64,000 nucleotides of DNA. Origin: Pricia antarctica (lineage in GTDB: Bacteria > Bacteroidota > Bacteroidia > Flavobacteriales > Flavobacteriaceae). Positions 1 through 64,000 of the stretch are shown in pieces. The notes under the pieces are model-generated. The model was given only the letters and a program-made list of their open reading frames with translations. It was not told where the DNA came from and searched no databases. The stretch spans positions 274,027-338,026 of the forward strand of contig NZ_FNAO01000008.1 in NCBI RefSeq assembly GCF_900101815.1, given 5' to 3'. Position 1 is the first letter of the stretch, and every line of letters begins with the position of its first letter. The translations under genes were made by a program, and so were the position numbers.

Positions 1-112
1 ACTTCATCTGACCTCAAAAGCCGATATTCTCGGTTCCAGACAATGCCTCTAAATGAGTTCATACCTAAGAAACTGCTTCCCCTAAAAATTTTGTTTCCTA
101 AAATCTACACCA

Positions 113-580
113 TTAAAACTTCAACGCCAACCCTGTACCGTTTTGATTGCTAACAGGGACTAGGTGAAATGAAGTGCCATTACCAACGCTATCGTTGTAA
201 TCTAAAATGGCCATCCGTTTCTTATCGGATGAGGCTTTAAAAAATATCATCCCTACAAGTCCGGTGCCGGCGGCGGCGATAATAGGGCCTGTCAGAGGCT
301 TGTTCTGATCCAAATTGCTTACGAGCCAAATTGTAGAACCCAAATTGGCCAATCCGAAGCCCAGACCTCCCAATGCCAGTTTTTTCGATTTTTGCCAGTT
401 CGCCTCGGCGACTTGGCTTTCCATCATAATCTTGTTGACTTCTTTCCAACTCAGTTTAGCCTTATCTTGATAGAACTGCTCGCCCCAAGAGCCGGGGAAG
501 ACAGTAATTTCTTGAGCGGAAAGGTTCGTAGAGAATATGGCGATTATGCCCAGAGCCAAAATTGTTTTTAATGTTTTCAT
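113..580 (-). CDS. Small secreted or membrane protein of unknown function
   Basis: A 155-residue protein I do not recognise. Residues 1-22 form a clear signal peptide (Lys-rich start, hydrophobic core, cleavage near SAQ). The mature part has a Trp/Lys-rich stretch (about 32-66) and two glycine-rich hydrophobic segments (about 68-87 and 95-114) that could be a membrane hairpin, followed by a basic SSDKKRM patch and a short polar tail. It is the last gene of a long minus-strand run, 247 bases after the serine hydrolase, so it may have its own promoter; a near-consensus TACTTTCG lies at 605-612. Real gene likely, function unknown. Confidence 0.6.
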   Translation of the reverse strand: MKTLKTILALGIIAIFSTNLSAQEITVFPGSWGEQFYQDKAKLSWKEVNKIMMESQVAEANWQKSKKLALGGLGFGLANLGSTIWLVSNLDQNKPLTGPIIAAAGTGLVGMIFFKASSDKKRMAILDYNDSVGNGTSFHLVPVSNQNGTGLALKF

Positions 581-676
581 AACAATGATTTATATTTCGT
601 TGAACGAAAGTACTAAAAACCTTAGACAACTTTGACTTTTTCGAAACGTATTTTATTTCAAATGGTTTTCGACACA

Positions 677-835
677 TCAAACCGCAGCTTTTGTAAGGAC
701 GAACAATTTGAAGATTAATCCATCAAGTTCAACTTTAGGGTCACCGTCGCGTTTGGTCAAGTATATTTTCTGCTCTGCGGATGCAGTATGTCTCAGATTG
801 ACCTGACCCGAGATGTCGGATTGGGAATTAAGAAT
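677..835 (-). pseudogene. Possible orphan coding remnant
   Basis: A 52-codon stretch open on the minus strand, bounded by stops, with no usable start codon. Its reading (QVNLRHTASAEQ then KIYLTKRDGDPK) has ordinary amino acid composition, unlike random spacer. It overlaps the last bases of the serine hydrolase gene in another frame. It may be the C-terminal remnant of a decayed gene, but chance openness cannot be ruled out. Confidence 0.2.
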
Positions 836-1988
836 TTATCCTATCCGTCTGTAATTTTGTAGTGGTTAATAAAGCGTCTACCACATCATCTAATTCTCCC
901 TGAACCTTCGGATCCGTACAATTCACCAAAATGGCAAAAACCATCCTCTCTTCAGGATATACGAAAAAGTTGGAATAGCCCCCTACACCACTTCCGACGT
1001 GTCCATAATATGGTCTTCCCTTGGTATCTGCGCTAACTTGCCAGCCCAGGCCGTAGTAAATGGGTTTACCCTTCACGGTCTGGGAGGTCAAGAACTGCGA
1101 GCGTATGTCTTCGGGTAGGATTGTCCCATCTAAATATGCCTGTCCCAATTTAGCGATGTCCGCGGATGTGGAGAGATAGCCTCCGCCCGCCAATTTGTAA
1201 AAGTTGTTTACGGGGATGGCAGTTCGGAAGCCTAGACGGTTTTTGGAGTAGAATTTTGTCTGGTCTTGCCTGTTTTGTCCGCTAAAAAATGCTGTCGACT
1301 CCTCGTCACGAGGCGCCTCCCCAAAACCTCGAGTGCTATTGGGATGACATTCTGCGAACGTATTTTCCAATTCCAACGGATGCAAAACTTTTTGCCGTAC
1401 ATATTCTTCGAACGGTATACCGCTTGCCTCTTGCATGGCCAGCGAAACCAATACCCAATCAAAGCTGTTATAGAAATAGCCCCTGCCCGGCTCAAAAATC
1501 AGGTCGTCATCCTTAAAAATAGCGATACTTTCCTTGATGGTGTAGGGACGGTTCAAGCCATATTCGACACCCTTATAACCGCGGATGCCTGCGGTATGGC
1601 TCGCCAGTTGTCGGATGGTGAAATCCCATTTTTTCTTGGGATAATAGGGTACATATTCGTAGAAGGAAATATCTAAATCAATACTACCGTCGAAGACCAT
1701 ACAGGCCAAAGCCGTAGCAGCAATGGGCTTGGATACGCTTGCGATACGGAATATTGTTTTTGCGGCATCAACGGGAATTTTCCTTTCCAAATCGGCATAG
1801 CCGTAGCCTTTTTGCAGCAGGGTTTTTCCTTCCTTTAAAACCGTAATTGAAAAACCAGGTACTCTTTTCTCGTTTATTAAATTATTTAGAACCGTGTCCG
1901 CTTTGACCAAGCCCTTCAAAGTCGGATCATTACCAATGACGCGCTGTTGGGCAAAAATGCTTTTAAGATAATTTTTAATAGGGTTCAT
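828..1988 (-). CDS. Serine hydrolase of the beta-lactamase class C / DD-peptidase fold
   Basis: A 386-residue protein of the penicillin-binding-like serine hydrolase family (beta-lactamase Pfam group). The nucleophile motif SVSK is at residues 84-87, the second motif reads YNS (about 173-175) where YSN is usual, and the third is HVG within a GHVGSGVGG stretch near residue 330. The family includes esterases, DD-peptidases and beta-lactamases, so the substrate cannot be named. No convincing signal peptide is visible, although the fold is often exported. It is followed by 70 bases and the DUF2807 lipoprotein gene on the same strand. The family call is firm; the function is open. Confidence 0.85.
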   Translation of the reverse strand: MNPIKNYLKSIFAQQRVIGNDPTLKGLVKADTVLNNLINEKRVPGFSITVLKEGKTLLQKGYGYADLERKIPVDAAKTIFRIASVSKPIAATALACMVFDGSIDLDISFYEYVPYYPKKKWDFTIRQLASHTAGIRGYKGVEYGLNRPYTIKESIAIFKDDDLIFEPGRGYFYNSFDWVLVSLAMQEASGIPFEEYVRQKVLHPLELENTFAECHPNSTRGFGEAPRDEESTAFFSGQNRQDQTKFYSKNRLGFRTAIPVNNFYKLAGGGYLSTSADIAKLGQAYLDGTILPEDIRSQFLTSQTVKGKPIYYGLGWQVSADTKGRPYYGHVGSGVGGYSNFFVYPEERMVFAILVNCTDPKVQGELDDVVDALLTTTKLQTDRINS

Positions 1989-2060
1989 TGCATCTGAAAT
2001 TGCCAGTTAAACGGCATTAAGGCGTCGTTCGCGCGGCAATCTGTAATATAGTATTGAATC

Positions 2061-2906
2061 TCACCTAAAAATTAACCGCCCTTTATATAGCGCCTCGACC
2101 GCCACGGTATCGGGTCGATTCGAACTGATAACATCACCGGTACCCCGTATGGTGCCGCTGATATTGCGTTGTGGATTTACGAACATATCATTCGCCCCCC
2201 GGTGGTTCAGGCTAACGCTCTGGGCCGTTAAATTCCCCGCTTCGATACGCGAATCCCCCGCAGCAATGGTCAACCGGAGGTTCTCGGTCTTTCCTTTCAA
2301 TTGAAAATAGGCGATACCGTTGACCACGACGCCCAAATTTTGAGTGTCTACCTCCAAATCGAACTCCCCATCCGTTGTTTCGGATTCCGGATTGTTAAAA
2401 CTTTCGGACAACAAAGTCAAGTTCGCATAGGCCAACACGCCATCGCTTTTAATCAACTGACCCGTACTACTACGAATTTCAGTGATATTCGGGGAAGTGA
2501 TATAAACAGTGGTCAAACCATATTCGCGAAAGTAATTGCAGTCATTGGTATCTTTTATCAACAAACGATCACCTTCTACGGTTGCGGATACTTCATCACG
2601 CAGATATTCTCCCGTGGCTATCTCGACCTTCTGTACGCCGCCTTGTTTTAATACCAAGGCTACATTTTCGAAGACGGTGATTTTCGTAAACTCGGATAGA
2701 GCGACTTCCTCACGGATAAGATTTCCCGAATTTTGTAAGCAATCGGGCGCATTTTCGGTGTTGCAGCTCGCGAATAAAAGTATAAAAATTATATAGACGT
2801 GGTTTCTGTACCCCGGGAAAAACGAACTTTGGTAGTTCCTTTTATTTATTTCGACATGACCATTGAGGGAAGCTACCGAATTCTCGGGATTGTTGTTCTT
2901 TTTCAA
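2061..2906 (-). CDS. DUF2807 (GIN domain) lipoprotein, unusual 5' end
   Basis: A head/auto-transporter adhesin-like DUF2807 protein: the mature chain carries the repeated beta-helix pattern (ITVFENVALVLKQG, GLTTVYITSPNITEIRSS, RGTGDVISS) typical of this family. A lipoprotein signal ends in FASC, the Cys codon being at 2763-2765. The start is a problem: no ATG or GTG lies in frame just before the signal core. The nearest canonical choice is TTG at 2904-2906, which leaves a 47-residue lead before the Cys; the frame stays open to an ATG at 3029, but that part is translated from a repeat element (2885-3015). The product may be expressed from a rare start or be a damaged gene. Role unknown. Confidence 0.65.
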   Translation of the reverse strand: MKKNNNPENSVASLNGHVEINKRNYQSSFFPGYRNHVYIIFILLFASCNTENAPDCLQNSGNLIREEVALSEFTKITVFENVALVLKQGGVQKVEIATGEYLRDEVSATVEGDRLLIKDTNDCNYFREYGLTTVYITSPNITEIRSSTGQLIKSDGVLAYANLTLLSESFNNPESETTDGEFDLEVDTQNLGVVVNGIAYFQLKGKTENLRLTIAAGDSRIEAGNLTAQSVSLNHRGANDMFVNPQRNISGTIRGTGDVISSNRPDTVAVEALYKGRLIFR

Positions 2907-3015
2907 CGTTGCAACACCTTTGACCGATACCCCCCTCTGCCAACCTATAAGTCGTGCCTTCCTAGTCGGTGAGCCCTCAAGCGGGGATGTATTTCTCCCC
3001 CTACGTAAAATCCCG
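2885..3015. repeat. 131-bp element with 7-bp terminal inverted repeats
   Basis: The segment begins CGGGATT (2885-2891) and ends AATCCCG (3009-3015), a perfect 7-bp terminal inverted repeat. Inside are the G-rich and C-rich motifs (minus strand CTTGAGGGCTCACC and GGCAGAGGGGGGTATCGG) that recur in Flavobacteriaceae spacers. It sits where the 5' end of the DUF2807 gene should be and supplies an artificial in-frame extension. This may be a small non-autonomous repeat or MITE-like unit; no transposase is associated. Confidence 0.4.
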
Positions 3016-3080
3016 ATTTTCATTCCCATTGGTTCTTTAACTCCTTTCCGTTTGCACCCCTTTCCTTCCCATTCTAATCA

Positions 3081-4175
3081 TTATAAGCGTACACCAATTC
3101 CAAATTCCACGGCTTCCGCGGCGGCACCGTGCGATTTAAGGCTGATGACACCGAACACCCTATCCCCAAAATAGCGCTTTAAACCGAGCCGATTGTACAC
3201 CCGTCCCTCAAAATCAAATGGATAGTATACGTAGTACCCCAATTGGGTTATTATGGATAGCTTGTTTATAAACAGCTCGTGGCCAACAAAAAGTCCGACT
3301 CTTTTGTAATCGGTACCGGCGGCGATGTTGTTTTCTGGGAATGCTATGGATTGAAATTCGATTAATTCTTTAAGGAAATTACTGAAAAACACATCTGCAC
3401 CTGCTTGAACGGCGCTTTTTCTGCCCAGACGTTTGTCGGCGTACCCTGAAAAAATAAAGAAGGGGTACTGCCCGTGCCCGATATTGTCACTTTCGTTGGC
3501 CCCGCCCCTAAAGACCAGATTATATTTGATGGGTTCTGTAATCTTCACTTTTTCTTTTCGGATGTATTCGGTTTCAGCCTGCTCTAAAGTATAAACCAAT
3601 CCCGCATTAAAAGCAATCGTATTGGTCGAGGTATTGGGAGCCTTCACGTTGGCATTGGAATAATGTATGATGGAAATACCCGTCTTAAAACCCAAATTTT
3701 TATAGATATTTTCTTTGTGGTAATTGAACATCATAAAGGAGGAACTCAAAAAGCGAGATCCATAGGCGTTGTTACGAAAATTAGTATTTCGGTCGTAGGG
3801 ATTTGTGGTGTAGGCAATTCCCTGTCCTATACGGAACTGGAGATTCCGCTTAAAAAAATAAAAATTGAAATGAGCGTACAGGCTATAATTTTTTCCCAAA
3901 GTAGGGTTGACCATATCCTGATAGATAAAGGATGCTCCTAAATCGGGATAGTTATAGCCTTGTTGCCAATCTTCCCGGCCATAGGTTTTTCGGCTGTATC
4001 CCAGAATCAATCCTGCAGGATGCGCGGTAATTAAATGGGAGATATCTGGATTGTGTAAATATATCGAACCATAAAAGGTGTTGGCATCGAAGCTGTAGTT
4101 ATTTTTCGTTGCACCCTCTTGGGCGAAACAACATCCTGCAACAAACAAAAACAAGAGAAATACCCGTTGGCTCAT
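3081..4175 (-). CDS. Acyloxyacyl hydrolase / PagL-like lipid A 3-O-deacylase
   Basis: Outer-membrane beta-barrel enzyme expected to remove an ester-linked acyl chain from lipid A. From ATG 4175 it has 364 residues; a signal peptide ends near CCFAQ (residue 19). The chain alternates aromatic beta-strands, and HYSN at 171-174 matches the HxSN catalytic segment of the PagL/acyloxyacyl hydrolase family (His171 and Ser173). A further TTG codon lies upstream at 4184, but the ATG gives a standard signal peptide. It follows metF by only 24 bases, yet has a consensus -10 box immediately before the start (4182-4189), so it may have its own, possibly leaderless, transcript. Confidence 0.8.
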   Translation of the reverse strand: MSQRVFLLFLFVAGCCFAQEGATKNNYSFDANTFYGSIYLHNPDISHLITAHPAGLILGYSRKTYGREDWQQGYNYPDLGASFIYQDMVNPTLGKNYSLYAHFNFYFFKRNLQFRIGQGIAYTTNPYDRNTNFRNNAYGSRFLSSSFMMFNYHKENIYKNLGFKTGISIIHYSNANVKAPNTSTNTIAFNAGLVYTLEQAETEYIRKEKVKITEPIKYNLVFRGGANESDNIGHGQYPFFIFSGYADKRLGRKSAVQAGADVFFSNFLKELIEFQSIAFPENNIAAGTDYKRVGLFVGHELFINKLSIITQLGYYVYYPFDFEGRVYNRLGLKRYFGDRVFGVISLKSHGAAAEAVEFGIGVRL

Positions 4176-4181
4176 GGGGCG

Positions 4182-4189
4182 CAAATATA
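4182..4189 (-). promoter_or_regulatory. -10 box TATATTTG six bases before the ATG
   Basis: Perfect Bacteroidetes -10 (TAnnTTTG) on the minus strand ending six bases before the ATG of the PagL-like gene at 4175. Transcription would begin at or next to the start codon, which suggests a leaderless mRNA. The best TTG upstream is 27 bases away, longer than the usual spacing. Confidence 0.4.
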
Positions 4190-4199
4190 GGTACGAATT

Positions 4200-5153
4200 T
4201 TAAAACACCTTCTCGGCAATAGCTTTTATGTTATCCGATTTTCCCATGGAGTAATAATGCAGTACGGGAACACCCGCCGCTTTAAGTTCTTTGGATTGCT
4301 CGATACACCACTCCACCCCTACTTGGCGTACGGCCTTGTTATCTTTACAGGCATCCACAGCGTCTATCAAGTCTTGAGGAATATCGATACGGAATACCTG
4401 GGGCAGCAACTGCAAATGGCGTTTTACGGCGATGGGTTTGATACCGGGAATGATTGGTACGTTGATGCCCATTGCTTTGGCGGCATCGACGAACTCAAAA
4501 TATTTTTGGTTGTCGAAGAACATTTGGGTGACCACATAGTGGGCCCCGGCGTCGACTTTTTCCTTTAAGCGTTTTAAGTCCGATTGTAGGGAGGGTGCTT
4601 CCAGATGTTTCTCGGGATAACCCGCCACCCCGATACAGAAATCCGCACAATGTTCTGTCTCGACCGTGTCGTGTAAGTAAGTACCGCAGTTCAAATCGTG
4701 CAATTGCTTCACGAGTCCCGTAGCATATTCATGCCCGCCTTCTGCCGGCTTAAAATATTTTTCATCTTTCATGGCATCGCCCCGCAAAGCCATCACGTTG
4801 TCGATGCCGAGATAATGGCAATCGACCAGCACATATTCGGTTTCTTCTTTCGAAAACCCCCCGCAGAGCAAATGTGGCACGGTATCGACATCGTATTTGT
4901 GACGTATGGAGGCGCAGATACCTACCGTGCCGGGGCGCATACGGGTCAATTTTTTGTCCAGAAGTCCGTCGCGATCGATATAGACATATTCTTCTCGGGA
5001 AGTGGTCACATCGATAAACGGCGGTTTGAACTCCATTAAAGGATCAATGTTATCGTAAAGTTCCTGAATTCTATGGCCTTTTACAGGCGGAATGATCTCG
5101 AAAGAAAATAAGGTCTCTCCTTTGGCGTTTTTTATATGATCGGTTACTTTCAT
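4200..5153 (-). CDS. metF: Methylenetetrahydrofolate reductase
   Basis: Flavoenzyme that reduces 5,10-methylene-THF to 5-methyl-THF, the methyl donor for MetH. The 317-residue length is normal. Family landmarks are visible: FSFEIIPPV near the N-terminus (catalytic Glu region), the VDVTTSREEYVYIDRDG-type beta-strand region near 45-62, ALRGD at about 119-123, YPEKH after the central strand, and VTQMFFDNQKYF at about 209-220, all as in bacterial MetF. It lies downstream of the two metH genes on the same strand, 190 bases after the second; that spacer is occupied by a repeat element. Probably co-expressed under the metH SAM-I riboswitch. Confidence 0.95.
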   Translation of the reverse strand: MKVTDHIKNAKGETLFSFEIIPPVKGHRIQELYDNIDPLMEFKPPFIDVTTSREEYVYIDRDGLLDKKLTRMRPGTVGICASIRHKYDVDTVPHLLCGGFSKEETEYVLVDCHYLGIDNVMALRGDAMKDEKYFKPAEGGHEYATGLVKQLHDLNCGTYLHDTVETEHCADFCIGVAGYPEKHLEAPSLQSDLKRLKEKVDAGAHYVVTQMFFDNQKYFEFVDAAKAMGINVPIIPGIKPIAVKRHLQLLPQVFRIDIPQDLIDAVDACKDNKAVRQVGVEWCIEQSKELKAAGVPVLHYYSMGKSDNIKAIAEKVF

Positions 5154-5208
5154 GTTTGCTGCCCCGTTCCTTCGGGGGATTTCAAAATTCTTGGTTCATA
5201 TACTATTT

Positions 5209-5283
5209 GGGCGTCCGGGCGGGCTTTCCGCTATATTTTTTTTGCCAAAAAGCAAAAAAAGATGCCGCTGCAATCCCTGACGC
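5209..5283. repeat. Interspersed palindromic spacer repeat between metH and metF
   Basis: The plus strand reads GGGCGTCCGGGCGGGCTTTC at one end and GATGCCGCTGCAATCCC then TGACGC at the other, with an A/T-rich middle where TTTTTTTTGC is complementary to GCAAAAAAA. The ends (GCGTC and GACGC) are inverted. From general familiarity with flavobacterial genomes this is a common intergenic repeat type; only one copy was seen in this window. Confidence 0.5.
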
Positions 5284-5343
5284 ACAATTTCGCTTTTGTT
5301 CGACTTACATTGTTTAAGAAACCTTCTGGGTTTTGCAAATATA

Positions 5344-8157
5344 TTAATCGTCGGCCATATTGGGCGCCAACCATTTCGTCGCCTTTTCCAGGGATATCCC
5401 TTTTCGTTCGGCGAAGTCCGCTACTTGGTCTTCCTTTATTTTACCGAGTCCGAAGTACTTTGCTTCGGGGTTGGCGAAATAATAACCGGAAACCGAGGAG
5501 GCGGGCCACATGGCCAAACTGTCGGTGAGCTTTACGCCAATGCGTTCCTCGACTTGCAACATATCCCAAATGGTCAATTTTTCTAAATGATCGGGACACG
5601 CGGGATAGCCCGGTGCGGGGCGGATGCCCTTATATTTTTCACCGATAAGGGCTTCATTGTCCAATGCTTCGTTTGCCGCGTAGCCCCAATGTTTCATTCG
5701 GACTTCCTTATGCAAATATTCGGCGAAGGCTTCGGCTAGACGGTCCGATAGTGCCTTTATTAGTATCGAATTGTAATCATCAAGATCTTTTCGGTATTTC
5801 TCCGAGAGTTCATCGGTACCGAAACCGGTGGTGACGCAAAAACAACCGATATAATCTTGTTTTCCCATTTCTTTGGGCGCGATAAAATCCGCCAGGGCGA
5901 AATCGGGTACGCCTTCGCGACGTTGCAGTTGCTGGCGAAGGGTTCGGAAAACGGCTTTATGATGAGCCTCGTTGCCCCCTTGCGGAGCCTCCTCGCGCTG
6001 TGAGGGGTCGTCGACCTCATTGTTCTCGGCCGCATTCGAATCGATCTCGATTTCGCCTGCCTTGCGGCCAGGCAGGCGAGAACTGACATACGTAACTTCG
6101 ATATCGTCGTGATTGGCCAAGGTATTGGCGGGAAATAATCCGAATATGCCCTTGCCCTTCAATTTCTTTTCGGCCAAGACCTCTTTAAGCATTTTTTGAG
6201 CATCCGCGAAGAGTTCTATGGCTTGCTTTCCTACGATTTCATCCTCTAAAATATCAGGATATTTGCCGTGTAGTTCCCAGCTTCGAAAAAAGGGTGTCCA
6301 ATCGATAAAAGGGATTAATTTTTCCAAATCCACTTCCTCGATGACCTGAATTCCCAATTGCTTGGGCTTTACGATTTCCGAAGTATCCCAATCGATTTTA
6401 AATCTGTTGGCACGGGCCGCCGCCAAAGCTTTGTATTCCTTATGCTGGGAGCGGTTCTTAAACTTTTCCCTAAAAACCTCGTAATCCTCCTTAATTGATT
6501 TTTTATAGGCTTTAGAGGTCTCTTTTTGCAGCAGGTCGCCCACAACGGTTACCGCCCGCGAGGCATCGTTGACATGTATGACGGATTGGCTATACTGCGT
6601 ATCGATCTTGACCGCGGTATGGGCCTTACTGGTCGTAGCACCCCCGATCAACAAAGGTACCGTGAAGTTTTTACGCTGCATTTCCTTGGCGACGGATACC
6701 ATTTCATCCAACGACGGGGTTATAAGTCCACTCAGTCCGATGGCATCTACGTTATGCTTGATGGCCTCGTCCAATATTTTTTCCAAGGGTACCATCACTC
6801 CTAAGTCGATGATCTCATAATTGTTACAGGCCAAAACTACGCCAACGATATTTTTACCGATATCGTGAACATCCCCTTTAACGGTAGCCATTAAAATCTT
6901 ACCATTACCTTCGGTGTCGCCTTCTTGGGGGTTTAAAAGCTTTTCTTCCTCGATATAAGGAAGCAAATAGGCCACAGCTTTTTTCATGACCCGTGCGGAT
7001 TTCACCACTTGGGGCAAAAACATTTTTCCGCTGCCGAAAAGGTCGCCGACCACGTTCATACCGGTCATTAAGTTCCCTTCGATGACCTCGATGGGCTTGT
7101 CGGCAACTTGCCGGGCCGCTTCGACATCTTCTATAATATATTGATCGATGCCCTTAACCAGGGCCCGGGTAATTCTATCTTGTAGGGGTTCTTCACGCCA
7201 AGAAAGATCTACCTTGCTTTCCTTGGCCGTTCCTACGACGGACTCGGCAAAATCAAGCAAACGTTCAGTAGCGTCCTCCCTTCGATTTAGGATGACATCT
7301 TCGACGCGTTCCAATAAATCCTTTGGAATATCATCATAGATTTCCAACATCGTCGGATTCACGATACCCATGTTCATTCCCGCTTTGATCGCATGGTACA
7401 AAAAAGCAGAATGCATGGCCTCACGAACGGGATTATTGCCCCGAAAACTAAAGGACACATTACTCACACCTCCGCTGACATGGCAATAAGGTAGATTAGA
7501 CTTGACCCATTCCGTGGCTTGGATAAAATCAAGGGCGTTGCGCTTATGCTCATCCATTCCGGTCGCAACCGGAAAAATATTAAGGTCGAATATAATATCC
7601 TCGGGCGGAAAACCAACGCGGTCTACCAGAACATCATAAGATCGTTTAGCAATGGCTATGCGACGGTCGTAGGTGTCGGCCTGACCCGTTTCGTCAAAGG
7701 CCATTACGATGACGGCGGCACCGTATCTTTTAATTAGTTTGGCATGATGGATGAATTCTTCTTCCCCTTCCTTCAAGCTGATGGAATTCACCACGCACTT
7801 CCCTTGCACCACCTGTAAGCCCGCTTCGATAATCTCCCATTTTGAGCTATCGATCATAATCGGCACCCGAGAGATATCGGGCTCGGCGATGACCAGGTTG
7901 AGGAATTTGACCATGGCTTCCTTACCGTCGATAAGACCATCATCCATATTGATATCGATGACTTGGGCACCGCCTTCCACCTGTTCGCGGGCCACATCTA
8001 AAGCCTCTTCGAACTTTTCCTCCTTAATGAGCCGCAGGAATTTTTTGGAACCGGCCACATTGGTACGCTCCCCAACATTGACGAAATTACTCTCCGGAGT
8101 TACTATGAGCGGTTCAAGTCCGCTTAATTTCAAATATTTTGATCGCGTTTTTTCCAT
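5344..8157 (-). CDS. metH: Methionine synthase, folate/cobalamin/activation part
   Basis: Cobalamin-dependent methionine synthase lacking its homocysteine domain, which is encoded separately just upstream. The 937 residues hold, in order, the pterin-binding barrel ([13 protein letters not shown] near residue 25), the cobalamin cap and binding domains with the cobalt-ligand motif DVHDIG near 430, and the SAM-dependent reactivation domain with [15 protein letters not shown] near 850. The ATG follows the TAG of the upstream gene directly. Odd feature: about 40 extra residues (roughly 692-737) between the cobalamin and activation domains are encoded by a palindromic repeat and a G-rich repeat, seemingly inserted in frame. 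The key catalytic motifs remain intact. Confidence 0.93.
5945..6085. repeat. In-frame repeat insertion within metH
   Basis: A perfect 9-bp stem, CGCCTGCCT (6054-6062) and AGGCAGGCG (6070-6078), is followed in the coding direction by a segment rich in GAGGAGGCTCCGCAAGGGGG-type sequence. Both motifs resemble spacer repeats of this family rather than coding sequence, and they encode a polar linker that MetH proteins normally lack. The outer limits are approximate. Confidence 0.45.
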
Positions 8158-9162
8158 CTATATACTTTCGACCAGCGTAGGTCTTGGATCATAATTTTTA
8201 ACTAGGTTGGCAATGGCCATAATATGTTCGGGGGTCGTGCCACAGCATCCTCCGACGATATTGACCAAGCCCTTTTCTAAATATTCCTTGATCTGCTCGG
8301 CCATCTGCTCCGGTGTTTCATCATATTCGCCGAAGGCATTGGGCAGACCGGCATTGGGGTGGGCAGAAACAAAATGCTCGGATTTTTTGGCCAATACCTC
8401 CAAATGTGGCACCAATTGACCGGCACCCAAGGCACAATTGAAGCCAACGGACAATAGGGGAATATGGGATATTGAAATCAAAAAGGCTTCCGCTGTTTGT
8501 CCGGACAAGGTTCTGCCGGAAGCATCTGTAATCGTACCGCTGACCATAATGGGCGGATCGATGTCGCGTTCTTCCTTGACCTCTTCAATGGCAAATAGTG
8601 CGGCCTTGGCGTTGAGCGTGTCAAAAATGGTCTCGACCAAAAGCAGATCGGCACCACCATCTAACAAAGCTTCCACCTGCTGTTTGTAGGCGATACGCAA
8701 TTCATCAAATGAAATGGCGCGAAATCCAGGGTCGTTGACATCGGGGGACATACTGGCCGTTTTGTTGGTCGGGCCGATACATCCAGCCACGAATCTAGGT
8801 TTGTTGGGCTCATTTGCAGTAAATTCATCGGCTATTCTTTTGGCGATACGGGCGGACTCGTAGTTGAGTTCATAGACCAGCTCTTCCATATGGTAATCGG
8901 CCATCGCGATCGTGGTTCCTGAAAAGGTATTGGTTTCCACAATATCGGCCCCGGCGGCAAAATATTTGCGGTGTATCTCGGCAATGGCCTCTGGCTGGGT
9001 GAGCGATAATAGGTCGTTGTTGCCTTGCAGGGGATGTTCCCAAGTGGCAAACCGTTCGCCTCGGAAATCCTCCTCTGTAAACTTGTAACGTTGCAGCATA
9101 GTGCCCATGGCGCCGTCGAGAATCAAAATCCGCTGTTCTAAAATGTCCCTGATATTTTTCAT
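8158..9162 (-). CDS. metH: Methionine synthase, homocysteine-binding part
   Basis: The homocysteine S-methyltransferase domain of MetH as a separate 334-residue protein. It starts with the usual [13 protein letters not shown] segment (residues 11-23) and carries the zinc ligands: a Cys in GFNCALGA near 240 and the CC pair in [11 protein letters not shown] near 305-314. It would bind homocysteine on zinc and accept the methyl group from methylcobalamin carried by the next gene product. Its TAG (8158-8160) abuts the ATG of that gene, so the two are tightly co-translated. It is preceded by a SAM-I riboswitch and a 200-nt leader. Confidence 0.94.
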
Positions 9163-9364
9163 CTTTTTTCTTCTCTACTTTGACAATGCTTACTGCCCCA
9201 GACTAAACCTATCGGCTTTACTTCACCTGAAAATTATACAGCGTAAGTAAATATTTTCCGTACCTGCTCAAAAACCTTATAAGCTTGCCTAAATTCAAAC
9301 CGGCCGACAGGTAATTGTATTAAGTATCAAGTAAAGTAAGGATAGACAGCATGTCTTTTTCTAA
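9163..9364 (-). other. Leader between the SAM-I aptamer and metH
   Basis: About 200 nt of 5' untranslated RNA between the 3' side of aptamer stem P1 and the metH ATG. It must hold the expression platform. No strong hairpin followed by a U-run is obvious, so control of translation or a Rho-type mechanism is as likely as intrinsic termination. Confidence 0.4.
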
Positions 9365-9465
9365 GTTATCTGTCACGCCTTTGGCGGGATAGAACGTAGC
9401 ACCTTCTTTAAGTAAAGGGTTGCTAAGGCTTCATAGGGTCTAATCCCTCCGCCTTTCTTGATAAC
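9365..9465 (-). ncRNA. SAM-I (S-box) riboswitch upstream of metH
   Basis: On the minus strand P1 is formed by GUUAUC (9465-9460) and GAUAAC (9370-9365). Between them the S-box core follows in order: AAGAAAGGCGGAGGGAUUAG, the complementary CCCUAUGAAGCCUU, the GCAACC loop that starts P3, AAGGUGCUAC, and a P4 hairpin (CGCC, AAA, GGCG). These are the invariant elements of Rfam SAM-I. Binding of SAM is expected to lower expression of metH-metH-metF. Confidence 0.92.
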
Positions 9466-9492
9466 GTTTCAATTTTTTGAAAGAACTCACTG

Positions 9493-9523
9493 CAAATTAA
9501 CGATACAGGTAGATGAAAAGCAA
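9493..9523 (-). promoter_or_regulatory. Probable metH operon promoter
   Basis: Minus-strand -33 TTG (9521-9523), 20-base spacer and -10 TTAATTTG (9493-9500), one mismatch from TAnnTTTG. The predicted start near 9486 lies about 20 bases before the SAM-I aptamer, as expected for a riboswitch-controlled transcript. Confidence 0.55.
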
Positions 9524-9713
9524 GGAAACTTGCCTGTTTTTGGTAGTTTTCTGGGGGTCTCGCTTGGTATTCCCGACAATTGGAAGAGATCATGGCAGGC
9601 CTTACCGGAACCGATTGACCTGCCCACCACAGACCTACGAGTAGGCCTCGTGCGCGATACTATCTTGCAAATTCGTGAATCGAGAAAAAATACGTATCAG
9701 GTCTCTTTAAAAA

Positions 9714-10775
9714 TTAGGCAATACTCTGCACCACCTCTTTTTTCGCCTCTTTTTTAGAGCCATCGAATCCGGTAACACCGCCTACCGTGGTATACTTCAT
9801 CACGTAGCGTTTTCCAGGATTTATAAGTTGATACGCAAACTGGCACATGACGGCAGCCTCGTGAAATCCGGATAAAATCAATTTTAATTTGCCCTCATAG
9901 GTGTTGACATCACCTATAGCAAAAACACCGGGAATATTGGTCTGATAATCTTTGGCATTGTTGACCTTGATGGCGTTACGTTCGATTTCCAGTCCCCAAT
10001 CACCGATGGGGCCCAATTTTGGGGAAAGACCGAACAGGGGGATGAAATTGTCGACCTCAACATAAGTCTCGCCTTTTTCCGAATCGTTATGTTTCACCAC
10101 CACGGCCTCTAAATGTTCGTCTCCATATAGTTTTTTGACTTCGGCTTCAGTGAAAAGCCTAATTTTTCCTACTTTGGCCAGTTCGGCCGCCTTTTCGACG
10201 GAATCCAAAGCCCCTCGGAACTCCTTTCTACGGTGTACCAAAGATACCTCTGAAGCTACATCGGCCAAAAATATGGCCCAGTCCAAAGCGGAATCGCCGC
10301 CACCGGCAATCAATACCTTCTTGTTCCGATAGACCTCGGGGTCTTTGACCATGTAGGCCACGCCCTTATCCTCAAAATCGATAATGTTCTCAATGGGCGG
10401 TTTTCGGGGTTCGAAAGAACCCAAGCCACCGGCAATAACCACAACGGGAGCTTGGTGTTTTGTGCCCTTGTTGGTCGTTACGATATAGGAACCATCGGCT
10501 TGCTTATCCAAGGTTTCGGCACGCTCGCCCAAGGTAAATCCGGGTTCGAAGGGCTTTATCTGTTCCATTAGATTATCGACCAAATCGCCCGCCAAGATTT
10601 CCGGGAAGGCCGGAATATCGTAAATGGGTTTCTTGGGATAAATTTCTGAGCATTGCCCACCGGGTTGTGGTAATGCATCAATCAAATGACACTTCAATTT
10701 CAACAATCCCGCTTCGAATACGGTAAAAAGTCCGGTTGGGCCTGCGCCTATAACTATAAGATCTGTTTTAATCAT
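9714..10775 (-). CDS. Ferredoxin/flavodoxin-NADP+ reductase, thioredoxin-reductase-like type
   Basis: A 353-residue FAD- and NADPH-binding oxidoreductase of the YumC-like class. FAD-binding GAGPTG is at residues 9-14, the NADPH-binding GGGDSALDWA near 156-165, and the C-terminal FAD motif FAIGDVNTYEGK near 293-304. The CxxC disulfide of true thioredoxin reductases is absent. As the last gene of the sulfate-reduction operon, its likely job is to pass electrons from NADPH to ferredoxin for the sulfite reductase encoded two genes upstream. That link is inferred from position. Confidence 0.85.
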   Translation of the reverse strand: MIKTDLIVIGAGPTGLFTVFEAGLLKLKCHLIDALPQPGGQCSEIYPKKPIYDIPAFPEILAGDLVDNLMEQIKPFEPGFTLGERAETLDKQADGSYIVTTNKGTKHQAPVVVIAGGLGSFEPRKPPIENIIDFEDKGVAYMVKDPEVYRNKKVLIAGGGDSALDWAIFLADVASEVSLVHRRKEFRGALDSVEKAAELAKVGKIRLFTEAEVKKLYGDEHLEAVVVKHNDSEKGETYVEVDNFIPLFGLSPKLGPIGDWGLEIERNAIKVNNAKDYQTNIPGVFAIGDVNTYEGKLKLILSGFHEAAVMCQFAYQLINPGKRYVMKYTTVGGVTGFDGSKKEAKKEVVQSIA

Positions 10776-10833
10776 TTTTAAAAGTTTTACCTACAAAGTA
10801 TTCGATTGAAAATATGGACTAAAGAATCATGTC

Positions 10834-11688
10834 TTAGTACGCCATATCAACTTCTTTGTATTCATTATATTTTTGGTGGATTTCAAGAATTTGCTCCCTA
10901 TGCCTTACCACCTCCCCAATAACAATAATCGCCGGATTGGCCAATTCTTGCCGTTGGACTTCCCTTTCTATGGATGCTATCGTGCCTATGCCTACTTTTT
11001 CATCTTTTCGGGTGCCGTTTTGAATGATGGCAATAGGCATTTCCGATTTTCCTTCCGTTTTGAAAAGTGCTACAATTTGGGATAGTTTTGACATGCCCAT
11101 CAAAATGACCACCGTAGCACTGCTCTTGGCCGCCAAACGCACATCGTCGGACAATTTATGTTCTTTGGTGGTACCCGTGATAACCCAAAAGCTTTCCGCT
11201 GCGCCCCTCTTGGTGACGGGAATGTTTTGCGCGGCCGGCACCGATAAACAGGAGGATACACCCGGCACCATGGCTACATTTAGTCCGTGTTCGGCGGCGT
11301 ATTCCATTTCTTCTGCGCCCCGGCCGAAGACAAAAGGGTCTCCGCCTTTGAGACGTACGACATGGTCTTGCGATTTTCCCCGGCTTACGATCAGCTCGTT
11401 GATTTGTTGTTGCTGGTAGGAATAGCAACCCTTTCGCTTCCCGACAAAGATATGCTCGGCCTGCGGTGCATACTCCAAAAGTTCGGGATTCACCAAGGCA
11501 TCGTACAAAACCACATCGGCACTTTTCAAAGCTTTTACAGCTTTTAGGGTGATGAGTTCTAGGTCACCGGGACCTGCCCCGATGACGGTCAAAAAACCTC
11601 GGCCTTGGCTTGGGCCATGACCAGCAATTTTTTCATGCACTGCCTTCGGGATACTATTTTCTATATTTTTTTGTTCGTTTTTCTTCAT
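10834..11688 (-). CDS. cobA: Uroporphyrinogen-III C-methyltransferase
   Basis: SAM-dependent methylase (SUMT) turning uroporphyrinogen III into precorrin-2, the first step towards siroheme. The 284-residue chain has a nonconserved lead of about 33 residues, then the tetrapyrrole methylase signature VIGAGPGDLELITLKA, VLYDALV, a VRLKGGDPFVFGRGAEE loop and VPGVSS, all diagnostic. It lies five bases downstream of the sulfite reductase, which needs siroheme. The dehydrogenase/ferrochelatase needed to finish siroheme is not fused here and must be elsewhere in the genome. Confidence 0.95.
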   Translation of the reverse strand: MKKNEQKNIENSIPKAVHEKIAGHGPSQGRGFLTVIGAGPGDLELITLKAVKALKSADVVLYDALVNPELLEYAPQAEHIFVGKRKGCYSYQQQQINELIVSRGKSQDHVVRLKGGDPFVFGRGAEEMEYAAEHGLNVAMVPGVSSCLSVPAAQNIPVTKRGAAESFWVITGTTKEHKLSDDVRLAAKSSATVVILMGMSKLSQIVALFKTEGKSEMPIAIIQNGTRKDEKVGIGTIASIEREVQRQELANPAIIVIGEVVRHREQILEIHQKYNEYKEVDMAY

Positions 11689-11693
11689 AACCC

Positions 11694-13784
11694 CTATACT
11701 TCCGCCAATTCTTGTTCCCTGAATTGCTCTACGGATTTCAGAAATCCTTTCGAATCCTTTAAGTAGTTTTTTGCAAAGACTTCGGTGGGCTCATTTGTTT
11801 TTAGTTGTAAGACCAAAGCTTCGAACCCACCTGCAACCGGGATTCTACCATTGGCAACGAATTTTTCGTCGAAATCTTTTAGGATACTGGCATGGGTATT
11901 GACTTTTACTTTTTCGGAGGTCAGCAACGCCTTTGCAGAATTGACCATCGAGGAATACGAATGGTAGATGCTCGCCGCCCATTTTCCTTCATCAAGACTT
12001 TCTTGCGCATTTTGAATCTTTTCTTCGCTTTCGAACAGCAAGGTTGCAATGAGATCGATGACCACGCCCGCACATTCACCTACTCCAATAGCTTTTTTGT
12101 ATCGCTCCGTGTTGCCCCAGTCAATAAAATCTTCGGGTGTCAAGTTATCTGTAGCCGATAACGGGGTCAAGAAATCATAGAAATACATTTGCCCCTTTTC
12201 CGCGTAATAATCAGCGTAGGATTTTCCGTTGCCGTTTTGGTCGAAATCGTCCAAAATCAAACGCAAAGCTTCCGGGCCACGTTTGCTGGGCACCTTGACC
12301 ACTTTGTCGGCAAAGCGGCCTTCACCGTGACCTAAATTACCGCCGCCCAATAAAACCTGTAGCGCCGGGGCGACCAATTTGTTCTTGGTTCTAACAGACA
12401 TACCCTGAAAGCCAATGTTCGCCATATTGTGTTGTCCGCAGGCATTCATACAACCGCTGATCTTGATGGCCACATCGGGATTGGCGATGTACTGCGGATA
12501 ATCCGCTTTGATAATCCGTTCCAGTTCTTCGGCGATGCCGGTACTGCTGGCGATACCGAGGTTGCAGGTATCCGTACCCGGGCAGGCAGTGATATCCAAG
12601 GCGGTGTTATAACCTATTTCGGTAAACCCAAGTTTTTGTAGTTCGGTATAAAAGAAAGCAAGCGATTCTTCCCTTACATAGGGAATCAAAATATTTTGAC
12701 GCAACGACAACCGGATTTCTCCCCCGGCATACATGGCGACCAAATCGGCCAACAAACGGGCTTTATCCGTATAAAAATCACCCAATAGAACCTTGATGCC
12801 GATGGCCACATAACCTTCCTGTTTTTGCGGAACAAGGTTGGTCGATTTCCATTTTTCAAAGGTTTCCATATCGGAAATGCTTGTTTGGGGCACTTCTCTT
12901 TCGGCAATTTTTACGGTGGGATAGGCTTTCGCGTCAATGGGAAACGTATGGTACGGAACGGCCTTTTGCTCTTCCTCCAACAATTCCTTAAAACCGGCAA
13001 GACCTACATCCTTAATCAAAAACTTCATACGTGCCTTTGCCCTACTTTTACGTTCCCCGTAACGGTCGAAAACACGGATAACACCATCCATAAGAGGGAT
13101 TATTTTATCCGAAGGAAGGAATTCGTAAAGCATATCGGCATGTCGGGGCTGTGAGCCCAATCCGCCACCTAACATGACTTTGAATCCTCTTACATTGTCC
13201 TTTATTTTAGCAATAAATCCGAGATCGTGCATATAGGATAATCCCGTATCGGCATCACTGGCCGAAAAGGATACCTTGAACTTTCGGCCCATTTCTTGGC
13301 TTATCGGATTCCTTAGAAAATAGTTAAAAAGGGCGTCCGCATAGGGGGAAACGTCAAAAGGTTCGTCGATATCAATACCCGCAGTTTCGCTGGCAGTAAC
13401 ATTTCGAACCGTATTTCCACAGGCCTCGCGAAGGGTGACATCGTCTTTTTCCAACTGCGCCCAAAGTTCGGGGGTACGGTCAAGGTCGACATAATGGATC
13501 TGTATATCTTGCCGTGTAGTTATGTGTAGTCGACCTCTGGAGTACTCATCGGAAACATCGGAAATTCTATGCAACTGCTTGGACGTTACCTTGCCATAAG
13601 GCAATTTGATACGGATCATCTGTACGCCTTCTTGCCGCTGGCCATAAACGCCACGCGCCAAACGGAGGCTGCGGAATTTCTCCTCGTCCAGTTTGCCTTC
13701 CTTGAACTGGTGGATTTTTCTATCCAGTTCGAGGATGTCCCTTTCGACTATCGGGTTTTCTATTTCTGTTCGGAAGCTTTGCAT
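11694..13784 (-). CDS. Siroheme sulfite reductase with C-terminal HEPN domain
   Basis: Assimilatory sulfite reductase reducing sulfite to sulfide with six electrons from ferredoxin. The N-terminal half has the two ferredoxin-like/siroheme folds (RGRLHITTRQDIQ, ACGNTVRNVTA). The 4Fe-4S/siroheme cysteines are Cys401 and Cys407 (ACPGTDTC) and Cys445 and Cys449 (SGCMNAC). Nitrite reductase is formally possible, but cysN, cysD, cysH and cobA neighbours favour sulfite. From about residue 560 the chain continues as a helical HEPN-type domain; it lacks an RxxxxH RNase motif, so a structural or binding role is likelier. The fused HEPN tail is the odd feature. Confidence 0.9.
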   Translation of the reverse strand: MQSFRTEIENPIVERDILELDRKIHQFKEGKLDEEKFRSLRLARGVYGQRQEGVQMIRIKLPYGKVTSKQLHRISDVSDEYSRGRLHITTRQDIQIHYVDLDRTPELWAQLEKDDVTLREACGNTVRNVTASETAGIDIDEPFDVSPYADALFNYFLRNPISQEMGRKFKVSFSASDADTGLSYMHDLGFIAKIKDNVRGFKVMLGGGLGSQPRHADMLYEFLPSDKIIPLMDGVIRVFDRYGERKSRAKARMKFLIKDVGLAGFKELLEEEQKAVPYHTFPIDAKAYPTVKIAEREVPQTSISDMETFEKWKSTNLVPQKQEGYVAIGIKVLLGDFYTDKARLLADLVAMYAGGEIRLSLRQNILIPYVREESLAFFYTELQKLGFTEIGYNTALDITACPGTDTCNLGIASSTGIAEELERIIKADYPQYIANPDVAIKISGCMNACGQHNMANIGFQGMSVRTKNKLVAPALQVLLGGGNLGHGEGRFADKVVKVPSKRGPEALRLILDDFDQNGNGKSYADYYAEKGQMYFYDFLTPLSATDNLTPEDFIDWGNTERYKKAIGVGECAGVVIDLIATLLFESEEKIQNAQESLDEGKWAASIYHSYSSMVNSAKALLTSEKVKVNTHASILKDFDEKFVANGRIPVAGGFEALVLQLKTNEPTEVFAKNYLKDSKGFLKSVEQFREQELAEV

Positions 13785-13856
13785 TTTTGTTAGATTCTAG
13801 GTGTTAGACTTGCGTGTCGGCAGACAGGTTTGGAACCTGGGATAGTTGACCAATCG

Positions 13857-15107
13857 CTATCTGCCAATAAATCCCGCGCCAACCGTATTATTCGATTGCA
13901 TATCGATCAGAATAAACGAACCGTTGGTACGATGTTTCTTGAACTGATCGTAAAAAATCGGTTTGTTCAACTTAAAGGTGACCTCGGCAATATCGTTCAT
14001 GCCCAGACTGTCGGCCTTCTCATCGATCCCGGAATAATCGGGATGAATTTTATGGTTGATGGTCGCCACTTTGGCCAGCACTTTATTAACACCGTGCTGC
14101 ACCACATATTTTTTTCCTGGGATAAGATTTTCGGAATCCATCCAAGATATGGTTGCCGTAAACTGTTTATCGATGGTGGGCAAATCGCCCGCCTTGACCA
14201 ACATATCGCCGCGACTCAGGTTAATTTCGTCTTCCAAGGTTATCGTCACCGATGAGCGCCTAGACGCAGTCTGGTATTTTTTATCGTGGAAATAGATTTC
14301 CTTAATTTTAGACCGTGTTTGGGATGGAAGCGCTACGACCTCATCGCCCACGCTCAACTCACCGCCGTATACTTTTCCTGCAAAACCCCTGAAATCATGA
14401 TGCTCATCCGTTTTTGGCCGGATAACATATTGTACGGGAAAACGTGGCGTTCCCACATTGGAAACTGCCGCCAGATCCAGACCTTCTAGATGTTCGAGCA
14501 AGGTTTCGCCTTTGTACCACGTCATACTTTGAGATCGGTTGACCACATTATCGCCTTTTAGGGCACTGACCGGTATAAAGGTGATTTTTTGATCTTCATA
14601 ATCGCGTTTGGCCATCAATTGCTCAAAGTCGGCCTTGATTCCGTTGTACCTTTCCTCGGAAAATTCTACGAGGTCCATTTTATTGATTGCCACGATAACC
14701 TCTTTTACCCGAAGCAGGTTGTTGATGAAAAAATGACGGTTGGTCTGCTCTATGACCCCCTTTCGGGCATCGATCAATATGATGGCGGCCTGCGATGTCG
14801 ACGCCCCTGTGACCATATTTCGGGTGTATTCGACATGACCGGGCGTATCGGCGATGATGTAGCTTTTCTTCTTGGTCGAAAAATAGATATGGGCCACATC
14901 GATGGTGATACCTTGTTCCCGTTCCGCAACCAGACCGTCGGTCGCCAAAGAAAAATCCAGGTAATCGTACCCGTTTTTCTTACTTCTTTTTTCGATGGCC
15001 TCCAATTTATCGGTGGTCAAGGATTTTGTGTCGTACAGCAGCCTACCGATCAGGGTACTCTTGCCGTCGTCTACACTGCCTGCGGTTGCTATTTTTAAAA
15101 CTTCCAT
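13857..15107 (-). CDS. cysN: Sulfate adenylyltransferase subunit 1 (GTPase)
   Basis: Regulatory GTPase of ATP sulfurylase; GTP hydrolysis drives APS formation by CysD. The 416-residue protein shows the EF-Tu-like motifs: P-loop GSVDDGKST at 10-18, DTPGH in the G3 loop near 92, and NKMD near 147, followed by two beta-barrel domains. There is no C-terminal APS kinase (CysC) fusion, which some CysN proteins carry. It lies between cysD and the sulfite reductase gene in the cys operon; the upstream spacer (190 bases) is made of degenerate repeat sequence. Confidence 0.96.
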   Translation of the reverse strand: MEVLKIATAGSVDDGKSTLIGRLLYDTKSLTTDKLEAIEKRSKKNGYDYLDFSLATDGLVAEREQGITIDVAHIYFSTKKKSYIIADTPGHVEYTRNMVTGASTSQAAIILIDARKGVIEQTNRHFFINNLLRVKEVIVAINKMDLVEFSEERYNGIKADFEQLMAKRDYEDQKITFIPVSALKGDNVVNRSQSMTWYKGETLLEHLEGLDLAAVSNVGTPRFPVQYVIRPKTDEHHDFRGFAGKVYGGELSVGDEVVALPSQTRSKIKEIYFHDKKYQTASRRSSVTITLEDEINLSRGDMLVKAGDLPTIDKQFTATISWMDSENLIPGKKYVVQHGVNKVLAKVATINHKIHPDYSGIDEKADSLGMNDIAEVTFKLNKPIFYDQFKKHRTNGSFILIDMQSNNTVGAGFIGR

Positions 15108-15297
15108 TTTTTTAGTAATTAGTTGTTACTGCTAACTGCGGTGGTCAGCTGTTCAGTGCTTACCTTTTAATTGCCTACTGTACCGCCACTTTTCACAAGT
15201 TTAGCCAAGTTCGACAGATTCCCGCCAAAATTTATCCTCAGCATTTCGACTAAGCTCAATGTAAACTCCGTCGAAAGGCGGGATTGACAAAAACCAT
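15108..15297. repeat. Degenerate repeat spacer between cysD and cysN
   Basis: This spacer contains GTTACTGCTAACTGC-like and CAGCTGTTCAGTGC-like runs, then a GAC(T)AAGCTCAATGTAAAC motif flanked by TTCGA and TCGAA. Both are low-complexity or palindromic motifs often seen between flavobacterial genes. No gene or terminator was recognised, so cysD and cysN are probably still co-transcribed. Confidence 0.35.
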
Positions 15298-16197
15298 TTA
15301 AAAATATCCTTGCTGCTTCCGTTTCTCCATAGCGGCTTCCGAGCGTTTGTCGTCGATACGGGCACCGCGTTCCGAGATAGTGGAATCACGGATTTCGGCG
15401 ACTACGGATTCAATATCCGAGGCTTCCGAAAACACGGCTGCGGTACAGCTCATGTCGCCCACGGTTCGAAAACGCACCATTCTTTCCAATACTTCTTCAT
15501 CTTCCTCTTGATATACATAATCGGAATGCGACCATATCAGTCCATCCCTTAAAAACACCTTTCGTTTATGGGCGAAATAGATGGAGGGAATTTCTATTTC
15601 CTCTTCCTTAATATAAGACCAGACATCAAGCTCCGTCCAGTTTGAAATCGGGAAAACACGAACATTCTGTCCCAATTCGATCTGGCCGTTCAGCATATCG
15701 AAAAGTTCGGGACGTTGACTGCGCTCGTCCCATTGGCCGAAATCATCGCGTACAGAAAAAATACGTTCCTTGGCACGTGCCTTTTCTTCGTCGCGTCTTG
15801 CACCGCCGATACAGGCATCGAATTTGAATTCATCAATAGCATCCAAAAGCGTAGTGGTCTGTAGGGAATTCCTACTCGAATACCTTCCGGATTCTTCCTT
15901 GACCTTACCTTGGTCAATAGAATCCTGAACGCTTCTTACGATCAGCTCCAATCCTAATTCCTCGACCAATCGATCGCGAAACTCAATGGTTTCGGGAAAA
16001 TTATGACCCGTATCGATATGCATCAATGGAAAGGGAATCTTAGCCGGCCAGAAGGCCTTTTGCGCCAGACGTACCAACGTAATCGAGTCTTTTCCGCCAG
16101 AAAACAAAAGCACAGGCTTCTCAAACTGCGCCGCCACCTCGCGGAAAATATAAACAGCCTCATTCTCAAGGGCATTGATGTGGGAAGTATCTTTCAT
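15298..16197 (-). CDS. cysD: Sulfate adenylyltransferase subunit 2
   Basis: Catalytic subunit of ATP sulfurylase: sulfate plus ATP gives adenosine 5'-phosphosulfate. 299 residues, the usual length for CysD. The PP-loop SGGKDS lies at about 34-39, followed by HIDTGHNFPET, the ACIGGARRDEEKARAKER active-site stretch near 130-150, and the conserved C-terminal SERGARIDDKRSEAAMEKRKQQGYF-type tail in two parts. It sits between cysH and cysN in the operon and forms a complex with CysN. Confidence 0.97.
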   Translation of the reverse strand: MKDTSHINALENEAVYIFREVAAQFEKPVLLFSGGKDSITLVRLAQKAFWPAKIPFPLMHIDTGHNFPETIEFRDRLVEELGLELIVRSVQDSIDQGKVKEESGRYSSRNSLQTTTLLDAIDEFKFDACIGGARRDEEKARAKERIFSVRDDFGQWDERSQRPELFDMLNGQIELGQNVRVFPISNWTELDVWSYIKEEEIEIPSIYFAHKRKVFLRDGLIWSHSDYVYQEEDEEVLERMVRFRTVGDMSCTAAVFSEASDIESVVAEIRDSTISERGARIDDKRSEAAMEKRKQQGYF

Positions 16198-16276
16198 GAA
16201 AAAGTTTATAAGTTTATGAGTTGAGGAGTTTGGTTTTTTGTCTTCGACCTGTCTATCCTCACTTTTCTATTTCTTA

Positions 16277-16900
16277 TTATGTATGCAACCCACATTCCCG
16301 ATTCTCCAAAACCTTGGTCGGATCGAAATATTTGTGTTCGTTGGGTAGATTATATTGTTTCAGATAGGCATCTAATTGGGTATCGCTCCAATAGTAAAAC
16401 GGACTCACCTTCAAAACGCCGTCTTTGCTTAGACTTAAAATATCTAAAGAATCACGTAAGGCGGTCTGACCTTTTCTAAGATTGGTAAACCAAACGTCGG
16501 GTTTGTGTGCGGCCATTGCCCTTCGAAAAGGCTCTAGCTTTACCTGCTCGGTGAACTCGGCGTGCTTCGGGTCGTCGATTTGGGGAATTCCCATCACACT
16601 GTCCCGATGCGCCGTGGTCTGCTGGGGCACATACAGATCGATGTTCAGGTTCAACCTTTTGATAAGCTCCTCTGCATGTCTATAAGTATTGGGCGTATTG
16701 TAACCCGTATCGCACCAAATGACCGGAATATCGGTCTTAACAACGGAAACAGCATTCAAAATCGCCACCTCGTAAGGACGGAAATTCGTGGTCACCACAG
16801 GATGTTCCGCATGCTTTATCGCCCACGAAATAATTTCTTCCGGCGGAATACCCTTGAACTGTCCGTTCAATTTTTTAATCGATTCTTGTGAAAATCCCAT
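16277..16900 (-). CDS. cysH: Phosphoadenylyl- (or adenylyl-) sulfate reductase
   Basis: Reduces activated sulfate to sulfite using thioredoxin or glutaredoxin. The 207-residue chain has the family core (PVVTTNFRPYEVAIL, WCDTGYNTPNTYRHAEEL) and ends in the catalytic ECGLH motif next to the C-terminus. The paired CC and CxxC cysteines that hold the 4Fe-4S cluster of APS reductases are absent; only two Cys occur. That points to a PAPS-using or cluster-free enzyme, yet no APS kinase gene (cysC) is in this operon. Slightly short for the family. It is 11 bases downstream of the DUF2061 gene and 79 upstream of cysD. Confidence 0.93.
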   Translation of the reverse strand: MGFSQESIKKLNGQFKGIPPEEIISWAIKHAEHPVVTTNFRPYEVAILNAVSVVKTDIPVIWCDTGYNTPNTYRHAEELIKRLNLNIDLYVPQQTTAHRDSVMGIPQIDDPKHAEFTEQVKLEPFRRAMAAHKPDVWFTNLRKGQTALRDSLDILSLSKDGVLKVSPFYYWSDTQLDAYLKQYNLPNEHKYFDPTKVLENRECGLHT

Positions 16901-16911
16901 AGTTTACAATT

Positions 16912-17175
16912 TTATCTGCCCCATCCGATTTTGTTCCATGCACGTTCGTGGAAAAAGTAGAGAACCATCTTTGTAATAAAGTCAACGGAAGCTATTGATG
17001 CGGCGATTGCGACCTCTTTGGTTAGCAAATACGAAATCAAAAGTGTATCCAAAGTGCCTATCACGCGCCAGCTAATCGCTTTGGCAACACTGCGAACGGG
17101 TCGCTCGGATTTTTGGTCCTCGGCAAATTTTTTCTTCGATGCGCCTTTATCTAAAATCAATTGGTCTACAATCAT
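16912..17175 (-). CDS. DUF2061 small membrane protein
   Basis: An 87-residue DUF2061 protein. After a polar, Lys-rich lead (1-33) comes the family signature SVAKAISWRVIGTLDT and two hydrophobic segments (about 47-60 and 63-77), then ERAWNKIGWG. Proteins of this family recur at the head of Bacteroidetes sulfate-assimilation operons, which is where this one is, so a membrane role linked to sulfur uptake or to the Cys enzymes is inferred; no biochemical function is known to me. A good promoter lies 43 bases upstream. Confidence 0.85.
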   Translation of the reverse strand: MIVDQLILDKGASKKKFAEDQKSERPVRSVAKAISWRVIGTLDTLLISYLLTKEVAIAASIASVDFITKMVLYFFHERAWNKIGWGR

Positions 17176-17217
17176 TGGTTCACAAATCTAATTACCCCAT
17201 CAACTTAATAGAGTAAA

Positions 17218-17249
17218 CAAAAATAAGGCGAAAATAGTATGCCTCCCAA
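17218..17249 (-). promoter_or_regulatory. Promoter of the cys operon
   Basis: Minus-strand TTG (17247-17249), 21-base spacer and TATTTTTG (17218-17225), a perfect match to the Bacteroidetes primary sigma consensus. The predicted start is near 17211, about 36 bases before the DUF2061 ATG. No SAM riboswitch is present here, so control probably differs from the met genes. The rest of the 311-base spacer (to 17486) is AT-rich with no recognised feature. Confidence 0.65.
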
Positions 17250-17486
17250 AGAATTGTAGTCAAAATAGATTATTATCCTATAGATTTAGTAGATTGATAA
17301 AATCAAGGGCTTATAATTAAGGATTTTTCATCGGATTCAGGAATTTTTGAAGGGAGGATGGGGAAATGGGGATTGCGGCCGATGATTTTTATAGAATACG
17401 GAAAATTCAATAAGATGTGTATCAGCAGCTAAAAGATAATCAATCCCTTAGGATAGAATAAGGAAGAAACAGGGAATGACAGAAAA

Positions 17487-17897
17487 CTAAATAATTAAAT
17501 CCGCCAAGGTATTATTGCGATAGACATCCAAATTGGCATCCCTGACCATAAGCATCAATTTATTCACGGAACAAGTAGCTTCATCGGGACAGTCATCACA
17601 TTTTTCGTAAAAATTAAGGCTTACACAAGGCACCATGGCAATGGGACCTTCGAGTATGCGCATCACATCGGTCATTAAGATTTCTTTGGGGTATTTAATA
17701 AGATAATACCCTCCCCCCTTTCCTTTCTTAGAACCCAAAAATCCGGATTTACGGAGGGAAAGCAAAATACTTTCCAAAAATTTTTGGGAGATATTTTCCT
17801 TTTCCGAGATTTCGGCGATCTGAACCGGCGTATTTTCTTTCTGGGACGCCAAGTAAGTCAAGGCTTTTAGGCCGTATTTGGTCTTTTTGGAGAGCAT
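17487..17897 (-). CDS. Rrf2-family transcription regulator
   Basis: A 136-residue Rrf2 regulator: winged helix-turn-helix (residues 1-65, with the TYLASQ and SQKFLESILLSLRKSGFLGSKKG recognition region in two parts) and a C-terminal cysteine-containing loop. Four Cys at 91, 100, 103 and 109 resemble, but do not match exactly, the three-cysteine Fe-S loop of IscR. Being next to the cys operon on the same strand suggests a sulfur- or iron-sulfur-sensing role (compare CymR and IscR); the target is not shown by the sequence. Confidence 0.88.
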   Translation of the reverse strand: MLSKKTKYGLKALTYLASQKENTPVQIAEISEKENISQKFLESILLSLRKSGFLGSKKGKGGGYYLIKYPKEILMTDVMRILEGPIAMVPCVSLNFYEKCDDCPDEATCSVNKLMLMVRDANLDVYRNNTLADLII

Positions 17898-18225
17898 GTC
17901 GCTAAGATAGGGAAAAAGAGTTAGCAGTGGGCTATGGCAGTGAGCAGTTGTACATTGCGAAATCTGTAATGGAAATTTTGAAAACAGGTGTTGCTCGATT
18001 TAGAAAAGCGTTCCAATATCATCGGTTAAATAAATTTATAGGTTCCGTAAAAGGCGAATTGACGAAACTATACAACGGCTGCCAGGTTGCATATAATTCC
18101 GGTCGATTATTTTTAATCGTTGAATTAGTCGGTACTTTTTAGCTGCGCAAAAGATTTAGCCCAATATAAAATCGAGAAAATTACTCTTCCCAAAGATTGG
18201 ATTGGTTTTTCATTCTAATTAACTT
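17898..18225. other. Spacer with no recognised gene
   Basis: This 328-base spacer between the antiporter and Rrf2 genes begins with a GTTAGCAGTGGGCTATGGCA-like low-complexity run of the CAGT type seen elsewhere here. Short open frames are present but have no recognisable content. TATCTTAG, close to a -10 box, lies four bases before the Rrf2 ATG. Confidence 0.4.
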
Positions 18226-20211
18226 TCACTCAATCGATTCTCTAAATTTGTCGATTTTGAGTTTATTCCCTTTAATGTAGAGCATATCATTTCTAAGCAA
18301 TTTTTCACTGGGGCCTACATTGCTGATCATCTTATCATCCCTCATAATGCTCAGTATATTTACCCCGAACTGATCCCTTATGTTGAGTTCACCAAGAGTC
18401 TTTCCAACGATTGCACTATTGTCCGTTTTTACTTTTAGGCAGGAGATGTTGAAGTCCGGGAAATTGGTCGGTCTGAATGTCCTTGGAATACTTTTTTTGT
18501 TCTTGAACATACTATAATTGTCAGATCTGGTCATTTCTATGAAGTATTCGATATCATCTTCTGGGACAAGGAAATTATGCAAGGTCCTCGCAAAAATTTC
18601 TATGGAGGTTTCGAATTCTTCAGGTATCACATCGTCGGCCCCTAGGGCAATCAGTTCCGGAATTTCCTTTACGTACCTTGTCCGTACGATTAAATGAACG
18701 GACCGGTTGATTGAACGGACACTGCGTATAATGTCCCTTGTTGCAATCGCATCGGAAACAGCTACAACGGCCACACGGGCACTGGAAAGATTTACAAGAT
18801 CAAGGATATGGTCCTGGGCGGCATCCCCGAATATAATCGGAACACCTTCCTTGCGCTTATTTTTTACTAATTCTGCATTGAACTCAATTATTGTATGTGG
18901 GATATTACTAAATACGGCTGCCTTGGCAAGATTACTCCCATTTATACCGTATCCGATTATGACCAAATGGTTTTCCAGCCTTTCAGTAACCGTAAGGTCC
19001 GACAGATCATCGGATGAATCGGTATTTTTGTTCATCCTCTTAATGTGTTTGAACCGCATCATTCCGAAAGCTATATTTTCAGAGAAGATAATTACGAAAG
19101 GTGTAAGAAGCATCGAGACAATGGATACGGCCAAAAAATACTGGTTCGTCCTATCGTCCAATAATCCATTTTCAATACCTACTTTTGAAAGGATAAATGC
19201 AAATTCACCTACTTGAAATAGGGCAAGTCCGGTTAACAAAAACGTCCTCGGCGGATATTTCAAAACTGCAACGGCCAAGGCTGCGATTATGGATTTGAGC
19301 AAGAAAACGGCCAATACGATAAGAAGTATGGTAATAAAGTGCTGTCCGAAGAACCCGAGGTTCAACAGCATACCTACGGATATGAAAAAGAAACTGGTGA
19401 ACAACTCCCGAAAGGGCAGGATAATACTCGTTGCTTGATGGCTGTATTCCGATTCGGAAATAATAAGTCCTGCAAGGAATGCCCCTAATGCCAATGAAAG
19501 TCCAGCTGTCGAGGTTAAAAAGGCCACGGCGAAACAAATGGTAATGGTCGTTATCAAAAAGAGTTCCTTGCTGCCTGTTCTCGCGATCAGATGCATCAAC
19601 CTTGGCACAAGATACCTGGCACTAACAATGGTGATAACGATGACTATCCCCGTTTTCAAGATCAGCATAAGAACACTTTCCATTACATTGTCGGACTGAC
19701 CAGCTATTATGGGAGTAAAAAGCATCATGGGCACCACGATAATATCCTGAAAAATAAGGATGGCTAGTGCGTTACGTCCATGGGGTGATGACATTTCGTT
19801 TCTATCTTGCAATACCTTGAGCACAATGGCCGTACTTGAAAGTGAAAACAGAAATCCTACAAAGAGGGATTCTTGCCAAGGGTTGCCAAGGAAATAATAG
19901 AACGCCCCTGAAACAACAACGGTCAGGCCTACTTGCAATGCTCCCCCAATGAAAACCGTATTTTTTATCGAAATCAGATGTTTAATGGACAGTTCCATAC
20001 CGATGACGAACAAAAGTAATATCACCCCTATTTCCGAAATTATCTCTATTTGTTCGGTTTCGGTAACTAGCCCCAAGGCATGGGGTCCAATCAAAATCCC
20101 AGTAATCAAAAACCCTAGGATAGAGGGCAATTTCAAACGTTGAAGTACAAATACAACGACGACCGAGAAGCCGAGTAAAATCAAAAAATCCTCTAAAAGT
20201 GTTAAATGCAT
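18226..20211 (-). CDS. CPA2 cation:proton antiporter with TrkA domains
   Basis: A 661-residue KefB/YbaL-like monovalent cation:proton antiporter. About 12 hydrophobic helices cover residues 5-385, including LGFLITGILIGPHALG and the LALGAFLAGLIISESEY helix typical of CPA2. A TrkA-N (RCK) domain begins near 410 with VIIGYGINGSNLAKAA, and a TrkA-C domain covers about 575-660. It probably exports K+ or Na+ for H+ under redox or pH control. It lies 33 bases after metZ and could be read through from the met operon, though function gives no reason for that. Confidence 0.92.
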   Translation of the reverse strand: MHLTLLEDFLILLGFSVVVVFVLQRLKLPSILGFLITGILIGPHALGLVTETEQIEIISEIGVILLLFVIGMELSIKHLISIKNTVFIGGALQVGLTVVVSGAFYYFLGNPWQESLFVGFLFSLSSTAIVLKVLQDRNEMSSPHGRNALAILIFQDIIVVPMMLFTPIIAGQSDNVMESVLMLILKTGIVIVITIVSARYLVPRLMHLIARTGSKELFLITTITICFAVAFLTSTAGLSLALGAFLAGLIISESEYSHQATSIILPFRELFTSFFFISVGMLLNLGFFGQHFITILLIVLAVFLLKSIIAALAVAVLKYPPRTFLLTGLALFQVGEFAFILSKVGIENGLLDDRTNQYFLAVSIVSMLLTPFVIIFSENIAFGMMRFKHIKRMNKNTDSSDDLSDLTVTERLENHLVIIGYGINGSNLAKAAVFSNIPHTIIEFNAELVKNKRKEGVPIIFGDAAQDHILDLVNLSSARVAVVAVSDAIATRDIIRSVRSINRSVHLIVRTRYVKEIPELIALGADDVIPEEFETSIEIFARTLHNFLVPEDDIEYFIEMTRSDNYSMFKNKKSIPRTFRPTNFPDFNISCLKVKTDNSAIVGKTLGELNIRDQFGVNILSIMRDDKMISNVGPSEKLLRNDMLYIKGNKLKIDKFRESIE

Positions 20212-20244
20212 ATTCAGGTGGTTAAACAGGAAACTAAAGTTTTT

Positions 20245-21408
20245 TTACCCCAACGCCTGCCCAACGTCCCCAATTATATCATCAATATGCTCCAGCCCTA
20301 CCGAAACCCGTACCATACCATCGGTGATACCGGTTTCGGCCCGTTCTTTGACCGTTAGTTTGCTATGCGTGGTCGATGCGGGATGGGTGACGATACTTCG
20401 CGTGTCTCCAAGGTTGGCGGACAAGGATAACATCTTAATGGCGTCGAAGAATCTTTGCCCGGCCTCCAATCCTCCTTTAACCTCAAAAGCAACCACACAG
20501 CCGCCGGCTTTCATCTGCTTTTTGGCAATTTCGTATTGGGGATGTGATTTTAAAAAGGGATATTTTACCCAGTTCACCTTTTCGTGGCGCTCTAGATATT
20601 CCGCAAGTTTCAGTGCATTGTCACAATGTCGGTCGACGCGAACGGCCAAGGTTTCGAGGCTTTTGGAAAGTACCCAGGCATTGAAAGGGGATAATGCGGG
20701 TCCGGTGATTCGCGAGAAGCGGTAAATTTTATCGATCAATTCGGCACTGCCTACAGTAACGCCGGCCAGTACCCTGCCCTGCCCGTCCATCAACTTGGTA
20801 CCGGAGTGGATGACCAAATCAGCGCCAAACTGTATCGGTTGTTGTAAATAGGGCGAGGCAAAACAATTGTCGACAATGAATATCAGATCGTGTTTTTTTG
20901 CTATATCGGCCAAGGCTTCCATATCCAAAACATCGACTCCAGGATTGGTCGGCGTTTCTACATATAGGATTTTTGTATTGGGACGTATCAGTTTTTCAAT
21001 GTTTTCAACCTCATCGACCTTAAAATAGGAATGATCGATATTCCATTTTGGGAAAAAATTCATGAACAACGAATGGGTAGACCCAAAAACGCTGCGCGCC
21101 GAAACGATATGATCGCCACTGTTCAGCAAAGCTGCAAAGGTCGAAAATACGGCAGACATGCCCGAGGCAAAAGCAAAGCCCGCTTCGGCCCCTTCCATTT
21201 GGCAGACTTTCTCTATAAATTCAGAGGTGTTGGGGTTGGAGTATCGCGAGTAAATGTTCCGATTCTTTTCTTCCGCAAAGGAAGCGCGCATATCTTCTGC
21301 ATCCTCGAACACAAAGCTCGAGGTCAGGTATATCGGTACGGAATGCTCCAAATTTTCGGTGCGTTCAAGTTGGGTACGGATCGCGTTTGTTTCGAATTTT
21401 TTATCCAT
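20245..21408 (-). CDS. metZ: O-succinylhomoserine (or O-acetylhomoserine) sulfhydrylase
   Basis: PLP enzyme of the Cys/Met metabolism family, 387 residues, replacing the acyl group of activated homoserine with sulfide to give homocysteine. The PLP lysine is in HSGTKLMDGQGRVLAG near 205-220, matching MetZ; GDHIVSARSVFGST and VETPTNPGVDVLD are also conserved. A cystathionine gamma-synthase or lyase role is possible from fold alone. It lies 23 bases after the MetX/AK/HSD fusion and is probably in the metY operon, giving two sulfhydrylases of the same family in one transcript. Confidence 0.88.
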   Translation of the reverse strand: MDKKFETNAIRTQLERTENLEHSVPIYLTSSFVFEDAEDMRASFAEEKNRNIYSRYSNPNTSEFIEKVCQMEGAEAGFAFASGMSAVFSTFAALLNSGDHIVSARSVFGSTHSLFMNFFPKWNIDHSYFKVDEVENIEKLIRPNTKILYVETPTNPGVDVLDMEALADIAKKHDLIFIVDNCFASPYLQQPIQFGADLVIHSGTKLMDGQGRVLAGVTVGSAELIDKIYRFSRITGPALSPFNAWVLSKSLETLAVRVDRHCDNALKLAEYLERHEKVNWVKYPFLKSHPQYEIAKKQMKAGGCVVAFEVKGGLEAGQRFFDAIKMLSLSANLGDTRSIVTHPASTTHSKLTVKERAETGITDGMVRVSVGLEHIDDIIGDVGQALG

Positions 21409-21431
21409 TTTTTATTTCGTACTTGTAATTT

Positions 21432-24400
21432 TTATCCTTTCTCCGCAATCCGCAAAATATCCCCAAAAACCCCTCTTGCAGTAACCGCAGCCCCGGCACC
21501 GGCGCCTTGAATGACCAGGGGATGCGCTCCGTAGGATTCCGTATAGATTTCGATGATGGAATCGGAGCCTTTTACCTGCCCAAGGGCACTTTGCTTGGGC
21601 ACGGAAATCAATTTCACTTCCAAAATACCTTTTTCCTTTTGCAGGTCGCCGTGCAAATCACCTACATAGCGGAGTACATGATTCGGCTTTTGTTCCTTTT
21701 TAATCGCGTCGAACTTTTTGTCTAGAATATCGAGATTCTGTAAAAAATTGGCTACCTCCCCTTTTCGTAAGGATTCGGGAATGAGATTTTCGATGTCAAT
21801 ATCGGAGAATTCATTGCTCAAATCGAGTTCCCGGGCTAGAATCAATAGCTTGCGGCCTACGTCATTGCCCGAAAGGTCTTCCCTTGGGTCCGGTTCGGTA
21901 TAGCCGCTATCCATAGCATCCCTTAAAATCTCGGAAAAGGTTTGGTCGGACTCGGAAAAGGTATTGAAAATATAGCTCAGCGAACCTGAAAAAACGCCTT
22001 TTATCCGGGTAATGTTCTCGCCAGAGAGATGTAACAGCTTGATGGTGTCTATCAACGGAAGTCCCGCCCCGACGTTAGTCTCATAAAGATACTGCTTTTG
22101 ATTCTTGACCAGTTCACCGCGCAACGACCGATAGTAATCGAACCCTAAAGTGTTCGCAATTTTATTGGAGGATACCAGATCAAATCCGTTTTTGACGAAA
22201 TCGACATAGTGCGTCACAAAATCTTGGCTGGCGGTATTGTCAACGGCAATCAAGTTTTCGAGATGGTTTTCGCGGGCATAGGTGATAATATCCTCAATTG
22301 TATAGGGAATCCCCTTTTCCTCGATGCCCTTTTTCCAATTTTTGGATATGCCCTTTTTGTCCAAAATGACCTTGCGGGAATTGGCAATTGCAAAAATCTT
22401 TACATCAATGCCCTTTCTCTTTTCGATGGTTTTGGCGGATTTCAAAATCTGATCGATAAGCGTACCCCCAACGTTTCCATGGCCGAACAAGGCCAGGTTT
22501 ATTTTATTGCTGATTCCAAAAATCCGGCCGTGCATGACGTTCAAAGCCTTGTGGAGATCTATTTTTTTGACTACAAGACTGACGTTCTTTCCGGAAACCG
22601 TATTGTTGAACAACAGCGGTACAATCTGATTTTTGATCAAGGCATTATACGGAAGGTGAAAGGTACTGAGATCTTGACCTACAATAGAAATGACCGATAC
22701 TTCTTCTAAAACCGTGATCATGTTAATATCCCTGCTCACATAGTCGCCCTCGAACTCGGCATCCAAGGCCTTTTTGGCCCGTTGCGCCTTATCGGATTCC
22801 ACGACAAGTCCGATACCTCGCTCCGAGGAGCCTTGCGATATGATACTAACACTGATGTTGTTTCTTTCAAGCGTCTTAAAAATACGGGCATCGATGCCTA
22901 CTTTTCCCAGAAGTCCCCTACCCTCCAGATTGATCAGGGATACATTTTCGATTACGGAAAGGGATTTTATGCCGTCTTTTTCGGTCTTGGCACTGATCAA
23001 GGTACCCTCGTTATCATTGTTGAAGGTATTCAATATCCGAAGTGGAATGTTCTTTTCTATTAACGGGATGATGGTTTTTGCATGCAAAATCGTCGCCCCG
23101 AAATTGGCCAGCTCGTTGGCCTCACCATACGAGAGGTTGGCAATTCGCCGGGCATCGGATACCATATCGGGATTGGCAGTGAAAATACCATCGACATGGG
23201 TATAATTCTGAAGTTCCTCCGCATTTAGGAAGTTGGCGAACAAGGCGGCGGAATAGTTACTGCCGTTCCTTCCCAAAGTGGTAGTATCCCCATTTTCATC
23301 GGAAGCGATAAACCCGGTGATAATGGGTATCGCGTCGTGATCAAGCCGCTCGAACCTTTTCAGGATATTTTCTTTGGATTCCGCTTCCAGCACCGAGGCG
23401 TCCCCAAAATTGGAATCCGTTTTCACTAACTGCCTTGTATCCAGCAACTGTGCATTTATTCCTTTTTCCTGTAGCAATTGGGTGACCACTTTTCCGGAAA
23501 TCAGCTCCCCGAAAGAGAGCACCTGGTCTTTTGTCTTTGCACTGTAATCCCCCAAAAGCGTCACCCCTTCAAGAAGTTTTGCCAAGGCTTTAAACTCGGT
23601 GGAAAGGTCAATATTTTCGAAGCTGTGTTGCTGATATTTTTCGAGGGCCTCTAAATCCTTTTTATATGCTTTTCGCTTGGCGGCCTTGTTCAGCAGTGTT
23701 TCCAGCTGGTCGGTCGCTTTTTCCCTAGCGGACAAGACTACCGCGATGTGTTCTCCTGCCTTCACCTTGCCAGTGACAATATCCAGCACCCTGTTGATGC
23801 CTTCACCATTGGCTAATGATCTTCCCCCGAACTTCAACACCTTGATACGTTCGGCCTTTCCGTTCGTATCAAAAACGGGCTTTAGCAACTGCTCCATTTG
23901 CTCGAACTCGATCAAAAAGGCATCATGGCCGTGCAGCGAATTGACCTCCCCGTAGGTGACGTTGCTGCGGGCCTGCGCAAGGCGTTTAAATGTATCCTTA
24001 TTTTCCTGCGCCGTAAAAAACAGGTCTGAATCGACGCCGATGATATGGATGTTGGTATCACTATTCTGCAAATTGGCAAAATTGTCCTGTCCGTTTCGGG
24101 TGACGTCGATAGTCTTTAGCAATTGGTTCATCAATTTGTAGGCGGACAACTGAAAGCGTTCCTGTAATTTGTCCCCGTGATGCATCAGCCAACTTTCGAC
24201 GTTAAAGACCTGGAGCTCTTCGTTAGTGCTTCGCTTGAAACGCTGCTTAAACGATTCTGGCGTACGGTAGCACAACATGGCATGCATGCGCGCGTCGTGT
24301 ACAGGCTGTTTCGAGTTCACCAAAAACTGCTCCTGTATCTGGCAATTAGCGATCAACCAGTCGGTAGATTTCCAATCGGAGGCCACCGGAACCAAATGCT

Positions 24401-24818
24401 CCGTAATTTTGGGATTCATGGCGGCCATCTCCCAAGCGATGCCTCCGCCTAAAGATCCGCCGATAATGGCAAAAAGCCTGTTGATCTTCAGCTGCTTCAA
24501 TCCCCATAAAAAAATACGGGCCATATCGCCGGCCACAAAATCCTTGTAATTCTCGATGATGAATTTGTCATGGCCGTTACCGGGTATATTGAACGATAGT
24601 ATCGTATATTTATCGGTATCGATGCGCTTACCTTCCCCGATAAGGGCCGACCACCAGCCCTCTTCTCCCGTTACGTTGGAATTCCCCGTCAGGGCGTGGT
24701 TGACTAGAACAATGGGTGCGGAATGCAGGTCGCGGCCGAACAGTTCGTACGAAAGTGTTATGTCTTGGGTGACACCGCTAAGCGTGGTGTAGCCTTTTAG
24801 TTTTAAGTGGTAAAGCAT
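21432..24818 (-). CDS. MetX-like acyltransferase / aspartate kinase / homoserine dehydrogenase fusion
   Basis: A 1128-residue three-domain protein. Residues 1-315 are an alpha/beta hydrolase of the homoserine O-acetyltransferase (MetX) type: HALTGNS, nucleophile Ser122 in GGSLGGG, and Asp265 and His298 as likely triad partners. From 325 an aspartate kinase starts with KFGGRS and runs through two ACT domains (LINLEGRGLLGKVGIDARIF). From about 785 a homoserine dehydrogenase starts with FGHGNVGG and ends in the usual VIQGAGAGAAVTARGVFGD-type segment. It links the first step of the aspartate pathway to homoserine and its activation; only aspartate-semialdehyde dehydrogenase is missing. Between metY and metZ. 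Confidence 0.93.
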   Translation of the reverse strand: MLYHLKLKGYTTLSGVTQDITLSYELFGRDLHSAPIVLVNHALTGNSNVTGEEGWWSALIGEGKRIDTDKYTILSFNIPGNGHDKFIIENYKDFVAGDMARIFLWGLKQLKINRLFAIIGGSLGGGIAWEMAAMNPKITEHLVPVASDWKSTDWLIANCQIQEQFLVNSKQPVHDARMHAMLCYRTPESFKQRFKRSTNEELQVFNVESWLMHHGDKLQERFQLSAYKLMNQLLKTIDVTRNGQDNFANLQNSDTNIHIIGVDSDLFFTAQENKDTFKRLAQARSNVTYGEVNSLHGHDAFLIEFEQMEQLLKPVFDTNGKAERIKVLKFGGRSLANGEGINRVLDIVTGKVKAGEHIAVVLSAREKATDQLETLLNKAAKRKAYKKDLEALEKYQQHSFENIDLSTEFKALAKLLEGVTLLGDYSAKTKDQVLSFGELISGKVVTQLLQEKGINAQLLDTRQLVKTDSNFGDASVLEAESKENILKRFERLDHDAIPIITGFIASDENGDTTTLGRNGSNYSAALFANFLNAEELQNYTHVDGIFTANPDMVSDARRIANLSYGEANELANFGATILHAKTIIPLIEKNIPLRILNTFNNDNEGTLISAKTEKDGIKSLSVIENVSLINLEGRGLLGKVGIDARIFKTLERNNISVSIISQGSSERGIGLVVESDKAQRAKKALDAEFEGDYVSRDINMITVLEEVSVISIVGQDLSTFHLPYNALIKNQIVPLLFNNTVSGKNVSLVVKKIDLHKALNVMHGRIFGISNKINLALFGHGNVGGTLIDQILKSAKTIEKRKGIDVKIFAIANSRKVILDKKGISKNWKKGIEEKGIPYTIEDIITYARENHLENLIAVDNTASQDFVTHYVDFVKNGFDLVSSNKIANTLGFDYYRSLRGELVKNQKQYLYETNVGAGLPLIDTIKLLHLSGENITRIKGVFSGSLSYIFNTFSESDQTFSEILRDAMDSGYTEPDPREDLSGNDVGRKLLILARELDLSNEFSDIDIENLIPESLRKGEVANFLQNLDILDKKFDAIKKEQKPNHVLRYVGDLHGDLQKEKGILEVKLISVPKQSALGQVKGSDSIIEIYTESYGAHPLVIQGAGAGAAVTARGVFGDILRIAEKG

Positions 24819-24837
24819 TGAAGCAAAATCTAGATTA

Positions 24838-24921
24838 AACCTGTCAGGTTAATAGGTTTGTTTTAAGCAAGACATGTTACCTTCCTATCGGTAATGGACT
24901 TTCCCTAAAACCTGACAGGTT
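24838..24921. repeat. Paired palindromes AACCTGTCAGGTT
   Basis: AACCTGTCAGGTT (24838-24850) and AACCTGACAGGTT (24909-24921) are each nearly self-complementary and are exact reverse complements of one another, separated by 58 bases. They lie in the 121-base gap between metY and the fusion gene, where they could form local or long-range hairpins in the operon mRNA. Similar CCTGACAGG motifs occur near 33.5 kb. Confidence 0.5.
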
Positions 24922-24939
24922 ATAGTAGTAGGCCAAAAC

Positions 24940-26220
24940 CTATTTTTCAAGGGTCGCAAAGGCAGTTTCAAGATCGGCTTTCAGGTCTTCAAGATCCTCA
25001 AGGCCTACCGACAAACGGATCAGGTCTTTGGTAACGCCCGTAGATTCCTGAGCGGCATCGTCCAACTGTTGGTGGGTGGTGCTCGCGGGGTGGATGATCA
25101 AAGATTTGCTATCCCCGATATTCGCCAATAACGAAAAGAGCTTGGTGTTGTCCGCCATCTTTTTTGCCGATTCGAATCCGCCTTTGACCCCGAAAGTTAT
25201 CAATCCGCTTTGCCCTTTGGGTAGGTAAGCCTGGGCTTGTTTGAAATATTTGCTCGATTTCAGTCCCGGATAGTTGACCCAGGTCACCTCGTCCCTTCCT
25301 TGCAGCCATTCGGCAAGTGACAAGGCGTTTTCGCTGATATGCTTCATACGCACACTGAGCGTCTCCAAGCCCTGAATGATCTGCCAAGAATTGAACGGAC
25401 TCGCGGCCCCCCCAAAATCCCTTAATCCTTCAATTCTTACTTTGGCTATAAAGGCCGCCGGCCCCAAAGCTTCGTGATAAACCAGGCCATGATAGCCGGC
25501 CGAAGGTTCCGTAAATTCCGGAAACTTACCGTTACCATAATCAAAGGTACCCGCATCGATAATAGCACCACCAAGGGCAGTACCATTACCGTTAATATAT
25601 TTGGTAAGGGCATGGATGACGATATTGGCCCCGTATTCGATCGGATTCAAGAGCGCAGGAGTGGCGACGGTATTATCAACGATAAAGGGGATTTTAGCGG
25701 CTTTTGCCACGGAAGCAATGGCCTTTAAATCCAATACATCCAATTTCGGATTGCCTAGGGATTCCACAAAAACGGCTCTCGTATTTTCCTGTATCGCATT
25801 GGTGAAATTCGCGGTATCCGAAGCATCGACAAAAGTGGTCGTGATCCCCAATCTTGGCAGGGTTACGCTCAATAAGTTGTAGGTACCCCCGTAGAGACTG
25901 TTGCAGGCGACGATATGGTCGCCCGTTCGTAAAAGCGTCAAGAGCGCAGTCGAGATGGCCGACATGCCGGAGGCCGTCACCACGGCGGCAATTCCGCCTT
26001 CCAAAGCTGCCAAGCGCTGCTCGAGCACATCGTTGGTAGGGTTGTTTAGACGGGTGTAAATAAATCCGGTTTCCGATAAGTTGAAAAGATTCGCCGCATG
26101 ATCGGAGTCATTGAACACATACGACGTATTCTGATAAATGGGTACGGCACGGGTACCGCCATGGGCCTTTACGTCATGACCTGCATGTAAGGCGTTCGTT
26201 GAAAATTTTGGATCACTCAT
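24940..26220 (-). CDS. metY: O-acetylhomoserine aminocarboxypropyltransferase (sulfhydrylase)
   Basis: PLP-dependent enzyme making homocysteine from O-acetylhomoserine and sulfide. 426 residues is typical of MetY rather than the shorter MetB/MetZ group. Landmarks are FSTNALHAGHD at the N-terminus, YTRLNNPTNDVLEQRLAALEGG in two parts near 55-76, SLYGGTYNL, and the PLP lysine in IHALTKYINGNGTALGG near 205-221. It is the first gene after the second SAM-I riboswitch and probably heads metY-fusion-metZ. Sulfide comes from the cys operon 10 kb downstream. Confidence 0.95.
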   Translation of the reverse strand: MSDPKFSTNALHAGHDVKAHGGTRAVPIYQNTSYVFNDSDHAANLFNLSETGFIYTRLNNPTNDVLEQRLAALEGGIAAVVTASGMSAISTALLTLLRTGDHIVACNSLYGGTYNLLSVTLPRLGITTTFVDASDTANFTNAIQENTRAVFVESLGNPKLDVLDLKAIASVAKAAKIPFIVDNTVATPALLNPIEYGANIVIHALTKYINGNGTALGGAIIDAGTFDYGNGKFPEFTEPSAGYHGLVYHEALGPAAFIAKVRIEGLRDFGGAASPFNSWQIIQGLETLSVRMKHISENALSLAEWLQGRDEVTWVNYPGLKSSKYFKQAQAYLPKGQSGLITFGVKGGFESAKKMADNTKLFSLLANIGDSKSLIIHPASTTHQQLDDAAQESTGVTKDLIRLSVGLEDLEDLKADLETAFATLEK

Positions 26221-26519
26221 TATTTTTGGTTTTAATTGTTAATATTTTGCTTTAAAGCATTCGGAACATCGTACCCAAAGGCAGACCATCCTATATAAAC
26301 AGGATAGCCAAAATTAATTAGAGATAGTTTTGAAATATGTGATTGAATTTTTTATAGGCTTTTTTGTGCAGTACTAGACAAAATTTTCAAGCATAGCAGG
26401 GCTACAGTTTAAAATTTTAACGACGTAATGCGCAAAAGAAGACATAAAAAACAATCGACGTGTTTTAAAACAGTCTCTGGGCTATGAAGAAAGAAAATTA
26501 CGGGAAGTAATTCGTTTAT
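26221..26519 (-). other. Long leader between the SAM-I aptamer and metY
   Basis: About 300 nt of transcribed leader. It carries one copy of a dispersed repeat (core 26377-26422) and a hairpin with ATCCT and AGGAT arms near 26290-26306. No U-tailed terminator is evident. The repeat may have been inserted into the expression platform. Confidence 0.4.
26377..26422 (-). repeat. Dispersed repeat, copy A
   Basis: On the minus strand the core starts CGTTAAAATTTTAAACTG and ends CTTGAAAATTTTGTC. It matches copy B (63206-63252) at nearly every position, and weaker similarity continues for about 25 bases on both sides. The core is an imperfect palindrome of AAAATTTT arms around a GC-rich centre. Confidence 0.6.
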
Positions 26520-26665
26520 GTTATCTGCCAAGATACTGAAAACCCCCAATTTTGGGGCAGCACTTGATAGAATGTAGCACCTTCTCCAAGCATGCCGATA
26601 AGTATCGGAAGCCAGAGGGTTGCTAAGGTTTCAAAGGGTCTAATCCCTCCACCTTTCTTGATAAC
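26520..26665 (-). ncRNA. SAM-I (S-box) riboswitch upstream of metY
   Basis: P1 is GUUAUC (26520-26525 side) with GAUAAC (26660-26665 side). The minus strand then reads AAGAAAGGUGGAGGGAUUAG, CCCUUUGAAACCUUAGCAACC, AAGGUGCUAC: the S-box core, almost identical to the metH copy. It is 45 nt longer because P3 carries an extra hairpin (CCGATACTTATCGG) and P4 a longer stem (CCCCAAAATTGGGG). It should repress metY and probably the fusion gene and metZ when SAM is abundant. Confidence 0.92.
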
Positions 26666-26695
26666 CGATCAGTATGTGTTTGAACTTTTGAAAAA

Positions 26696-26729
26696 CAAAT
26701 ATAAGGATGGAAATCTATTTAATGCGCAA
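26696..26729 (-). promoter_or_regulatory. Promoter of the metY operon
   Basis: Minus-strand TTG (26727-26729), 23-base spacer, TATATTTG (26696-26703): a perfect consensus. The predicted start near 26689 lies about 24 bases before the SAM-I aptamer. Confidence 0.7.
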
Positions 26730-26815
26730 TTCTTTAAAAAGATTGCCCGAAAGGTGATCATTACCTTTAAAGTTCTTCTTTTTATTTTTATAAATCCGTA
26801 TTAAGCAAATGAAAA

Positions 26816-28072
26816 CTACAACCCAAAAGCCGCTTTAACCTCCTCGACCCTATCCAACTTCTCCCAAGTAAACAGCTCTACTTGCTTTTCAACCCTACCA
26901 CTGTACGGCGATTCAAAGACTTTGTTGACCGTTACAGGTTCTTTGCCCATATGCCCATAGGCAGCCGTTTCCAAATAGATCGGATTTCGTAATTTTAGGC
27001 GTTTTTCAATGGCAAAAGGACGCATATCAAACAATTCGGCCACTTTTATGGCGATTTCACCATCGTTCAATGCTACGTTCGAAGTGCCATAGGTATCCAC
27101 ATAAATAGAGGTAGGCTCGACGACCCCGATGGCATAACTAACTTGAACCAACAGTTCTTCGGCCACCCCGGCGGCGACCAAATTTTTAGCGGCATGACGG
27201 GCGGCATAGGCAGCACTTCGATCGACCTTGCTGGGGTCTTTTCCACTAAAGGCACCTCCGCCATGGGCGCCTTTTCCACCATAGGTGTCCACAATAATTT
27301 TTCGGCCCGTAAGCCCGGTGTCGCCGTGTGGGCCTCCGATGACGAATTTTCCGGTGGGATTAATGTGATAGGTGATTTGATCGTCGAACAGTTTTTGTAT
27401 CGCAGGCGGCAACTGTGCCTTGACCCTGGGTATCAAGATAGAAACAATATCCTTTTTAATCCTTGAGAGCATCTTTTCGTCGTCGGTGTCGAACTCGTCG
27501 TGTTGTGTAGAAACCACGATGGTGTCAATACGCTGCGGTAGGTTATCTTCCGAATATTCAATGGTAACTTGAGCCTTGGCGTCGGGCCGTAGATAATCAA
27601 TTTCCTTATTTTCCCTCCGTAAATCGGCCAGCGCCTGAAGTATTTTGTGAGAAATATCCAAAGCTAGGGGCATGTAATTGTCCGTTTCCTTTGTGGCATA
27701 GCCGAACATCATTCCTTGGTCTCCCGCGCCCTGCATCTCCTTTGATTCCCGATCCACGCCTTGATTGATATCCTTCGATTGTTCATGAATGAGTGAAATC
27801 ACCCCGCATGAATCACCGCTGAACTGATATTCACCGTTCGTATATCCAATTTTATTGATAACATCCCTGGCAATTTGCTGTACATCTAGGTAAGTGGTGC
27901 TCTTTACCTCACCGGCCAATACGACCTGCCCGGTGGTGACCAAAGTTTCACAGGCTACCTTACTTTCGGGGTCGAAAGCCAAAAAATGATCTAACAAAGC
28001 ATCGCTGATCTGGTCGGCAATTTTATCGGGATGACCTTCACTAACGGATTCTGATGTAAATAAATAGGACAT
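26816..28072 (-). CDS. metK: S-adenosylmethionine synthetase
   Basis: Makes SAM from methionine and ATP. 418 residues from the ATG at 28072, which gives the standard [18 protein letters not shown]-terminus; an in-frame GTG three codons earlier is less likely. The other MetK signatures are present: [12 protein letters not shown] near 115-126, the [21 protein letters not shown] stretch near 255-275, and GGGAFSGKD (P-loop-like) after it. Transcribed alone towards metY, with a SAM-II-like aptamer in its leader, so the product probably represses its own synthesis. Confidence 0.97.
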
Positions 28073-28141
28073 AACTTTCACTTTTTAGGATAGAAACGGA
28101 TTTGAAAGTATCGCCAAAAGAAGATGATAAAAACTAATTTA

Positions 28142-28296
28142 TCAACTGCTTTAGCATTTTTTATGCTGAATTTATTTCAGCACCTAGCCCGATCGAAGCT
28201 GGCTGCCGAACTGGTTTCAGCATCTCACTTCCTTAAAAGCTAGGTCCTGAAACAAGTTCAGGACAAGAGGTTGCAATCAGTCAAATCCTTCCTCTT
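28142..28296 (-). ncRNA. Candidate SAM-II riboswitch with expanded middle loop
   Basis: On the minus strand AAGAGG and CCUCUU (28296-28291 and 28270-28265) form P1 around a loop reading GAUUUGACUGAUUGCAA, very close to the SAM-II loop. Far downstream, AAUGCUAAAGCAGUUGA (28158-28142) holds the conserved GCUAAA and pairs CAGUUGA with UUGACUG of the loop (7 bp), the hallmark pseudoknot P2. Between P1 and this 3' strand lie 107 nt (28158-28264) instead of the usual few, folding as hairpins TGCTGA/TCAGCA, CCTAG/CTAGG and GTCCTGA/TCAGGAC. About 70 nt separate it from metK. The class call is from memory of the consensus; no covariance search was run. Confidence 0.75.
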
Positions 28297-28308
28297 TTAA
28301 TAACAGTT

Positions 28309-28316
28309 CAAAAGTA
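28309..28316 (-). promoter_or_regulatory. -10 box of metK
   Basis: Perfect TACTTTTG on the minus strand. The predicted start, near 28302, is just six bases before the P1 stem of the SAM-II-like element, so the aptamer would be at the very 5' end of the mRNA. No good -33 TTG at standard spacing. Confidence 0.5.
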
Positions 28317-28468
28317 CATAAATGCCAAGGAAATAAAAATTATAAGTCCATTGGATTAGAAATTTTTGAGCTTGTTTGCGTTTATAATCGCAACGCATTC
28401 TTCATCTTCCCCAAGATACTTTGTATATTGTACTCCCCATTTACCACTAACCCTTAATCTGATTCTTT

Positions 28469-29083
28469 ATGCATATTGCGGTCGCAGGAAATATTGGTGC
28501 AGGCAAAACTACGTTGACGCGACTGTTAGCCAAGCATTATCATTGGGAGGCGAATTTCGAGGATGTTGTAGACAACCCCTATCTCGACGATTTTTACAAT
28601 CAAATGGAACGCTGGAGCTTTAACCTTCAGATCTATTTTCTCAATCAGCGGTATCGCCAGGTGCTAAAAATCAGGGAAAGCGGCAAAGACACCATTCAAG
28701 ACCGCACGATTTACGAGGATGCCTATATCTTTGCCCCCAACCTTCACGCCATGGGGCTGATGACCAATCGTGATTTCACCAACTATAAAAGCCTGTTCGA
28801 ATTGATGGAAACTTTGGTGCAGCCGCCCGATATTTTGATCTATTTACGGAGTTCGATTCCCAATTTGGTTGGTCAGATCCATACACGGGGGCGGGAATAT
28901 GAGAACAGTATCTCCATCGATTACCTCAGCCGGCTCAACGAGCGCTACGAGGCTTGGATACATCACTATGAGAAGGGAAACCTGTTGATCATCGATGTTG
29001 ATGACATCAATTTTGTGGATAAGCCCGAAGATCTGGGTACGGTCATTAATAAGATCGATGCGGAAATTAATGGATTGTTTTGA
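28469..29083 (+). CDS. Deoxynucleoside kinase
   Basis: Phosphorylates deoxynucleosides for salvage; the substrate (deoxyadenosine, deoxyguanosine or others) is not determined. 204 residues with P-loop GNIGAGKTT at 7-15, the ERW-type segment (MERWSFNLQIYFLNQRY), DRTIYEDAYIFA with the DRS-like DR motif near 74-85, and the lid region RGREYENSISIDYLSRLNERY in parts near 130-150. Transcribed alone; its TGA directly abuts the stop of the convergent App1-like gene, so the two mRNAs must overlap. Confidence 0.92.
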   Translation: MHIAVAGNIGAGKTTLTRLLAKHYHWEANFEDVVDNPYLDDFYNQMERWSFNLQIYFLNQRYRQVLKIRESGKDTIQDRTIYEDAYIFAPNLHAMGLMTNRDFTNYKSLFELMETLVQPPDILIYLRSSIPNLVGQIHTRGREYENSISIDYLSRLNERYEAWIHHYEKGNLLIIDVDDINFVDKPEDLGTVINKIDAEINGLF

Positions 29084-30088
29084 TCAAATAAATCCGTTTG
29101 CCGTCGCATGTTCGATCGCCTGCTCACTACTTTCCACCAAAAGCACAGGTGTTACCTTATATTTTTCAAAGAGCCCTTTTACCCGCTCCATCTTCCGTTT
29201 ATGGTCAACGCTTCTCAGATAAATGGCCAAGATGTTATCGGGATGTAATTCTGCAATTTCCTTATAGATATCGGCGTCATGTTCTCCGCTATCGCCGATA
29301 AGAATAAATTTGAGATCAGGGTAGGTTTTTAGGATGTTGATGATTTCCTTCTGCTTTTGAGGTTTTTCGCCCCCCGAACCGAGGCCGCCCCATGTTGGAA
29401 AATTCCGAAGCAAAACGGGTCCTTTAGGAAAATTGTTTTTGGTCAGGAAGAGTTCTAGGTACCGGTATAGGTTCCAGGGACTGTGACTGACGTAGAAAAT
29501 AGGATTGGCGGCCTTGCCCGATTTCCCACGGTGTAGCTGTCCGTAAAACTGGGCGGCCCCTTTTAGGGGCGTGCGTTGATCCGGTCTTTTAAAAAAGGTA
29601 TTGAACACCACTTTCCACTTTAGCGAAGACACCACCCCGGTTTTCAGAATGGTGTCGTCAATATCGCTGATTACACCGAAATCGGCTTTTTTTGAAGGAA
29701 TCAATAGTTCTCCCGGAAAACGGTTCTGGTGTAGGATTTCTCTTTTCAAAGCGGTATCCGAGTACGAAATTTCATAGTTTACCCATCCCTCATCATTGGC
29801 TAAGCGGTTCAGACTTTCGACCGTTGTTTCCACGCGATAGTAGCCGCGTTTATCCGTAGTTCCCGTGATGGCTCTGCCATCCTGAAATTGTATGGTAATG
29901 TCGGTATTACGAATCTCGTCGACCTCGAAGCGTTTCACAGAATTCCACAGCAGGTTGAAAAAGCCTTTTTTCGAAAGGTCGATTTCTTCATCTTCCAAGG
30001 CCCTGCCCCGGGCATAAAAATGCGTGTCGGTGCCGTAGCTCTGAAAAGTGATGATCTGAAGTTTGTCTTTTTTGCCGAACCAAGCCAT
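29084..30088 (-). CDS. App1-like phosphatase (DUF2183)
   Basis: A 334-residue protein whose C-terminal half is the phosphatidate phosphatase App1 catalytic domain: the HAD-like catalytic motif SDIDDTILKTG near residue 140, then SHSPWNLYRYLELF and a FILIGDSGEHDADIY segment near 290. The N-terminal half is beta-rich (FQSYGTDTHFYARGRALEDEEI), as in bacterial App1 relatives. Start at ATG 30088 (MAWFGKK) was chosen over an upstream in-frame ATG because the earlier part looks unrelated and a -10 box sits right before 30088. Substrate in bacteria is uncertain. Confidence 0.85.
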   Translation of the reverse strand: MAWFGKKDKLQIITFQSYGTDTHFYARGRALEDEEIDLSKKGFFNLLWNSVKRFEVDEIRNTDITIQFQDGRAITGTTDKRGYYRVETTVESLNRLANDEGWVNYEISYSDTALKREILHQNRFPGELLIPSKKADFGVISDIDDTILKTGVVSSLKWKVVFNTFFKRPDQRTPLKGAAQFYGQLHRGKSGKAANPIFYVSHSPWNLYRYLELFLTKNNFPKGPVLLRNFPTWGGLGSGGEKPQKQKEIINILKTYPDLKFILIGDSGEHDADIYKEIAELHPDNILAIYLRSVDHKRKMERVKGLFEKYKVTPVLLVESSEQAIEHATANGFI

Positions 30089-30094
30089 AGAGGT

Positions 30095-30102
30095 CAAATA
30101 TA
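30095..30102 (-). promoter_or_regulatory. -10 box TATATTTG six bases before the App1-like ATG
   Basis: Perfect minus-strand consensus with exactly the same sequence and 6-base spacing to the ATG as in front of the PagL-like gene. It implies a leaderless mRNA and supports ATG 30088 as the start. A TTC lies at the right distance for a weak -33. Confidence 0.4.
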
Positions 30103-30254
30103 GGGAAAAGCAGCGGAGGTTGAAGGTTGCGGGGAGCGCTTTGAAAACTCCCGTTCCCTCACCCAAAAGGACGGCTTACTCATTGCTCATTTTGTACACA
30201 GGATGTTATGCTTAGGTTTATGTCATGTTTAACCCGCCTGTCAGTCGTCAGGCC

Positions 30255-30302
30255 AAAAAATATCAAAAAAAAAGAAGCCATCGTATTTATTTCGATGGCT
30301 TC
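30255..30302 (-). terminator. Intrinsic terminator of hppA
   Basis: GAAGCCATCG (30274-30283) pairs with CGATGGCTTC (30293-30302); on the minus strand the 10-bp stem is followed by a run of nine U residues and more U-rich sequence. Confidence 0.8.
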
Positions 30303-30330
30303 CCCTATATTTATAATGTGAGACTTTATG

Positions 30331-32706
30331 CTACTTCCGAATATCAATACTTTCGATAGTAACCTCGGTCTCGGAACCTTTCGATTCAACGGTTCTATCC
30401 TCAAAAGCCTGCAATTGGCTTTTAACCTCGGCCTGTGTACCCCTGAATGCCTTTTCCTGGGTTACTTTTTCGCCGTTTACAACTGCCGTATAAGCAATGG
30501 TCGCTTCGGCCAAGTCGCTGTTGTCGGACTGCATTTCAATCTTGATTTCTTTTGCACTCTCCGTAGTGGCCACGCCGGTTTGGGTCATGGCGATACTTGG
30601 GGCGATAACGAGTGCGACAACGGACATCAATTTTAAAAGGATGTTTAACGAAGGTCCGGAAGTATCCTTAAAAGGATCACCGACCGTATCGCCTACTACC
30701 GCCGCTTTGTGGGCATCGGTACCTTTACGGCCGTCTGATTCGATCATTTTTTTGGCATTGTCCCATGCACCACCGGCGTTGGATTGGAAAATAGCCATCA
30801 AAACTCCGGCTGTAGTTACCCCTGCGAGCAAACCGCCCAACATTTCGGCACCACCGATAAAGCCGACCGCAACGGGTACGGCGATCGCCAACAATCCGGG
30901 TAAAACCATTTCCTTTAGTGAGGCCTGCGTAGAAATTTCCACACATTTTTCGTATTGGGCAACCCCATCGGCAGCATCGAAAATCGCTCGATCTTCTACC
31001 GTTGCCTTAGACATATCGGAATCATATTTTCGCATAACCGCTAAAGCGGCTTTCAGTTCGGGAATATCACGGAACTGACGACGTACCTCTTCAATCATTG
31101 CCAAAGCGGCGCGCCCGACCGCGTTCATCGATAGGGCGGAGAATACAAAAGGAAGCATCCCCCCTACCAGCAGTCCGGCCATGATATCAGGTCTTGATAC
31201 ATCGATCGTTTGCACATTGGCGACCTTCATAAAGGCGGAGAACAACGCCAAGGCGGTCAAAGCCGCCGAAGCGATGGCAAAACCTTTTCCGATGGCAGCT
31301 GTAGTATTTCCAACGGCATCCAACTTATCGGTACGTTCACGAACTTCGCTCGGCAATTCGGCCATTTCGGCGATACCCCCTGCGTTATCGGAAATCGGTC
31401 CGTACGCATCAACGGCCAATTGGATACCTGTATTCGCGAGCATCCCAACGGCAGCGATGGCAATACCGTACAATCCCGCAAAATGGTGCGAAATCAATAT
31501 GGCAGCGGCAATCAATAAAATAGGTATCATAGTGGACATCATGCCAACGCCGAGACCGGCAATTATATTAGTAGCGGCGCCCGTTTCAGATTGCCTAACG
31601 ATGTCGTTTACCGGCTTCATGCCCGTTCCCGTATAATATTCCGTAATCTTACCGACACCAAGACCGGCAACCAGACCCGCGATCGTTGCCCAAAAGATGC
31701 CCATCGCACCCATAGGTAGACCTTCTACGGATTCAGGAATCAAGGCGTGGATTATAAAATAAGAAGCGGCGACCATCAGTCCGGCAGATAAAAATTCCCC
31801 AATGTTCAATGCCGTTTGTGGATTTCCGCCATCCTTTACCTTAACGAAGAAAGTTCCGATAATGGACATGATTATTCCAACCGCGGCAAGTACCAACGGC
31901 AGGTAAACGGCTCCCAATCCTCCGAAATCCGGAGTAATAATAAAAGCGCCCAAAACCATGGTTCCGATGATAGAACCGACATACGATTCAAAAAGGTCGG
32001 CGCCCATTCCGGCGACGTCACCTACGTTATCGCCTACGTTATCGGCAATAGTAGCGGGGTTCAAAGGATGATCTTCGGGAATGCCCGCTTCCACCTTGCC
32101 CACCAAATCGGCCCCCACATCGGCCGCTTTCGTATAGATACCTCCACCCACACGGGCAAAAAGCGCTATTGATGAAGCGCCCAAAGAAAAACCGGAGAGG
32201 ACGTTGAGTACCAATTGCAAGTTCTCGGCACCGGGCCAAATACTCTGGTAGATCATGAAGAGTCCGCTTAATCCTAGAACGCCGAGGCCTACCACGCCAA
32301 GGCCCATTACAGAACCGCCGGCAAAGGCCACTTCCAAAGCCTTGCCCAAAGAAGTTCGGGCCGCTTGGGTCGTTCTAACATTGGCTTTGGTAGCGACGCG
32401 CATCCCAATAAAGCCAGCCAAACCTGAACAGACCGCACCTACAACGAATGATAAGGCTACCATTCCGTGTGATCCGGCTTCGGCGCTTCCTTTAAAATAA
32501 AGTAGAACGGCTACAGCCAAAACAAAAATCGAGAGAATCTTGTACTCCGCTTTCAAGAACGACATCGCCCCATCGGCGATATTTTTGGCGATTCGCGCCA
32601 TCTTGGCATCGCCCTCATCTTGCTTGGCGACCCAAGCATTTTTAATAAAAACGAACACAAGGGCCACAATTCCGAAAACCCATAAATAATTTACTAGTAT
32701 TTCCAT
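30331..32706 (-). CDS. hppA: Membrane-bound, K+-dependent ion-pumping pyrophosphatase
   Basis: A 791-residue integral membrane pyrophosphatase that couples PPi hydrolysis to Na+ and/or H+ export. About 16 hydrophobic helices are visible. Diagnostic motifs are [29 protein letters not shown] (in parts, near 205-233), and [10 protein letters not shown] near 455; Ala rather than Lys after GNTT marks the K+-dependent group. After the last helix the chain continues for about 70 polar, Glu/Lys-rich residues not found in most family members. It sits beside the soluble pyrophosphatase gene on the same strand, each with its own terminator. Confidence 0.95.
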
Positions 32707-32760
32707 ATTCAGTTAGGTATTTTTTAACGGGGGCTAAAGTAATAAAATTGACTAGAATAA

Positions 32761-32794
32761 AAAAAGCCATCCTTATTTATAAAGATGGCTTTTT
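32761..32794 (-). terminator. Intrinsic terminator of ppa, possibly bidirectional
   Basis: AAAAAGCCATC (32761-32771) and GATGGCTTTTT (32784-32794) form an 11-bp stem with U-rich sequence on the minus-strand 3' side. It lies between ppa and hppA. Confidence 0.75.
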
Positions 32795-32826
32795 CTACGC
32801 TTAATTTTCAGGGAGAATTTTATCCT

Positions 32827-33354
32827 CTAAATCATAAAGGTTCGTCGGTCTTTATGGTCGCTTTCTACATATCTTTTTACACATTGGTGGTATATCTCGA
32901 CGGCTTCATCGACATTGCCCCAGCCACCGGTATCGACCTTTTTCTTTTCGAGGTCTTTGTAGACCTTAAAAAAGTGCTCTATCTCTTTTAAACGATGTGG
33001 ATTCAAATCGCTGATATCGTTGTTATTGCTCCATATCGGATCGGAAACGGGTACGCAGATAATTTTTTCGTCAGGTCCCTTTTCATCGGTCATGTGAAAG
33101 ACGCCGATCGGCCTCACCTGCATCACCACCATCGGATAGGTCGGTTCGGCACCCAGTACCAGCACATCGAGCGGATCTTGGTCCAATGCGAGCGTCTCGG
33201 GAATAAAGCCATAATCGCCTGGATACATCATCGAGGAAAAAAGCATCCGATCAAAACGAATTTTGTTCAGCGTAAAATCATACTCATATTTATTTCGGCT
33301 CCCTTTAGGGATTTCAATAAGCACGTCGAAGGTTAGATCTGCTTTTTTGGACAT
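32827..33354 (-). CDS. ppa: Soluble inorganic pyrophosphatase
   Basis: Family I pyrophosphatase, 175 residues, cytoplasmic, splitting PPi made by biosynthetic reactions (including ATP sulfurylase). The signature DQDPLD is at 58-63, with EIPKGSRNKYEY near 14-25 and the second acidic group in DEKGPDEKIICVPV. A -10 box TACCTTTG lies 22 bases upstream. Its neighbour is the membrane pyrophosphatase, so two PPi-consuming enzymes are adjacent. Confidence 0.96.
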   Translation of the reverse strand: MSKKADLTFDVLIEIPKGSRNKYEYDFTLNKIRFDRMLFSSMMYPGDYGFIPETLALDQDPLDVLVLGAEPTYPMVVMQVRPIGVFHMTDEKGPDEKIICVPVSDPIWSNNNDISDLNPHRLKEIEHFFKVYKDLEKKKVDTGGWGNVDEAVEIYHQCVKRYVESDHKDRRTFMI

Positions 33355-33375
33355 TTCTTTGGATTTTTAGTTCTG

Positions 33376-33383
33376 CAAAGGTA
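33376..33383 (-). promoter_or_regulatory. -10 box of ppa
   Basis: Perfect TACCTTTG on the minus strand; predicted start about 15 bases before the ATG. No clear -33 TTG. Confidence 0.4.
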
Positions 33384-33446
33384 CGAAAATGAGATTAGTG
33401 AATGAGCGCTTTAAAGTATGCCTTTTTTACGTTAACTGGATATTCG

Positions 33447-33595
33447 CAGGTAATATCGTTAGAAAATCCGACTAAAACCTGACACCCCTGTGAAAACTTG
33501 GCAGATATGGCATGTGGAGAAATCCGACAGGTCTTCGAAAACTTGGCAGATTTGGGTCGGGGGAAAATCCGAAAGGTCCTAGAGACTGCTAGAGA
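33447..33595. repeat. Imperfect 45-bp tandem repeat
   Basis: Two successive 45-base units start with the identical 15-mer GAAAACTTGGCAGAT at 33492 and 33537, and each ends in an ATCCGA(C/A)AGGTC motif. A shorter degenerate unit (AAAATCCGACTAAAACC) precedes them, and AGAGACTG is repeated after them. It fills the spacer between ppa and the DUF5686 gene. Confidence 0.65.
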
Positions 33596-33612
33596 CTGTT
33601 TTAAATTGTGCG

Positions 33613-36108
33613 TTAAAAATTAAATCCGAACGTTCCCGTCACACTGAAAGGCCTCGCTTCGGGGGCATCCAAATAATTGCCCCTGAAGTTGAAATCAATT
33701 CTAAAAATCTTGAAAATATTGCCAATGCCAACTGAATATTCATAATAGATTTTATCGTTGGGTGCCTGCAAGGGTATGTTTGTAGGGGCATTCAGGGCGA
33801 TGTTCTCGTCTGACAGTTCGCCCCAGACTCCCCTTAATCCTACAATTTCCCGCAGGTCGAGCTTTCGCAAAATGGGTATCCTCGAAAACAAGCGGCCGTT
33901 GAAATTATGTTCTAAATGAACGGAGACATACGTATCGGTCACAAACTCATAAAAATCGAGATTGGGAAAGGTGTTGTACAACGAAAATAGGGTCTGATTT
34001 CCGGGGATGACGTTCAAGAGGCCGAGCGGCACTTCCCCAAAGGTCTTTCCTACTTCCACGGTACTCCGCAATCGTCCGAAACCACCTAGTACCCAAGGTT
34101 GGCTATAGGAAAACTGGAGTTTACTATAATTGAAATCACTTTCCAGAAAACCTTGCAAGCCTCGGGTGTAGTTCAATAACAGCGTACTATAATCGTCATT
34201 GATATCACTGCGTTCGACCCCAAAACCGATGGTACGCTTGCCAGGCGTATATATCAGCGTGGTATTCACGTCGAACTGTTGTATTTCGGAGGATATACCG
34301 CCCGCAGCATTGGCATCGACATAATCAAGACTAAAGGCATCGGGCAATGCGGAACTCAGTGTACGGAACGAATTACCGATACGTATTCGAAAATTGGAAA
34401 TCGGTTCCATCTCTATATTAAAAGTACTCAGATTGATATTGGTCAACCGATCGTTCGCCCCAACGGTAAATACCGAAGAGGATGCGATACTCCGCCCCAA
34501 AACATCATTGGTAGCGGTCAGGTTTAGTCCCAATTGTTCAATATCACGGCGATTGCCCCCGGAAATGATCAAGCGGGACTTTTTATCGACCAGCCACTTT
34601 CCGGATACCCCATATTTGCCTTTTTGATCCTTAAAGCCATAGGCCATATACCCTTCCAGGCGCCAAAGGTCGTTCTGGCCGAAATAAGTGCGCGCCCCGC
34701 CACGTAGGCGAATACCCTCTGCATCGTTATAGCCAAAAACACTATAAACATCGCCGATATCCATGTTCCATTTATCGACTTCTATGTAGCCGGAACCCAA
34801 AATACTGACAATATTATAGTAAGATTTGAACTTGGGAACTGTCTTTAAGGTATCCAATAGTTGATAGACCCCTTTTTCATCCTTGTTTAAGGATTCGAGG
34901 CGGTTGTTGGTCCAAAACGTCGTGTCCCGCGTCATTACGATCGGGTCGAACGGATTGCTCTCCGTTTTGTAGAAATCCCTTGGTCGCTCTTGGTCGAACT
35001 GGTGGCGGTCGTAAACGGTCGTCCGCTTTCCGTAGATACCGCGGGATTTTTCCTTTTTGCTGTAACTGAAATCCGTCAGCATATAATCCCGCTTCAACAG
35101 AAAAACACTATCGTTGAGCACGTCGAAATCCTGCTCGATATAAACGTCCTTGACCCAGTTCAGATTGGCACTTTTGACCACCTGCAGATTGATATTCTTG
35201 ATAGCATAGGTAGTATCGTTGACCCAAAAATCGCCCTTAAAGGTCAATTCGTTCTTACGCCTGGGATAATACACGATATTATAGCACCATTTGTTATCGA
35301 TGAAAGCACTATCGCGCAACGCGTAATTATAGACGTCAATGCCCGTTTTGGAAAGGGGACTCGTAAAACTCTTGTCAAAAAATTTGATGTAGTTATTGTA
35401 CACATTGTATTCGGCGTACATGTCTTGCACAAAGGCGGTAATGGACTGATTGTTCTCGAAACCGGAGTTTTTACTGCCGAGTACATCTTCCTTTTCGGTC
35501 TGTAGGATATTATCGCCATACACTTTCGAAAATTTTTCGTTCAGAAATATCGGCAGATAGGTCTTTCCGGTTATTCGAGAGGTATCAAGGTCTTTGAACA
35601 TGAATTCAAGGCCTTTGAAGACACGGCTCTTAATGACCGAACTGTCGATGGTGTTCAGATCGAACTCCACCTTTTCATATTTGTCATATTTATACTGATC
35701 GAATAAACTGAGTCCGTTTCGGCGTTTCTTTTCCCAGATTTTTCTGAGGATATCGATAGCGGGATTGTTCTTTTTGGACTGTTTGCCCGCGATTAGCACC
35801 ACTTCTTTCAGCTGCTCGCTCGACTCGACCATGGTGATTTTCATATCATAGTTCACCTTTTGGGACAAGTTGATCTCTTGGGTCTCGTAGCCGATAAACG
35901 ATACGATCAGCGTTGGATAGGTAGTGTCCGATTCTAGATAGAACCTGCCATCGTCGTTGGTAATCGTACCTTCCTGCGAATCTTTAAAGAGCACGTTGGC
36001 GAAGGGCACCGTCACGCCAGCTTCGTCAATAATGACGCCACCGACCTTGGTCTGCGCATACGAAAATGCAACCATGAGCAGGAAAATCGGTATGAGGATT
36101 CTTTTCAT
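33613..36108 (-). CDS. DUF5686 outer-membrane protein with carboxypeptidase-like plug domain
   Basis: An 831-residue protein of the DUF5686/carboxypeptidase-regulatory-like family. Signal peptide 1-18 (ending SYAQ), a CarboxypepD-reg-like beta-sandwich at about 20-110 (GGVIIDEAGVTVPFANVLF), then DUF5686 with a C-terminal beta-barrel that ends in GTFGFNF, the aromatic terminus typical of outer-membrane barrels. Such proteins resemble TonB-dependent receptors without a TonB box; substrate unknown. A perfect -10 box TACTTTTG (36229-36236) lies about 120 bases upstream. Confidence 0.9.
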   Translation of the reverse strand: MKRILIPIFLLMVAFSYAQTKVGGVIIDEAGVTVPFANVLFKDSQEGTITNDDGRFYLESDTTYPTLIVSFIGYETQEINLSQKVNYDMKITMVESSEQLKEVVLIAGKQSKKNNPAIDILRKIWEKKRRNGLSLFDQYKYDKYEKVEFDLNTIDSSVIKSRVFKGLEFMFKDLDTSRITGKTYLPIFLNEKFSKVYGDNILQTEKEDVLGSKNSGFENNQSITAFVQDMYAEYNVYNNYIKFFDKSFTSPLSKTGIDVYNYALRDSAFIDNKWCYNIVYYPRRKNELTFKGDFWVNDTTYAIKNINLQVVKSANLNWVKDVYIEQDFDVLNDSVFLLKRDYMLTDFSYSKKEKSRGIYGKRTTVYDRHQFDQERPRDFYKTESNPFDPIVMTRDTTFWTNNRLESLNKDEKGVYQLLDTLKTVPKFKSYYNIVSILGSGYIEVDKWNMDIGDVYSVFGYNDAEGIRLRGGARTYFGQNDLWRLEGYMAYGFKDQKGKYGVSGKWLVDKKSRLIISGGNRRDIEQLGLNLTATNDVLGRSIASSSVFTVGANDRLTNINLSTFNIEMEPISNFRIRIGNSFRTLSSALPDAFSLDYVDANAAGGISSEIQQFDVNTTLIYTPGKRTIGFGVERSDINDDYSTLLLNYTRGLQGFLESDFNYSKLQFSYSQPWVLGGFGRLRSTVEVGKTFGEVPLGLLNVIPGNQTLFSLYNTFPNLDFYEFVTDTYVSVHLEHNFNGRLFSRIPILRKLDLREIVGLRGVWGELSDENIALNAPTNIPLQAPNDKIYYEYSVGIGNIFKIFRIDFNFRGNYLDAPEARPFSVTGTFGFNF

Positions 36109-36228
36109 CTAAATTATTTCGTTGACGACACCCATGGTACAACTAACGTATCACGAACTCCTTTGCAATGGAGGTTTTGATTTGAAAACCGTCCATAAAA
36201 AATGCTCCGCCGACCTACGTCAACGAAG

Positions 36229-36236
36229 CAAAAGTA
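36229..36236 (-). promoter_or_regulatory. -10 box upstream of the DUF5686 gene
   Basis: Perfect TACTTTTG on the minus strand inside the spacer after pdhB; would give a leader of about 110 nt. No good -33 TTG, so moderate support only. Confidence 0.3.
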
Positions 36237-36255
36237 CCCTTAGTATCTGTATCCT

Positions 36256-37233
36256 TTATTTATATAACACTTTCTTAACAGCCTTGATCACATCTTGGTG
36301 GTTCGGCAGCCACTCTTTCAATAACACCGGGGAATAGGGCGCCGGTGTATCGGCAGTGTTGATTTTTTGGATGGGTGCATCCAAATAATCGAAAGCGTGC
36401 GCCTGAATATGGTAGGTAATTTCGGTAGCAACGTTCCCGAAAGGCCAAGCTTCTTCCAAAATGACCAGTCGGTTGGTTTTCTTGACAGATTTGAGTACGG
36501 CCTCATAATCTAAAGGATATACGGTGCGCAGGTCGATGATCTCACAGCTAATATCCTCCCTTTCAAGTTCTTCGGCGGCTTTATAGGCCTCCTTTATGAT
36601 TTTTCCGAAAGATACAATGGTCACGTCCGTACCTTCCCTTTTAATATCGGCCTTTCCGATCGGGATGGTAAATTCGCCCTCAGGCACATCCCCTTTATCC
36701 CCGTACATCTGCTCCGATTCCATAAAAATAACCGGGTCATCGTCACGGATCGCCGATTTCAGCAATCCCTTGGCATCCGCAGGATTGGAAGGTACGACGA
36801 CCTTCAAACCGGGACAGTTGGCATACCAACTCTCGAAAGCCTGGGAATGCGTGGCGCCCAATTGCCCCGCAGAGCCCGTGGGACCACGAAATACGATGGG
36901 GCAGGGAAATTGCCCACCGGACATCTGACGGATCTTGGCCGCATTGTTGATAATCTGGTCGATACCCACTAAGGCAAAGTTAAAGGTCATGAATTCGATA
37001 ATCGGTCGGCAGCCCGTCATGGTAGAGCCTACCCCGATACCGGAAAAACCCAGTTCGGAAATCGGCGTGTCGATAATGCGCTTGGCGCCGAACTCGTCCA
37101 ACATCCCTTTTGACGCCTTGTAAGCCCCGTTATATTCCGCCACTTCCTCGCCCATAAGGTATATGGACTCATCATTCCGCATCTCTTCGGACATCGCTTC
37201 GACAATGGCTTCCCTAAATTGTAACGTTTTCAT
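36256..37233 (-). CDS. pdhB: Pyruvate dehydrogenase E1 component, beta subunit
   Basis: The 325-residue beta subunit of the alpha2beta2-type pyruvate dehydrogenase E1, binding thiamine diphosphate with the alpha subunit. Conserved segments are FREAIVEAMSEEM, YLMGEEVAEYNGAYKAS, RIIDTPISELGFSGIGVG and EEAWPFGNVATEI. Branched-chain 2-oxoacid dehydrogenase is the alternative, but similarity of these segments to flavobacterial PdhB and the E2 gene in the same window favour pyruvate. The alpha subunit is not beside it. A -10 box TATTTTTG lies at 37268-37275. Confidence 0.93.
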   Translation of the reverse strand: MKTLQFREAIVEAMSEEMRNDESIYLMGEEVAEYNGAYKASKGMLDEFGAKRIIDTPISELGFSGIGVGSTMTGCRPIIEFMTFNFALVGIDQIINNAAKIRQMSGGQFPCPIVFRGPTGSAGQLGATHSQAFESWYANCPGLKVVVPSNPADAKGLLKSAIRDDDPVIFMESEQMYGDKGDVPEGEFTIPIGKADIKREGTDVTIVSFGKIIKEAYKAAEELEREDISCEIIDLRTVYPLDYEAVLKSVKKTNRLVILEEAWPFGNVATEITYHIQAHAFDYLDAPIQKINTADTPAPYSPVLLKEWLPNHQDVIKAVKKVLYK

Positions 37234-37267
37234 AAGCTTAATCTTTTCCTGAGGCTTTTAGCGCAAG

Positions 37268-37275
37268 CAAAAATA
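37268..37275 (-). promoter_or_regulatory. -10 box of pdhB
   Basis: Perfect TATTTTTG on the minus strand, about 35 bases before the pdhB ATG, in the divergent spacer shared with etfB. No TTG at a standard distance. Confidence 0.35.
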
Positions 37276-37363
37276 GGAAAATATATGGCAACCCATCACC
37301 CCATCCCATCAAAAAAGGGATAAAATTTATTATGCATGCATAGCTTTTTTCGGAATTTATAGC

Positions 37364-37371
37364 TATCTTCG
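37364..37371 (+). promoter_or_regulatory. Likely -10 box of etfB
   Basis: TATCTTCG, one mismatch from TAnnTTTG, 28 bases before the etfB ATG on the plus strand, in the divergent spacer with pdhB. No clear -33. Confidence 0.3.
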
Positions 37372-37399
37372 TAGAGACAATTTTAAAAGAGTAAAGGAA

Positions 37400-38140
37400 A
37401 TGAAAATATTGGTTTGCATAAGTAACGTACCCGATACGACATCGAAAATCAATTTTACCGATGGCGACACGAAATTCGATACCAACGGGGTGCAATTTGT
37501 CATTAACCCCAACGATGAATTCGGACTCACACGTGCCATGTGGTTCAAGGAAAAACAGGGAGCTACCGTACATATTGCGACGGTCGGTGAAGCTACGGTC
37601 GAACCGACTATGCGCAAAGCTTTGGCCATAGGTGCCGATGAAGGCATTCGGGTAAATGTGGCACCTACCGATGGATATTTTGTAGCCGAGCAACTGGCGG
37701 CAGTGGTGAAAAATGGCGAGTACGATTTAGTAATCGCCGGACGGGAATCCATCGATTATAACGGTGGGATGGTGCCCGGTATTTTGGCCACGATGTTAGG
37801 TATGAATTTTGTAAACACCTGTATCAGCCTTGAAATCGAAGGGGATACGGCAACCGCAATCCGTGAAATCGACGGTGGAAAAGAGACGGTAAAAACCGCC
37901 TTGCCGCTGGTCATTGGCGGCCAAAAAGGTTTGGTAGAGGAAAGCGACCTGAAAATCCCCAATATGCGGGGTATCATGATGGCCCGGAAAAAAGCGCTCA
38001 ACGTTGTCGAACCCGTTGACGCCACGAAAGCCACCCAAGACGTCAGTTTCGACAAACCGGCTGCAAAAGGGCAGGTTAAACTGGTCGACTCGGTCGATGA
38101 GTTGGTAGATCTGTTGCATAATGAAGCGAAGGTGATATAA
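37400..38140 (+). CDS. etfB: Electron transfer flavoprotein, beta subunit
   Basis: The 246-residue small subunit of the heterodimeric ETF, which accepts electrons from acyl-CoA dehydrogenases and passes them to the quinone pool. The N-terminus MKILVCISNVPDT and the segments INPNDEFGLTRAM, GADEGIRV, AGRESIDYNGGMVPGILA (family signature) are typical. Followed after 19 bases by etfA, with which it forms an operon ended by a hairpin terminator. Confidence 0.96.
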   Translation: MKILVCISNVPDTTSKINFTDGDTKFDTNGVQFVINPNDEFGLTRAMWFKEKQGATVHIATVGEATVEPTMRKALAIGADEGIRVNVAPTDGYFVAEQLAAVVKNGEYDLVIAGRESIDYNGGMVPGILATMLGMNFVNTCISLEIEGDTATAIREIDGGKETVKTALPLVIGGQKGLVEESDLKIPNMRGIMMARKKALNVVEPVDATKATQDVSFDKPAAKGQVKLVDSVDELVDLLHNEAKVI

Positions 38141-38159
38141 ATTCCAAACAAAAAGAAAC

Positions 38160-39128
38160 ATGTCCATATTAGTATATACAGAATCCGAAAACGGAAAATT
38201 TAAGAAGAACGCCTTTGAAGTGGCCTCTTATGCCAAAGCAGTGGCCGATCAGATGGGGACTTCGGTAACCGCGATATCCTTCAACGCTTCCGAGCACGAA
38301 AACTTGGGAGCCTATGGGGTTTCGAAAGTTTTGAACGTGACCCATGATATTTTAAAAACTTTCAACGCCGAGGCGTATGCCAAAGTGATCGCCCAAGGGG
38401 CAGAAAAAGAAGGCGCCAAGGTCGTGGTGGTCAGTTCAAGTGCCAACAGTAAATTTTTGGCGCCCATTTTGGCCGCCAAACTGAAGGCCGGCTACGTGCC
38501 GAATGTAGTAGCGGCCCCCGATAGCACATCCCCTTTTAAAGTGAAACGTACCGCTTTCAGCAACAAGGGTTTCGCACATACCGAAATCAGCACTGATATC
38601 AAGATTATTGGAGTCTCTAACAACGCATTTGGACTGAAAGAAAACCAGGCCGATGCCCAAGTAGAAGATTTCAGTCCCGAATTGGGCGACGGTGATTTCT
38701 CCGTCAAATCAGTGGATATCGATAAGGTGGCCGGCAAGGTCACCATCGCCGATGCCGAGATAGTAGTATCCGGAGGACGCGGAATGAAAGGACCGGAAAA
38801 CTGGGGAATGATCGAAGAATTGGCCGATGTGCTAGGGGCGGCTACCGCCTGTTCCAAACCCGTCTCCGATATGGGATGGCGCCCACACGGCGAGCACGTG
38901 GGGCAAACCGGCAAACCTGTTGCCGCTAATTTATATGTAGCGGTAGGTATCTCGGGAGCCATTCAGCACTTGGCGGGAGTCAGTGCCTCAAAGACCAAAG
39001 TGGTCATCAACAACGACCCCGAAGCCCCTTTCTTCAAGGCAGCGGACTACGGAATCGTCGGCGATGCCTTTGAAGTGGTACCCAAACTCGTCGAAAAATT
39101 AAAGGAATTTAAAGCGCAAAACGCGTAA
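38160..39128 (+). CDS. etfA: Electron transfer flavoprotein, alpha subunit
   Basis: The 322-residue FAD-binding large subunit of ETF. The C-terminal FAD domain is clear: VSGGRGMKGPENW near 203-215, then PVSDMGWRPHGEHVGQTGK and VAVGISGAIQHLAG, and NNDPEAPFF near the end, all signature stretches. It pairs with EtfB encoded just upstream. Confidence 0.97.
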   Translation: MSILVYTESENGKFKKNAFEVASYAKAVADQMGTSVTAISFNASEHENLGAYGVSKVLNVTHDILKTFNAEAYAKVIAQGAEKEGAKVVVVSSSANSKFLAPILAAKLKAGYVPNVVAAPDSTSPFKVKRTAFSNKGFAHTEISTDIKIIGVSNNAFGLKENQADAQVEDFSPELGDGDFSVKSVDIDKVAGKVTIADAEIVVSGGRGMKGPENWGMIEELADVLGAATACSKPVSDMGWRPHGEHVGQTGKPVAANLYVAVGISGAIQHLAGVSASKTKVVINNDPEAPFFKAADYGIVGDAFEVVPKLVEKLKEFKAQNA

Positions 39129-39154
39129 TATTTGTTAATTTGCGCGCCCAACGG

Positions 39155-39200
39155 GGCTACTTAAAATGTCTGGAAAGCCCGATATTTAAGTAGCCTTTTT
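39155..39200 (+). terminator. Terminator of etfBA
   Basis: GGCTACTTAAA(A)T (from 39155) pairs with ATTTAAGTAGCC (39184-39195), followed by TTTTTGTATTTTT. The loop is about 17 bases. It separates etfBA from the bifunctional nuclease gene. Confidence 0.75.
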
Positions 39201-39215
39201 GTATTTTTATAGCCT

Positions 39216-39845
39216 ATGAGCTTAGTACGATTAAAAATTAAGGGAATTTCCTATAGTCAAACGCAGAACGGCGCCTATGCCCTCATTTTGAACGAGGTAG
39301 AAGGTGACCGTAAATTGCCTATAGTCATCGGAGCCTTCGAGGCACAGTCGATAGCCATCGCCCTTGAAAAAGAAATCAAGCCTCCACGACCCTTGACACA
39401 CGACCTATTCAAGAATTTCGCCGATCGCTTCGAAATCGTCATCAAACAGGTCATCATCCATAAATTGGTCGACGGCGTCTTTTATTCCAGCATCATCTGT
39501 GAGCGAGATAAAATTGAGGAGATTATAGATGCGCGTACCAGCGACGCCATCGCTTTGGCCCTCCGTTTCAATGCGCCAATTTTCACGTACAAGACCATTT
39601 TGGACAAGGCCGGTATCTTTCTTAAATTTTCGTCCAAGGACAGCAAAAAAGAAGGCAATAATGAAAGCATCGTAGTCGACGAAATCTTACAGGAAGGGGA
39701 TACCGTCGAAATCGAATCCGGTGCCTCCGACGGATATACCGAACTTTCGATAGACGAACTCAACAAAGAACTCGATAAGGCCGTCGCCAATGAAGACTAC
39801 GAAAAGGCCGCCAAGCTTCGCGACGAGATTTCCAAACGCAATTAA
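39216..39845 (+). CDS. Bifunctional nuclease-family protein with UvrB/UvrC motif
   Basis: A 209-residue protein. Residues 1-150 are the BFN (DUF151) domain: LPIVIGAFEAQSIAIALE, PRPLTHDLF and ARTSDAIALALRF, the usual conserved blocks. Residues about 170-209 carry a UvrB/UvrC motif (LDKAVANEDYEKAAKLRDEI), a helical hairpin used for protein contacts. Plant and Thermotoga relatives have been linked to nuclease activity and stress response; the bacterial role is unclear. The gene is 15 bases upstream of the nucleoside transporter and probably co-transcribed. Confidence 0.9.
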   Translation: MSLVRLKIKGISYSQTQNGAYALILNEVEGDRKLPIVIGAFEAQSIAIALEKEIKPPRPLTHDLFKNFADRFEIVIKQVIIHKLVDGVFYSSIICERDKIEEIIDARTSDAIALALRFNAPIFTYKTILDKAGIFLKFSSKDSKKEGNNESIVVDEILQEGDTVEIESGASDGYTELSIDELNKELDKAVANEDYEKAAKLRDEISKRN

Positions 39846-39860
39846 TTTAGCAAACGTTTA

Positions 39861-41309
39861 ATGAAACGCACCCTCTGGATTCTCTTGCTGGCCCTTTTTT
39901 TTATTTTTCCGGCCGTAGCACAAGATTCTCTCGGTCTGGATGCCGTTGAAGGAGTAATTATCAATGATGTGCTTTCCGAAAACGCCGCGGAAATCGTTCC
40001 CAATCAAGGTATTTCCATTAGTAGCGTTTCCCGGGGTTTACTGGGGATGTTGGTACTTCTTTTACTATCCTTTTTGTTCAGTTCGAACCGTAGAGCGATC
40101 AATTGGAAGACCGTGGGGATTGGGCTGGCACTTCAATTGATTATCGCCATAGGCGTTTTGAAAGTTACCTTTATTCAAAAAGGATTCGAGGCCGTAGGGG
40201 AGGTTTTTATCAGTATTTTAGGATATACGAGGGCAGGAAGTAAATTTTTGTTCGAGGGGCTCGTGGTCGATACCAACACCTTCGGCTATATATTTGCTTT
40301 TCAGGTACTGCCGACCATAATCTTTTTTTCCGCCCTGACCTCCTTGCTTTTCTATTTGGGCGTTATTCAAAAGGTAGTAAAAGCGCTGGCATGGCTATTG
40401 TCCAAAAGCCTCGGCATCTCCGGACCGGAAAGCCTTTCGGTAGCCGGAAATATATTTTTGGGCCAAACGGAAGCCCCGTTATTGATCAAGGCCTATCTTG
40501 AAAAAATGAACCGATCCGAAATCCTACTCGTGATGATCGGCGGGATGGCTACCGTAGCGGGAGCCGTATTGGCCGCCTATATCGGGTTTTTAGGAGGAGA
40601 GGACAAGCTACTGCAGCTCGTCTTTGCCAAACATCTTTTAGCCGCATCGGTGATGGCGGCTCCTGGTGCCATTGTCATCTCTAAAATGCTCTACCCCCAG
40701 ACCGAGCCTGTAAACACCGAAGTAGAAGTTTCCAACGCCAAAATAGGTTCGAATGCTTTAGATGCCATCGCCAACGGCACCACCGAAGGTCTCAAACTCG
40801 CGGTAAACGTAGGCGCCATGCTTTTGGTATTCGTTGCCCTGATCGCCATGATCAACGGCATCTTGGGATATGCCGGCGACCTCACCTCCCTCAACGGATG
40901 GATTGCCGCCAATACCACTTACGAAACCTTTTCTTTGGAAGCGATTCTAGGCACCCTCTTCGCCCCGCTCATGTGGCTCATTGGTGTCGCCAACGAAGAC
41001 ATCATGCTCATGGGCCAATTACTAGGAATCAAATTGGTCGCCAGCGAATTCGTCGGCTATATTCAACTGGCCGAACTCAAGGACCTCGCCACAGGCGCCA
41101 ATTTATCCTATAACAAATCCGTCATCATGGCCACCTATATGCTTTGTGGCTTCGCCAACTTCGCTTCTATTGGTATTCAGATCGGCGGTATCGGTTCATT
41201 GGCTCCCGGACAACGCAAAACGCTTTCCGAATTTGGGTTGAAGGCCGTTTTAGGCGGGTCTATCGCTTCACTGCTTTCGGCAACGATTGCGGGGATGATA
41301 TTGGGGTAG
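39861..41309 (+). CDS. Concentrative nucleoside transporter (NupC family)
   Basis: A 482-residue inner-membrane protein importing nucleosides with Na+ or H+. An N-terminal cleavable signal (1-20, ending AVAQ) and short periplasmic lead precede the helices, an arrangement common in Bacteroidetes CNT proteins. The family motifs GQTEAPLLIKAYL near 211-223 and NKSVIMATYMLCGFANFASIGIQIGG (in parts, near 425-450) form the two substrate-binding hairpins. It probably works with nucleoside salvage enzymes such as the deoxynucleoside kinase in this window. Confidence 0.92.
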   Translation: MKRTLWILLLALFFIFPAVAQDSLGLDAVEGVIINDVLSENAAEIVPNQGISISSVSRGLLGMLVLLLLSFLFSSNRRAINWKTVGIGLALQLIIAIGVLKVTFIQKGFEAVGEVFISILGYTRAGSKFLFEGLVVDTNTFGYIFAFQVLPTIIFFSALTSLLFYLGVIQKVVKALAWLLSKSLGISGPESLSVAGNIFLGQTEAPLLIKAYLEKMNRSEILLVMIGGMATVAGAVLAAYIGFLGGEDKLLQLVFAKHLLAASVMAAPGAIVISKMLYPQTEPVNTEVEVSNAKIGSNALDAIANGTTEGLKLAVNVGAMLLVFVALIAMINGILGYAGDLTSLNGWIAANTTYETFSLEAILGTLFAPLMWLIGVANEDIMLMGQLLGIKLVASEFVGYIQLAELKDLATGANLSYNKSVIMATYMLCGFANFASIGIQIGGIGSLAPGQRKTLSEFGLKAVLGGSIASLLSATIAGMILG

Positions 41310-41520
41310 TGAGGTTGTCATCTTTTGACTTATAAACTCCAACCCAAATTTTCAAGTTCGTTCGGTAGGTCTTTTTGTCAGGTAATGTAGAATACACCCT
41401 TTTTTCAACAATGAACCTCATCCACCTACGATAATTTGACTTTATGATTAAATGAGAAAATTCAGCATAAGTGTCGAAAATACACTATATTTAGATGCTA
41501 TATTTTTAAATCCACTCCTT

Positions 41521-42480
41521 ATGAATCCTATGCTAAGAAATTTGACGAAAACAGCGCTATATGTTTTGTTATTTATATTTGCCGAATCAATATGGGCTCA
41601 AGATGGAACGATTACTCCATTAGAAGCACCGAAAGAGCCAAACGCCATTCCGCTCGGCACTGGTGGTGTCGATGATCAACCTGCCAAAGAAACTTGGTTC
41701 CGCCAGTGGGGAGACCCGATGGCCCGAAACATTACCACTGCGACCCTAACCCCGTTTCTGCCCGAACCCGGCACCGCAAACGGCGCAACCGTGATTGTGG
41801 CACCAGGTGGAGGCTTCCGATGGCTTTCGATGGGCAACGAAGGATGGGAGGTAGCAGAGGCCCTTGCCAAAAAGGGCATCACCGCGTTTGTACTCAAATA
41901 CCGGCTACGCCCAACCGCAGAATCGCTCGATGACTTCAAGGCTTGGATGAATCGGCCAAGAACCCCACCTACCGAATCTGCAGCGTCTTCCGATTCTACC
42001 AAAGCGGTAGCGCCACCACAACCACAGCGAGATGACTTGTCCGACCAACTTGAGGATGCCGAGGCAGCCTACGCCCTTATACTCGAGCGTGCTGAGGAGT
42101 GGGGCGTGGATACGGACCGAATCGGGATGATCGGTTTTTCTGCCGGTGCCGGTCTCACCATGCACTCAACGTTGAATTCCACAACAATGGACTTGGCTTT
42201 TATCGGTCCAATTTACGGTGGCATGGGTGCCGTCGAAGTTCCCGAGAACGCTCCACCCATGTTCAATGTAATCGCCACCGATGACTTTCTTTTCAGAGGT
42301 CAGTTTGGCGTTATTGATTCATGGTATAAAGCGGGGATCCCCGTTGAGTTTCACTTGTACCAAAATGGAGGTCATGGTTTTGGTCTCGGAAATCCCGATC
42401 GAACCAGCAACCGTTGGTTTGATGCGTTTGTATACTGGTTGGATGTTAATGGCTTTATGGCGGCCAAATCGGCGGAGTGA
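41521..42480 (+). CDS. Secreted alpha/beta hydrolase (esterase-like)
   Basis: An exported esterase-type hydrolase, 319 residues from ATG 41521 (a second ATG follows at 41530; an upstream ATG at 41452 adds a poor lead). Signal peptide ends in SIWAQ (about residue 27). The oxyanion segment APGGGFRW, nucleophile GFSAGAG, acid TDDF and GHGFG histidine are all in place, as in acetyl/feruloyl esterases of the BD-FAE type. A polar Ser/Pro/Gln-rich stretch (TPPTESAASSDSTKA) is inserted near the middle. Substrate could be acylated polysaccharide; not proven. No operon partner. Confidence 0.85.
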   Translation: MNPMLRNLTKTALYVLLFIFAESIWAQDGTITPLEAPKEPNAIPLGTGGVDDQPAKETWFRQWGDPMARNITTATLTPFLPEPGTANGATVIVAPGGGFRWLSMGNEGWEVAEALAKKGITAFVLKYRLRPTAESLDDFKAWMNRPRTPPTESAASSDSTKAVAPPQPQRDDLSDQLEDAEAAYALILERAEEWGVDTDRIGMIGFSAGAGLTMHSTLNSTTMDLAFIGPIYGGMGAVEVPENAPPMFNVIATDDFLFRGQFGVIDSWYKAGIPVEFHLYQNGGHGFGLGNPDRTSNRWFDAFVYWLDVNGFMAAKSAE

Positions 42481-42563
42481 GAAAATTACATACGGGGATT
42501 ACGATTTTGATCGTAATTGCTTTGATAGCCTATCGTATCGATGCAAAACCTTTCGCCATGTAA
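42477..42563 (+). CDS. Possible 28-residue membrane peptide
   Basis: A GTG at 42477 overlaps the esterase TGA (GTGA) and opens a 28-codon frame: a basic start, a hydrophobic helix (GITILIVIALIAY) and a short RIDAKPFAM tail, then TAA. It could be a small membrane peptide translated by coupling or the leftover N-terminus of a lost gene. No family recognised. Confidence 0.25.
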   Translation: MRKLHTGITILIVIALIAYRIDAKPFAM

Positions 42564-42803
42564 AATAATATGCACTTCGAGTGAGAAAGGAAAATGGCGA
42601 GCAATAAGTGAAATACATACAGCCGTATTCAAAATAGAACACGCCAACTTGAAATTTTTAATTCGCTATGCAAATCTGTATTATTACTATCCAAAAACAA
42701 TGAAACCACTAAAATCTTTCTTTACTTCATTTTATTGAGCTGACAAAGCCAAACCAAAAATGGAATAAACACCGAAAACGGTGTTGACCAAAGCGTTTTA
42801 GAA

Positions 42804-43250
42804 ATGTGGAACGCCTTTACCGAATCAAACCCAGAATTTAAAAAAGAAGAACTACCTGAATCGACATTTTTCCATGACAATGAAGCGGACGCCAATCGCT
42901 TAGCGGAATTGATTGTAAACGGAAAAAAGAAAGCAGGTTCTAATTTATATCATTGGTACGAAGAAGTTAATGCCGATTTACCAAAAATCGGAACAAAAAG
43001 TATTGTAACGGATTTTGATGGAAAAGCAAGGGCGATAATTGAAACCATAAAAGTAGATACCATTCCTTTCCATCAGATTTCCGCAGCATACGCTGAAATG
43101 GATATGGGTACGACCATTGAACCGCTCAAAAAATGGAAAAAAGCACATTGGGACTTTTTTGCGAACGCTTTGGAAGAAAGCGGAAAGAAGCCGACCGAAG
43201 ATATGCTCATAGTCTGCGAAAAATTTGAAACCATTTGGCCAAAAAAATAG
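42804..43250 (+). CDS. ASCH domain protein, 5' end uncertain
   Basis: A 148-residue ASCH (PUA-like fold) protein, a family proposed to bind RNA or modified nucleotides. Features include a MWNAFTESNPEF lead, FHDNEADANRLAELI, GKKKAGSNLYHWYEE, VGTKSIVTDFDGKARAII-like strand pair and KKWKKAHWDFFANALEESGKKP, then an EKFETIW end. Homologs generally have around a dozen more residues, and an in-frame, plausible coding stretch (GVDQSVLE) precedes the ATG, but no start codon is found before the TGA near 42740; the nearby ATG GAA TAA is out of frame. A frameshifted or re-started gene is possible. Low GC compared with neighbours. Confidence 0.75.
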   Translation: MWNAFTESNPEFKKEELPESTFFHDNEADANRLAELIVNGKKKAGSNLYHWYEEVNADLPKIGTKSIVTDFDGKARAIIETIKVDTIPFHQISAAYAEMDMGTTIEPLKKWKKAHWDFFANALEESGKKPTEDMLIVCEKFETIWPKK

Positions 43251-43392
43251 GGATTATCCTTTCAACTATTCCCCCTCTTATTTACATAGATGTCAAGCCG
43301 TATTATAGCCACGAATAACTAACTATGGCCTTCGTTAAAAAGCCCGTTTAAAAAATGCCCTTTCTGAAAGCAAGTTTATGAGGTATTACCCT

Positions 43393-44943
43393 TTACTCTT
43401 CTCTTGGCAATCGTGATTCCCGCTCTGCAATTTGATACACAAGTGCCGCAATTACCGTTGCATTTATCATCATATCACGTTCTGGAACATATTCCAAAGC
43501 ATCTAAATTGGTGTGGTGTGTTACGGTACTATAGTTTAATTTATCTTGAATGATCTGAAAACCGGGAATTTTGTAATAATCGAACACGTCATGATCCGTA
43601 AAATTTGTGTTTTGAATAGTTAGATTATTGACATCCAAATGTTCATAGGGTGACAGCATTTCCTCAAAAATAGGTTTTACCGCTTCGTTTCCTTGCAAAT
43701 ACAGCCCTCGCATTTGTCCGGCACCATTATCCATATTAATATAGGCCGAAATTTTTTCAACCTCTTTTTTTCTAGAGGTCTCATGTACCTTTCCGTAGTG
43801 ATTTTCTGCATAGGCCATAGAACCGAGATAGCCTTGCTCCTCACCGCCCCAAAGTGCAATTCTAATAGTTCGTTTTGGTTTTAAACCGGAAGCTTTAATA
43901 ATTCGCATCACTTCCATCATCACTGCCGATCCCGCTCCGTTATCCGTAGCCCCGGATGCCGGGTGCCAAGAGTCAAAATGTGCCCCGATCATAACAACCT
44001 CATCCTTTAATTTTGAATCTGAACCTGTAATCTCTGCGATAATATTCACATTGTTTTCAGGTTTTAAATAGAGTTCCGAATCCAAATGAAATTTTATCTT
44101 TGGATTGATTTCCCGATCAATCAAGCGTTTTAATTTTCCGAAACTTTCCGGCGAAATGGCAAAATAGGGAACTGATTTTTCATGGCTTTCCCTAAAATTA
44201 TAGGAGCCGCTCGGATGTACAATGCCCGGAAAAAATGGTGTAGTCCCTAAAATACTTAAAGCGCCTTCCGTTTTTAGGAATGAAAAAAAGGCATCGTCTT
44301 TTCTCATAAAACTTTCGAAAATAACCTCTAGATCCTCGATCAAATCCATATCCCCCGCTGACGGCCCCAAGGGATTGTTCGGTACCGGTACAATTGATTT
44401 TTCAGCTTCGGCAATTTGGTCGTCGGTAAATCGTGTTGAAAGTACCTCGAATAGCATATTCTGTTCTGGCACCGATCCTACCAATATGGTCTTTCCCTGT
44501 AATTTTCCGCTCCATTGCGTTTTTACTTTTTCTAAATCCGTATAACTTTCAATCCAAATCAAATCCCCGATTTGAACACCATCTGAGCTTTCTGTCCACG
44601 CATACGGATACGCTTGTATTTTCATATAGGCAGGTTCCGTCATTTCTACATTAAACGATTTTACTTCCCAACCCATGCAGTCTTCGCAATAATTTTCGAA
44701 ATACACCTTATCGACACCCCAATTTTCCAAGGTCGTCTTTGCCCATTCCGCCGCTGTATAATACTGATCCGTTCCGGTCAGCCGAGGACCGTAAACATCG
44801 GACAAGTCGGAAATCAGACGCATGACCTGCGATTTCTGAAAGCCTTCGGTATTAATTTTAGAAAGTGCCTGTGATTTTGTTTGGCCGATGGCAGACCATC
44901 CTATTAAAAGGAATGCGATACTGATTTTAGAAAAGATTTTCAT
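43393..44943 (-). CDS. Secreted M28-family metallopeptidase
   Basis: Zinc aminopeptidase of the M28 (PA domain-containing) type, 516 residues from ATG 44943, where a signal peptide ending AIGQ begins; the longer in-frame ATG at 45000 is not a signal start. Zinc-binding segments are HFDSWHPASGATDNGAGS near 330-347 (His and Asp ligands) and GGEEQGYLGS near 375-384 (catalytic Glu and ligand), with TDHDVFDYYKIPGF near 455. It probably releases amino acids or dipeptides in the periplasm or outside. Stands alone. Confidence 0.9.
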   Translation of the reverse strand: MKIFSKISIAFLLIGWSAIGQTKSQALSKINTEGFQKSQVMRLISDLSDVYGPRLTGTDQYYTAAEWAKTTLENWGVDKVYFENYCEDCMGWEVKSFNVEMTEPAYMKIQAYPYAWTESSDGVQIGDLIWIESYTDLEKVKTQWSGKLQGKTILVGSVPEQNMLFEVLSTRFTDDQIAEAEKSIVPVPNNPLGPSAGDMDLIEDLEVIFESFMRKDDAFFSFLKTEGALSILGTTPFFPGIVHPSGSYNFRESHEKSVPYFAISPESFGKLKRLIDREINPKIKFHLDSELYLKPENNVNIIAEITGSDSKLKDEVVMIGAHFDSWHPASGATDNGAGSAVMMEVMRIIKASGLKPKRTIRIALWGGEEQGYLGSMAYAENHYGKVHETSRKKEVEKISAYINMDNGAGQMRGLYLQGNEAVKPIFEEMLSPYEHLDVNNLTIQNTNFTDHDVFDYYKIPGFQIIQDKLNYSTVTHHTNLDALEYVPERDMMINATVIAALVYQIAERESRLPREE

Positions 44944-45371
44944 TCGATGATAGGGGTTTATTTGGTTACAATGTAACAAAGAATAACGAAAGCACAACAC
45001 ATCCCGCCAACGATAAGGGCCACCCTAATCTCTAGGGTGTTCGTAATCAGTATTTTAATGATGGATGGATAGCAAAACTACGGGATACGGTTTAAGAACG
45101 AGTAAATGAAGCCATTGGTTATGGATGTGATGGCTCTATCGTGAACATCAGACCGCGCTCACCAGACAAAACGAATGATGGCGTACTTTTGAATCAAGAT
45201 TTTCTTCGTTGATAAAATCTGAAAACTAGAGCTAAGATTACACGCTTTTAGCTATTGGAATCCGCTATTTTTACCATGTCTAAGCTCAAACTCTTTTATA
45301 GCTAAAGGCATGTTAAAAGTATTTAAGCAAGGATTATAGGAGTCCATTGTTGAACACAAGTTTCAAAATAA
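44944..45371. other. Spacer with hairpins and no recognised gene
   Basis: A 428-base spacer. It has a perfect 7-bp hairpin CACCCTA/TAGGGTG (45021-45039) without a U-tail, and around 45180-45250 a palindromic region (GATTTT and AAAATC arms around CTTCGTTGAT). These look like spacer repeats. No coding potential seen. Confidence 0.4.
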
Positions 45372-46151
45372 ATGAATATTAATCAAGAACATTTAAAAAA
45401 GCTCGTTTCTGACTTTAAAAAGAAATCGGATGAGTTAAAAGATATTATTAATCCTATTTTAAATAAAAACACACTCCCTCAAAAGGAAATATTAGAAGTT
45501 TGTCAAGTAGCAAAATTTTCCAAAGATATCAATGAATCGATTAAAATAATAGAAAAAGGATTCCCTCCGAGTCCAGATTTTATTATTGAGCATAAAGGTT
45601 TTTTGAAAGGATTAGAACATACTCGCATTTTTAACTCAAAAGGTGAAAATATTTCGAAGATAAGATCTTTAATTGAATATTCTGAGAGGATTTTTCTAGA
45701 AACATATCCTGAATTAAATATCCTAATTTATATTTCCATTCGGGAAGGCTTCGATTTCAAACAACATCAAAAGAAAAATATTGCTGAAATTATTGTTGAC
45801 ACTATTTACAAGAAATATTTAGGTAAAGAATACCAAATGCCTCCCTTTTTAACTCAATTGAAAATGATGTCACATTCTTTACTCGTTTTTGAATATGAGG
45901 AAAATTATGCAGCTCCAGAATATTTACCTAAAGAACTACTGATAACAAGAGTTAAAAACAAAGAGAACAATATAGAAAAATACAAAAGAGGTGAAAGTGG
46001 ATTAAAAGAGTATTGGTTATTGCTATTATTAGATACAACATCTTCTACGTCTTATGTTCTTGACAAAAATGCGGACTATTCACTAAACACCAGTTTTGAT
46101 CGTGTTTATTTAATGGAGGATTTAGGTTCCAAAATTATTAGAATTAACTAA
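45372..46151 (+). CDS. AT-rich orphan gene, possible nuclease-like protein
   Basis: A 259-residue protein I cannot assign. It is visibly richer in A+T (many AAA, ATT, TTA codons) than its neighbours, suggesting recent arrival. A Lys-rich helical N-terminus (1-70) is followed by PDFIIEHKGFLKGLEHTRIF near 78-97. A PD...E-x-T pattern of this form occurs in some PD-(D/E)XK-like nuclease families, so a nuclease-like core is a guess. Later come two hydrophobic strands and a WLLLLLDTTSST segment. No partner gene is beside it; thyA follows after a 163-base gap. Confidence 0.6.
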   Translation: MNINQEHLKKLVSDFKKKSDELKDIINPILNKNTLPQKEILEVCQVAKFSKDINESIKIIEKGFPPSPDFIIEHKGFLKGLEHTRIFNSKGENISKIRSLIEYSERIFLETYPELNILIYISIREGFDFKQHQKKNIAEIIVDTIYKKYLGKEYQMPPFLTQLKMMSHSLLVFEYEENYAAPEYLPKELLITRVKNKENNIEKYKRGESGLKEYWLLLLLDTTSSTSYVLDKNADYSLNTSFDRVYLMEDLGSKIIRIN

Positions 46152-46314
46152 AAGCCAGTGTACAACAAAATATTAAAACAATGCTTAAATTAGTTTCAAA
46201 TAGAAATTCCGGGCTCGCTTGCTACGCCTGATTTTCCTAAAGGTAAAATCAAGCTTGCCAGCCGCACTGTTTTTATCCGAGACGTCAAAAATTTTAGTAA
46301 GTAAGAAAAGCAGT

Positions 46315-47139
46315 ATGAAACAATATCACACCCTCCTAAAACACGTCCTAGAAACCGGCCATCAAAAAGGCGACCGCACCGGAACCGGTACGCTAAGCGT
46401 TTTCGGCTACCAAATGCGGTTCGACCTCAGCGAGGGCTTTCCGATGGTGACGACAAAAAAACTGCATTTGAAGTCCATCGTATATGAACTGCTTTGGTTT
46501 TTGAAAGGAGATACCAATATCGGCTACCTTCAAGAAAACGGGGTTCGTATCTGGAACGAATGGGCCGATGACAAGGGTGATCTCGGACCGGTATACGGCC
46601 GCCAATGGCGCAACTGGAACGGTGATGAAATCGATCAGATTAAAGAGGTGGTCGAATCCCTAAAAAACAATCCTAACAGTCGGCGTATGCTAGTTTCCGC
46701 TTGGAACCCGAGTGTGCTGCCCGATACCTCAAAATCATTTTCGGAGAATGTGGCCAATGGAAAGGCAGCGTTGCCGCCTTGCCATGCGTTTTTCCAATTT
46801 TATGTGGCCGACGGAAAGCTATCTTGCCAGCTCTACCAACGTAGCGCGGATATCTTTTTGGGGGTGCCTTTTAATATCGCTTCCTATGCCTTGTTTACGA
46901 TGATGATGGCGCAGGTCTGTGGGTATGAGGCGGGAGAGTTTATCCACACTTTCGGTGATGCCCACATATACAACAACCATATGGAACAGGTCGAGCTACA
47001 GTTAAGCCGTGAGCCACGGGCGTTGCCCAAAATGGTGATCAATCCTGAAGTGAAGGATATTTTCGATTTTACGTTTGATGATTTTACGTTGACGGATTAT
47101 AATCCGCATCCGCATATTAAGGGGGTTGTGGCGATTTAA
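46315..47139 (+). CDS. thyA: Thymidylate synthase
   Basis: Makes dTMP from dUMP with methylene-THF as carbon and hydride donor. 274 residues from ATG 46315 ([15 protein letters not shown]), the standard N-terminus; an in-frame ATG at 46219 gives an unrelated lead. The catalytic Cys156 is in [11 protein letters not shown], followed by [21 protein letters not shown] in two parts and [10 protein letters not shown]. It generates dihydrofolate, which the DHFR encoded 5.6 kb downstream recycles. Its stop is 5 bases from that of the convergent DUF1080 gene. Confidence 0.97.
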
Positions 47140-47144
47140 TTCAC

Positions 47145-47741
47145 CTATTTAATCTCCCCGATCCTAATATTCCGAAAACTAACTTGCATCTCGTTGCCCG
47201 GATGCAATTGAAGTCCGATGGGGCCTTCTTCGGGTACATCGGCGGATTCGAAATTGAGCACTTCGGTACCGTTTATCCAAACGGTGTATACATTGGCGAC
47301 GGCCTTGACTTTAATGGTGTTCCAATCTTTGGGTTTCAACACGTCGGCCACGCCTTCCGCCTCTACAGGATAACTCTTTCCGGGGATGTATGGTGAACCG
47401 GTCATATCGCGTTTTAACGAGCCGGATATGCCCATTTGTATTTGTTGGTCTTCGTTCCTTAAAAATATACCCGTGTCGACCGTGCCTTCACCGTATTTAA
47501 AGTCCGTTTCGATGATGAAATCTTTGTAATTCTTTTCTGTCCAAAGGATATTTCCCGTTTTTTTCGGGCCACTTTGGGCTAAGAGCAGTCCGTCTTTGGC
47601 GGACCACCAAATATTGTTTTCCGGCACGGTCCATCCCTTTAAATTCTTACCGTTGAACGCTTTTTTCATCTTTGGTTCTTGGGCGGTGGCCGTATATAGG
47701 CATCCTATAAAAAACAAAACTAGTATTCCGATTCTTATCAT
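47145..47741 (-). CDS. Secreted DUF1080 (3-keto-disaccharide hydrolase-like) protein
   Basis: A 198-residue exported protein: signal peptide 1-20 (ending TATAQ) and a single DUF1080 domain with a concanavalin-like beta-sandwich. Marks are FNGKNLKGWTV, FIIETDFKYGEGTVDTGIFLR in parts, and the ending GPIGLQLHPGNEMQVSFRNIRI. Members include 3-keto-glycoside hydrolases, so a role in sugar breakdown in the periplasm is reasonable but unproven. Divergent from egtB. Confidence 0.87.
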   Translation of the reverse strand: MIRIGILVLFFIGCLYTATAQEPKMKKAFNGKNLKGWTVPENNIWWSAKDGLLLAQSGPKKTGNILWTEKNYKDFIIETDFKYGEGTVDTGIFLRNEDQQIQMGISGSLKRDMTGSPYIPGKSYPVEAEGVADVLKPKDWNTIKVKAVANVYTVWINGTEVLNFESADVPEEGPIGLQLHPGNEMQVSFRNIRIGEIK

Positions 47742-47898
47742 CGTGTATTGTATTTAAGGTTATTCCGAAGAAAAGTAAAAAAATAAATCCAATTTGTGAC
47801 GTTTCTATGAATAAATTACAAATGCATCCGTCTAAAACTGTATTGAGCATCGGGCATCTTTTGGGGATTAATTATCTTTAAGGCCAAATAAGAATGCT

Positions 47899-49059
47899 AT
47901 GATCCTTACCGATTCTCTCTTGGATTTCTTTCTGGAAACCCGACAACACACGGAAAATATTTGTGAACCGCTGGAAATCGAAGACTACGTAGTGCAGCCT
48001 ATCGCTGATGTGTCGCCCCCGAAATGGCATTTGGGACACTCCACTTGGTTTTTTGAAGAGTTCATCTTAAAACCCCATGCACAAGGATATACCATCTTCG
48101 ACACCGACTTTTCCTTCGTGTTTAACAGCTATTACGAAACAGTTGGGAAACGTGTGGTGCGCGCGGACCGCGGTAATCTTTCGAGACCATCCGTAGAAAA
48201 AGTATATGCCTATCGTGACCACGTTACTCAGGCCATCAAAAACTTTTTTACCGAAAATCAAGATCAAAAAGTGAATGATTTGTTGGAAATCGGTATCCAT
48301 CACGAAAAACAACATCAGGAGCTTCTGCTGACGGACATCAAATATATTTTAGGAAATAATCCGCTACTTCCGAAATATTCGGAAGGTTTTGAAGAACATT
48401 CTATTGAAAGGCATGAAATGGATTGGATTTCGGTGGATGAAGGTATTTATGACATCGGGCACAACGCCGACAGTTTCTGTTATGATAATGAATTGGGAAG
48501 GCATAAAGTGTACCTACATTCTTACAAAATAGCCAATAAACTCGTAACCAATTCCGAATATATTGCGTTTATCGATGCCGGAGGCTACAAGAAGTTCGAC
48601 CTCTGGCATGCAGAGGGATGGGATTGGGTCAACGCGAACAACATTTCCGCACCGCTCTATTGGCACGATGTCGAGGGAACATGGCAACATTATACGCTAA
48701 ACGGACTCCAAAAAATAGATGGTGACGCCCCGGTGACCCACCTATCCTATTATGAAGCCTTCGCCTTTGCCCAATGGAAAGGCTGCCGACTGCCCACCGA
48801 GTTCGAATGGGAAGCGGCACAGGAATGCTTCCCGTGGGGAAAACGCTGGGAATGGACCGAAAGCGCCTACCTCCCCTATCCTGGCTACCAAAAGGCCGAC
48901 GGGGCTTTGGGCGAATACAACGGCAAGTTTATGGTCAACCAAAAAGTGTTGCGTGGCGGTTCGGTGGCGACCCCAAAAAAGCATACCCGATCGACTTATC
49001 GCAATTTTTTCCAGACCGGGCTGCGGTGGCAGTTTACGGGATTGCGATTGGCCAAATAA
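47899..49059 (+). CDS. egtB: Ergothioneine biosynthesis sulfoxide synthase EgtB
   Basis: Non-haem iron enzyme that joins the sulfur of a thiol donor to hercynine with O2. 386 residues: a DinB-like helical domain (1-150) and an FGE-sulfatase domain (about 180-386). The iron ligands are visible: His44/His47 in WHLGH and HHEKQHQE (134-141) giving the HX3HXE motif at 135-141. The FGE part has LPTEFEWEAA and RGGSVATPK. No egtA or egtC is nearby, so the donor may be cysteine rather than gamma-glutamylcysteine. Followed by egtD after 159 bases. Confidence 0.93.
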   Translation: MILTDSLLDFFLETRQHTENICEPLEIEDYVVQPIADVSPPKWHLGHSTWFFEEFILKPHAQGYTIFDTDFSFVFNSYYETVGKRVVRADRGNLSRPSVEKVYAYRDHVTQAIKNFFTENQDQKVNDLLEIGIHHEKQHQELLLTDIKYILGNNPLLPKYSEGFEEHSIERHEMDWISVDEGIYDIGHNADSFCYDNELGRHKVYLHSYKIANKLVTNSEYIAFIDAGGYKKFDLWHAEGWDWVNANNISAPLYWHDVEGTWQHYTLNGLQKIDGDAPVTHLSYYEAFAFAQWKGCRLPTEFEWEAAQECFPWGKRWEWTESAYLPYPGYQKADGALGEYNGKFMVNQKVLRGGSVATPKKHTRSTYRNFFQTGLRWQFTGLRLAK

Positions 49060-49218
49060 ACCATGTAACAGTGGCAGTAAGCAAATTGCAATAGTTGCGA
49101 CTTACCGCAAATAAAGTGAGTGCTTTAAAATCAGGGTGAATATACCTGATAGCACATCGATTTCACAACATGGTAACCCAATTAAGTACCACCTACAATT
49201 CATAAACCTAGTATTCGT

Positions 49219-50199
49219 ATGCAAGAACTTATTGCCCCCGCCTTAGAAACACAATTCGAAAAAGACGTTTACAAAGGCCTGACGGATTATCCGAAGCATT
49301 TGTCCTCCCAATATTTTTATGACGCGACCGGTGACAAACTGTTTCAGGACATTATGGACATGCCGGAGTATTATCTTACGGATCGGGAGTTCGAAATCCT
49401 ATCCGAAAATACCGAGGAAATCGCACAACTTTTTGCCCAAGGAAACGCATCGTTTAAATTAACGGAATTGGGCGCGGGCGATGGTATGAAGACTAAAATC
49501 CTCCTAAAATATTTATCCGAGAACAATTTTGATTTTAAGTACCAGCCCATCGATATCAGTCAAAATGCGCTTGATGGGCTTGAAAAATCTTTACGGAACG
49601 AATTGCCGCAAGTACTCGTTGAAACTCGACAAGGCACCTATTTCGAGACCTTATCAGCCATTAACGCGGAGAATGGGACTAAGAAAGTCATCCTATTTTT
49701 AGGCTCGAACATCGGGAATTTGCTGCATCCGCAGGCTATGGAGTTTTTAAGAAATATTCAGGAAGTAATGCAGAAGGAAGACCTACTTTTAGTAGGCTTC
49801 GATATGAAGAAAAATCCGCAGATCATTTTGGATGCCTATAACGACCCGAAGGGCATCACGGCCACGTTCAACAAAAATGTGCTTACGCGAATAAATCGGG
49901 AACTTGACGGTAATTTTAATCTGGATAAATTCCGCCACTGGGAAGTGTATAATCCTGAATCAGGCACTGCCAAAAGCTATTTGGTCGCTATGGAAGGCCA
50001 CACTGTGACCTTGGAAAAACTTGATTTGCAAGTGAATTTTGAAGCTTGGGAAACTATACATACCGAGATTTCCCAAAAATACGATGACCGAACGATTAAA
50101 TGGCTGGCCGATAGGGCCGGTCTCAAAATCGTGACCGAATTCGGTGATGCCAAGGGTCAGTATAAGAATTATGTCTTCAGGCGGAAGAAAAAGCAGTAG
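49219..50199 (+). CDS. egtD: L-histidine N-alpha-methyltransferase EgtD
   Basis: Trimethylates histidine with SAM to give hercynine, the substrate of EgtB. 326 residues, the normal length. The SAM-binding segment is LTELGAGDGMKTKILL near 81-96; YFYDATGDKLFQDI and YYLTDREFEIL precede it and FLGSNIGNL follows near 159, as in EgtD proteins. Links this cluster to the SAM made by MetK. Followed 51 bases later by the DUF427 gene. Confidence 0.95.
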   Translation: MQELIAPALETQFEKDVYKGLTDYPKHLSSQYFYDATGDKLFQDIMDMPEYYLTDREFEILSENTEEIAQLFAQGNASFKLTELGAGDGMKTKILLKYLSENNFDFKYQPIDISQNALDGLEKSLRNELPQVLVETRQGTYFETLSAINAENGTKKVILFLGSNIGNLLHPQAMEFLRNIQEVMQKEDLLLVGFDMKKNPQIILDAYNDPKGITATFNKNVLTRINRELDGNFNLDKFRHWEVYNPESGTAKSYLVAMEGHTVTLEKLDLQVNFEAWETIHTEISQKYDDRTIKWLADRAGLKIVTEFGDAKGQYKNYVFRRKKKQ

Positions 50200-50250
50200 C
50201 GGTAGTAGTAGCAGTAAATTACTTTTTCTAAACTCATAAACTTTTTTAGT

Positions 50251-50532
50251 ATGAAAGCAACTTGGAACAATACCCTTATCGCCGAGAGCGACGCGACCGT
50301 AGTCGTCGAAAACAACCATTATTTTCCGGCGGACAGTATCAAAAAAGAATATTTTAAATCAAGCGACAAGCACACAACCTGCCCTTGGAAAGGAAAGGCC
50401 TCATACTACACTTTGGAAGTCGACGGAAAGAAAAACGAGGATGCGGCTTGGTATTATCCGGAACCTAAAGCGGCGGCGAAAGAAATTAAAGGTCATATTG
50501 CGTTTTGGAAAGGAGTGACCGTTCAGAAGTAA
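50251..50532 (+). CDS. DUF427 domain protein
   Basis: A 93-residue single-domain DUF427 protein: ATWNNTLIAESDATVVVE, NNHYFPADSI, CPWKGKASYYTLEVDGK and AAWYYPEPKAAAKEI are the conserved blocks, with Cys48 in the CPWKG loop. Function unknown to me. It follows egtD closely, with a bidirectional terminator after it, so it is likely part of the ergothioneine transcript; whether it acts in that pathway is open. Confidence 0.88.
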   Translation: MKATWNNTLIAESDATVVVENNHYFPADSIKKEYFKSSDKHTTCPWKGKASYYTLEVDGKKNEDAAWYYPEPKAAAKEIKGHIAFWKGVTVQK

Positions 50533-50578
50533 ACTGTCGTTAAATTTACTTGGGCCGCTTGCGATGACGTCATAAAAA

Positions 50579-50607
50579 AAGCCGCAACGTTCTGAACGTT
50601 CCGGCTT
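50579..50607. terminator. Bidirectional terminator after the egt cluster
   Basis: AAGCCG(C)AACGTT and AACGTT(C)CGGCTT form a strong stem with a 3-base loop; A-run on the left and T-run on the right allow termination from both the DUF427 gene (+) and the isoamylase-domain gene (-). Confidence 0.8.
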
Positions 50608-50628
50608 TTATTTTTTGTTCGCTGAAGA

Positions 50629-50928
50629 CTATAGCTCCAATACAGCGTTTTCGGCACCGGCGAAATCGTTCCATTGGTAACGATCGGCTTCTGGCTCGTT
50701 TACGTAGTTGCCATCGATGACGTATTTGAACTCGTATGTGTTTTCTTTTGGAAGTTCAAGAGTGCCCTTGAAGTTTCCGTTCTTCAATTTTTTCAAGGCA
50801 CTGGCCTTGTTCGCTTTCCAGTTGTTGAAATCACCAACAACGGCTACTTTTTTTGCTTCATCGGCTGATACGGTGAAAGTTACTTTGCAAACCGGTTTTG
50901 TTTTGAGATACTGTTTTGAAATTGCCAT
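50629..50928 (-). CDS. Isoamylase early-set (CBM48/AMPK-type) domain protein
   Basis: A 99-residue protein that is a single early-set/AMPK glycogen-binding-like domain: KPVCKVTFTVSADEAKKVAVVGDFNNWK (in parts) and TYEFKYVIDG are diagnostic. No catalytic domain is attached. Small stand-alone proteins of this type are frequent in Flavobacteriia; a carbohydrate-binding or scaffold role is likely but unproven. It has a strong promoter 50 bases upstream. Confidence 0.9.
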   Translation of the reverse strand: MAISKQYLKTKPVCKVTFTVSADEAKKVAVVGDFNNWKANKASALKKLKNGNFKGTLELPKENTYEFKYVIDGNYVNEPEADRYQWNDFAGAENAVLEL

Positions 50929-50977
50929 TTTTTATTTATTTTTGGATTACTAATTAGTTACACATTAAAATTCGGCG

Positions 50978-51009
50978 CAAAAATAAGGGATTAAACTACT
51001 CATTGCCAA
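50978..51009 (-). promoter_or_regulatory. Promoter of the isoamylase-domain gene
   Basis: Minus-strand TTG (51007-51009), 21-base spacer, TATTTTTG (50978-50985): full consensus. Predicted leader about 43 nt. Confidence 0.7.
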
Positions 51010-51102
51010 CGATTAAGATAGATTTATCATTTTCGTACTTTATTTCGTGCTTATTGGCTTTCCTTTAGCAAAGCAGCATGGAATTTTAACTTTATGGAAA
51101 AT

Positions 51103-52191
51103 CTATATGCCTGTTTTTAAGAGTTGCATAATGGTATCTATGTCTTTTTCAGTGTTATAAAAGTGAAAACTGAACCGAATTCCGTCACCTCGCTGCGAAC
51201 AGACCACATTATTATCCTTTAATTTTTGAAATAGCGTCTCATCGCCCTTGATATTAAAAATGGTACTGTGCGATTTTCTGGCGACTACGGCATCCTCTAA
51301 AAGTTGGAGTTCGGTAAATTCCTTTTTTGCTTTCGAGGATAATTTTTTTAAGTGATTTTCGATGGACGTCTTTCCAATAGATTCCAAATAATCCAGGGAA
51401 AACTTTAGGCTTCCAAAGTTCAGGGTATCCAAGTGGCCGGGTTCGAAATGCATCGCAAAACGAACGTCATCTCGAGCCTTTATATCCGTATCGGCTGCGT
51501 TGAAACCCATGGTTTGTGATGAGAATCTATTTTTTATCCCATCCTTAAAAAGAAAAAAACCGTTACCGTATCCGCCCAACAACCATTTATAACCACTGGC
51601 GCCTAGTACGTCGATTCCCGAAGCTTCAAAATTAAAATCCGTCGTACCACAGAACTGGGTGCCATCGGCGATGATTATCAAATCGGGATACTCCTTTTTC
51701 AGGGATTTCAGGAAATCCATATCGATTTTGATACCATTGACCCACTGCACCAAACTTAAGGCGAGCACCGAAATTTTATCCGATTTTATTTTTTGGAGGA
51801 TGTTCTCTTCCAAATTGGCATCCAACGCCACATAAGCAATTTTGAAATCCCGATATTCAAAAGGCCAATTGACCGAGGGATAATCGTTTTTCACCAGCAA
51901 CACCTTTTCATCACCCTCCATGCCCTCGAGCAGCATATTGAGGCCCAGCGAAAAATTGGGTACCAAGGCCGTATTTTCAGGTTTGCCCCCAAAGAATTTC
52001 GCCACAGTTTTTCTGATTTTTGGGATTTCGGTATATCTCGCCTTTGTTTGCATGGTGCTACCACCGATCAAATAATCAAGATCGTGCTCTTGCCGCCATT
52101 CCATCAAATCATCGTTCAAAAGTCCGGCCGAGGCGGTATTGGCGTAAATAGAGTGGCTGAGTACGGGAAAGTGTTTTCGAGTATTTTCCAT
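51103..52191 (-). CDS. Class V PLP-dependent aminotransferase-fold enzyme
   Basis: A 362-residue class V (NifS-like) PLP enzyme. The PLP lysine lies in GASGYKWLLGGYG near 195-207, and IIADGTQFCGT with the cofactor-binding Asp is near 172-182. The family covers cysteine desulfurases, selenocysteine lyases, isopenicillin epimerase-like proteins and the ergothioneine C-S lyase EgtE. The cysteine nucleophile loop of desulfurases is not obvious. Being 0.6 kb beyond the egt cluster makes an EgtE-like lyase possible, but the intervening opposite-strand gene weakens the case. Confidence 0.85.
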   Translation of the reverse strand: MENTRKHFPVLSHSIYANTASAGLLNDDLMEWRQEHDLDYLIGGSTMQTKARYTEIPKIRKTVAKFFGGKPENTALVPNFSLGLNMLLEGMEGDEKVLLVKNDYPSVNWPFEYRDFKIAYVALDANLEENILQKIKSDKISVLALSLVQWVNGIKIDMDFLKSLKKEYPDLIIIADGTQFCGTTDFNFEASGIDVLGASGYKWLLGGYGNGFFLFKDGIKNRFSSQTMGFNAADTDIKARDDVRFAMHFEPGHLDTLNFGSLKFSLDYLESIGKTSIENHLKKLSSKAKKEFTELQLLEDAVVARKSHSTIFNIKGDETLFQKLKDNNVVCSQRGDGIRFSFHFYNTEKDIDTIMQLLKTGI

Positions 52192-52195
52192 AGCA

Positions 52196-52228
52196 TTGAT
52201 CGGGTATTGGGCAATTGCCTTATCTTTG
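52196..52228 (+). promoter_or_regulatory. Promoter of the 2TM-folA operon
   Basis: Plus-strand TTG (52196-52198), 22-base spacer, TATCTTTG (52221-52228): full consensus; predicted start near 52235. Confidence 0.7.
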
Positions 52229-52290
52229 TAAATGAGTTATTTCTCAGGTCGGTATTCCAATATTCCGACGATTTAAAGGTACTACTTAGC

Positions 52291-52689
52291 ATGTTCACGA
52301 AAAATAAAAACATGAGCGAACTTGACCTCGAACAGCACGAACTGCTCGAACACGCACAAACCCGTATCAAACAGAAAAAAACGCTCTACATTCACTTTAT
52401 TATCTTTTTGATCGGGAGCGTCTTTATGGTCTTTATCAATAAAATCCTCAATTATTGGGCGACCTACGATTGGTTTATTTGGGCCATTACCCTTTGGGCC
52501 TTTTTGTTTATGATTCATACCATCAACGTTTTCGTGACCCAAAAATTCATGGGACAGGCTTGGGAACGAAGCCAACGCGAAAAACTGGTCAGAAAGCAAA
52601 AACGTCGCATCGCCGAAATGCAAAAGGAAATCGAGACGGATTTTCCACTGGCGAAAATCAATAAGGGAATCGAGCCAAAAAAGTTTTAA
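52291..52689 (+). CDS. 2TM domain membrane protein
   Basis: A small 2TM-family protein of 132 residues from ATG 52291 (or 125 from ATG 52312). A charged helix (ELLEHAQTRIKQKK) leads into two membrane helices, IHFIIFLIGSVFMVFI and WFIWAITLWAFLFMIH, followed by the family-typical WERSQREKLVRKQKRRIAEM coiled tail. In some Bacteroidetes this domain is fused to LytTR-type histidine kinases; here it stands alone. Function unknown. It is 52 bases upstream of folA under one promoter. Confidence 0.88.
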   Translation: MFTKNKNMSELDLEQHELLEHAQTRIKQKKTLYIHFIIFLIGSVFMVFINKILNYWATYDWFIWAITLWAFLFMIHTINVFVTQKFMGQAWERSQREKLVRKQKRRIAEMQKEIETDFPLAKINKGIEPKKF

Positions 52690-52741
52690 GTGAAATGCGT
52701 TCCTCAGCACCGAGAAAAAAGAACCTAAAAGAAATCAAAGC

Positions 52742-53239
52742 ATGAATACCATTTGTATGATAGCCGCTGCAGGCGAAAACAATGCCCTCGCCAAAGACGG
52801 AAACCTACCTTGGCACCTACCGGATGATTTCAAGCGTTTTAAAAAATTAACATTGGGGCACCAAATTATTATGGGCCGCAAAACCTTCGACGGCTTTGAC
52901 AAACCGCTGCCAGACCGTACCCATATTATCGTTACAAGGGATACCGAATATACCGTTGATTTCGAAGATTGCATTGTAGTACATTCTTTGGAAGATGCCT
53001 TAGACCTCGTCAAAACCGATGCGCTGTCGTTTATTATCGGTGGTGGGGAAATCTACAAACAGGGCGAAAAATTCGCCAATAAAATCGAGCTGACCCGAAT
53101 TCATTACACTTTTGAAGGAGCGGATACCTTTTTCCCGGAAATCGATGAAGCGGACTGGGAACTCATTGAAGAGCAGTACCATCCTGAAGATGACCATCAT
53201 ACCTATGCTTTTTCGTATCTGACCTATCTGAAAAAATAA
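52742..53239 (+). CDS. folA: Dihydrofolate reductase
   Basis: Reduces dihydrofolate to tetrahydrofolate with NADPH; 165 residues, standard length. NALAKDGNLPWHLPDDFKRF (in the N-terminal loop with the Trp and Asp of the active site), IIMGRKTFDGF and IIGGGEIYKQ are the conserved blocks. It serves thyA in the same window and the MetF/MetH one-carbon branch. Confidence 0.96.
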   Translation: MNTICMIAAAGENNALAKDGNLPWHLPDDFKRFKKLTLGHQIIMGRKTFDGFDKPLPDRTHIIVTRDTEYTVDFEDCIVVHSLEDALDLVKTDALSFIIGGGEIYKQGEKFANKIELTRIHYTFEGADTFFPEIDEADWELIEEQYHPEDDHHTYAFSYLTYLKK

Positions 53240-53446
53240 TTCTCCCTAATTATATTTTGCGTCTTCACTTGCGCCTCCTTTTTGAATCTAAGGGAAGGTG
53301 ATATTGCCATTTTAAAAGCTGAGGGGGGCAAGAACAGGTTAAGATAAATTTTCAATCCGCGGATCGGAGTTGATAAAAAAGCGGACATTGCCGACCGGGA
53401 GGTCGAATTCGGGTATAAAGTTTGACTAATACTTAAAATAAACGGT

Positions 53447-54034
53447 TCAACTGACCGCTTTAGAAACTATAGCAAGTGATTTTTTGGATAGCGGCAGCCC
53501 CATTGCAGCCTGATGTCCCTTTTCGGACATTTTTCGCCAAGTTTTACGAAGGATGTCGATAATCTTGTCCTCGGAATGTTCCCCAGTAAAAGGCTCGAAA
53601 TAATGTTCAAGAAACACGAGGCAGATCACATCCTCCAAGGTCTGGGTATCCTCATTTTTCTTAAGTGCTTTCTTTTGTAATAGGAAGCCCACCTTGTCTA
53701 TAGTTTCTTGGGAATAGCAGATATCTTCCAATATTTCGGACGCTTTTTGCACGTGAAACTTTTTAAGATCTTGACGCCATTTCAAATAACCCACCCTATT
53801 CATATCATAGGAATGTCTGGGGATTTCCCACCGACAGATATGCTGGCAACGTGCGGTCAATTGCAAGGCCTCCGAAGCATCGGGTGCAAAATCGTTCAGT
53901 TTTTCAGTCATGCGGATGGCGTACAATGCTTCCTTTGGGTAGGTATTGCCCATATATATTTCAGTATTGGGATCTTTCGCATTTGCATCGTCGAACCTTT
54001 GAAAAGCCTGTAACAATTTGTCAGTGGTAGCCAT
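53447..54034 (-). CDS. DUF4202 domain protein
   Basis: A 195-residue alpha-helical DUF4202 protein. The conserved arrangement TARCQHICRWEIPR near 62-75, then YLKWRQDLKKFHV and VCLVFLEHYF with a late DIL(R)KTWRKMS segment is typical, and its His/Asp distribution recalls HD-type hydrolases, though I cannot confirm metal binding. Function unknown. Its neighbours (folA, murI) do not suggest a pathway. Confidence 0.87.
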   Translation of the reverse strand: MATTDKLLQAFQRFDDANAKDPNTEIYMGNTYPKEALYAIRMTEKLNDFAPDASEALQLTARCQHICRWEIPRHSYDMNRVGYLKWRQDLKKFHVQKASEILEDICYSQETIDKVGFLLQKKALKKNEDTQTLEDVICLVFLEHYFEPFTGEHSEDKIIDILRKTWRKMSEKGHQAAMGLPLSKKSLAIVSKAVS

Positions 54035-54101
54035 GTAACCTATTTTTGGGCTAAAATCTTAGTGCCTTAATTTGTGGCCTTTCTTCAATCAATCGTATAC
54101 C

Positions 54102-54890
54102 CTAAAAATCCCTTTGCTGTACGGAGTAGAAAGCCTCGTTGTCTTTGAGGAAATCTATTAAAACATCTGGCTCCACGTTTGTATAAAACCGATGCCGTCC
54201 CGGAATTTGGGAAGGGTTTATCAAATCATTTTTCGCTAAAACCGCTTTTGTCTGCTTCGCCACGGCCTCCCCGGAATCGATAATCTGAACGTTAGCCGGA
54301 AGCAGTTCTTTTAAAACGGGCACCAAATACGGGTAATGCGTACAGCCCAATACCAAGTAATCGATACCATCATCTAGCATGGGCCTGATATAGGTTTGTA
54401 GCAAATTCAGCATCTCTTTCGAGTCGGTTTTCCCCTGTTCAATTAGTGGTACAAGTCCTACTCCCTCCCGTTCCATAATCTTGATGCCTTTGGCGTGCAT
54501 TTCAGCTGTGCTATGAAAAAGTTGGCTCGATAATGTGCCTTTGGTGGCCAAAATGCCCACCGTTTTCGATCTTGATTGCAAAGCTGCCGGTTTGATGGCC
54601 GGTTCAATCCCTATAAAGGGCACCCGATAATTTTCGCGTAGATAATTGATTGCATTGGTGGTGGCGGTATTGCAGGCCACCACAATAGTTTTGCAGCCTT
54701 CATCCAACAGATATTCGGTATTTTTAATGCTCAGCTGAAGTATTTCCCCTGCCGATTTTTCCCCGTAAGGTGCATTTTTACTGTCCGCCAAATATAGGGT
54801 ATCCTCGTTCGGCATCAGTTTTTGGATTTCCTTCCAAATGGATGTGCCCCCGACGCCGGAATCAAAAATGCCTATAGGATCGTTGTTCAT
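54102..54890 (-). CDS. murI: Glutamate racemase
   Basis: Cofactor-independent racemase providing D-glutamate for peptidoglycan. 262 residues. The two catalytic cysteines are in VVACNTATT near 75 and LGCTHYPYL near 185; the N-terminal IGIFDSGVGG and ADSKNAPYGEKS are also conserved. Its ATG overlaps the TGA of the upstream phosphatase gene (ATGA), so the two are translationally coupled. Confidence 0.96.
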   Translation of the reverse strand: MNNDPIGIFDSGVGGTSIWKEIQKLMPNEDTLYLADSKNAPYGEKSAGEILQLSIKNTEYLLDEGCKTIVVACNTATTNAINYLRENYRVPFIGIEPAIKPAALQSRSKTVGILATKGTLSSQLFHSTAEMHAKGIKIMEREGVGLVPLIEQGKTDSKEMLNLLQTYIRPMLDDGIDYLVLGCTHYPYLVPVLKELLPANVQIIDSGEAVAKQTKAVLAKNDLINPSQIPGRHRFYTNVEPDVLIDFLKDNEAFYSVQQRDF

Positions 54891-56563
54891 TTATGTGAGG
54901 GCTCTAAAACCTCGATAATAGGATTCCCCGTTTCACCGCTGGGAAATTCAATGCCCAGTAAGGCCGCGATGGTGGCGGCTATATCCGGAATTTCTGTACG
55001 CGCAACGGTACTGCCCTTTTGAATGCCCATGCCATAAAATAAAAGTGGAGTGTGGGTGTCGTAACTGTAGGGAGAACCATGGGTCGAACCGGTACTGCCA
55101 TAGGATACATAATCTGGTTTTAGAACAACGATGACATCGCCCGATCGCTTCTGATGATATCCATTCTGTATCAAATGGGGAATTCCGTGGGTGTATTCGT
55201 TCTGCCACATTTGGTAGGCCGTATACACATGCTCGACACCATCATAGGTCAACACCTCATTGGCAATAGCCTCTTGAACCTCCTTAGCGGACATATCGAG
55301 ATTCTTTACCACCTCTTGATCCAAGAAAAATTGATAGTTAGAAAAGACCTTGACCACGTCGGTCGTTCCGAAAGTGTATTTTAGAAATTCATCGAATTTC
55401 GGCTTGTTATCGTTCCATTTTACATTCCCTGCGGGAATTTTCGAGTCCTTCAGATACGCTGCATTATCCATCCCAGCGTGATCGGCGGTCAGAAAAACGG
55501 TGTATTCACCTTGGCCAACTTTTTTGTCCAGCGCCTTGAACAATCTAGCGAGGTCTTCATCCAATCTCATATAGACATCCTGTACCTCCTTTGAGTTTAC
55601 CCCGTATTTATGCCCTACGTAATCGGTACTCGAAAAGCTGACGGCCAGAAAATCGGGAATATCATCGGCACCCAACTTTTCCCCATCCAATGCGGCAATA
55701 GCAAAATCGGCAGTCAAACTGTTCCCAAAGGGCGTCGCCTTTATCATATCGAATTGCCCGTTGGCATCCCATAATTTGGGCAGGTCATGGGGAAATTCCG
55801 AAGTGTTTTCTCCATCAAAGAGGCCTTCGTAGTTATTTTTATCGCTACCGCTTTCCAAATAGGAATCTATGGGCTTCAAAGTCGTCCAAGGTTTTTTATA
55901 TTTTGACGCCGCCGAGACATTGAAGTCATCGACCCATTTCGGTAGCTTTGACATGTAGTAGGAGCTAGTAATGAACTTGCCTTCATTTTTACCCTGAAAC
56001 CAGTATGCTGCGTTGGCGGTATGCCCGCCTGGCATCACAGCCCCCCTATCTTTCATGGCAACGGAGATGGTCTTGCCCCGCATTTGGGTGGCCAAACGCA
56101 ATTGGTCGGTGATGGTAGTAACAGTATTCCGGTGCGGTGACATTTTACCGGCATCGGAATCCGTTCCGACCGATTCATAGCGGTCATCACCTGCGCAGTA
56201 AACATCTTCACCAGTGGTCTTGTCGTACCAATCATTGGCAATGACCCCGTGGGTTGCCGGGGTAGTACCTGTGTATACTGAAGTGTGTCCAGGCCCAGTG
56301 GTGGTTGGCGCATAATTATAGTGGTTGTTCTTGCAATTGAATCCTTTATCGACCAAACGTTTAAAACCATCATCGCCGAACCGGTGATAAAACCGGGTAA
56401 TATAATCGTAGCGCATTTGGTCGACAATAATACCCACTACCAATTTAGGATTTGTCCTTAGATGGTCGTCGGCCGCTTTTGATTTTTGTTGCCCGAAACC
56501 TTGAGAAGTAGAAAAAACGATTGAAGCAACCGTTAAACAAAGGATAAGAACTCTTCTGGTCAT
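54887..56563 (-). CDS. pafA: PafA-type alkaline phosphatase superfamily enzyme
   Basis: Periplasmic metal-dependent phosphomonoesterase. 558 residues from ATG 56563, which begins a signal peptide ending in GFGQ (about 25); a longer in-frame ATG at 56605 is less likely. The nucleophile Thr89 in TTTGPGHTS, Asn110 in ANDWY, and Lys171/Arg173 in MKDRGAV correspond to the known PafA active-site set (Thr, Asn, Lys, Arg). Zinc ligands are in VGIIVDQMR, FSSTDYVGHKYG and TADHAGMDN. A TACATTTG box lies at 56603-56610. The murI overlap suggests a shared mRNA, though no common function is known. Confidence 0.92.
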   Translation of the reverse strand: MTRRVLILCLTVASIVFSTSQGFGQQKSKAADDHLRTNPKLVVGIIVDQMRYDYITRFYHRFGDDGFKRLVDKGFNCKNNHYNYAPTTTGPGHTSVYTGTTPATHGVIANDWYDKTTGEDVYCAGDDRYESVGTDSDAGKMSPHRNTVTTITDQLRLATQMRGKTISVAMKDRGAVMPGGHTANAAYWFQGKNEGKFITSSYYMSKLPKWVDDFNVSAASKYKKPWTTLKPIDSYLESGSDKNNYEGLFDGENTSEFPHDLPKLWDANGQFDMIKATPFGNSLTADFAIAALDGEKLGADDIPDFLAVSFSSTDYVGHKYGVNSKEVQDVYMRLDEDLARLFKALDKKVGQGEYTVFLTADHAGMDNAAYLKDSKIPAGNVKWNDNKPKFDEFLKYTFGTTDVVKVFSNYQFFLDQEVVKNLDMSAKEVQEAIANEVLTYDGVEHVYTAYQMWQNEYTHGIPHLIQNGYHQKRSGDVIVVLKPDYVSYGSTGSTHGSPYSYDTHTPLLFYGMGIQKGSTVARTEIPDIAATIAALLGIEFPSGETGNPIIEVLEPSHK

Positions 56564-56602
56564 AGTGGATTTGTTTTTGGAGATATAGTTTTCTGCAAGC
56601 AA

Positions 56603-56610
56603 CAAATGTA
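56603..56610 (-). promoter_or_regulatory. -10 box of pafA-murI
   Basis: Perfect TACATTTG on the minus strand; leader about 33 nt. No TTG at standard spacing. Confidence 0.4.
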
Positions 56611-56692
56611 AATAAATTCTTCCTTAAAAATAGGCTGGCAGTCGGTCAAATCGATTGCTTATTGCTATTTTTACGCCAAGAAACCTATCTAC

Positions 56693-57430
56693 ATGAGCTA
56701 TCTAGCATCGATCGGCAGCTATGCCATTATGGTAAAGGAGGTATTTAAAAAACCGGTCAAATGGCGGATCATGAAATCGCTGATCTTAAAGGAAATCGAT
56801 GAGCTTATGTTCGGCTCGCTGGGTATTATTATCTTTATTTCCTTTTTTATCGGGGCGGTGGTGACCATACAAACGGCCCTAAATTTGACCAACCCTATCA
56901 TTCCCAAATATCTCATCGGTTTCACTACCCGTCAATCCCTCATCCTGGAATTTTCGCCGACCTTTGTTTCCATTATCATGGCCGGTAAAGTGGGTTCGTA
57001 TATTACCTCTAGCATTGGCACCATGCGGGTCACGGAGCAAATCGATGCCCTTGAAGTCATGGGCGTAAATGCCCTTAATTATCTAGTTTTTCCAAAAATC
57101 GTTGCCATGTTGTTGTATCCATTTGCGATAGCGATTTCTATGTACGTGGGTATCTTGGGCGGTTGGATTGCCGGTGTTTTCGGCGGATTTCTCACCAGCG
57201 CCGAGTTTACCGAAGGTCTACAAATCGATTTTATTCCCTATCAGGTGTTCTACGCATTTGTCAAAACCTTGGTTTTTGCCTGGGTCTTGGCTACGGTGCC
57301 CTCTTATCACGGCTTTTACATGAAAGGCGGGGCCTTGGAAGTGGGCAAGGCCAGTACGACTGCCTTTGTTTGGACGAGCGTCGTCATCATCATCATGAAC
57401 TATATACTCACTCAACTTTTACTGGGATAA
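56693..57430 (+). CDS. mlaE: MlaE/YrbE-family ABC transporter permease
   Basis: A 245-residue inner-membrane permease of phospholipid-handling ABC systems (Mla/Tgd/Mce type). Five hydrophobic helices are visible. Family marks are FISFFIGAVVTIQTAL, REFSPTFVSIIMAGKVGSYITSSIGTMRVTEQIDALEVMGV-type stretch (here LEFSPTFVSIIMAGKVGS then IGTMRVTEQIDALEVMGV) and a VPSYHGFYMKGGALEVGKA coupling helix in parts. Its TAA overlaps the ATG of the ATPase gene by one base. No MCE (MlaD) gene follows here. Confidence 0.92.
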   Translation: MSYLASIGSYAIMVKEVFKKPVKWRIMKSLILKEIDELMFGSLGIIIFISFFIGAVVTIQTALNLTNPIIPKYLIGFTTRQSLILEFSPTFVSIIMAGKVGSYITSSIGTMRVTEQIDALEVMGVNALNYLVFPKIVAMLLYPFAIAISMYVGILGGWIAGVFGGFLTSAEFTEGLQIDFIPYQVFYAFVKTLVFAWVLATVPSYHGFYMKGGALEVGKASTTAFVWTSVVIIIMNYILTQLLLG

Positions 57431-58197
57431 TGATCGAAGTAAACGACATACACAAATCTTTTGGTGATACGCAAGTATTAAAGGGTATCAGCACGACTTT
57501 CAAAAAAGGAAAGACCAATCTTATCATCGGGCAAAGTGGTTCGGGAAAGACCGTTTTTCTGAAATGCCTACTCGGACTTTTTAGCCCTGAACAAGGCAGT
57601 ATTTCCTACGATGGCAGGGATTATTCCAATCTTTCAGGGGATGAGCGCCGCGACCTACGTCAAGAAATGGGTATGGTCTTTCAGGGAAGTGCACTGTTTG
57701 ATTCTATGACCGTGGAAGGCAATGTAAGGTTTCCGTTGGATATGTTCACCAAAAAATCAAAATCGGAGAAACAGGATAGGGTCGATTTCGTACTGAAACG
57801 CGTCAACCTTACGGAAGCCTACGATAGGTTTCCCTCGGAAATATCCGGGGGTATGCAAAAGCGGGTCGCAATTGCAAGGGCCATAGTCATGAACCCAAAA
57901 TACCTTTTTTGTGATGAGCCCAATTCGGGATTGGATCCTAAAACAGCCACCCTTATCGACAACCTGATCCAAGAAATCACCGAGGAATACGATATTACGA
58001 CCGTCATCAATACCCACGATATGAATTCGGTCATGGAAATCGGGGAAAAAATTATTTTTCTAAAGGATGGTATAAAAGAATGGGAAGGCACGAAGCACGA
58101 AATCTTCAAGACCGATAACGAGGCCGTTACCAGTTTTGTGTACTCATCCGAACTCTTCGAAAAGGTTCGGCAAATGTATGTCGAGGAGCGGAATTAG
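57430..58197 (+). CDS. mlaF: MlaF-type ABC transporter ATPase
   Basis: A 255-residue ATPase partner of the permease just upstream. Walker A IGQSGSGKT at about 34-42, Q-loop GMVFQGSALFDSMTV, signature SEISGGMQKRVAIARA, Walker B KYLFCDEPNSGLDP and the switch HD pair (NTHDMNSV). The ABC signature ending in GGMQKR is typical of MlaF. The two genes probably drive lipid movement between the inner and outer membranes with an MCE protein encoded elsewhere. Confidence 0.94.
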   Translation: MIEVNDIHKSFGDTQVLKGISTTFKKGKTNLIIGQSGSGKTVFLKCLLGLFSPEQGSISYDGRDYSNLSGDERRDLRQEMGMVFQGSALFDSMTVEGNVRFPLDMFTKKSKSEKQDRVDFVLKRVNLTEAYDRFPSEISGGMQKRVAIARAIVMNPKYLFCDEPNSGLDPKTATLIDNLIQEITEEYDITTVINTHDMNSVMEIGEKIIFLKDGIKEWEGTKHEIFKTDNEAVTSFVYSSELFEKVRQMYVEERN

Positions 58198-58296
58198 AGG
58201 ATGGGGAATCCCAAGTACTAAATTCCAAGCACTAAATTCCAAATGAAAGGTGAACTTCCTACCCTAGAAACTCCTAAGAAACTGTTGTATCGGAAG
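58198..58296. repeat. Short tandem-like spacer repeat
   Basis: AAATTCCAAG, CACTAAATTCCAAATG and similar units (CTAAATTCCAA twice) fill part of this 99-base convergent spacer. Low-complexity repeats of this kind are typical of flavobacterial spacers. No terminator hairpin recognised. Confidence 0.4.
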
Positions 58297-59757
58297 CTAT
58301 TCCCGAAGTTGCACCGTACTATCCTTCAATCGAATCTTCAGCCACTGATGCAGCTTTTTGTTTTCAGCGGATATTCTCCCGGCTCCTAAGCCTTCAGCCC
58401 ACTGGACCTGAAAAATGGATACTGTGTCCACTTTTTTAAAATCTGTAATGAGCGCATTAGCGTACTCCAATGAGACCAAATCCTCATAGTTTACTTTGGC
58501 TTCCGCACTTACATCACGGAACGGAATCTGTTTGGAAACGGACTTTTTTAGGCGTGTCAATTCCGTTTCCAAAAAAACAATTTTATCATCCTTGCCCATA
58601 ATCTGGTTCTTTTGCGATTCGTAAAGCTCGTTTACATACCGCAATTGATCGATCTGTTCATTTTTAGAACCCTGAACAATATGTAACTTGGCGTCCCTCA
58701 ATTTTGGAAATTCCTCATTTTTTTGTTTTTCCCAAGTAGCGATAATGTTATCGGGAATGACCTCATCTCCCATAAAAACAAGTTCTATGTACGAATCGAC
58801 ACCGTGGTTGTAGTGAATATCGGTGAAATTATTCATAAAACGGCCCCCTTCCGAAAATTGGTATGGTGCTACTTTTTGATTGATAAACTGCTGTGCCTGA
58901 TTACTGAAACTCGACGCTTTAAGGGCTTTGAAAAACGTAATCCCTGCAGGTATCATGACCAGCACCGCTATAGCCGACGCGATTCGGGCCGTCGTTCTCC
59001 GTTTCTGTGAATTGGCATACCGAACCATTGGAAAACGCAACAGCTTAATAACCAGAAATGTGGCCAGGGCAATAAAAATCGTATTGATTGTGAACAGATA
59101 CAGAGCTCCCCAGGCGTAATCCCAATTACCGATGGCAATACCAAAGCCTACCGTACACAGGGGCGGCATCAATGCCGTGGCGATAGCAACCCCGAAAATA
59201 ACACTGGCAATCGTACCTTTTTTGGCCCGGGCGATGACCAGGGCCAAGCCGCCAAAAAAAGCGATAAGCACATCCCGAATATCCGGAGCGGTGCGGGCCA
59301 ATAATTCCGAGGATTCGTCGCGGATGGGGAATACCACAAAAAACAAATAGGCGGTCAGCACGCTCAGCACGACCATAATGGCAAAGTTTTTCAGCGAGCG
59401 GCGCAAGGTATCGACATCATTGATGGCCAAGGACATGCCCAAGCCTAAAATCGGACCCATAAGCGGGGAAATCAACATCGCACCGATGACCACCGCCGTT
59501 GAATTGGCGTTGAGACCGATGGAAGCAATGAATATCGAGCATATCAAGATCCATGAGGTATGGCCCCTGAAAGGAATATCGGCTACAATGGCTTCTTTGG
59601 TGGCTTCTTGATCCGTATTGGGGCGAATATCCAGGAGTTCGTGTAGAAATACTTTGGTACTTTCCAGAAGTCCCTTAAAATCCTTCTTGACCTCTTCCTT
59701 GCTGCCGGTAGGATCTTCGGTCGGGGTGATATTATCCTGGTTCAGATTTTCGCTCAT
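58297..59757 (-). CDS. DUF389 integral membrane protein
   Basis: A 486-residue DUF389 protein. A polar N-terminus (1-70) leads into about seven membrane helices, including the conserved ICSIFIASIGLNANSTAVVIGAMLISPLMGPILGLG stretch (in parts, 72-108) and a VATALMPPLCTVGFGIAIGNW block near 200. The C-terminal 170 residues are soluble and periplasmic or cytoplasmic. Transport of an unknown solute is assumed for the family; no function is established. It lies 16 bases downstream of manC in orientation but is probably unrelated in role. Confidence 0.88.
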   Translation of the reverse strand: MSENLNQDNITPTEDPTGSKEEVKKDFKGLLESTKVFLHELLDIRPNTDQEATKEAIVADIPFRGHTSWILICSIFIASIGLNANSTAVVIGAMLISPLMGPILGLGMSLAINDVDTLRRSLKNFAIMVVLSVLTAYLFFVVFPIRDESSELLARTAPDIRDVLIAFFGGLALVIARAKKGTIASVIFGVAIATALMPPLCTVGFGIAIGNWDYAWGALYLFTINTIFIALATFLVIKLLRFPMVRYANSQKRRTTARIASAIAVLVMIPAGITFFKALKASSFSNQAQQFINQKVAPYQFSEGGRFMNNFTDIHYNHGVDSYIELVFMGDEVIPDNIIATWEKQKNEEFPKLRDAKLHIVQGSKNEQIDQLRYVNELYESQKNQIMGKDDKIVFLETELTRLKKSVSKQIPFRDVSAEAKVNYEDLVSLEYANALITDFKKVDTVSIFQVQWAEGLGAGRISAENKKLHQWLKIRLKDSTVQLRE

Positions 59758-59773
59758 GTTTTAAACAGCTAAT

Positions 59774-60862
59774 TTAAGTGTAACTATCCCCGAATGCCTC
59801 CTTTACCTTGTTCAGCACCTTTTTGATATCCTGCTCCTTTGATTTGGGATAGATCAAAAGCACGTCTTCATTATCAACGATGATATAATCCTTAAGGCCA
59901 TCGATTACCACTATCTTATTCTTTGGGGAACGGATCATATTGCCTGACGCATCCTCCGAAATGACTTTGGCGTTTACTACGGCATGGTTACTTTCGTCCT
60001 TATCCAATTTATCGTACAACGAGCCCCAAGTGCCCAAATCGTTCCAATCAAAGGTAGCCGGAAGCACATAGATCGATTTCGAACGTTCCAAAATGGCGTA
60101 ATCAATGGATACGTTTTCCGCCTTCGGATAATTCTCTTCAATAAACGTAGATTCTTTCGATGTATTGTAGGAAGAAACACCTGATTCAAACAAGGCGTAT
60201 TGCGAAGGCTGATACTTCTTAAACGTATTGACGATAGTATTCACTCCCCATATAAAAATACCGGCATTCCATAAAAAATTACCTTGGGCCAAGAATTTCT
60301 TTGCCGTTTCATAATCCGGTTTTTCACGGAACTGTCGGACTTTCTTGAGTCCTGAACGTTTCGGGGCGCGATCTTTCTCGTATTCGATATACCCGAAACC
60401 CGTATTGGGAAACGAAGGTTTTATGCCCAATGTACAGAGTACCTCTTCGTTTTCACACTGTTCGAAACAGGTGGTAACGTCTTTGGCAAAGGCCTCTTCA
60501 TCTTCGATCCAATGATCACTAGGCGCAACAATCATCACCGCGTTAGGGTTCATTTTCTGGATTTTCAATGCGGCGTACAGAATACAGGGCGCCGTATTGC
60601 GCATGGCCGGTTCTAACACCACCTGATCTTGCTGTACCTCGGGCAATTGTTCAAGTACCAAATCGTTGTAGCGTTCATTGGTCAAGATGAGAATGTTTTC
60701 GGTCGGAACGAATGTATTCAATCGCTTGAAAGTCTTCTGTATCAAAGTAACGCCCGTACCTAACATATCGTGAAACTGCTTGGGATAAGAGGATGTACTT
60801 ACTGGCCAGAATCGAGATCCGACCCCTCCGGCCATTAAAACCGCGTAATAGTTATTTTTCAT
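59774..60862 (-). CDS. manC: Mannose-1-phosphate guanylyltransferase
   Basis: Makes GDP-mannose from mannose 1-phosphate and GTP for surface polysaccharides and fucose-type sugars. 362 residues from ATG 60862 (MKNNYYAVLMAGG); a slightly earlier ATG at 60874 overlaps the SprT stop. The nucleotidyltransferase motif GGVGSRFWP is at about 11-19, APSDHWIEDE near 112, and ERSKSIYVLPATFDWNDLGTW (in parts) near 265-285. No C-terminal isomerase domain, so a monofunctional type. Downstream of, and probably coupled to, the SprT-like gene. Confidence 0.93.
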   Translation of the reverse strand: MKNNYYAVLMAGGVGSRFWPVSTSSYPKQFHDMLGTGVTLIQKTFKRLNTFVPTENILILTNERYNDLVLEQLPEVQQDQVVLEPAMRNTAPCILYAALKIQKMNPNAVMIVAPSDHWIEDEEAFAKDVTTCFEQCENEEVLCTLGIKPSFPNTGFGYIEYEKDRAPKRSGLKKVRQFREKPDYETAKKFLAQGNFLWNAGIFIWGVNTIVNTFKKYQPSQYALFESGVSSYNTSKESTFIEENYPKAENVSIDYAILERSKSIYVLPATFDWNDLGTWGSLYDKLDKDESNHAVVNAKVISEDASGNMIRSPKNKIVVIDGLKDYIIVDNEDVLLIYPKSKEQDIKKVLNKVKEAFGDSYT

Positions 60863-60873
60863 TTTCTTTATCA

Positions 60874-61473
60874 TTAATTTATCACTTCCACCTCGGCATT
60901 GGGCTGAAAGAGGTACATTCTACCGGTCGCCACCTCAACACATTCGTAACGCTTGACCCGCCGGTTGCCCTTCTTAAAAATCTTACCATTATAAATACGG
61001 AAAACACTACCGCTCGGCACCTCAAAAACATAGGTAATATCATTTTCTCCTCGATCGAAAGCCTTCAAAGCTATAGATAGTTTAGCATCGGTGCTACTGC
61101 TGGCCTTCGGATTTCGGAAATGATTGGCCAAAAGTGGCAACAACTGTAAAGGGAATATTTCGGGCCGGATAAAAGGAACCATCATATATTGAAACGTCTG
61201 TTTCCACTCCCGTCCATGGGGCTTGATACGACGCCCAAATTTTTCAAAAGCGACCAGATGTGCGATTTCGTGCACCAAGGTAATCAGAAACCTATATTTG
61301 TTCAAGTTCGTGTTCACGGTAATCTGATGGGCTCCGCTGGGCATACGCCGATAATCGCCATGTCGGGTCACCCGTTCGTTGACGATCTTTAGGTGGACGT
61401 TGTTCTGTTTGATAAGGCCTGAACACGGGGCTACCGCTCTTTCTGGGAGGTATTTTAGTAGGATTTTGTCCAT
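60874..61473 (-). CDS. SprT-like zinc metallopeptidase
   Basis: A 199-residue SprT-like protein: zinc motif HEIAH at 68-72 with a further His86 in KPHGREWK, as in SprT/Spartan-type peptidases. The C-terminal 60 residues (YVFEVPSGSVFRIYNGKIFKKGNRR in parts) match the beta-ribbon tail common in the Bacteroidetes form. Spartan relatives cut DNA-protein crosslinks; whether this one does so is unknown. Its TAA overlaps a possible ATG of manC. Confidence 0.88.
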   Translation of the reverse strand: MDKILLKYLPERAVAPCSGLIKQNNVHLKIVNERVTRHGDYRRMPSGAHQITVNTNLNKYRFLITLVHEIAHLVAFEKFGRRIKPHGREWKQTFQYMMVPFIRPEIFPLQLLPLLANHFRNPKASSSTDAKLSIALKAFDRGENDITYVFEVPSGSVFRIYNGKIFKKGNRRVKRYECVEVATGRMYLFQPNAEVEVIN

Positions 61474-61828
61474 TTTAATTCTTCATCGGTATAACCACTG
61501 CTATTCTGGATTTTGAGGTTTCGAGCATGTTTAAAAACCCTACTTCCTGAAAACCAGTATTTTGAGAACCATGGCGTCAAATTAAATAGGTTCCGTAAAC
61601 CGATAAGCAACCGATTTAATTTATAGCCAGAACCTCAAACTCCTCTTTGTCAGTTTGCATTGTTTTAAAAAATGCTCTTAGCTATGGAATTTGAAATGCC
61701 ATAAAACAAAAATACCGTTTTTCGTATGTCAATAAAAGGTCATGACTTTAATAAGAGACTATTTCGTATCGTTACTGTTATGATGAAGAATTTATGGCAG
61801 ACTTAAAACTAAGGTTGGCTTTATCAGA
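61474..61828. other. Spacer upstream of a HepT-like remnant
   Basis: A 355-base spacer, AT-rich, with no recognised gene. Several ATG-starting short frames end quickly. The part from about 61780 is in frame with the HepT-like remnant that follows and may be its degraded beginning. Confidence 0.35.
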
Positions 61829-62062
61829 TTGTTGGAAATAATCGGAGAAGCTATTGGGTCGATAAGTACAAATACCGTAAAGCGATTTCCAGATGTTGAA
61901 TGGGCAATAATTAAAAGTTTCCGTAATGTTTTAGCACATGAATATTTTGGAATAGACTATCAAATAGTTTGGAAAACAGTCCAATCCAGAATACCCGAAT
62001 TAAAAAAAAATGCAACATATTGTTCAATAAATATAAGTATTTCTTTACAGGGGCTAAATTAA
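61829..62062 (+). pseudogene. HepT-like toxin fragment, N-terminus lost
   Basis: A 77-codon frame from a TTG that encodes the C-terminal two thirds of a HepT (DUF86) ribonuclease or AMPylation-target toxin: LEIIGEAIGSIS, FPDVEWAIIKSFRNVLAHEY (with the conserved RNVLAHEY, matching RX4-6HXY) and VWKTVQSRIPELKK. HepT proteins usually have about 110-120 residues; here the first 35-40 are missing and the frame is closed by TGA near 61785. No MntA nucleotidyltransferase partner is beside it. Best read as a remnant of a toxin-antitoxin pair, although a short translated form is possible. Confidence 0.55.
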
Positions 62063-62739
62063 GGCGTACTATTAGAAACCGGCAACAACTTCCCGTTGTA
62101 AAATCGCTGTCCGGTCAAGGCGAACTCCATAATATATTCGGCCATTTCAAAGGCTGAATTCCGCGCCGTATAACCGGGAAAGGCTTCTTCGAGCATTTCG
62201 GTCTGCACGGCACCCAGGGCCAAAACATTGAATGATGGGCCGGTTTCCTTAAATTCCTCCGCCCAAAGTTCGGTCAGGGTAATGACCGCCGCTTTGCTTG
62301 AACTATATGCTGAAAGTCCGGGGAATTTCATACTGCCCTGTACCCCGCCCATGGAGCTAATGGTCAGCACATGTCCGTTTTTGGTCATTTTCGGGAGAAT
62401 TGCTTTGGTAACCGCGGCCACGCCGAAAACATTGACCTTATATACCTGCTCGAATTCTTGGGCAGAAGTATCTAAAAAGTGTTTGTTCAAAAGCTTCCCA
62501 GCATTGTTGATCAGGATGTCGACGGATTCCCAGTTTTCAGTTACAAAATCGTTCATCTTTTTCAAATCCTCCGATTGTGTGATATCAAATGGGAACGACG
62601 AAATATGCTTATGATTCAACTTGGATATCGGGGAATCATTTCGGGAGAGTGCCAAAACCTCGTGGCCATCATCCGCAAAAAGTTGTGCCAGTTCTAAGCC
62701 GATGCCCCTGCTGGTACCTGTAATTATAACGTTTGCCAT
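62059..62739 (-). CDS. Short-chain dehydrogenase/reductase
   Basis: A 226-residue classical SDR. The cofactor motif TGTSRGIG is at 7-14, NNAG near 88-91, catalytic Ser in TISSMGG near 141 and the YSSSK active-site pair near 154-158. Basic residues after strand 2 (SRND) suggest NADPH. The substrate cannot be told from sequence. It overlaps the end of the HepT remnant by four bases on the opposite strand. Confidence 0.9.
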   Translation of the reverse strand: MANVIITGTSRGIGLELAQLFADDGHEVLALSRNDSPISKLNHKHISSFPFDITQSEDLKKMNDFVTENWESVDILINNAGKLLNKHFLDTSAQEFEQVYKVNVFGVAAVTKAILPKMTKNGHVLTISSMGGVQGSMKFPGLSAYSSSKAAVITLTELWAEEFKETGPSFNVLALGAVQTEMLEEAFPGYTARNSAFEMAEYIMEFALTGQRFYNGKLLPVSNSTP

Positions 62740-62807
62740 TAAGTGTACTTAATTTATTTAAAGCCGCATTAACAATGCCCTCCATAATCCTAATGGCACC
62801 GACTTTT

Positions 62808-63068
62808 TTACGGTTTGTAAACGGAATCGTTTTTGGACCCTAGCTCAATTGGTAGTTCTCTCGTTCCATTACGAAACGGGTTCTTTTTGGAACCGACAAT
62901 AGAATCGATTCCCTCTATATCACTGGGCTTTTTATAGAGTTTTTCAGGGATATAGTTAGCTCCTACCGGCTCTTTACGTTTCAAAATAACCGATTCTTCA
63001 AGTTTAGTTGATCCACAACCGTAGGCCATGACCGACAATACTATCAAGCAAAGGATTCTCTTTATCAT
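62808..63068 (-). CDS. Small predicted lipoprotein
   Basis: An 86-residue protein with a lipoprotein signal (residues 1-18, lipobox AYGC, Cys18), followed by a polar mature part (GSTKLEESVILKRKEPVG). No family recognised. It lies between the SDR and the E2 gene on the same strand and is probably anchored at the outer membrane. Real gene likely from the well-formed signal. Confidence 0.65.
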   Translation of the reverse strand: MIKRILCLIVLSVMAYGCGSTKLEESVILKRKEPVGANYIPEKLYKKPSDIEGIDSIVGSKKNPFRNGTRELPIELGSKNDSVYKP

Positions 63069-63205
63069 TTTAGATTATTTGGATATTCATAAATTGTTTT
63101 GAACCATTTCGCAACAAAGTACTCATAAAAAAAGGCATCCCAAAATAAAATACTCCTGCCGTTCGGAAATTCCGGTTTTTGAGTCCTTCTTTTTCCCTTC
63201 GCCGA

Positions 63206-63252
63206 CGTTAAAATTTTAAACTATAGCCCCAGCCATACTTGAAAATTTTGTC
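63206..63252 (+). repeat. Dispersed repeat, copy B
   Basis: Starts CGTTAAAATTTTAAACTATAG and ends CTTGAAAATTTTGTC, written here in two parts. It is nearly identical to copy A (26377-26422, other strand); flanking similarity continues on both sides (TTCTTTT before, GTCT and AAAAAAG after). It sits in the 273-base spacer after the E2 gene. Confidence 0.6.
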
Positions 63253-63341
63253 TTGGTAAAGAAAAAAGGGTTTTCCAAAATTCACGAATTTCTACTGGGC
63301 AGGCGTATTAAGGATGCTTTTTCAATTTTATATCAGTCGTC

Positions 63342-64000
63342 TTATGCCAGCATCGTAACCGGATTCTCCAAATACGTCTTTAAAGTCAATAGAAATTGGG
63401 ACCCTGTAGCCCCATCGACCGTACGGTGGTCACAGGCCAAAGTGACCTTCATGATGTTTCCAACGACGATTTCCCCATTCTTGACAACGGGTTTTTCCAC
63501 GATTGCCCCAACGGACAGGATAGCGGAATTAGGCGGATTTATTATCGAGGTGAACTCCGATATCCCGAACATCCCTAGATTAGATACCGTGAAGGTACTT
63601 CCTTCCATTTCGGTGGGAGTCAACTTTTTATTTCTTGCTTTACCCGCAAGTTCTTTTACGGAGCCTCCTATTTGGGTGAGCCCCATCTGATCGGCAAATT
63701 TAAGTACCGGCACCACTAACCCATCGGGTACGGCAACCGCAACCCCAATGTGAATGTGATGATGGTATAACATGGCATCATCGCTCCAAGACGTATTGAC
63801 CTGAGGATGCTTTTTGAGTGCCATTGCGCATGCCTTGACCACCATATCGTTGAAGGATATTTTGGTTTCGGGCATATCATTGATCTGTTGCCGTGAAGTC
63901 ATGGCATTATCCATATCTACCTCAATGGTCAAATAGTAATGGGGGGCGGTGAATTTAGATTTGCTCAAGGTGTTGGAAATGGCCTTGCGCATTTGCGAAT
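63342..64000 (-). CDS. pdhC: Pyruvate dehydrogenase E2 (dihydrolipoamide acetyltransferase), partial
   Basis: The C-terminal catalytic domain of a 2-oxoacid dehydrogenase E2; the 5' part (lipoyl and subunit-binding domains) lies beyond the window edge. About 216 residues are visible, beginning in the domain with MRKAISNTLSKSKFTAPHYYL in parts. The active-site DHRTVDG near the end transfers the acetyl group to CoA; the SIHIGVAVAVPDGL-type segment (here HIHIGVAVAVPDGLVVPV) and SNLGMFGI are also diagnostic. With pdhB in the window, pyruvate is the likely substrate. The repeat copy B follows it. Confidence 0.92.
   Translation of the reverse strand, partial: SQMRKAISNTLSKSKFTAPHYYLTIEVDMDNAMTSRQQINDMPETKISFNDMVVKACAMALKKHPQVNTSWSDDAMLYHHHIHIGVAVAVPDGLVVPVLKFADQMGLTQIGGSVKELAGKARNKKLTPTEMEGSTFTVSNLGMFGISEFTSIINPPNSAILSVGAIVEKPVVKNGEIVVGNIMKVTLACDHRTVDGATGSQFLLTLKTYLENPVTMLA

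Follow-up and report, generated by a model that had tools for sequence, protein, structure and literature searches.

A probable long-loop SAM-II riboswitch at metK of Pricia antarctica with a long palindromic link and a downstream strand complementary to its aptamer

The leader of metK in Pricia antarctica raises the question of what kind of RNA switch it encodes, and how such a switch could work with more than 100 nucleotides inserted between two of its strands. We analyzed a stretch of 64,000 nt (contig NZ_FNAO01000008.1, positions 274,027 to 338,026) of this 4.85 Mb genome, hereafter the window, in whose numbering all coordinates are given. The gene downstream of the leader is metK, a methionine/SAM gene, as shown by TIGR01034 (508.8 bits) and three S-AdoMet synthetase Pfam domains; its closest titled MetK relatives are from Euzebyella saccharophila and Flagellimonas flava (87% each, the gene's own record possibly being left out). 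A program-made list of open reading frames begins metK at GTG 28081, and the start codon taken here is ATG 28072.

An initial annotation had read this leader as a SAM-II-like aptamer. The elements it named are all present on the minus strand: P1, formed by AAGAGG (28296-28291) and CCTCTT (28270-28265), the loop GGATTTGACTGATTGCAA, and a distant 3' strand (28158-28142) whose CAGTTGA is complementary to TTGACTG of the loop (28284-28278) and can form the pseudoknot. The leader is organized as follows, from the promoter to the gene, with the basis of each assignment in brackets.

28309-28316, minus strand: promoter box of the -7 type, TACTTTTG (TAnnTTTG; sequence, and frequency in relatives' leaders)
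28291-28296, minus strand: 5' arm of P1, AAGAGG (RF01726 alignment; covariation in 34 relatives)
28272-28290, minus strand: joiner, L1 and 5' strand of the pseudoknot, AAGGATTTGACTGATTGCA (RF01726 alignment; ATTTG and TTGC unchanged across 34 relatives)
28265-28270, minus strand: 3' arm of P1, CCTCTT (RF01726 alignment; covariation)
28159-28264, minus strand: structured link (insertion) of 106 nt, ending in an A-run before AATGC (length; fold z -7.4)
28244-28264, minus strand: palindrome 1, GTCCTGAACTTGTTTCAGGAC (15-mer core also in the links of G003 and G377)
28202-28222, minus strand: palindrome 2, TGCTGAAACCAGTTCGGCAGC, at the tip of the link (sequence; part of the nested fold)
28164-28182, minus strand: palindrome 3, TGCTGAAATAAATTCAGCA (sequence searches)
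28142-28158, minus strand: 3' strand, AATGCTAAAGCAGTTGA, with P2a TGC, GCTAAA and P2b CAGTTGA (RF01726 alignment; conservation; covariation)
28113-28120, minus strand: doubtful anti-3' segment, CTTTTGGC, able to pair with GCTAAAG (motif count; duplex test equal to control)
28092-28114, minus strand: anti-5' strand, GCGATACTTTCAAATCCGTTTCT, a complement, interrupted by small loops, of L1 and the 5' pseudoknot strand (duplex tests; minimum-energy fold of the leader)
28103-28109, minus strand: ACTTTCA, candidate start-blocking arm with its partner at 28080-28074 (window p 0.22; family-wide null)
28074-28080, minus strand: TGAAAGT directly before the start codon, putative partner of the arm at 28109-28103 (same helix test)
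26816-28072, minus strand: metK coding sequence, ATG at 28072 (TIGR01034; Pfam domains)

The Rfam model RF01726 ("SAM-II long loop") aligns end to end with positions 28300-28141 of the minus strand (43.7 bits, E 3.6e-7). Because this is 0.3 bits lower than the curated gathering score of 44 bits, the default Rfam scan of the whole window holds no RF01726 entry. The aptamers of three genomes of the same genus, which have shorter links, score above the cut-off (G001 66.1, G002 70.6 and G003 53.6 bits), and other weak members of the family miss it as well (14 of 80). We infer that the long insert caused the loss of score. A search of 28000-28450 with the SAM-II model RF00521 yielded nothing at E values up to 5. 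Among relatives, SAM-II matches were found in 53 of the 60 genomes of a relatives search and in 373 of 397 genomes of the family, taken as Flavobacteriaceae, so that the aptamer by itself is ordinary. A core pattern allowing up to three mismatches, run on 20 of the 24 family genomes that lack a match, returned six sites in five genomes, all with three mismatches, and we rejected these as hidden aptamers.

We then assessed covariation in 34 relatives with short links, over 12 pairs of P1, P2a and P2b. Across these, 85.7% of cells are paired, compared with 21.5-43.8% in slid controls. Both sides of a pair have changed in 26 cells (13.5 in shuffles, with 0 of 500 shuffles as high), distributed over six pairs, a number equalled in 17 of 500 shuffles; additional pair types in the same 12 pairs and 34 relatives did not exceed shuffles (202 of 500). 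P1 shows both-sided changes in three of its five pairs, P2b in two of four and P2a in one of three, with 76.5-78.4% of cells paired in P2b and 96.1% in P2a. The window agrees with all 22 columns that are invariant in the 34 relatives, including the core ATTTG, TTGC, ACC, AAA and GCTAAA. Since two-sided changes exceed shuffles and pairing exceeds slid controls, P1 and the pseudoknot stand as originally proposed, and this half of the test that the initial annotation had set for itself was passed. Together with the RF01726 match, this supports the assignment at metK: as judged from alignment and covariation, the leader very probably contains a riboswitch of the SAM-II ("long loop") type, with an aptamer of a class already described. 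Such long loops were listed for Bacteroidetes in 2010, in a table of Weinberg et al. (PMC2864571), and the comparison with a compact SAM-II aptamer of 50-60 nt overlooks them.

The "perfect -10 box" that had been placed upstream is also in need of qualification. A box is there, TACTTTTG at 28316-28309, and it is of the TAnnTTTG type, which we take to be the Bacteroidetes -7 box; the interval 28000-28400 showed no site resembling a sigma-70 promoter. Of 183 leaders, 173 carry the TAnnTTTG motif within 29 nt upstream of P1; after one shuffle of each, six do.

To place the link among its relatives, we parsed it as the letters after ACC and before GCTAAA, with a limit of 170 nt, in 219 loci (including 80 from a search for MetK relatives, many of them outside the family). 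The final parse covers 184 of these; relative to the first parse, L098 and L195 were lost and three loci were gained. In the first parse, no link was found in four of 139 loci (G393, G312, G356 and G360), 181 of 183 leaders had a recognisable metK start, and the links of L016, L017, L159 and L193, which ended too early or wrongly, were all re-parsed. The first parse, without L159, underlies the contiguous-helix, motif and flank tests below, as well as the first duplex test (108/179) and the swap test on 82 representatives; the re-parse underlies the duplex test on 110/179, the swap test on 79 representatives and the counts on 101 links. Long links are over-represented, because 80 of the weakest family matches were fetched (five weak ones having been fetched earlier, and three with E 5-6e-9 being left out) together with eight stronger ones spanning 72-81 nt, and the shares of link lengths are thus not population frequencies.

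Between P1 and the 3' strand the link measures 106 nt, one less than the 107 first given. By the parsing rule, links range from 10 to 113 nt, and the 113 nt of the window are the longest of 184 leaders, the next being 86 nt. In the relatives set drawn without selection on length, 11 of 54 aptamers span at least 80 nt. Short links have a median of 12 nt (range 10-14, 48 distinct). The link of the window (28158-28266) folds far better than its shuffles (-48.5 vs -25.6, z -7.4). Three hairpins had been proposed for it, which calls for a correction: its lowest-energy fold is one long nested hairpin (-48.7 kcal/mol), and three separate hairpins (-43.7 kcal/mol), being 5 kcal/mol less stable than the nested palindrome, were rejected as the ground state. 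Since some relatives, G377 among them, adopt the three-hairpin layout, we retain it as an alternative. Folding is also a common property of long links, since 69 of 90 distinct links of at least 30 nt fold at z<-2, compared with 12 of 90 stretches of the same length taken just downstream. In 101 links of at least 30 nt, a median of 10 exterior nucleotides stay unpaired (15 in shuffles), and seven do so in the window. The hairpin therefore leaves unpaired about as many nucleotides as a short link contains, and a physically longer link keeps its effective length.

Where could such an insert come from? Two palindromes, CTGAACTTGTTTCAG and CTGAAATAAATTCAG, lie in the link of the window, whose tip carries another, imperfect copy, and the 15-mer core of palindrome 1 recurs in the links of G003 and G377. 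More broadly, CTGAA-N3-7-TTCAG is present in 20 of 101 links of at least 30 nt (18 of 91 in the first set, and in none of 50 shuffles of each). One reading is that a mobile palindromic repeat of REP or MITE type, still active, recently gave rise to the insert as one of its copies. The 15-mer is indeed dispersed in relatives: with up to one mismatch, 40 genomes hold 146 sites against 11 for a backwards control, with matches in 27 of the 40 and 0-29 sites per genome (29 in G009). The host genome does not show this abundance. Its 15-mer sites number only three, one in the metK link and two, with one mismatch each, inside the RNase P RNA gene, all of them in two structured RNA genes; CTGAA-N5-TTCAG has 12 sites against four in the control; and the whole insert is single-copy, with two partial matches at E 0.07 and 0.5. 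We rejected a repeat active in this genome on these counts. Because the insert is single-copy and 15-mer sites are so few, it is at most an old, decayed copy, and we consider a recent mobile insertion rather unlikely. Another reading sees in the insert an additional regulatory module, either a second sensor or a stabilizing arm, selected for a function of its own. This could be expected from its strong fold and from the recurrence, in several genera, of three hairpins of which the first is followed by a shared ACCT (G377, G182, G331, G374, G420, G068 and G183). However, aptamer spans vary within the genus (59 nt without insert in G002, 81 in G001 and 116 in G003), and mean column identity is 41% in nine links picked for their similar layout. 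Over the insert, no Rfam match reaches its gathering score, and a hit of the scaRNA model (E 0.0022, 29.6 against 88 bits) was taken as chance. No observation pointed to a second sensor, and we regard an extra module as improbable. Of the roles initially offered for the insert, that of an additional sensor is left without support, and that of a repeat that the pseudoknot tolerates fits best, as links range over 10-113 nt, keep a fold, vary in sequence and share a recurring palindrome. From these comparisons, the link seems to be a place where hairpins derived from repeats, or resembling them, are tolerated and persist, rather than a fresh insertion, and that of the window is extreme in length and probably neutral.

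The RNase P RNA of the host merits a separate remark. Its model match (L055 1475-1844, corresponding to C44:351893-352262 of the host genome) spans 370 nt, compared with 313-320 nt in three genomes of the same genus. Its 5' part carries a palindromic element like that of the link, at a place which we take to be P3, and its 3' hairpin reads CCCTGAAATTGTTTCAGGG. A similar hairpin occupies the 5' place in G005, and in G002 as CCGAA/TTCGG.

Comparing leaders side by side revealed a further element, a box, TCAAATCC or GTCAAATCTT, that precedes the start codon and is complementary to L1. The initial annotation made no mention of a downstream strand complementary to the aptamer, which bears more on mechanism. 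In leaders with a recognisable metK start, we determined the best helix that the 5' strand can form with the downstream region and tested it against dinucleotide shuffles. Contiguous helices reached p<=0.05 in 78 of 178 leaders with L1 alone and in 85 of 178 with L1 and the P2a strand, against 6/178 with reversed letters, 10/179 in the coding region and 7/178 upstream. A duplex energy test that allows small loops detected the pairing in 108 of 179 leaders (15/179 reversed, 7/179 for the P1 arm) and, after re-parsing, in 110 of 179 at p<=0.05 (12/179 reversed), leaving 69 of 179 in which it is not significant. Pairing also favours the partner from the same leader. Among 79 dissimilar representatives, own pairs average -14.45 kcal/mol and swapped pairs -12.21 (0 of 5000 permutations), and in 63 of 79 the own region pairs better than a typical foreign one (64 of 82 in the first parse, also 0 of 5000), with relatedness thinned by 5-mer clustering alone and related leaders not being independent. 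In the 97 of 181 leaders with a CAAAT box (55 distinct combinations), flanks anchored on CAAAT covary with L1 at three of five positions (5, 4 and 10 of 2000 permutations) and show no covariation at the two others (159 and 1001 of 2000).

In the window, the duplex reaches -16.6 kcal/mol with p 0.029 (5000 shuffles; 0.020 and 0.050 with 100), which is modest taken alone, and its contiguous helix by itself is not significant (p 0.09 with L1, 0.07 with L1 and the P2a strand). The 8-bp core, GGATTTGA with TCAAATCC, is also present in the three genomes of the same genus that were sampled, 25-26 nt before the ATG. Elsewhere box and L1 have changed in a matched manner, as AGATTTGGC with GCCAAATCT in G046 and GGATTTGGC with GCCAAGTCC in G058, and outside the family as GATTTGTGAA with TTCACAAATC in L271 (Prolixibacteraceae). 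The minimum-energy fold of the whole leader of the window is a nested form that includes the anti-5' pairing (-75.6 kcal/mol), a result that does not weigh two states against each other because the folding program cannot form the pseudoknot. Pairing probability exceeds 0.5 in 92 of 100 leaders, which is no independent test as these had been preselected for a contiguous helix at p<=0.1. We also considered an anti-3' segment. Its motif CTTTAG occurs in 31 of 178 downstream regions (4.0 in shuffles), and we rejected it as a general element since its duplex equals the reversed control (32 vs 24 of 179; 29 vs 26 of 179 after re-parsing; p 0.12-0.15 in the window); contiguous helices reached p<=0.05 in 16 of 179 leaders. 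A hairpin-like motif, GACG-N3-6-CGTC, often lies beside the anti-5' box and is found in 45 of 178 downstream regions, compared with 0.1 in shuffles. Neither the downstream complementary strand nor the link palindrome was found described in the titles and abstract openings of the open-licence papers searched.

How might this strand act? The anti-5' strand pairs with the letters of L1 and P2 that SAM-II uses, which makes the aptamer and the nested fold mutually exclusive. Without SAM, the leader would form one nested hairpin in which the 5' strand pairs with the anti-5' strand and encloses the link hairpin; with SAM, the aptamer would keep its strands and free the anti-5' strand. As metK makes SAM, SAM should lower expression. 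The metK leader is thus probably a SAM-II switch that lowers expression at high SAM, with the anti-5' strand as a nested "anti-aptamer" platform displaced by SAM. The link hairpin would lie inside both folds, which would explain its free size and sequence and why palindromic repeats live there; an RNA switch could in this manner absorb a large palindromic sequence with its core intact.

Two candidates can be put forward for the OFF step: the freed ACTTTCA could pair with TGAAAGT just before the start codon, or a C-rich, G-poor stretch could be exposed to Rho. A start-blocking helix was rejected as a general OFF step, being null across the family (12 of 179 at p<=0.05; window p 0.22), with long start-site helices only in L212 (Euzebyella, 10 bp) and G014 (11 bp). 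An intrinsic terminator was likewise rejected, none being found on the minus strand between the aptamer and the start codon; within 28000-28400 of that strand, palindrome 1 itself is the sole terminator-like site.

That lack of a terminator-like site is in line with SAM acting through Rho-dependent termination, whereby the anti-aptamer fold would cover a downstream rut site and SAM would uncover it. So is the composition of the downstream region (20.6% C, 10.5% G), C exceeding G in 176 of 181 leaders downstream compared with 100 of 181 upstream. The skew has another cause, however, since the anti-5' strand must be G-poor to match a C-poor target, and Rho is in our view a rather unlikely answer. 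The box itself might instead be a translation or transcription signal whose complementarity to L1 is incidental: TCAAATC appears in 67 of 178 regions (3.2 in shuffles), and in the 85 significant leaders the box lies at a median of 21 nt before the ATG. Yet box and L1 change together, as in G046, G058 and L271, and no permutation in 5000 matched the preference for own over swapped partners, which makes an incidental signal very improbable. We consider a putative expression platform beside the aptamer well supported on comparative grounds, and a strand that changes together with the 5' strand of the aptamer would give SAM-II in Bacteroidetes a concrete platform. The wider reading is more tentative, a shade below an even call: that in Bacteroidetes metK leaders a complementary strand forms a nested alternative hairpin that works without Shine-Dalgarno masking or an intrinsic terminator, through Rho or the start site, and that the link, structurally neutral, is where palindromic repeats of a kind also present in RNase P RNA can land or grow. 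Bacteroidetes make little use of Shine-Dalgarno signals.

Two SAM-I riboswitches (RF00162; 78.3 and 62.3 bits) share the window with SAM-II, at 9363-9467 and 26518-26667 of the minus strand. The latter aptamer spans 150 nt, compared with 105 for the other, and is similarly long in G002, G003 and G021; it is possibly another case of a tolerant arm. SAM-I was found in 28 of 37 genomes (the host included), all 28 of which also have a SAM-II match, whereas a 2007 study reported no species with both (PMC2258182). One reading frame at 21432-24818 (minus strand) fuses a stretch like the homoserine O-acetyltransferase MetX (16-319, 177.7 bits, below the curated cut-off of 331) with a bifunctional aspartate kinase/homoserine dehydrogenase I (787.6 bits). 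It adjoins a gene for O-acetylhomoserine sulfhydrylase (24940-26220), which has a SAM-I leader. A Flavo-1 RNA (RF01705, 49.8 bits) lies at 5213-5285 of the minus strand.

The Rickettsia palindromic elements and REP sequences are known cases of palindromic repeats that are kept within genes, also within those for structured RNA. The link resembles these in being a palindromic repeat inside a structured RNA, and differs in that its repeat is hardly dispersed in the host genome. Among riboswitches, the closest system is RF01726, with the same P1, L1 and pseudoknot strands and also in Bacteroidetes (PMC2864571); the link of the window, at 106 nt, is longer than in the other 183 leaders parsed, and the Rfam model stops at the aptamer, so that the anti-5' strand downstream lies outside it. 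SAM-II of alpha-proteobacteria (RF00521) has the same single P1 and P2 pseudoknot and is presumed to be an OFF switch (PMC1273637). Many proteobacterial SAM-II riboswitches are reported to have putative intrinsic terminators, and S. meliloti metA a masked Shine-Dalgarno sequence (PMC9373788). How SAM-II acts in Bacteroidetes is not stated in the portions of PMC2864571, PMC2258182, PMC9373788 and PMC1273637 consulted. In contrast to these proteobacterial systems, the window has no terminator-like site after the aptamer and, by eye, no Shine-Dalgarno-like stretch before the ATG of metK such as the one masked in S. meliloti metA.
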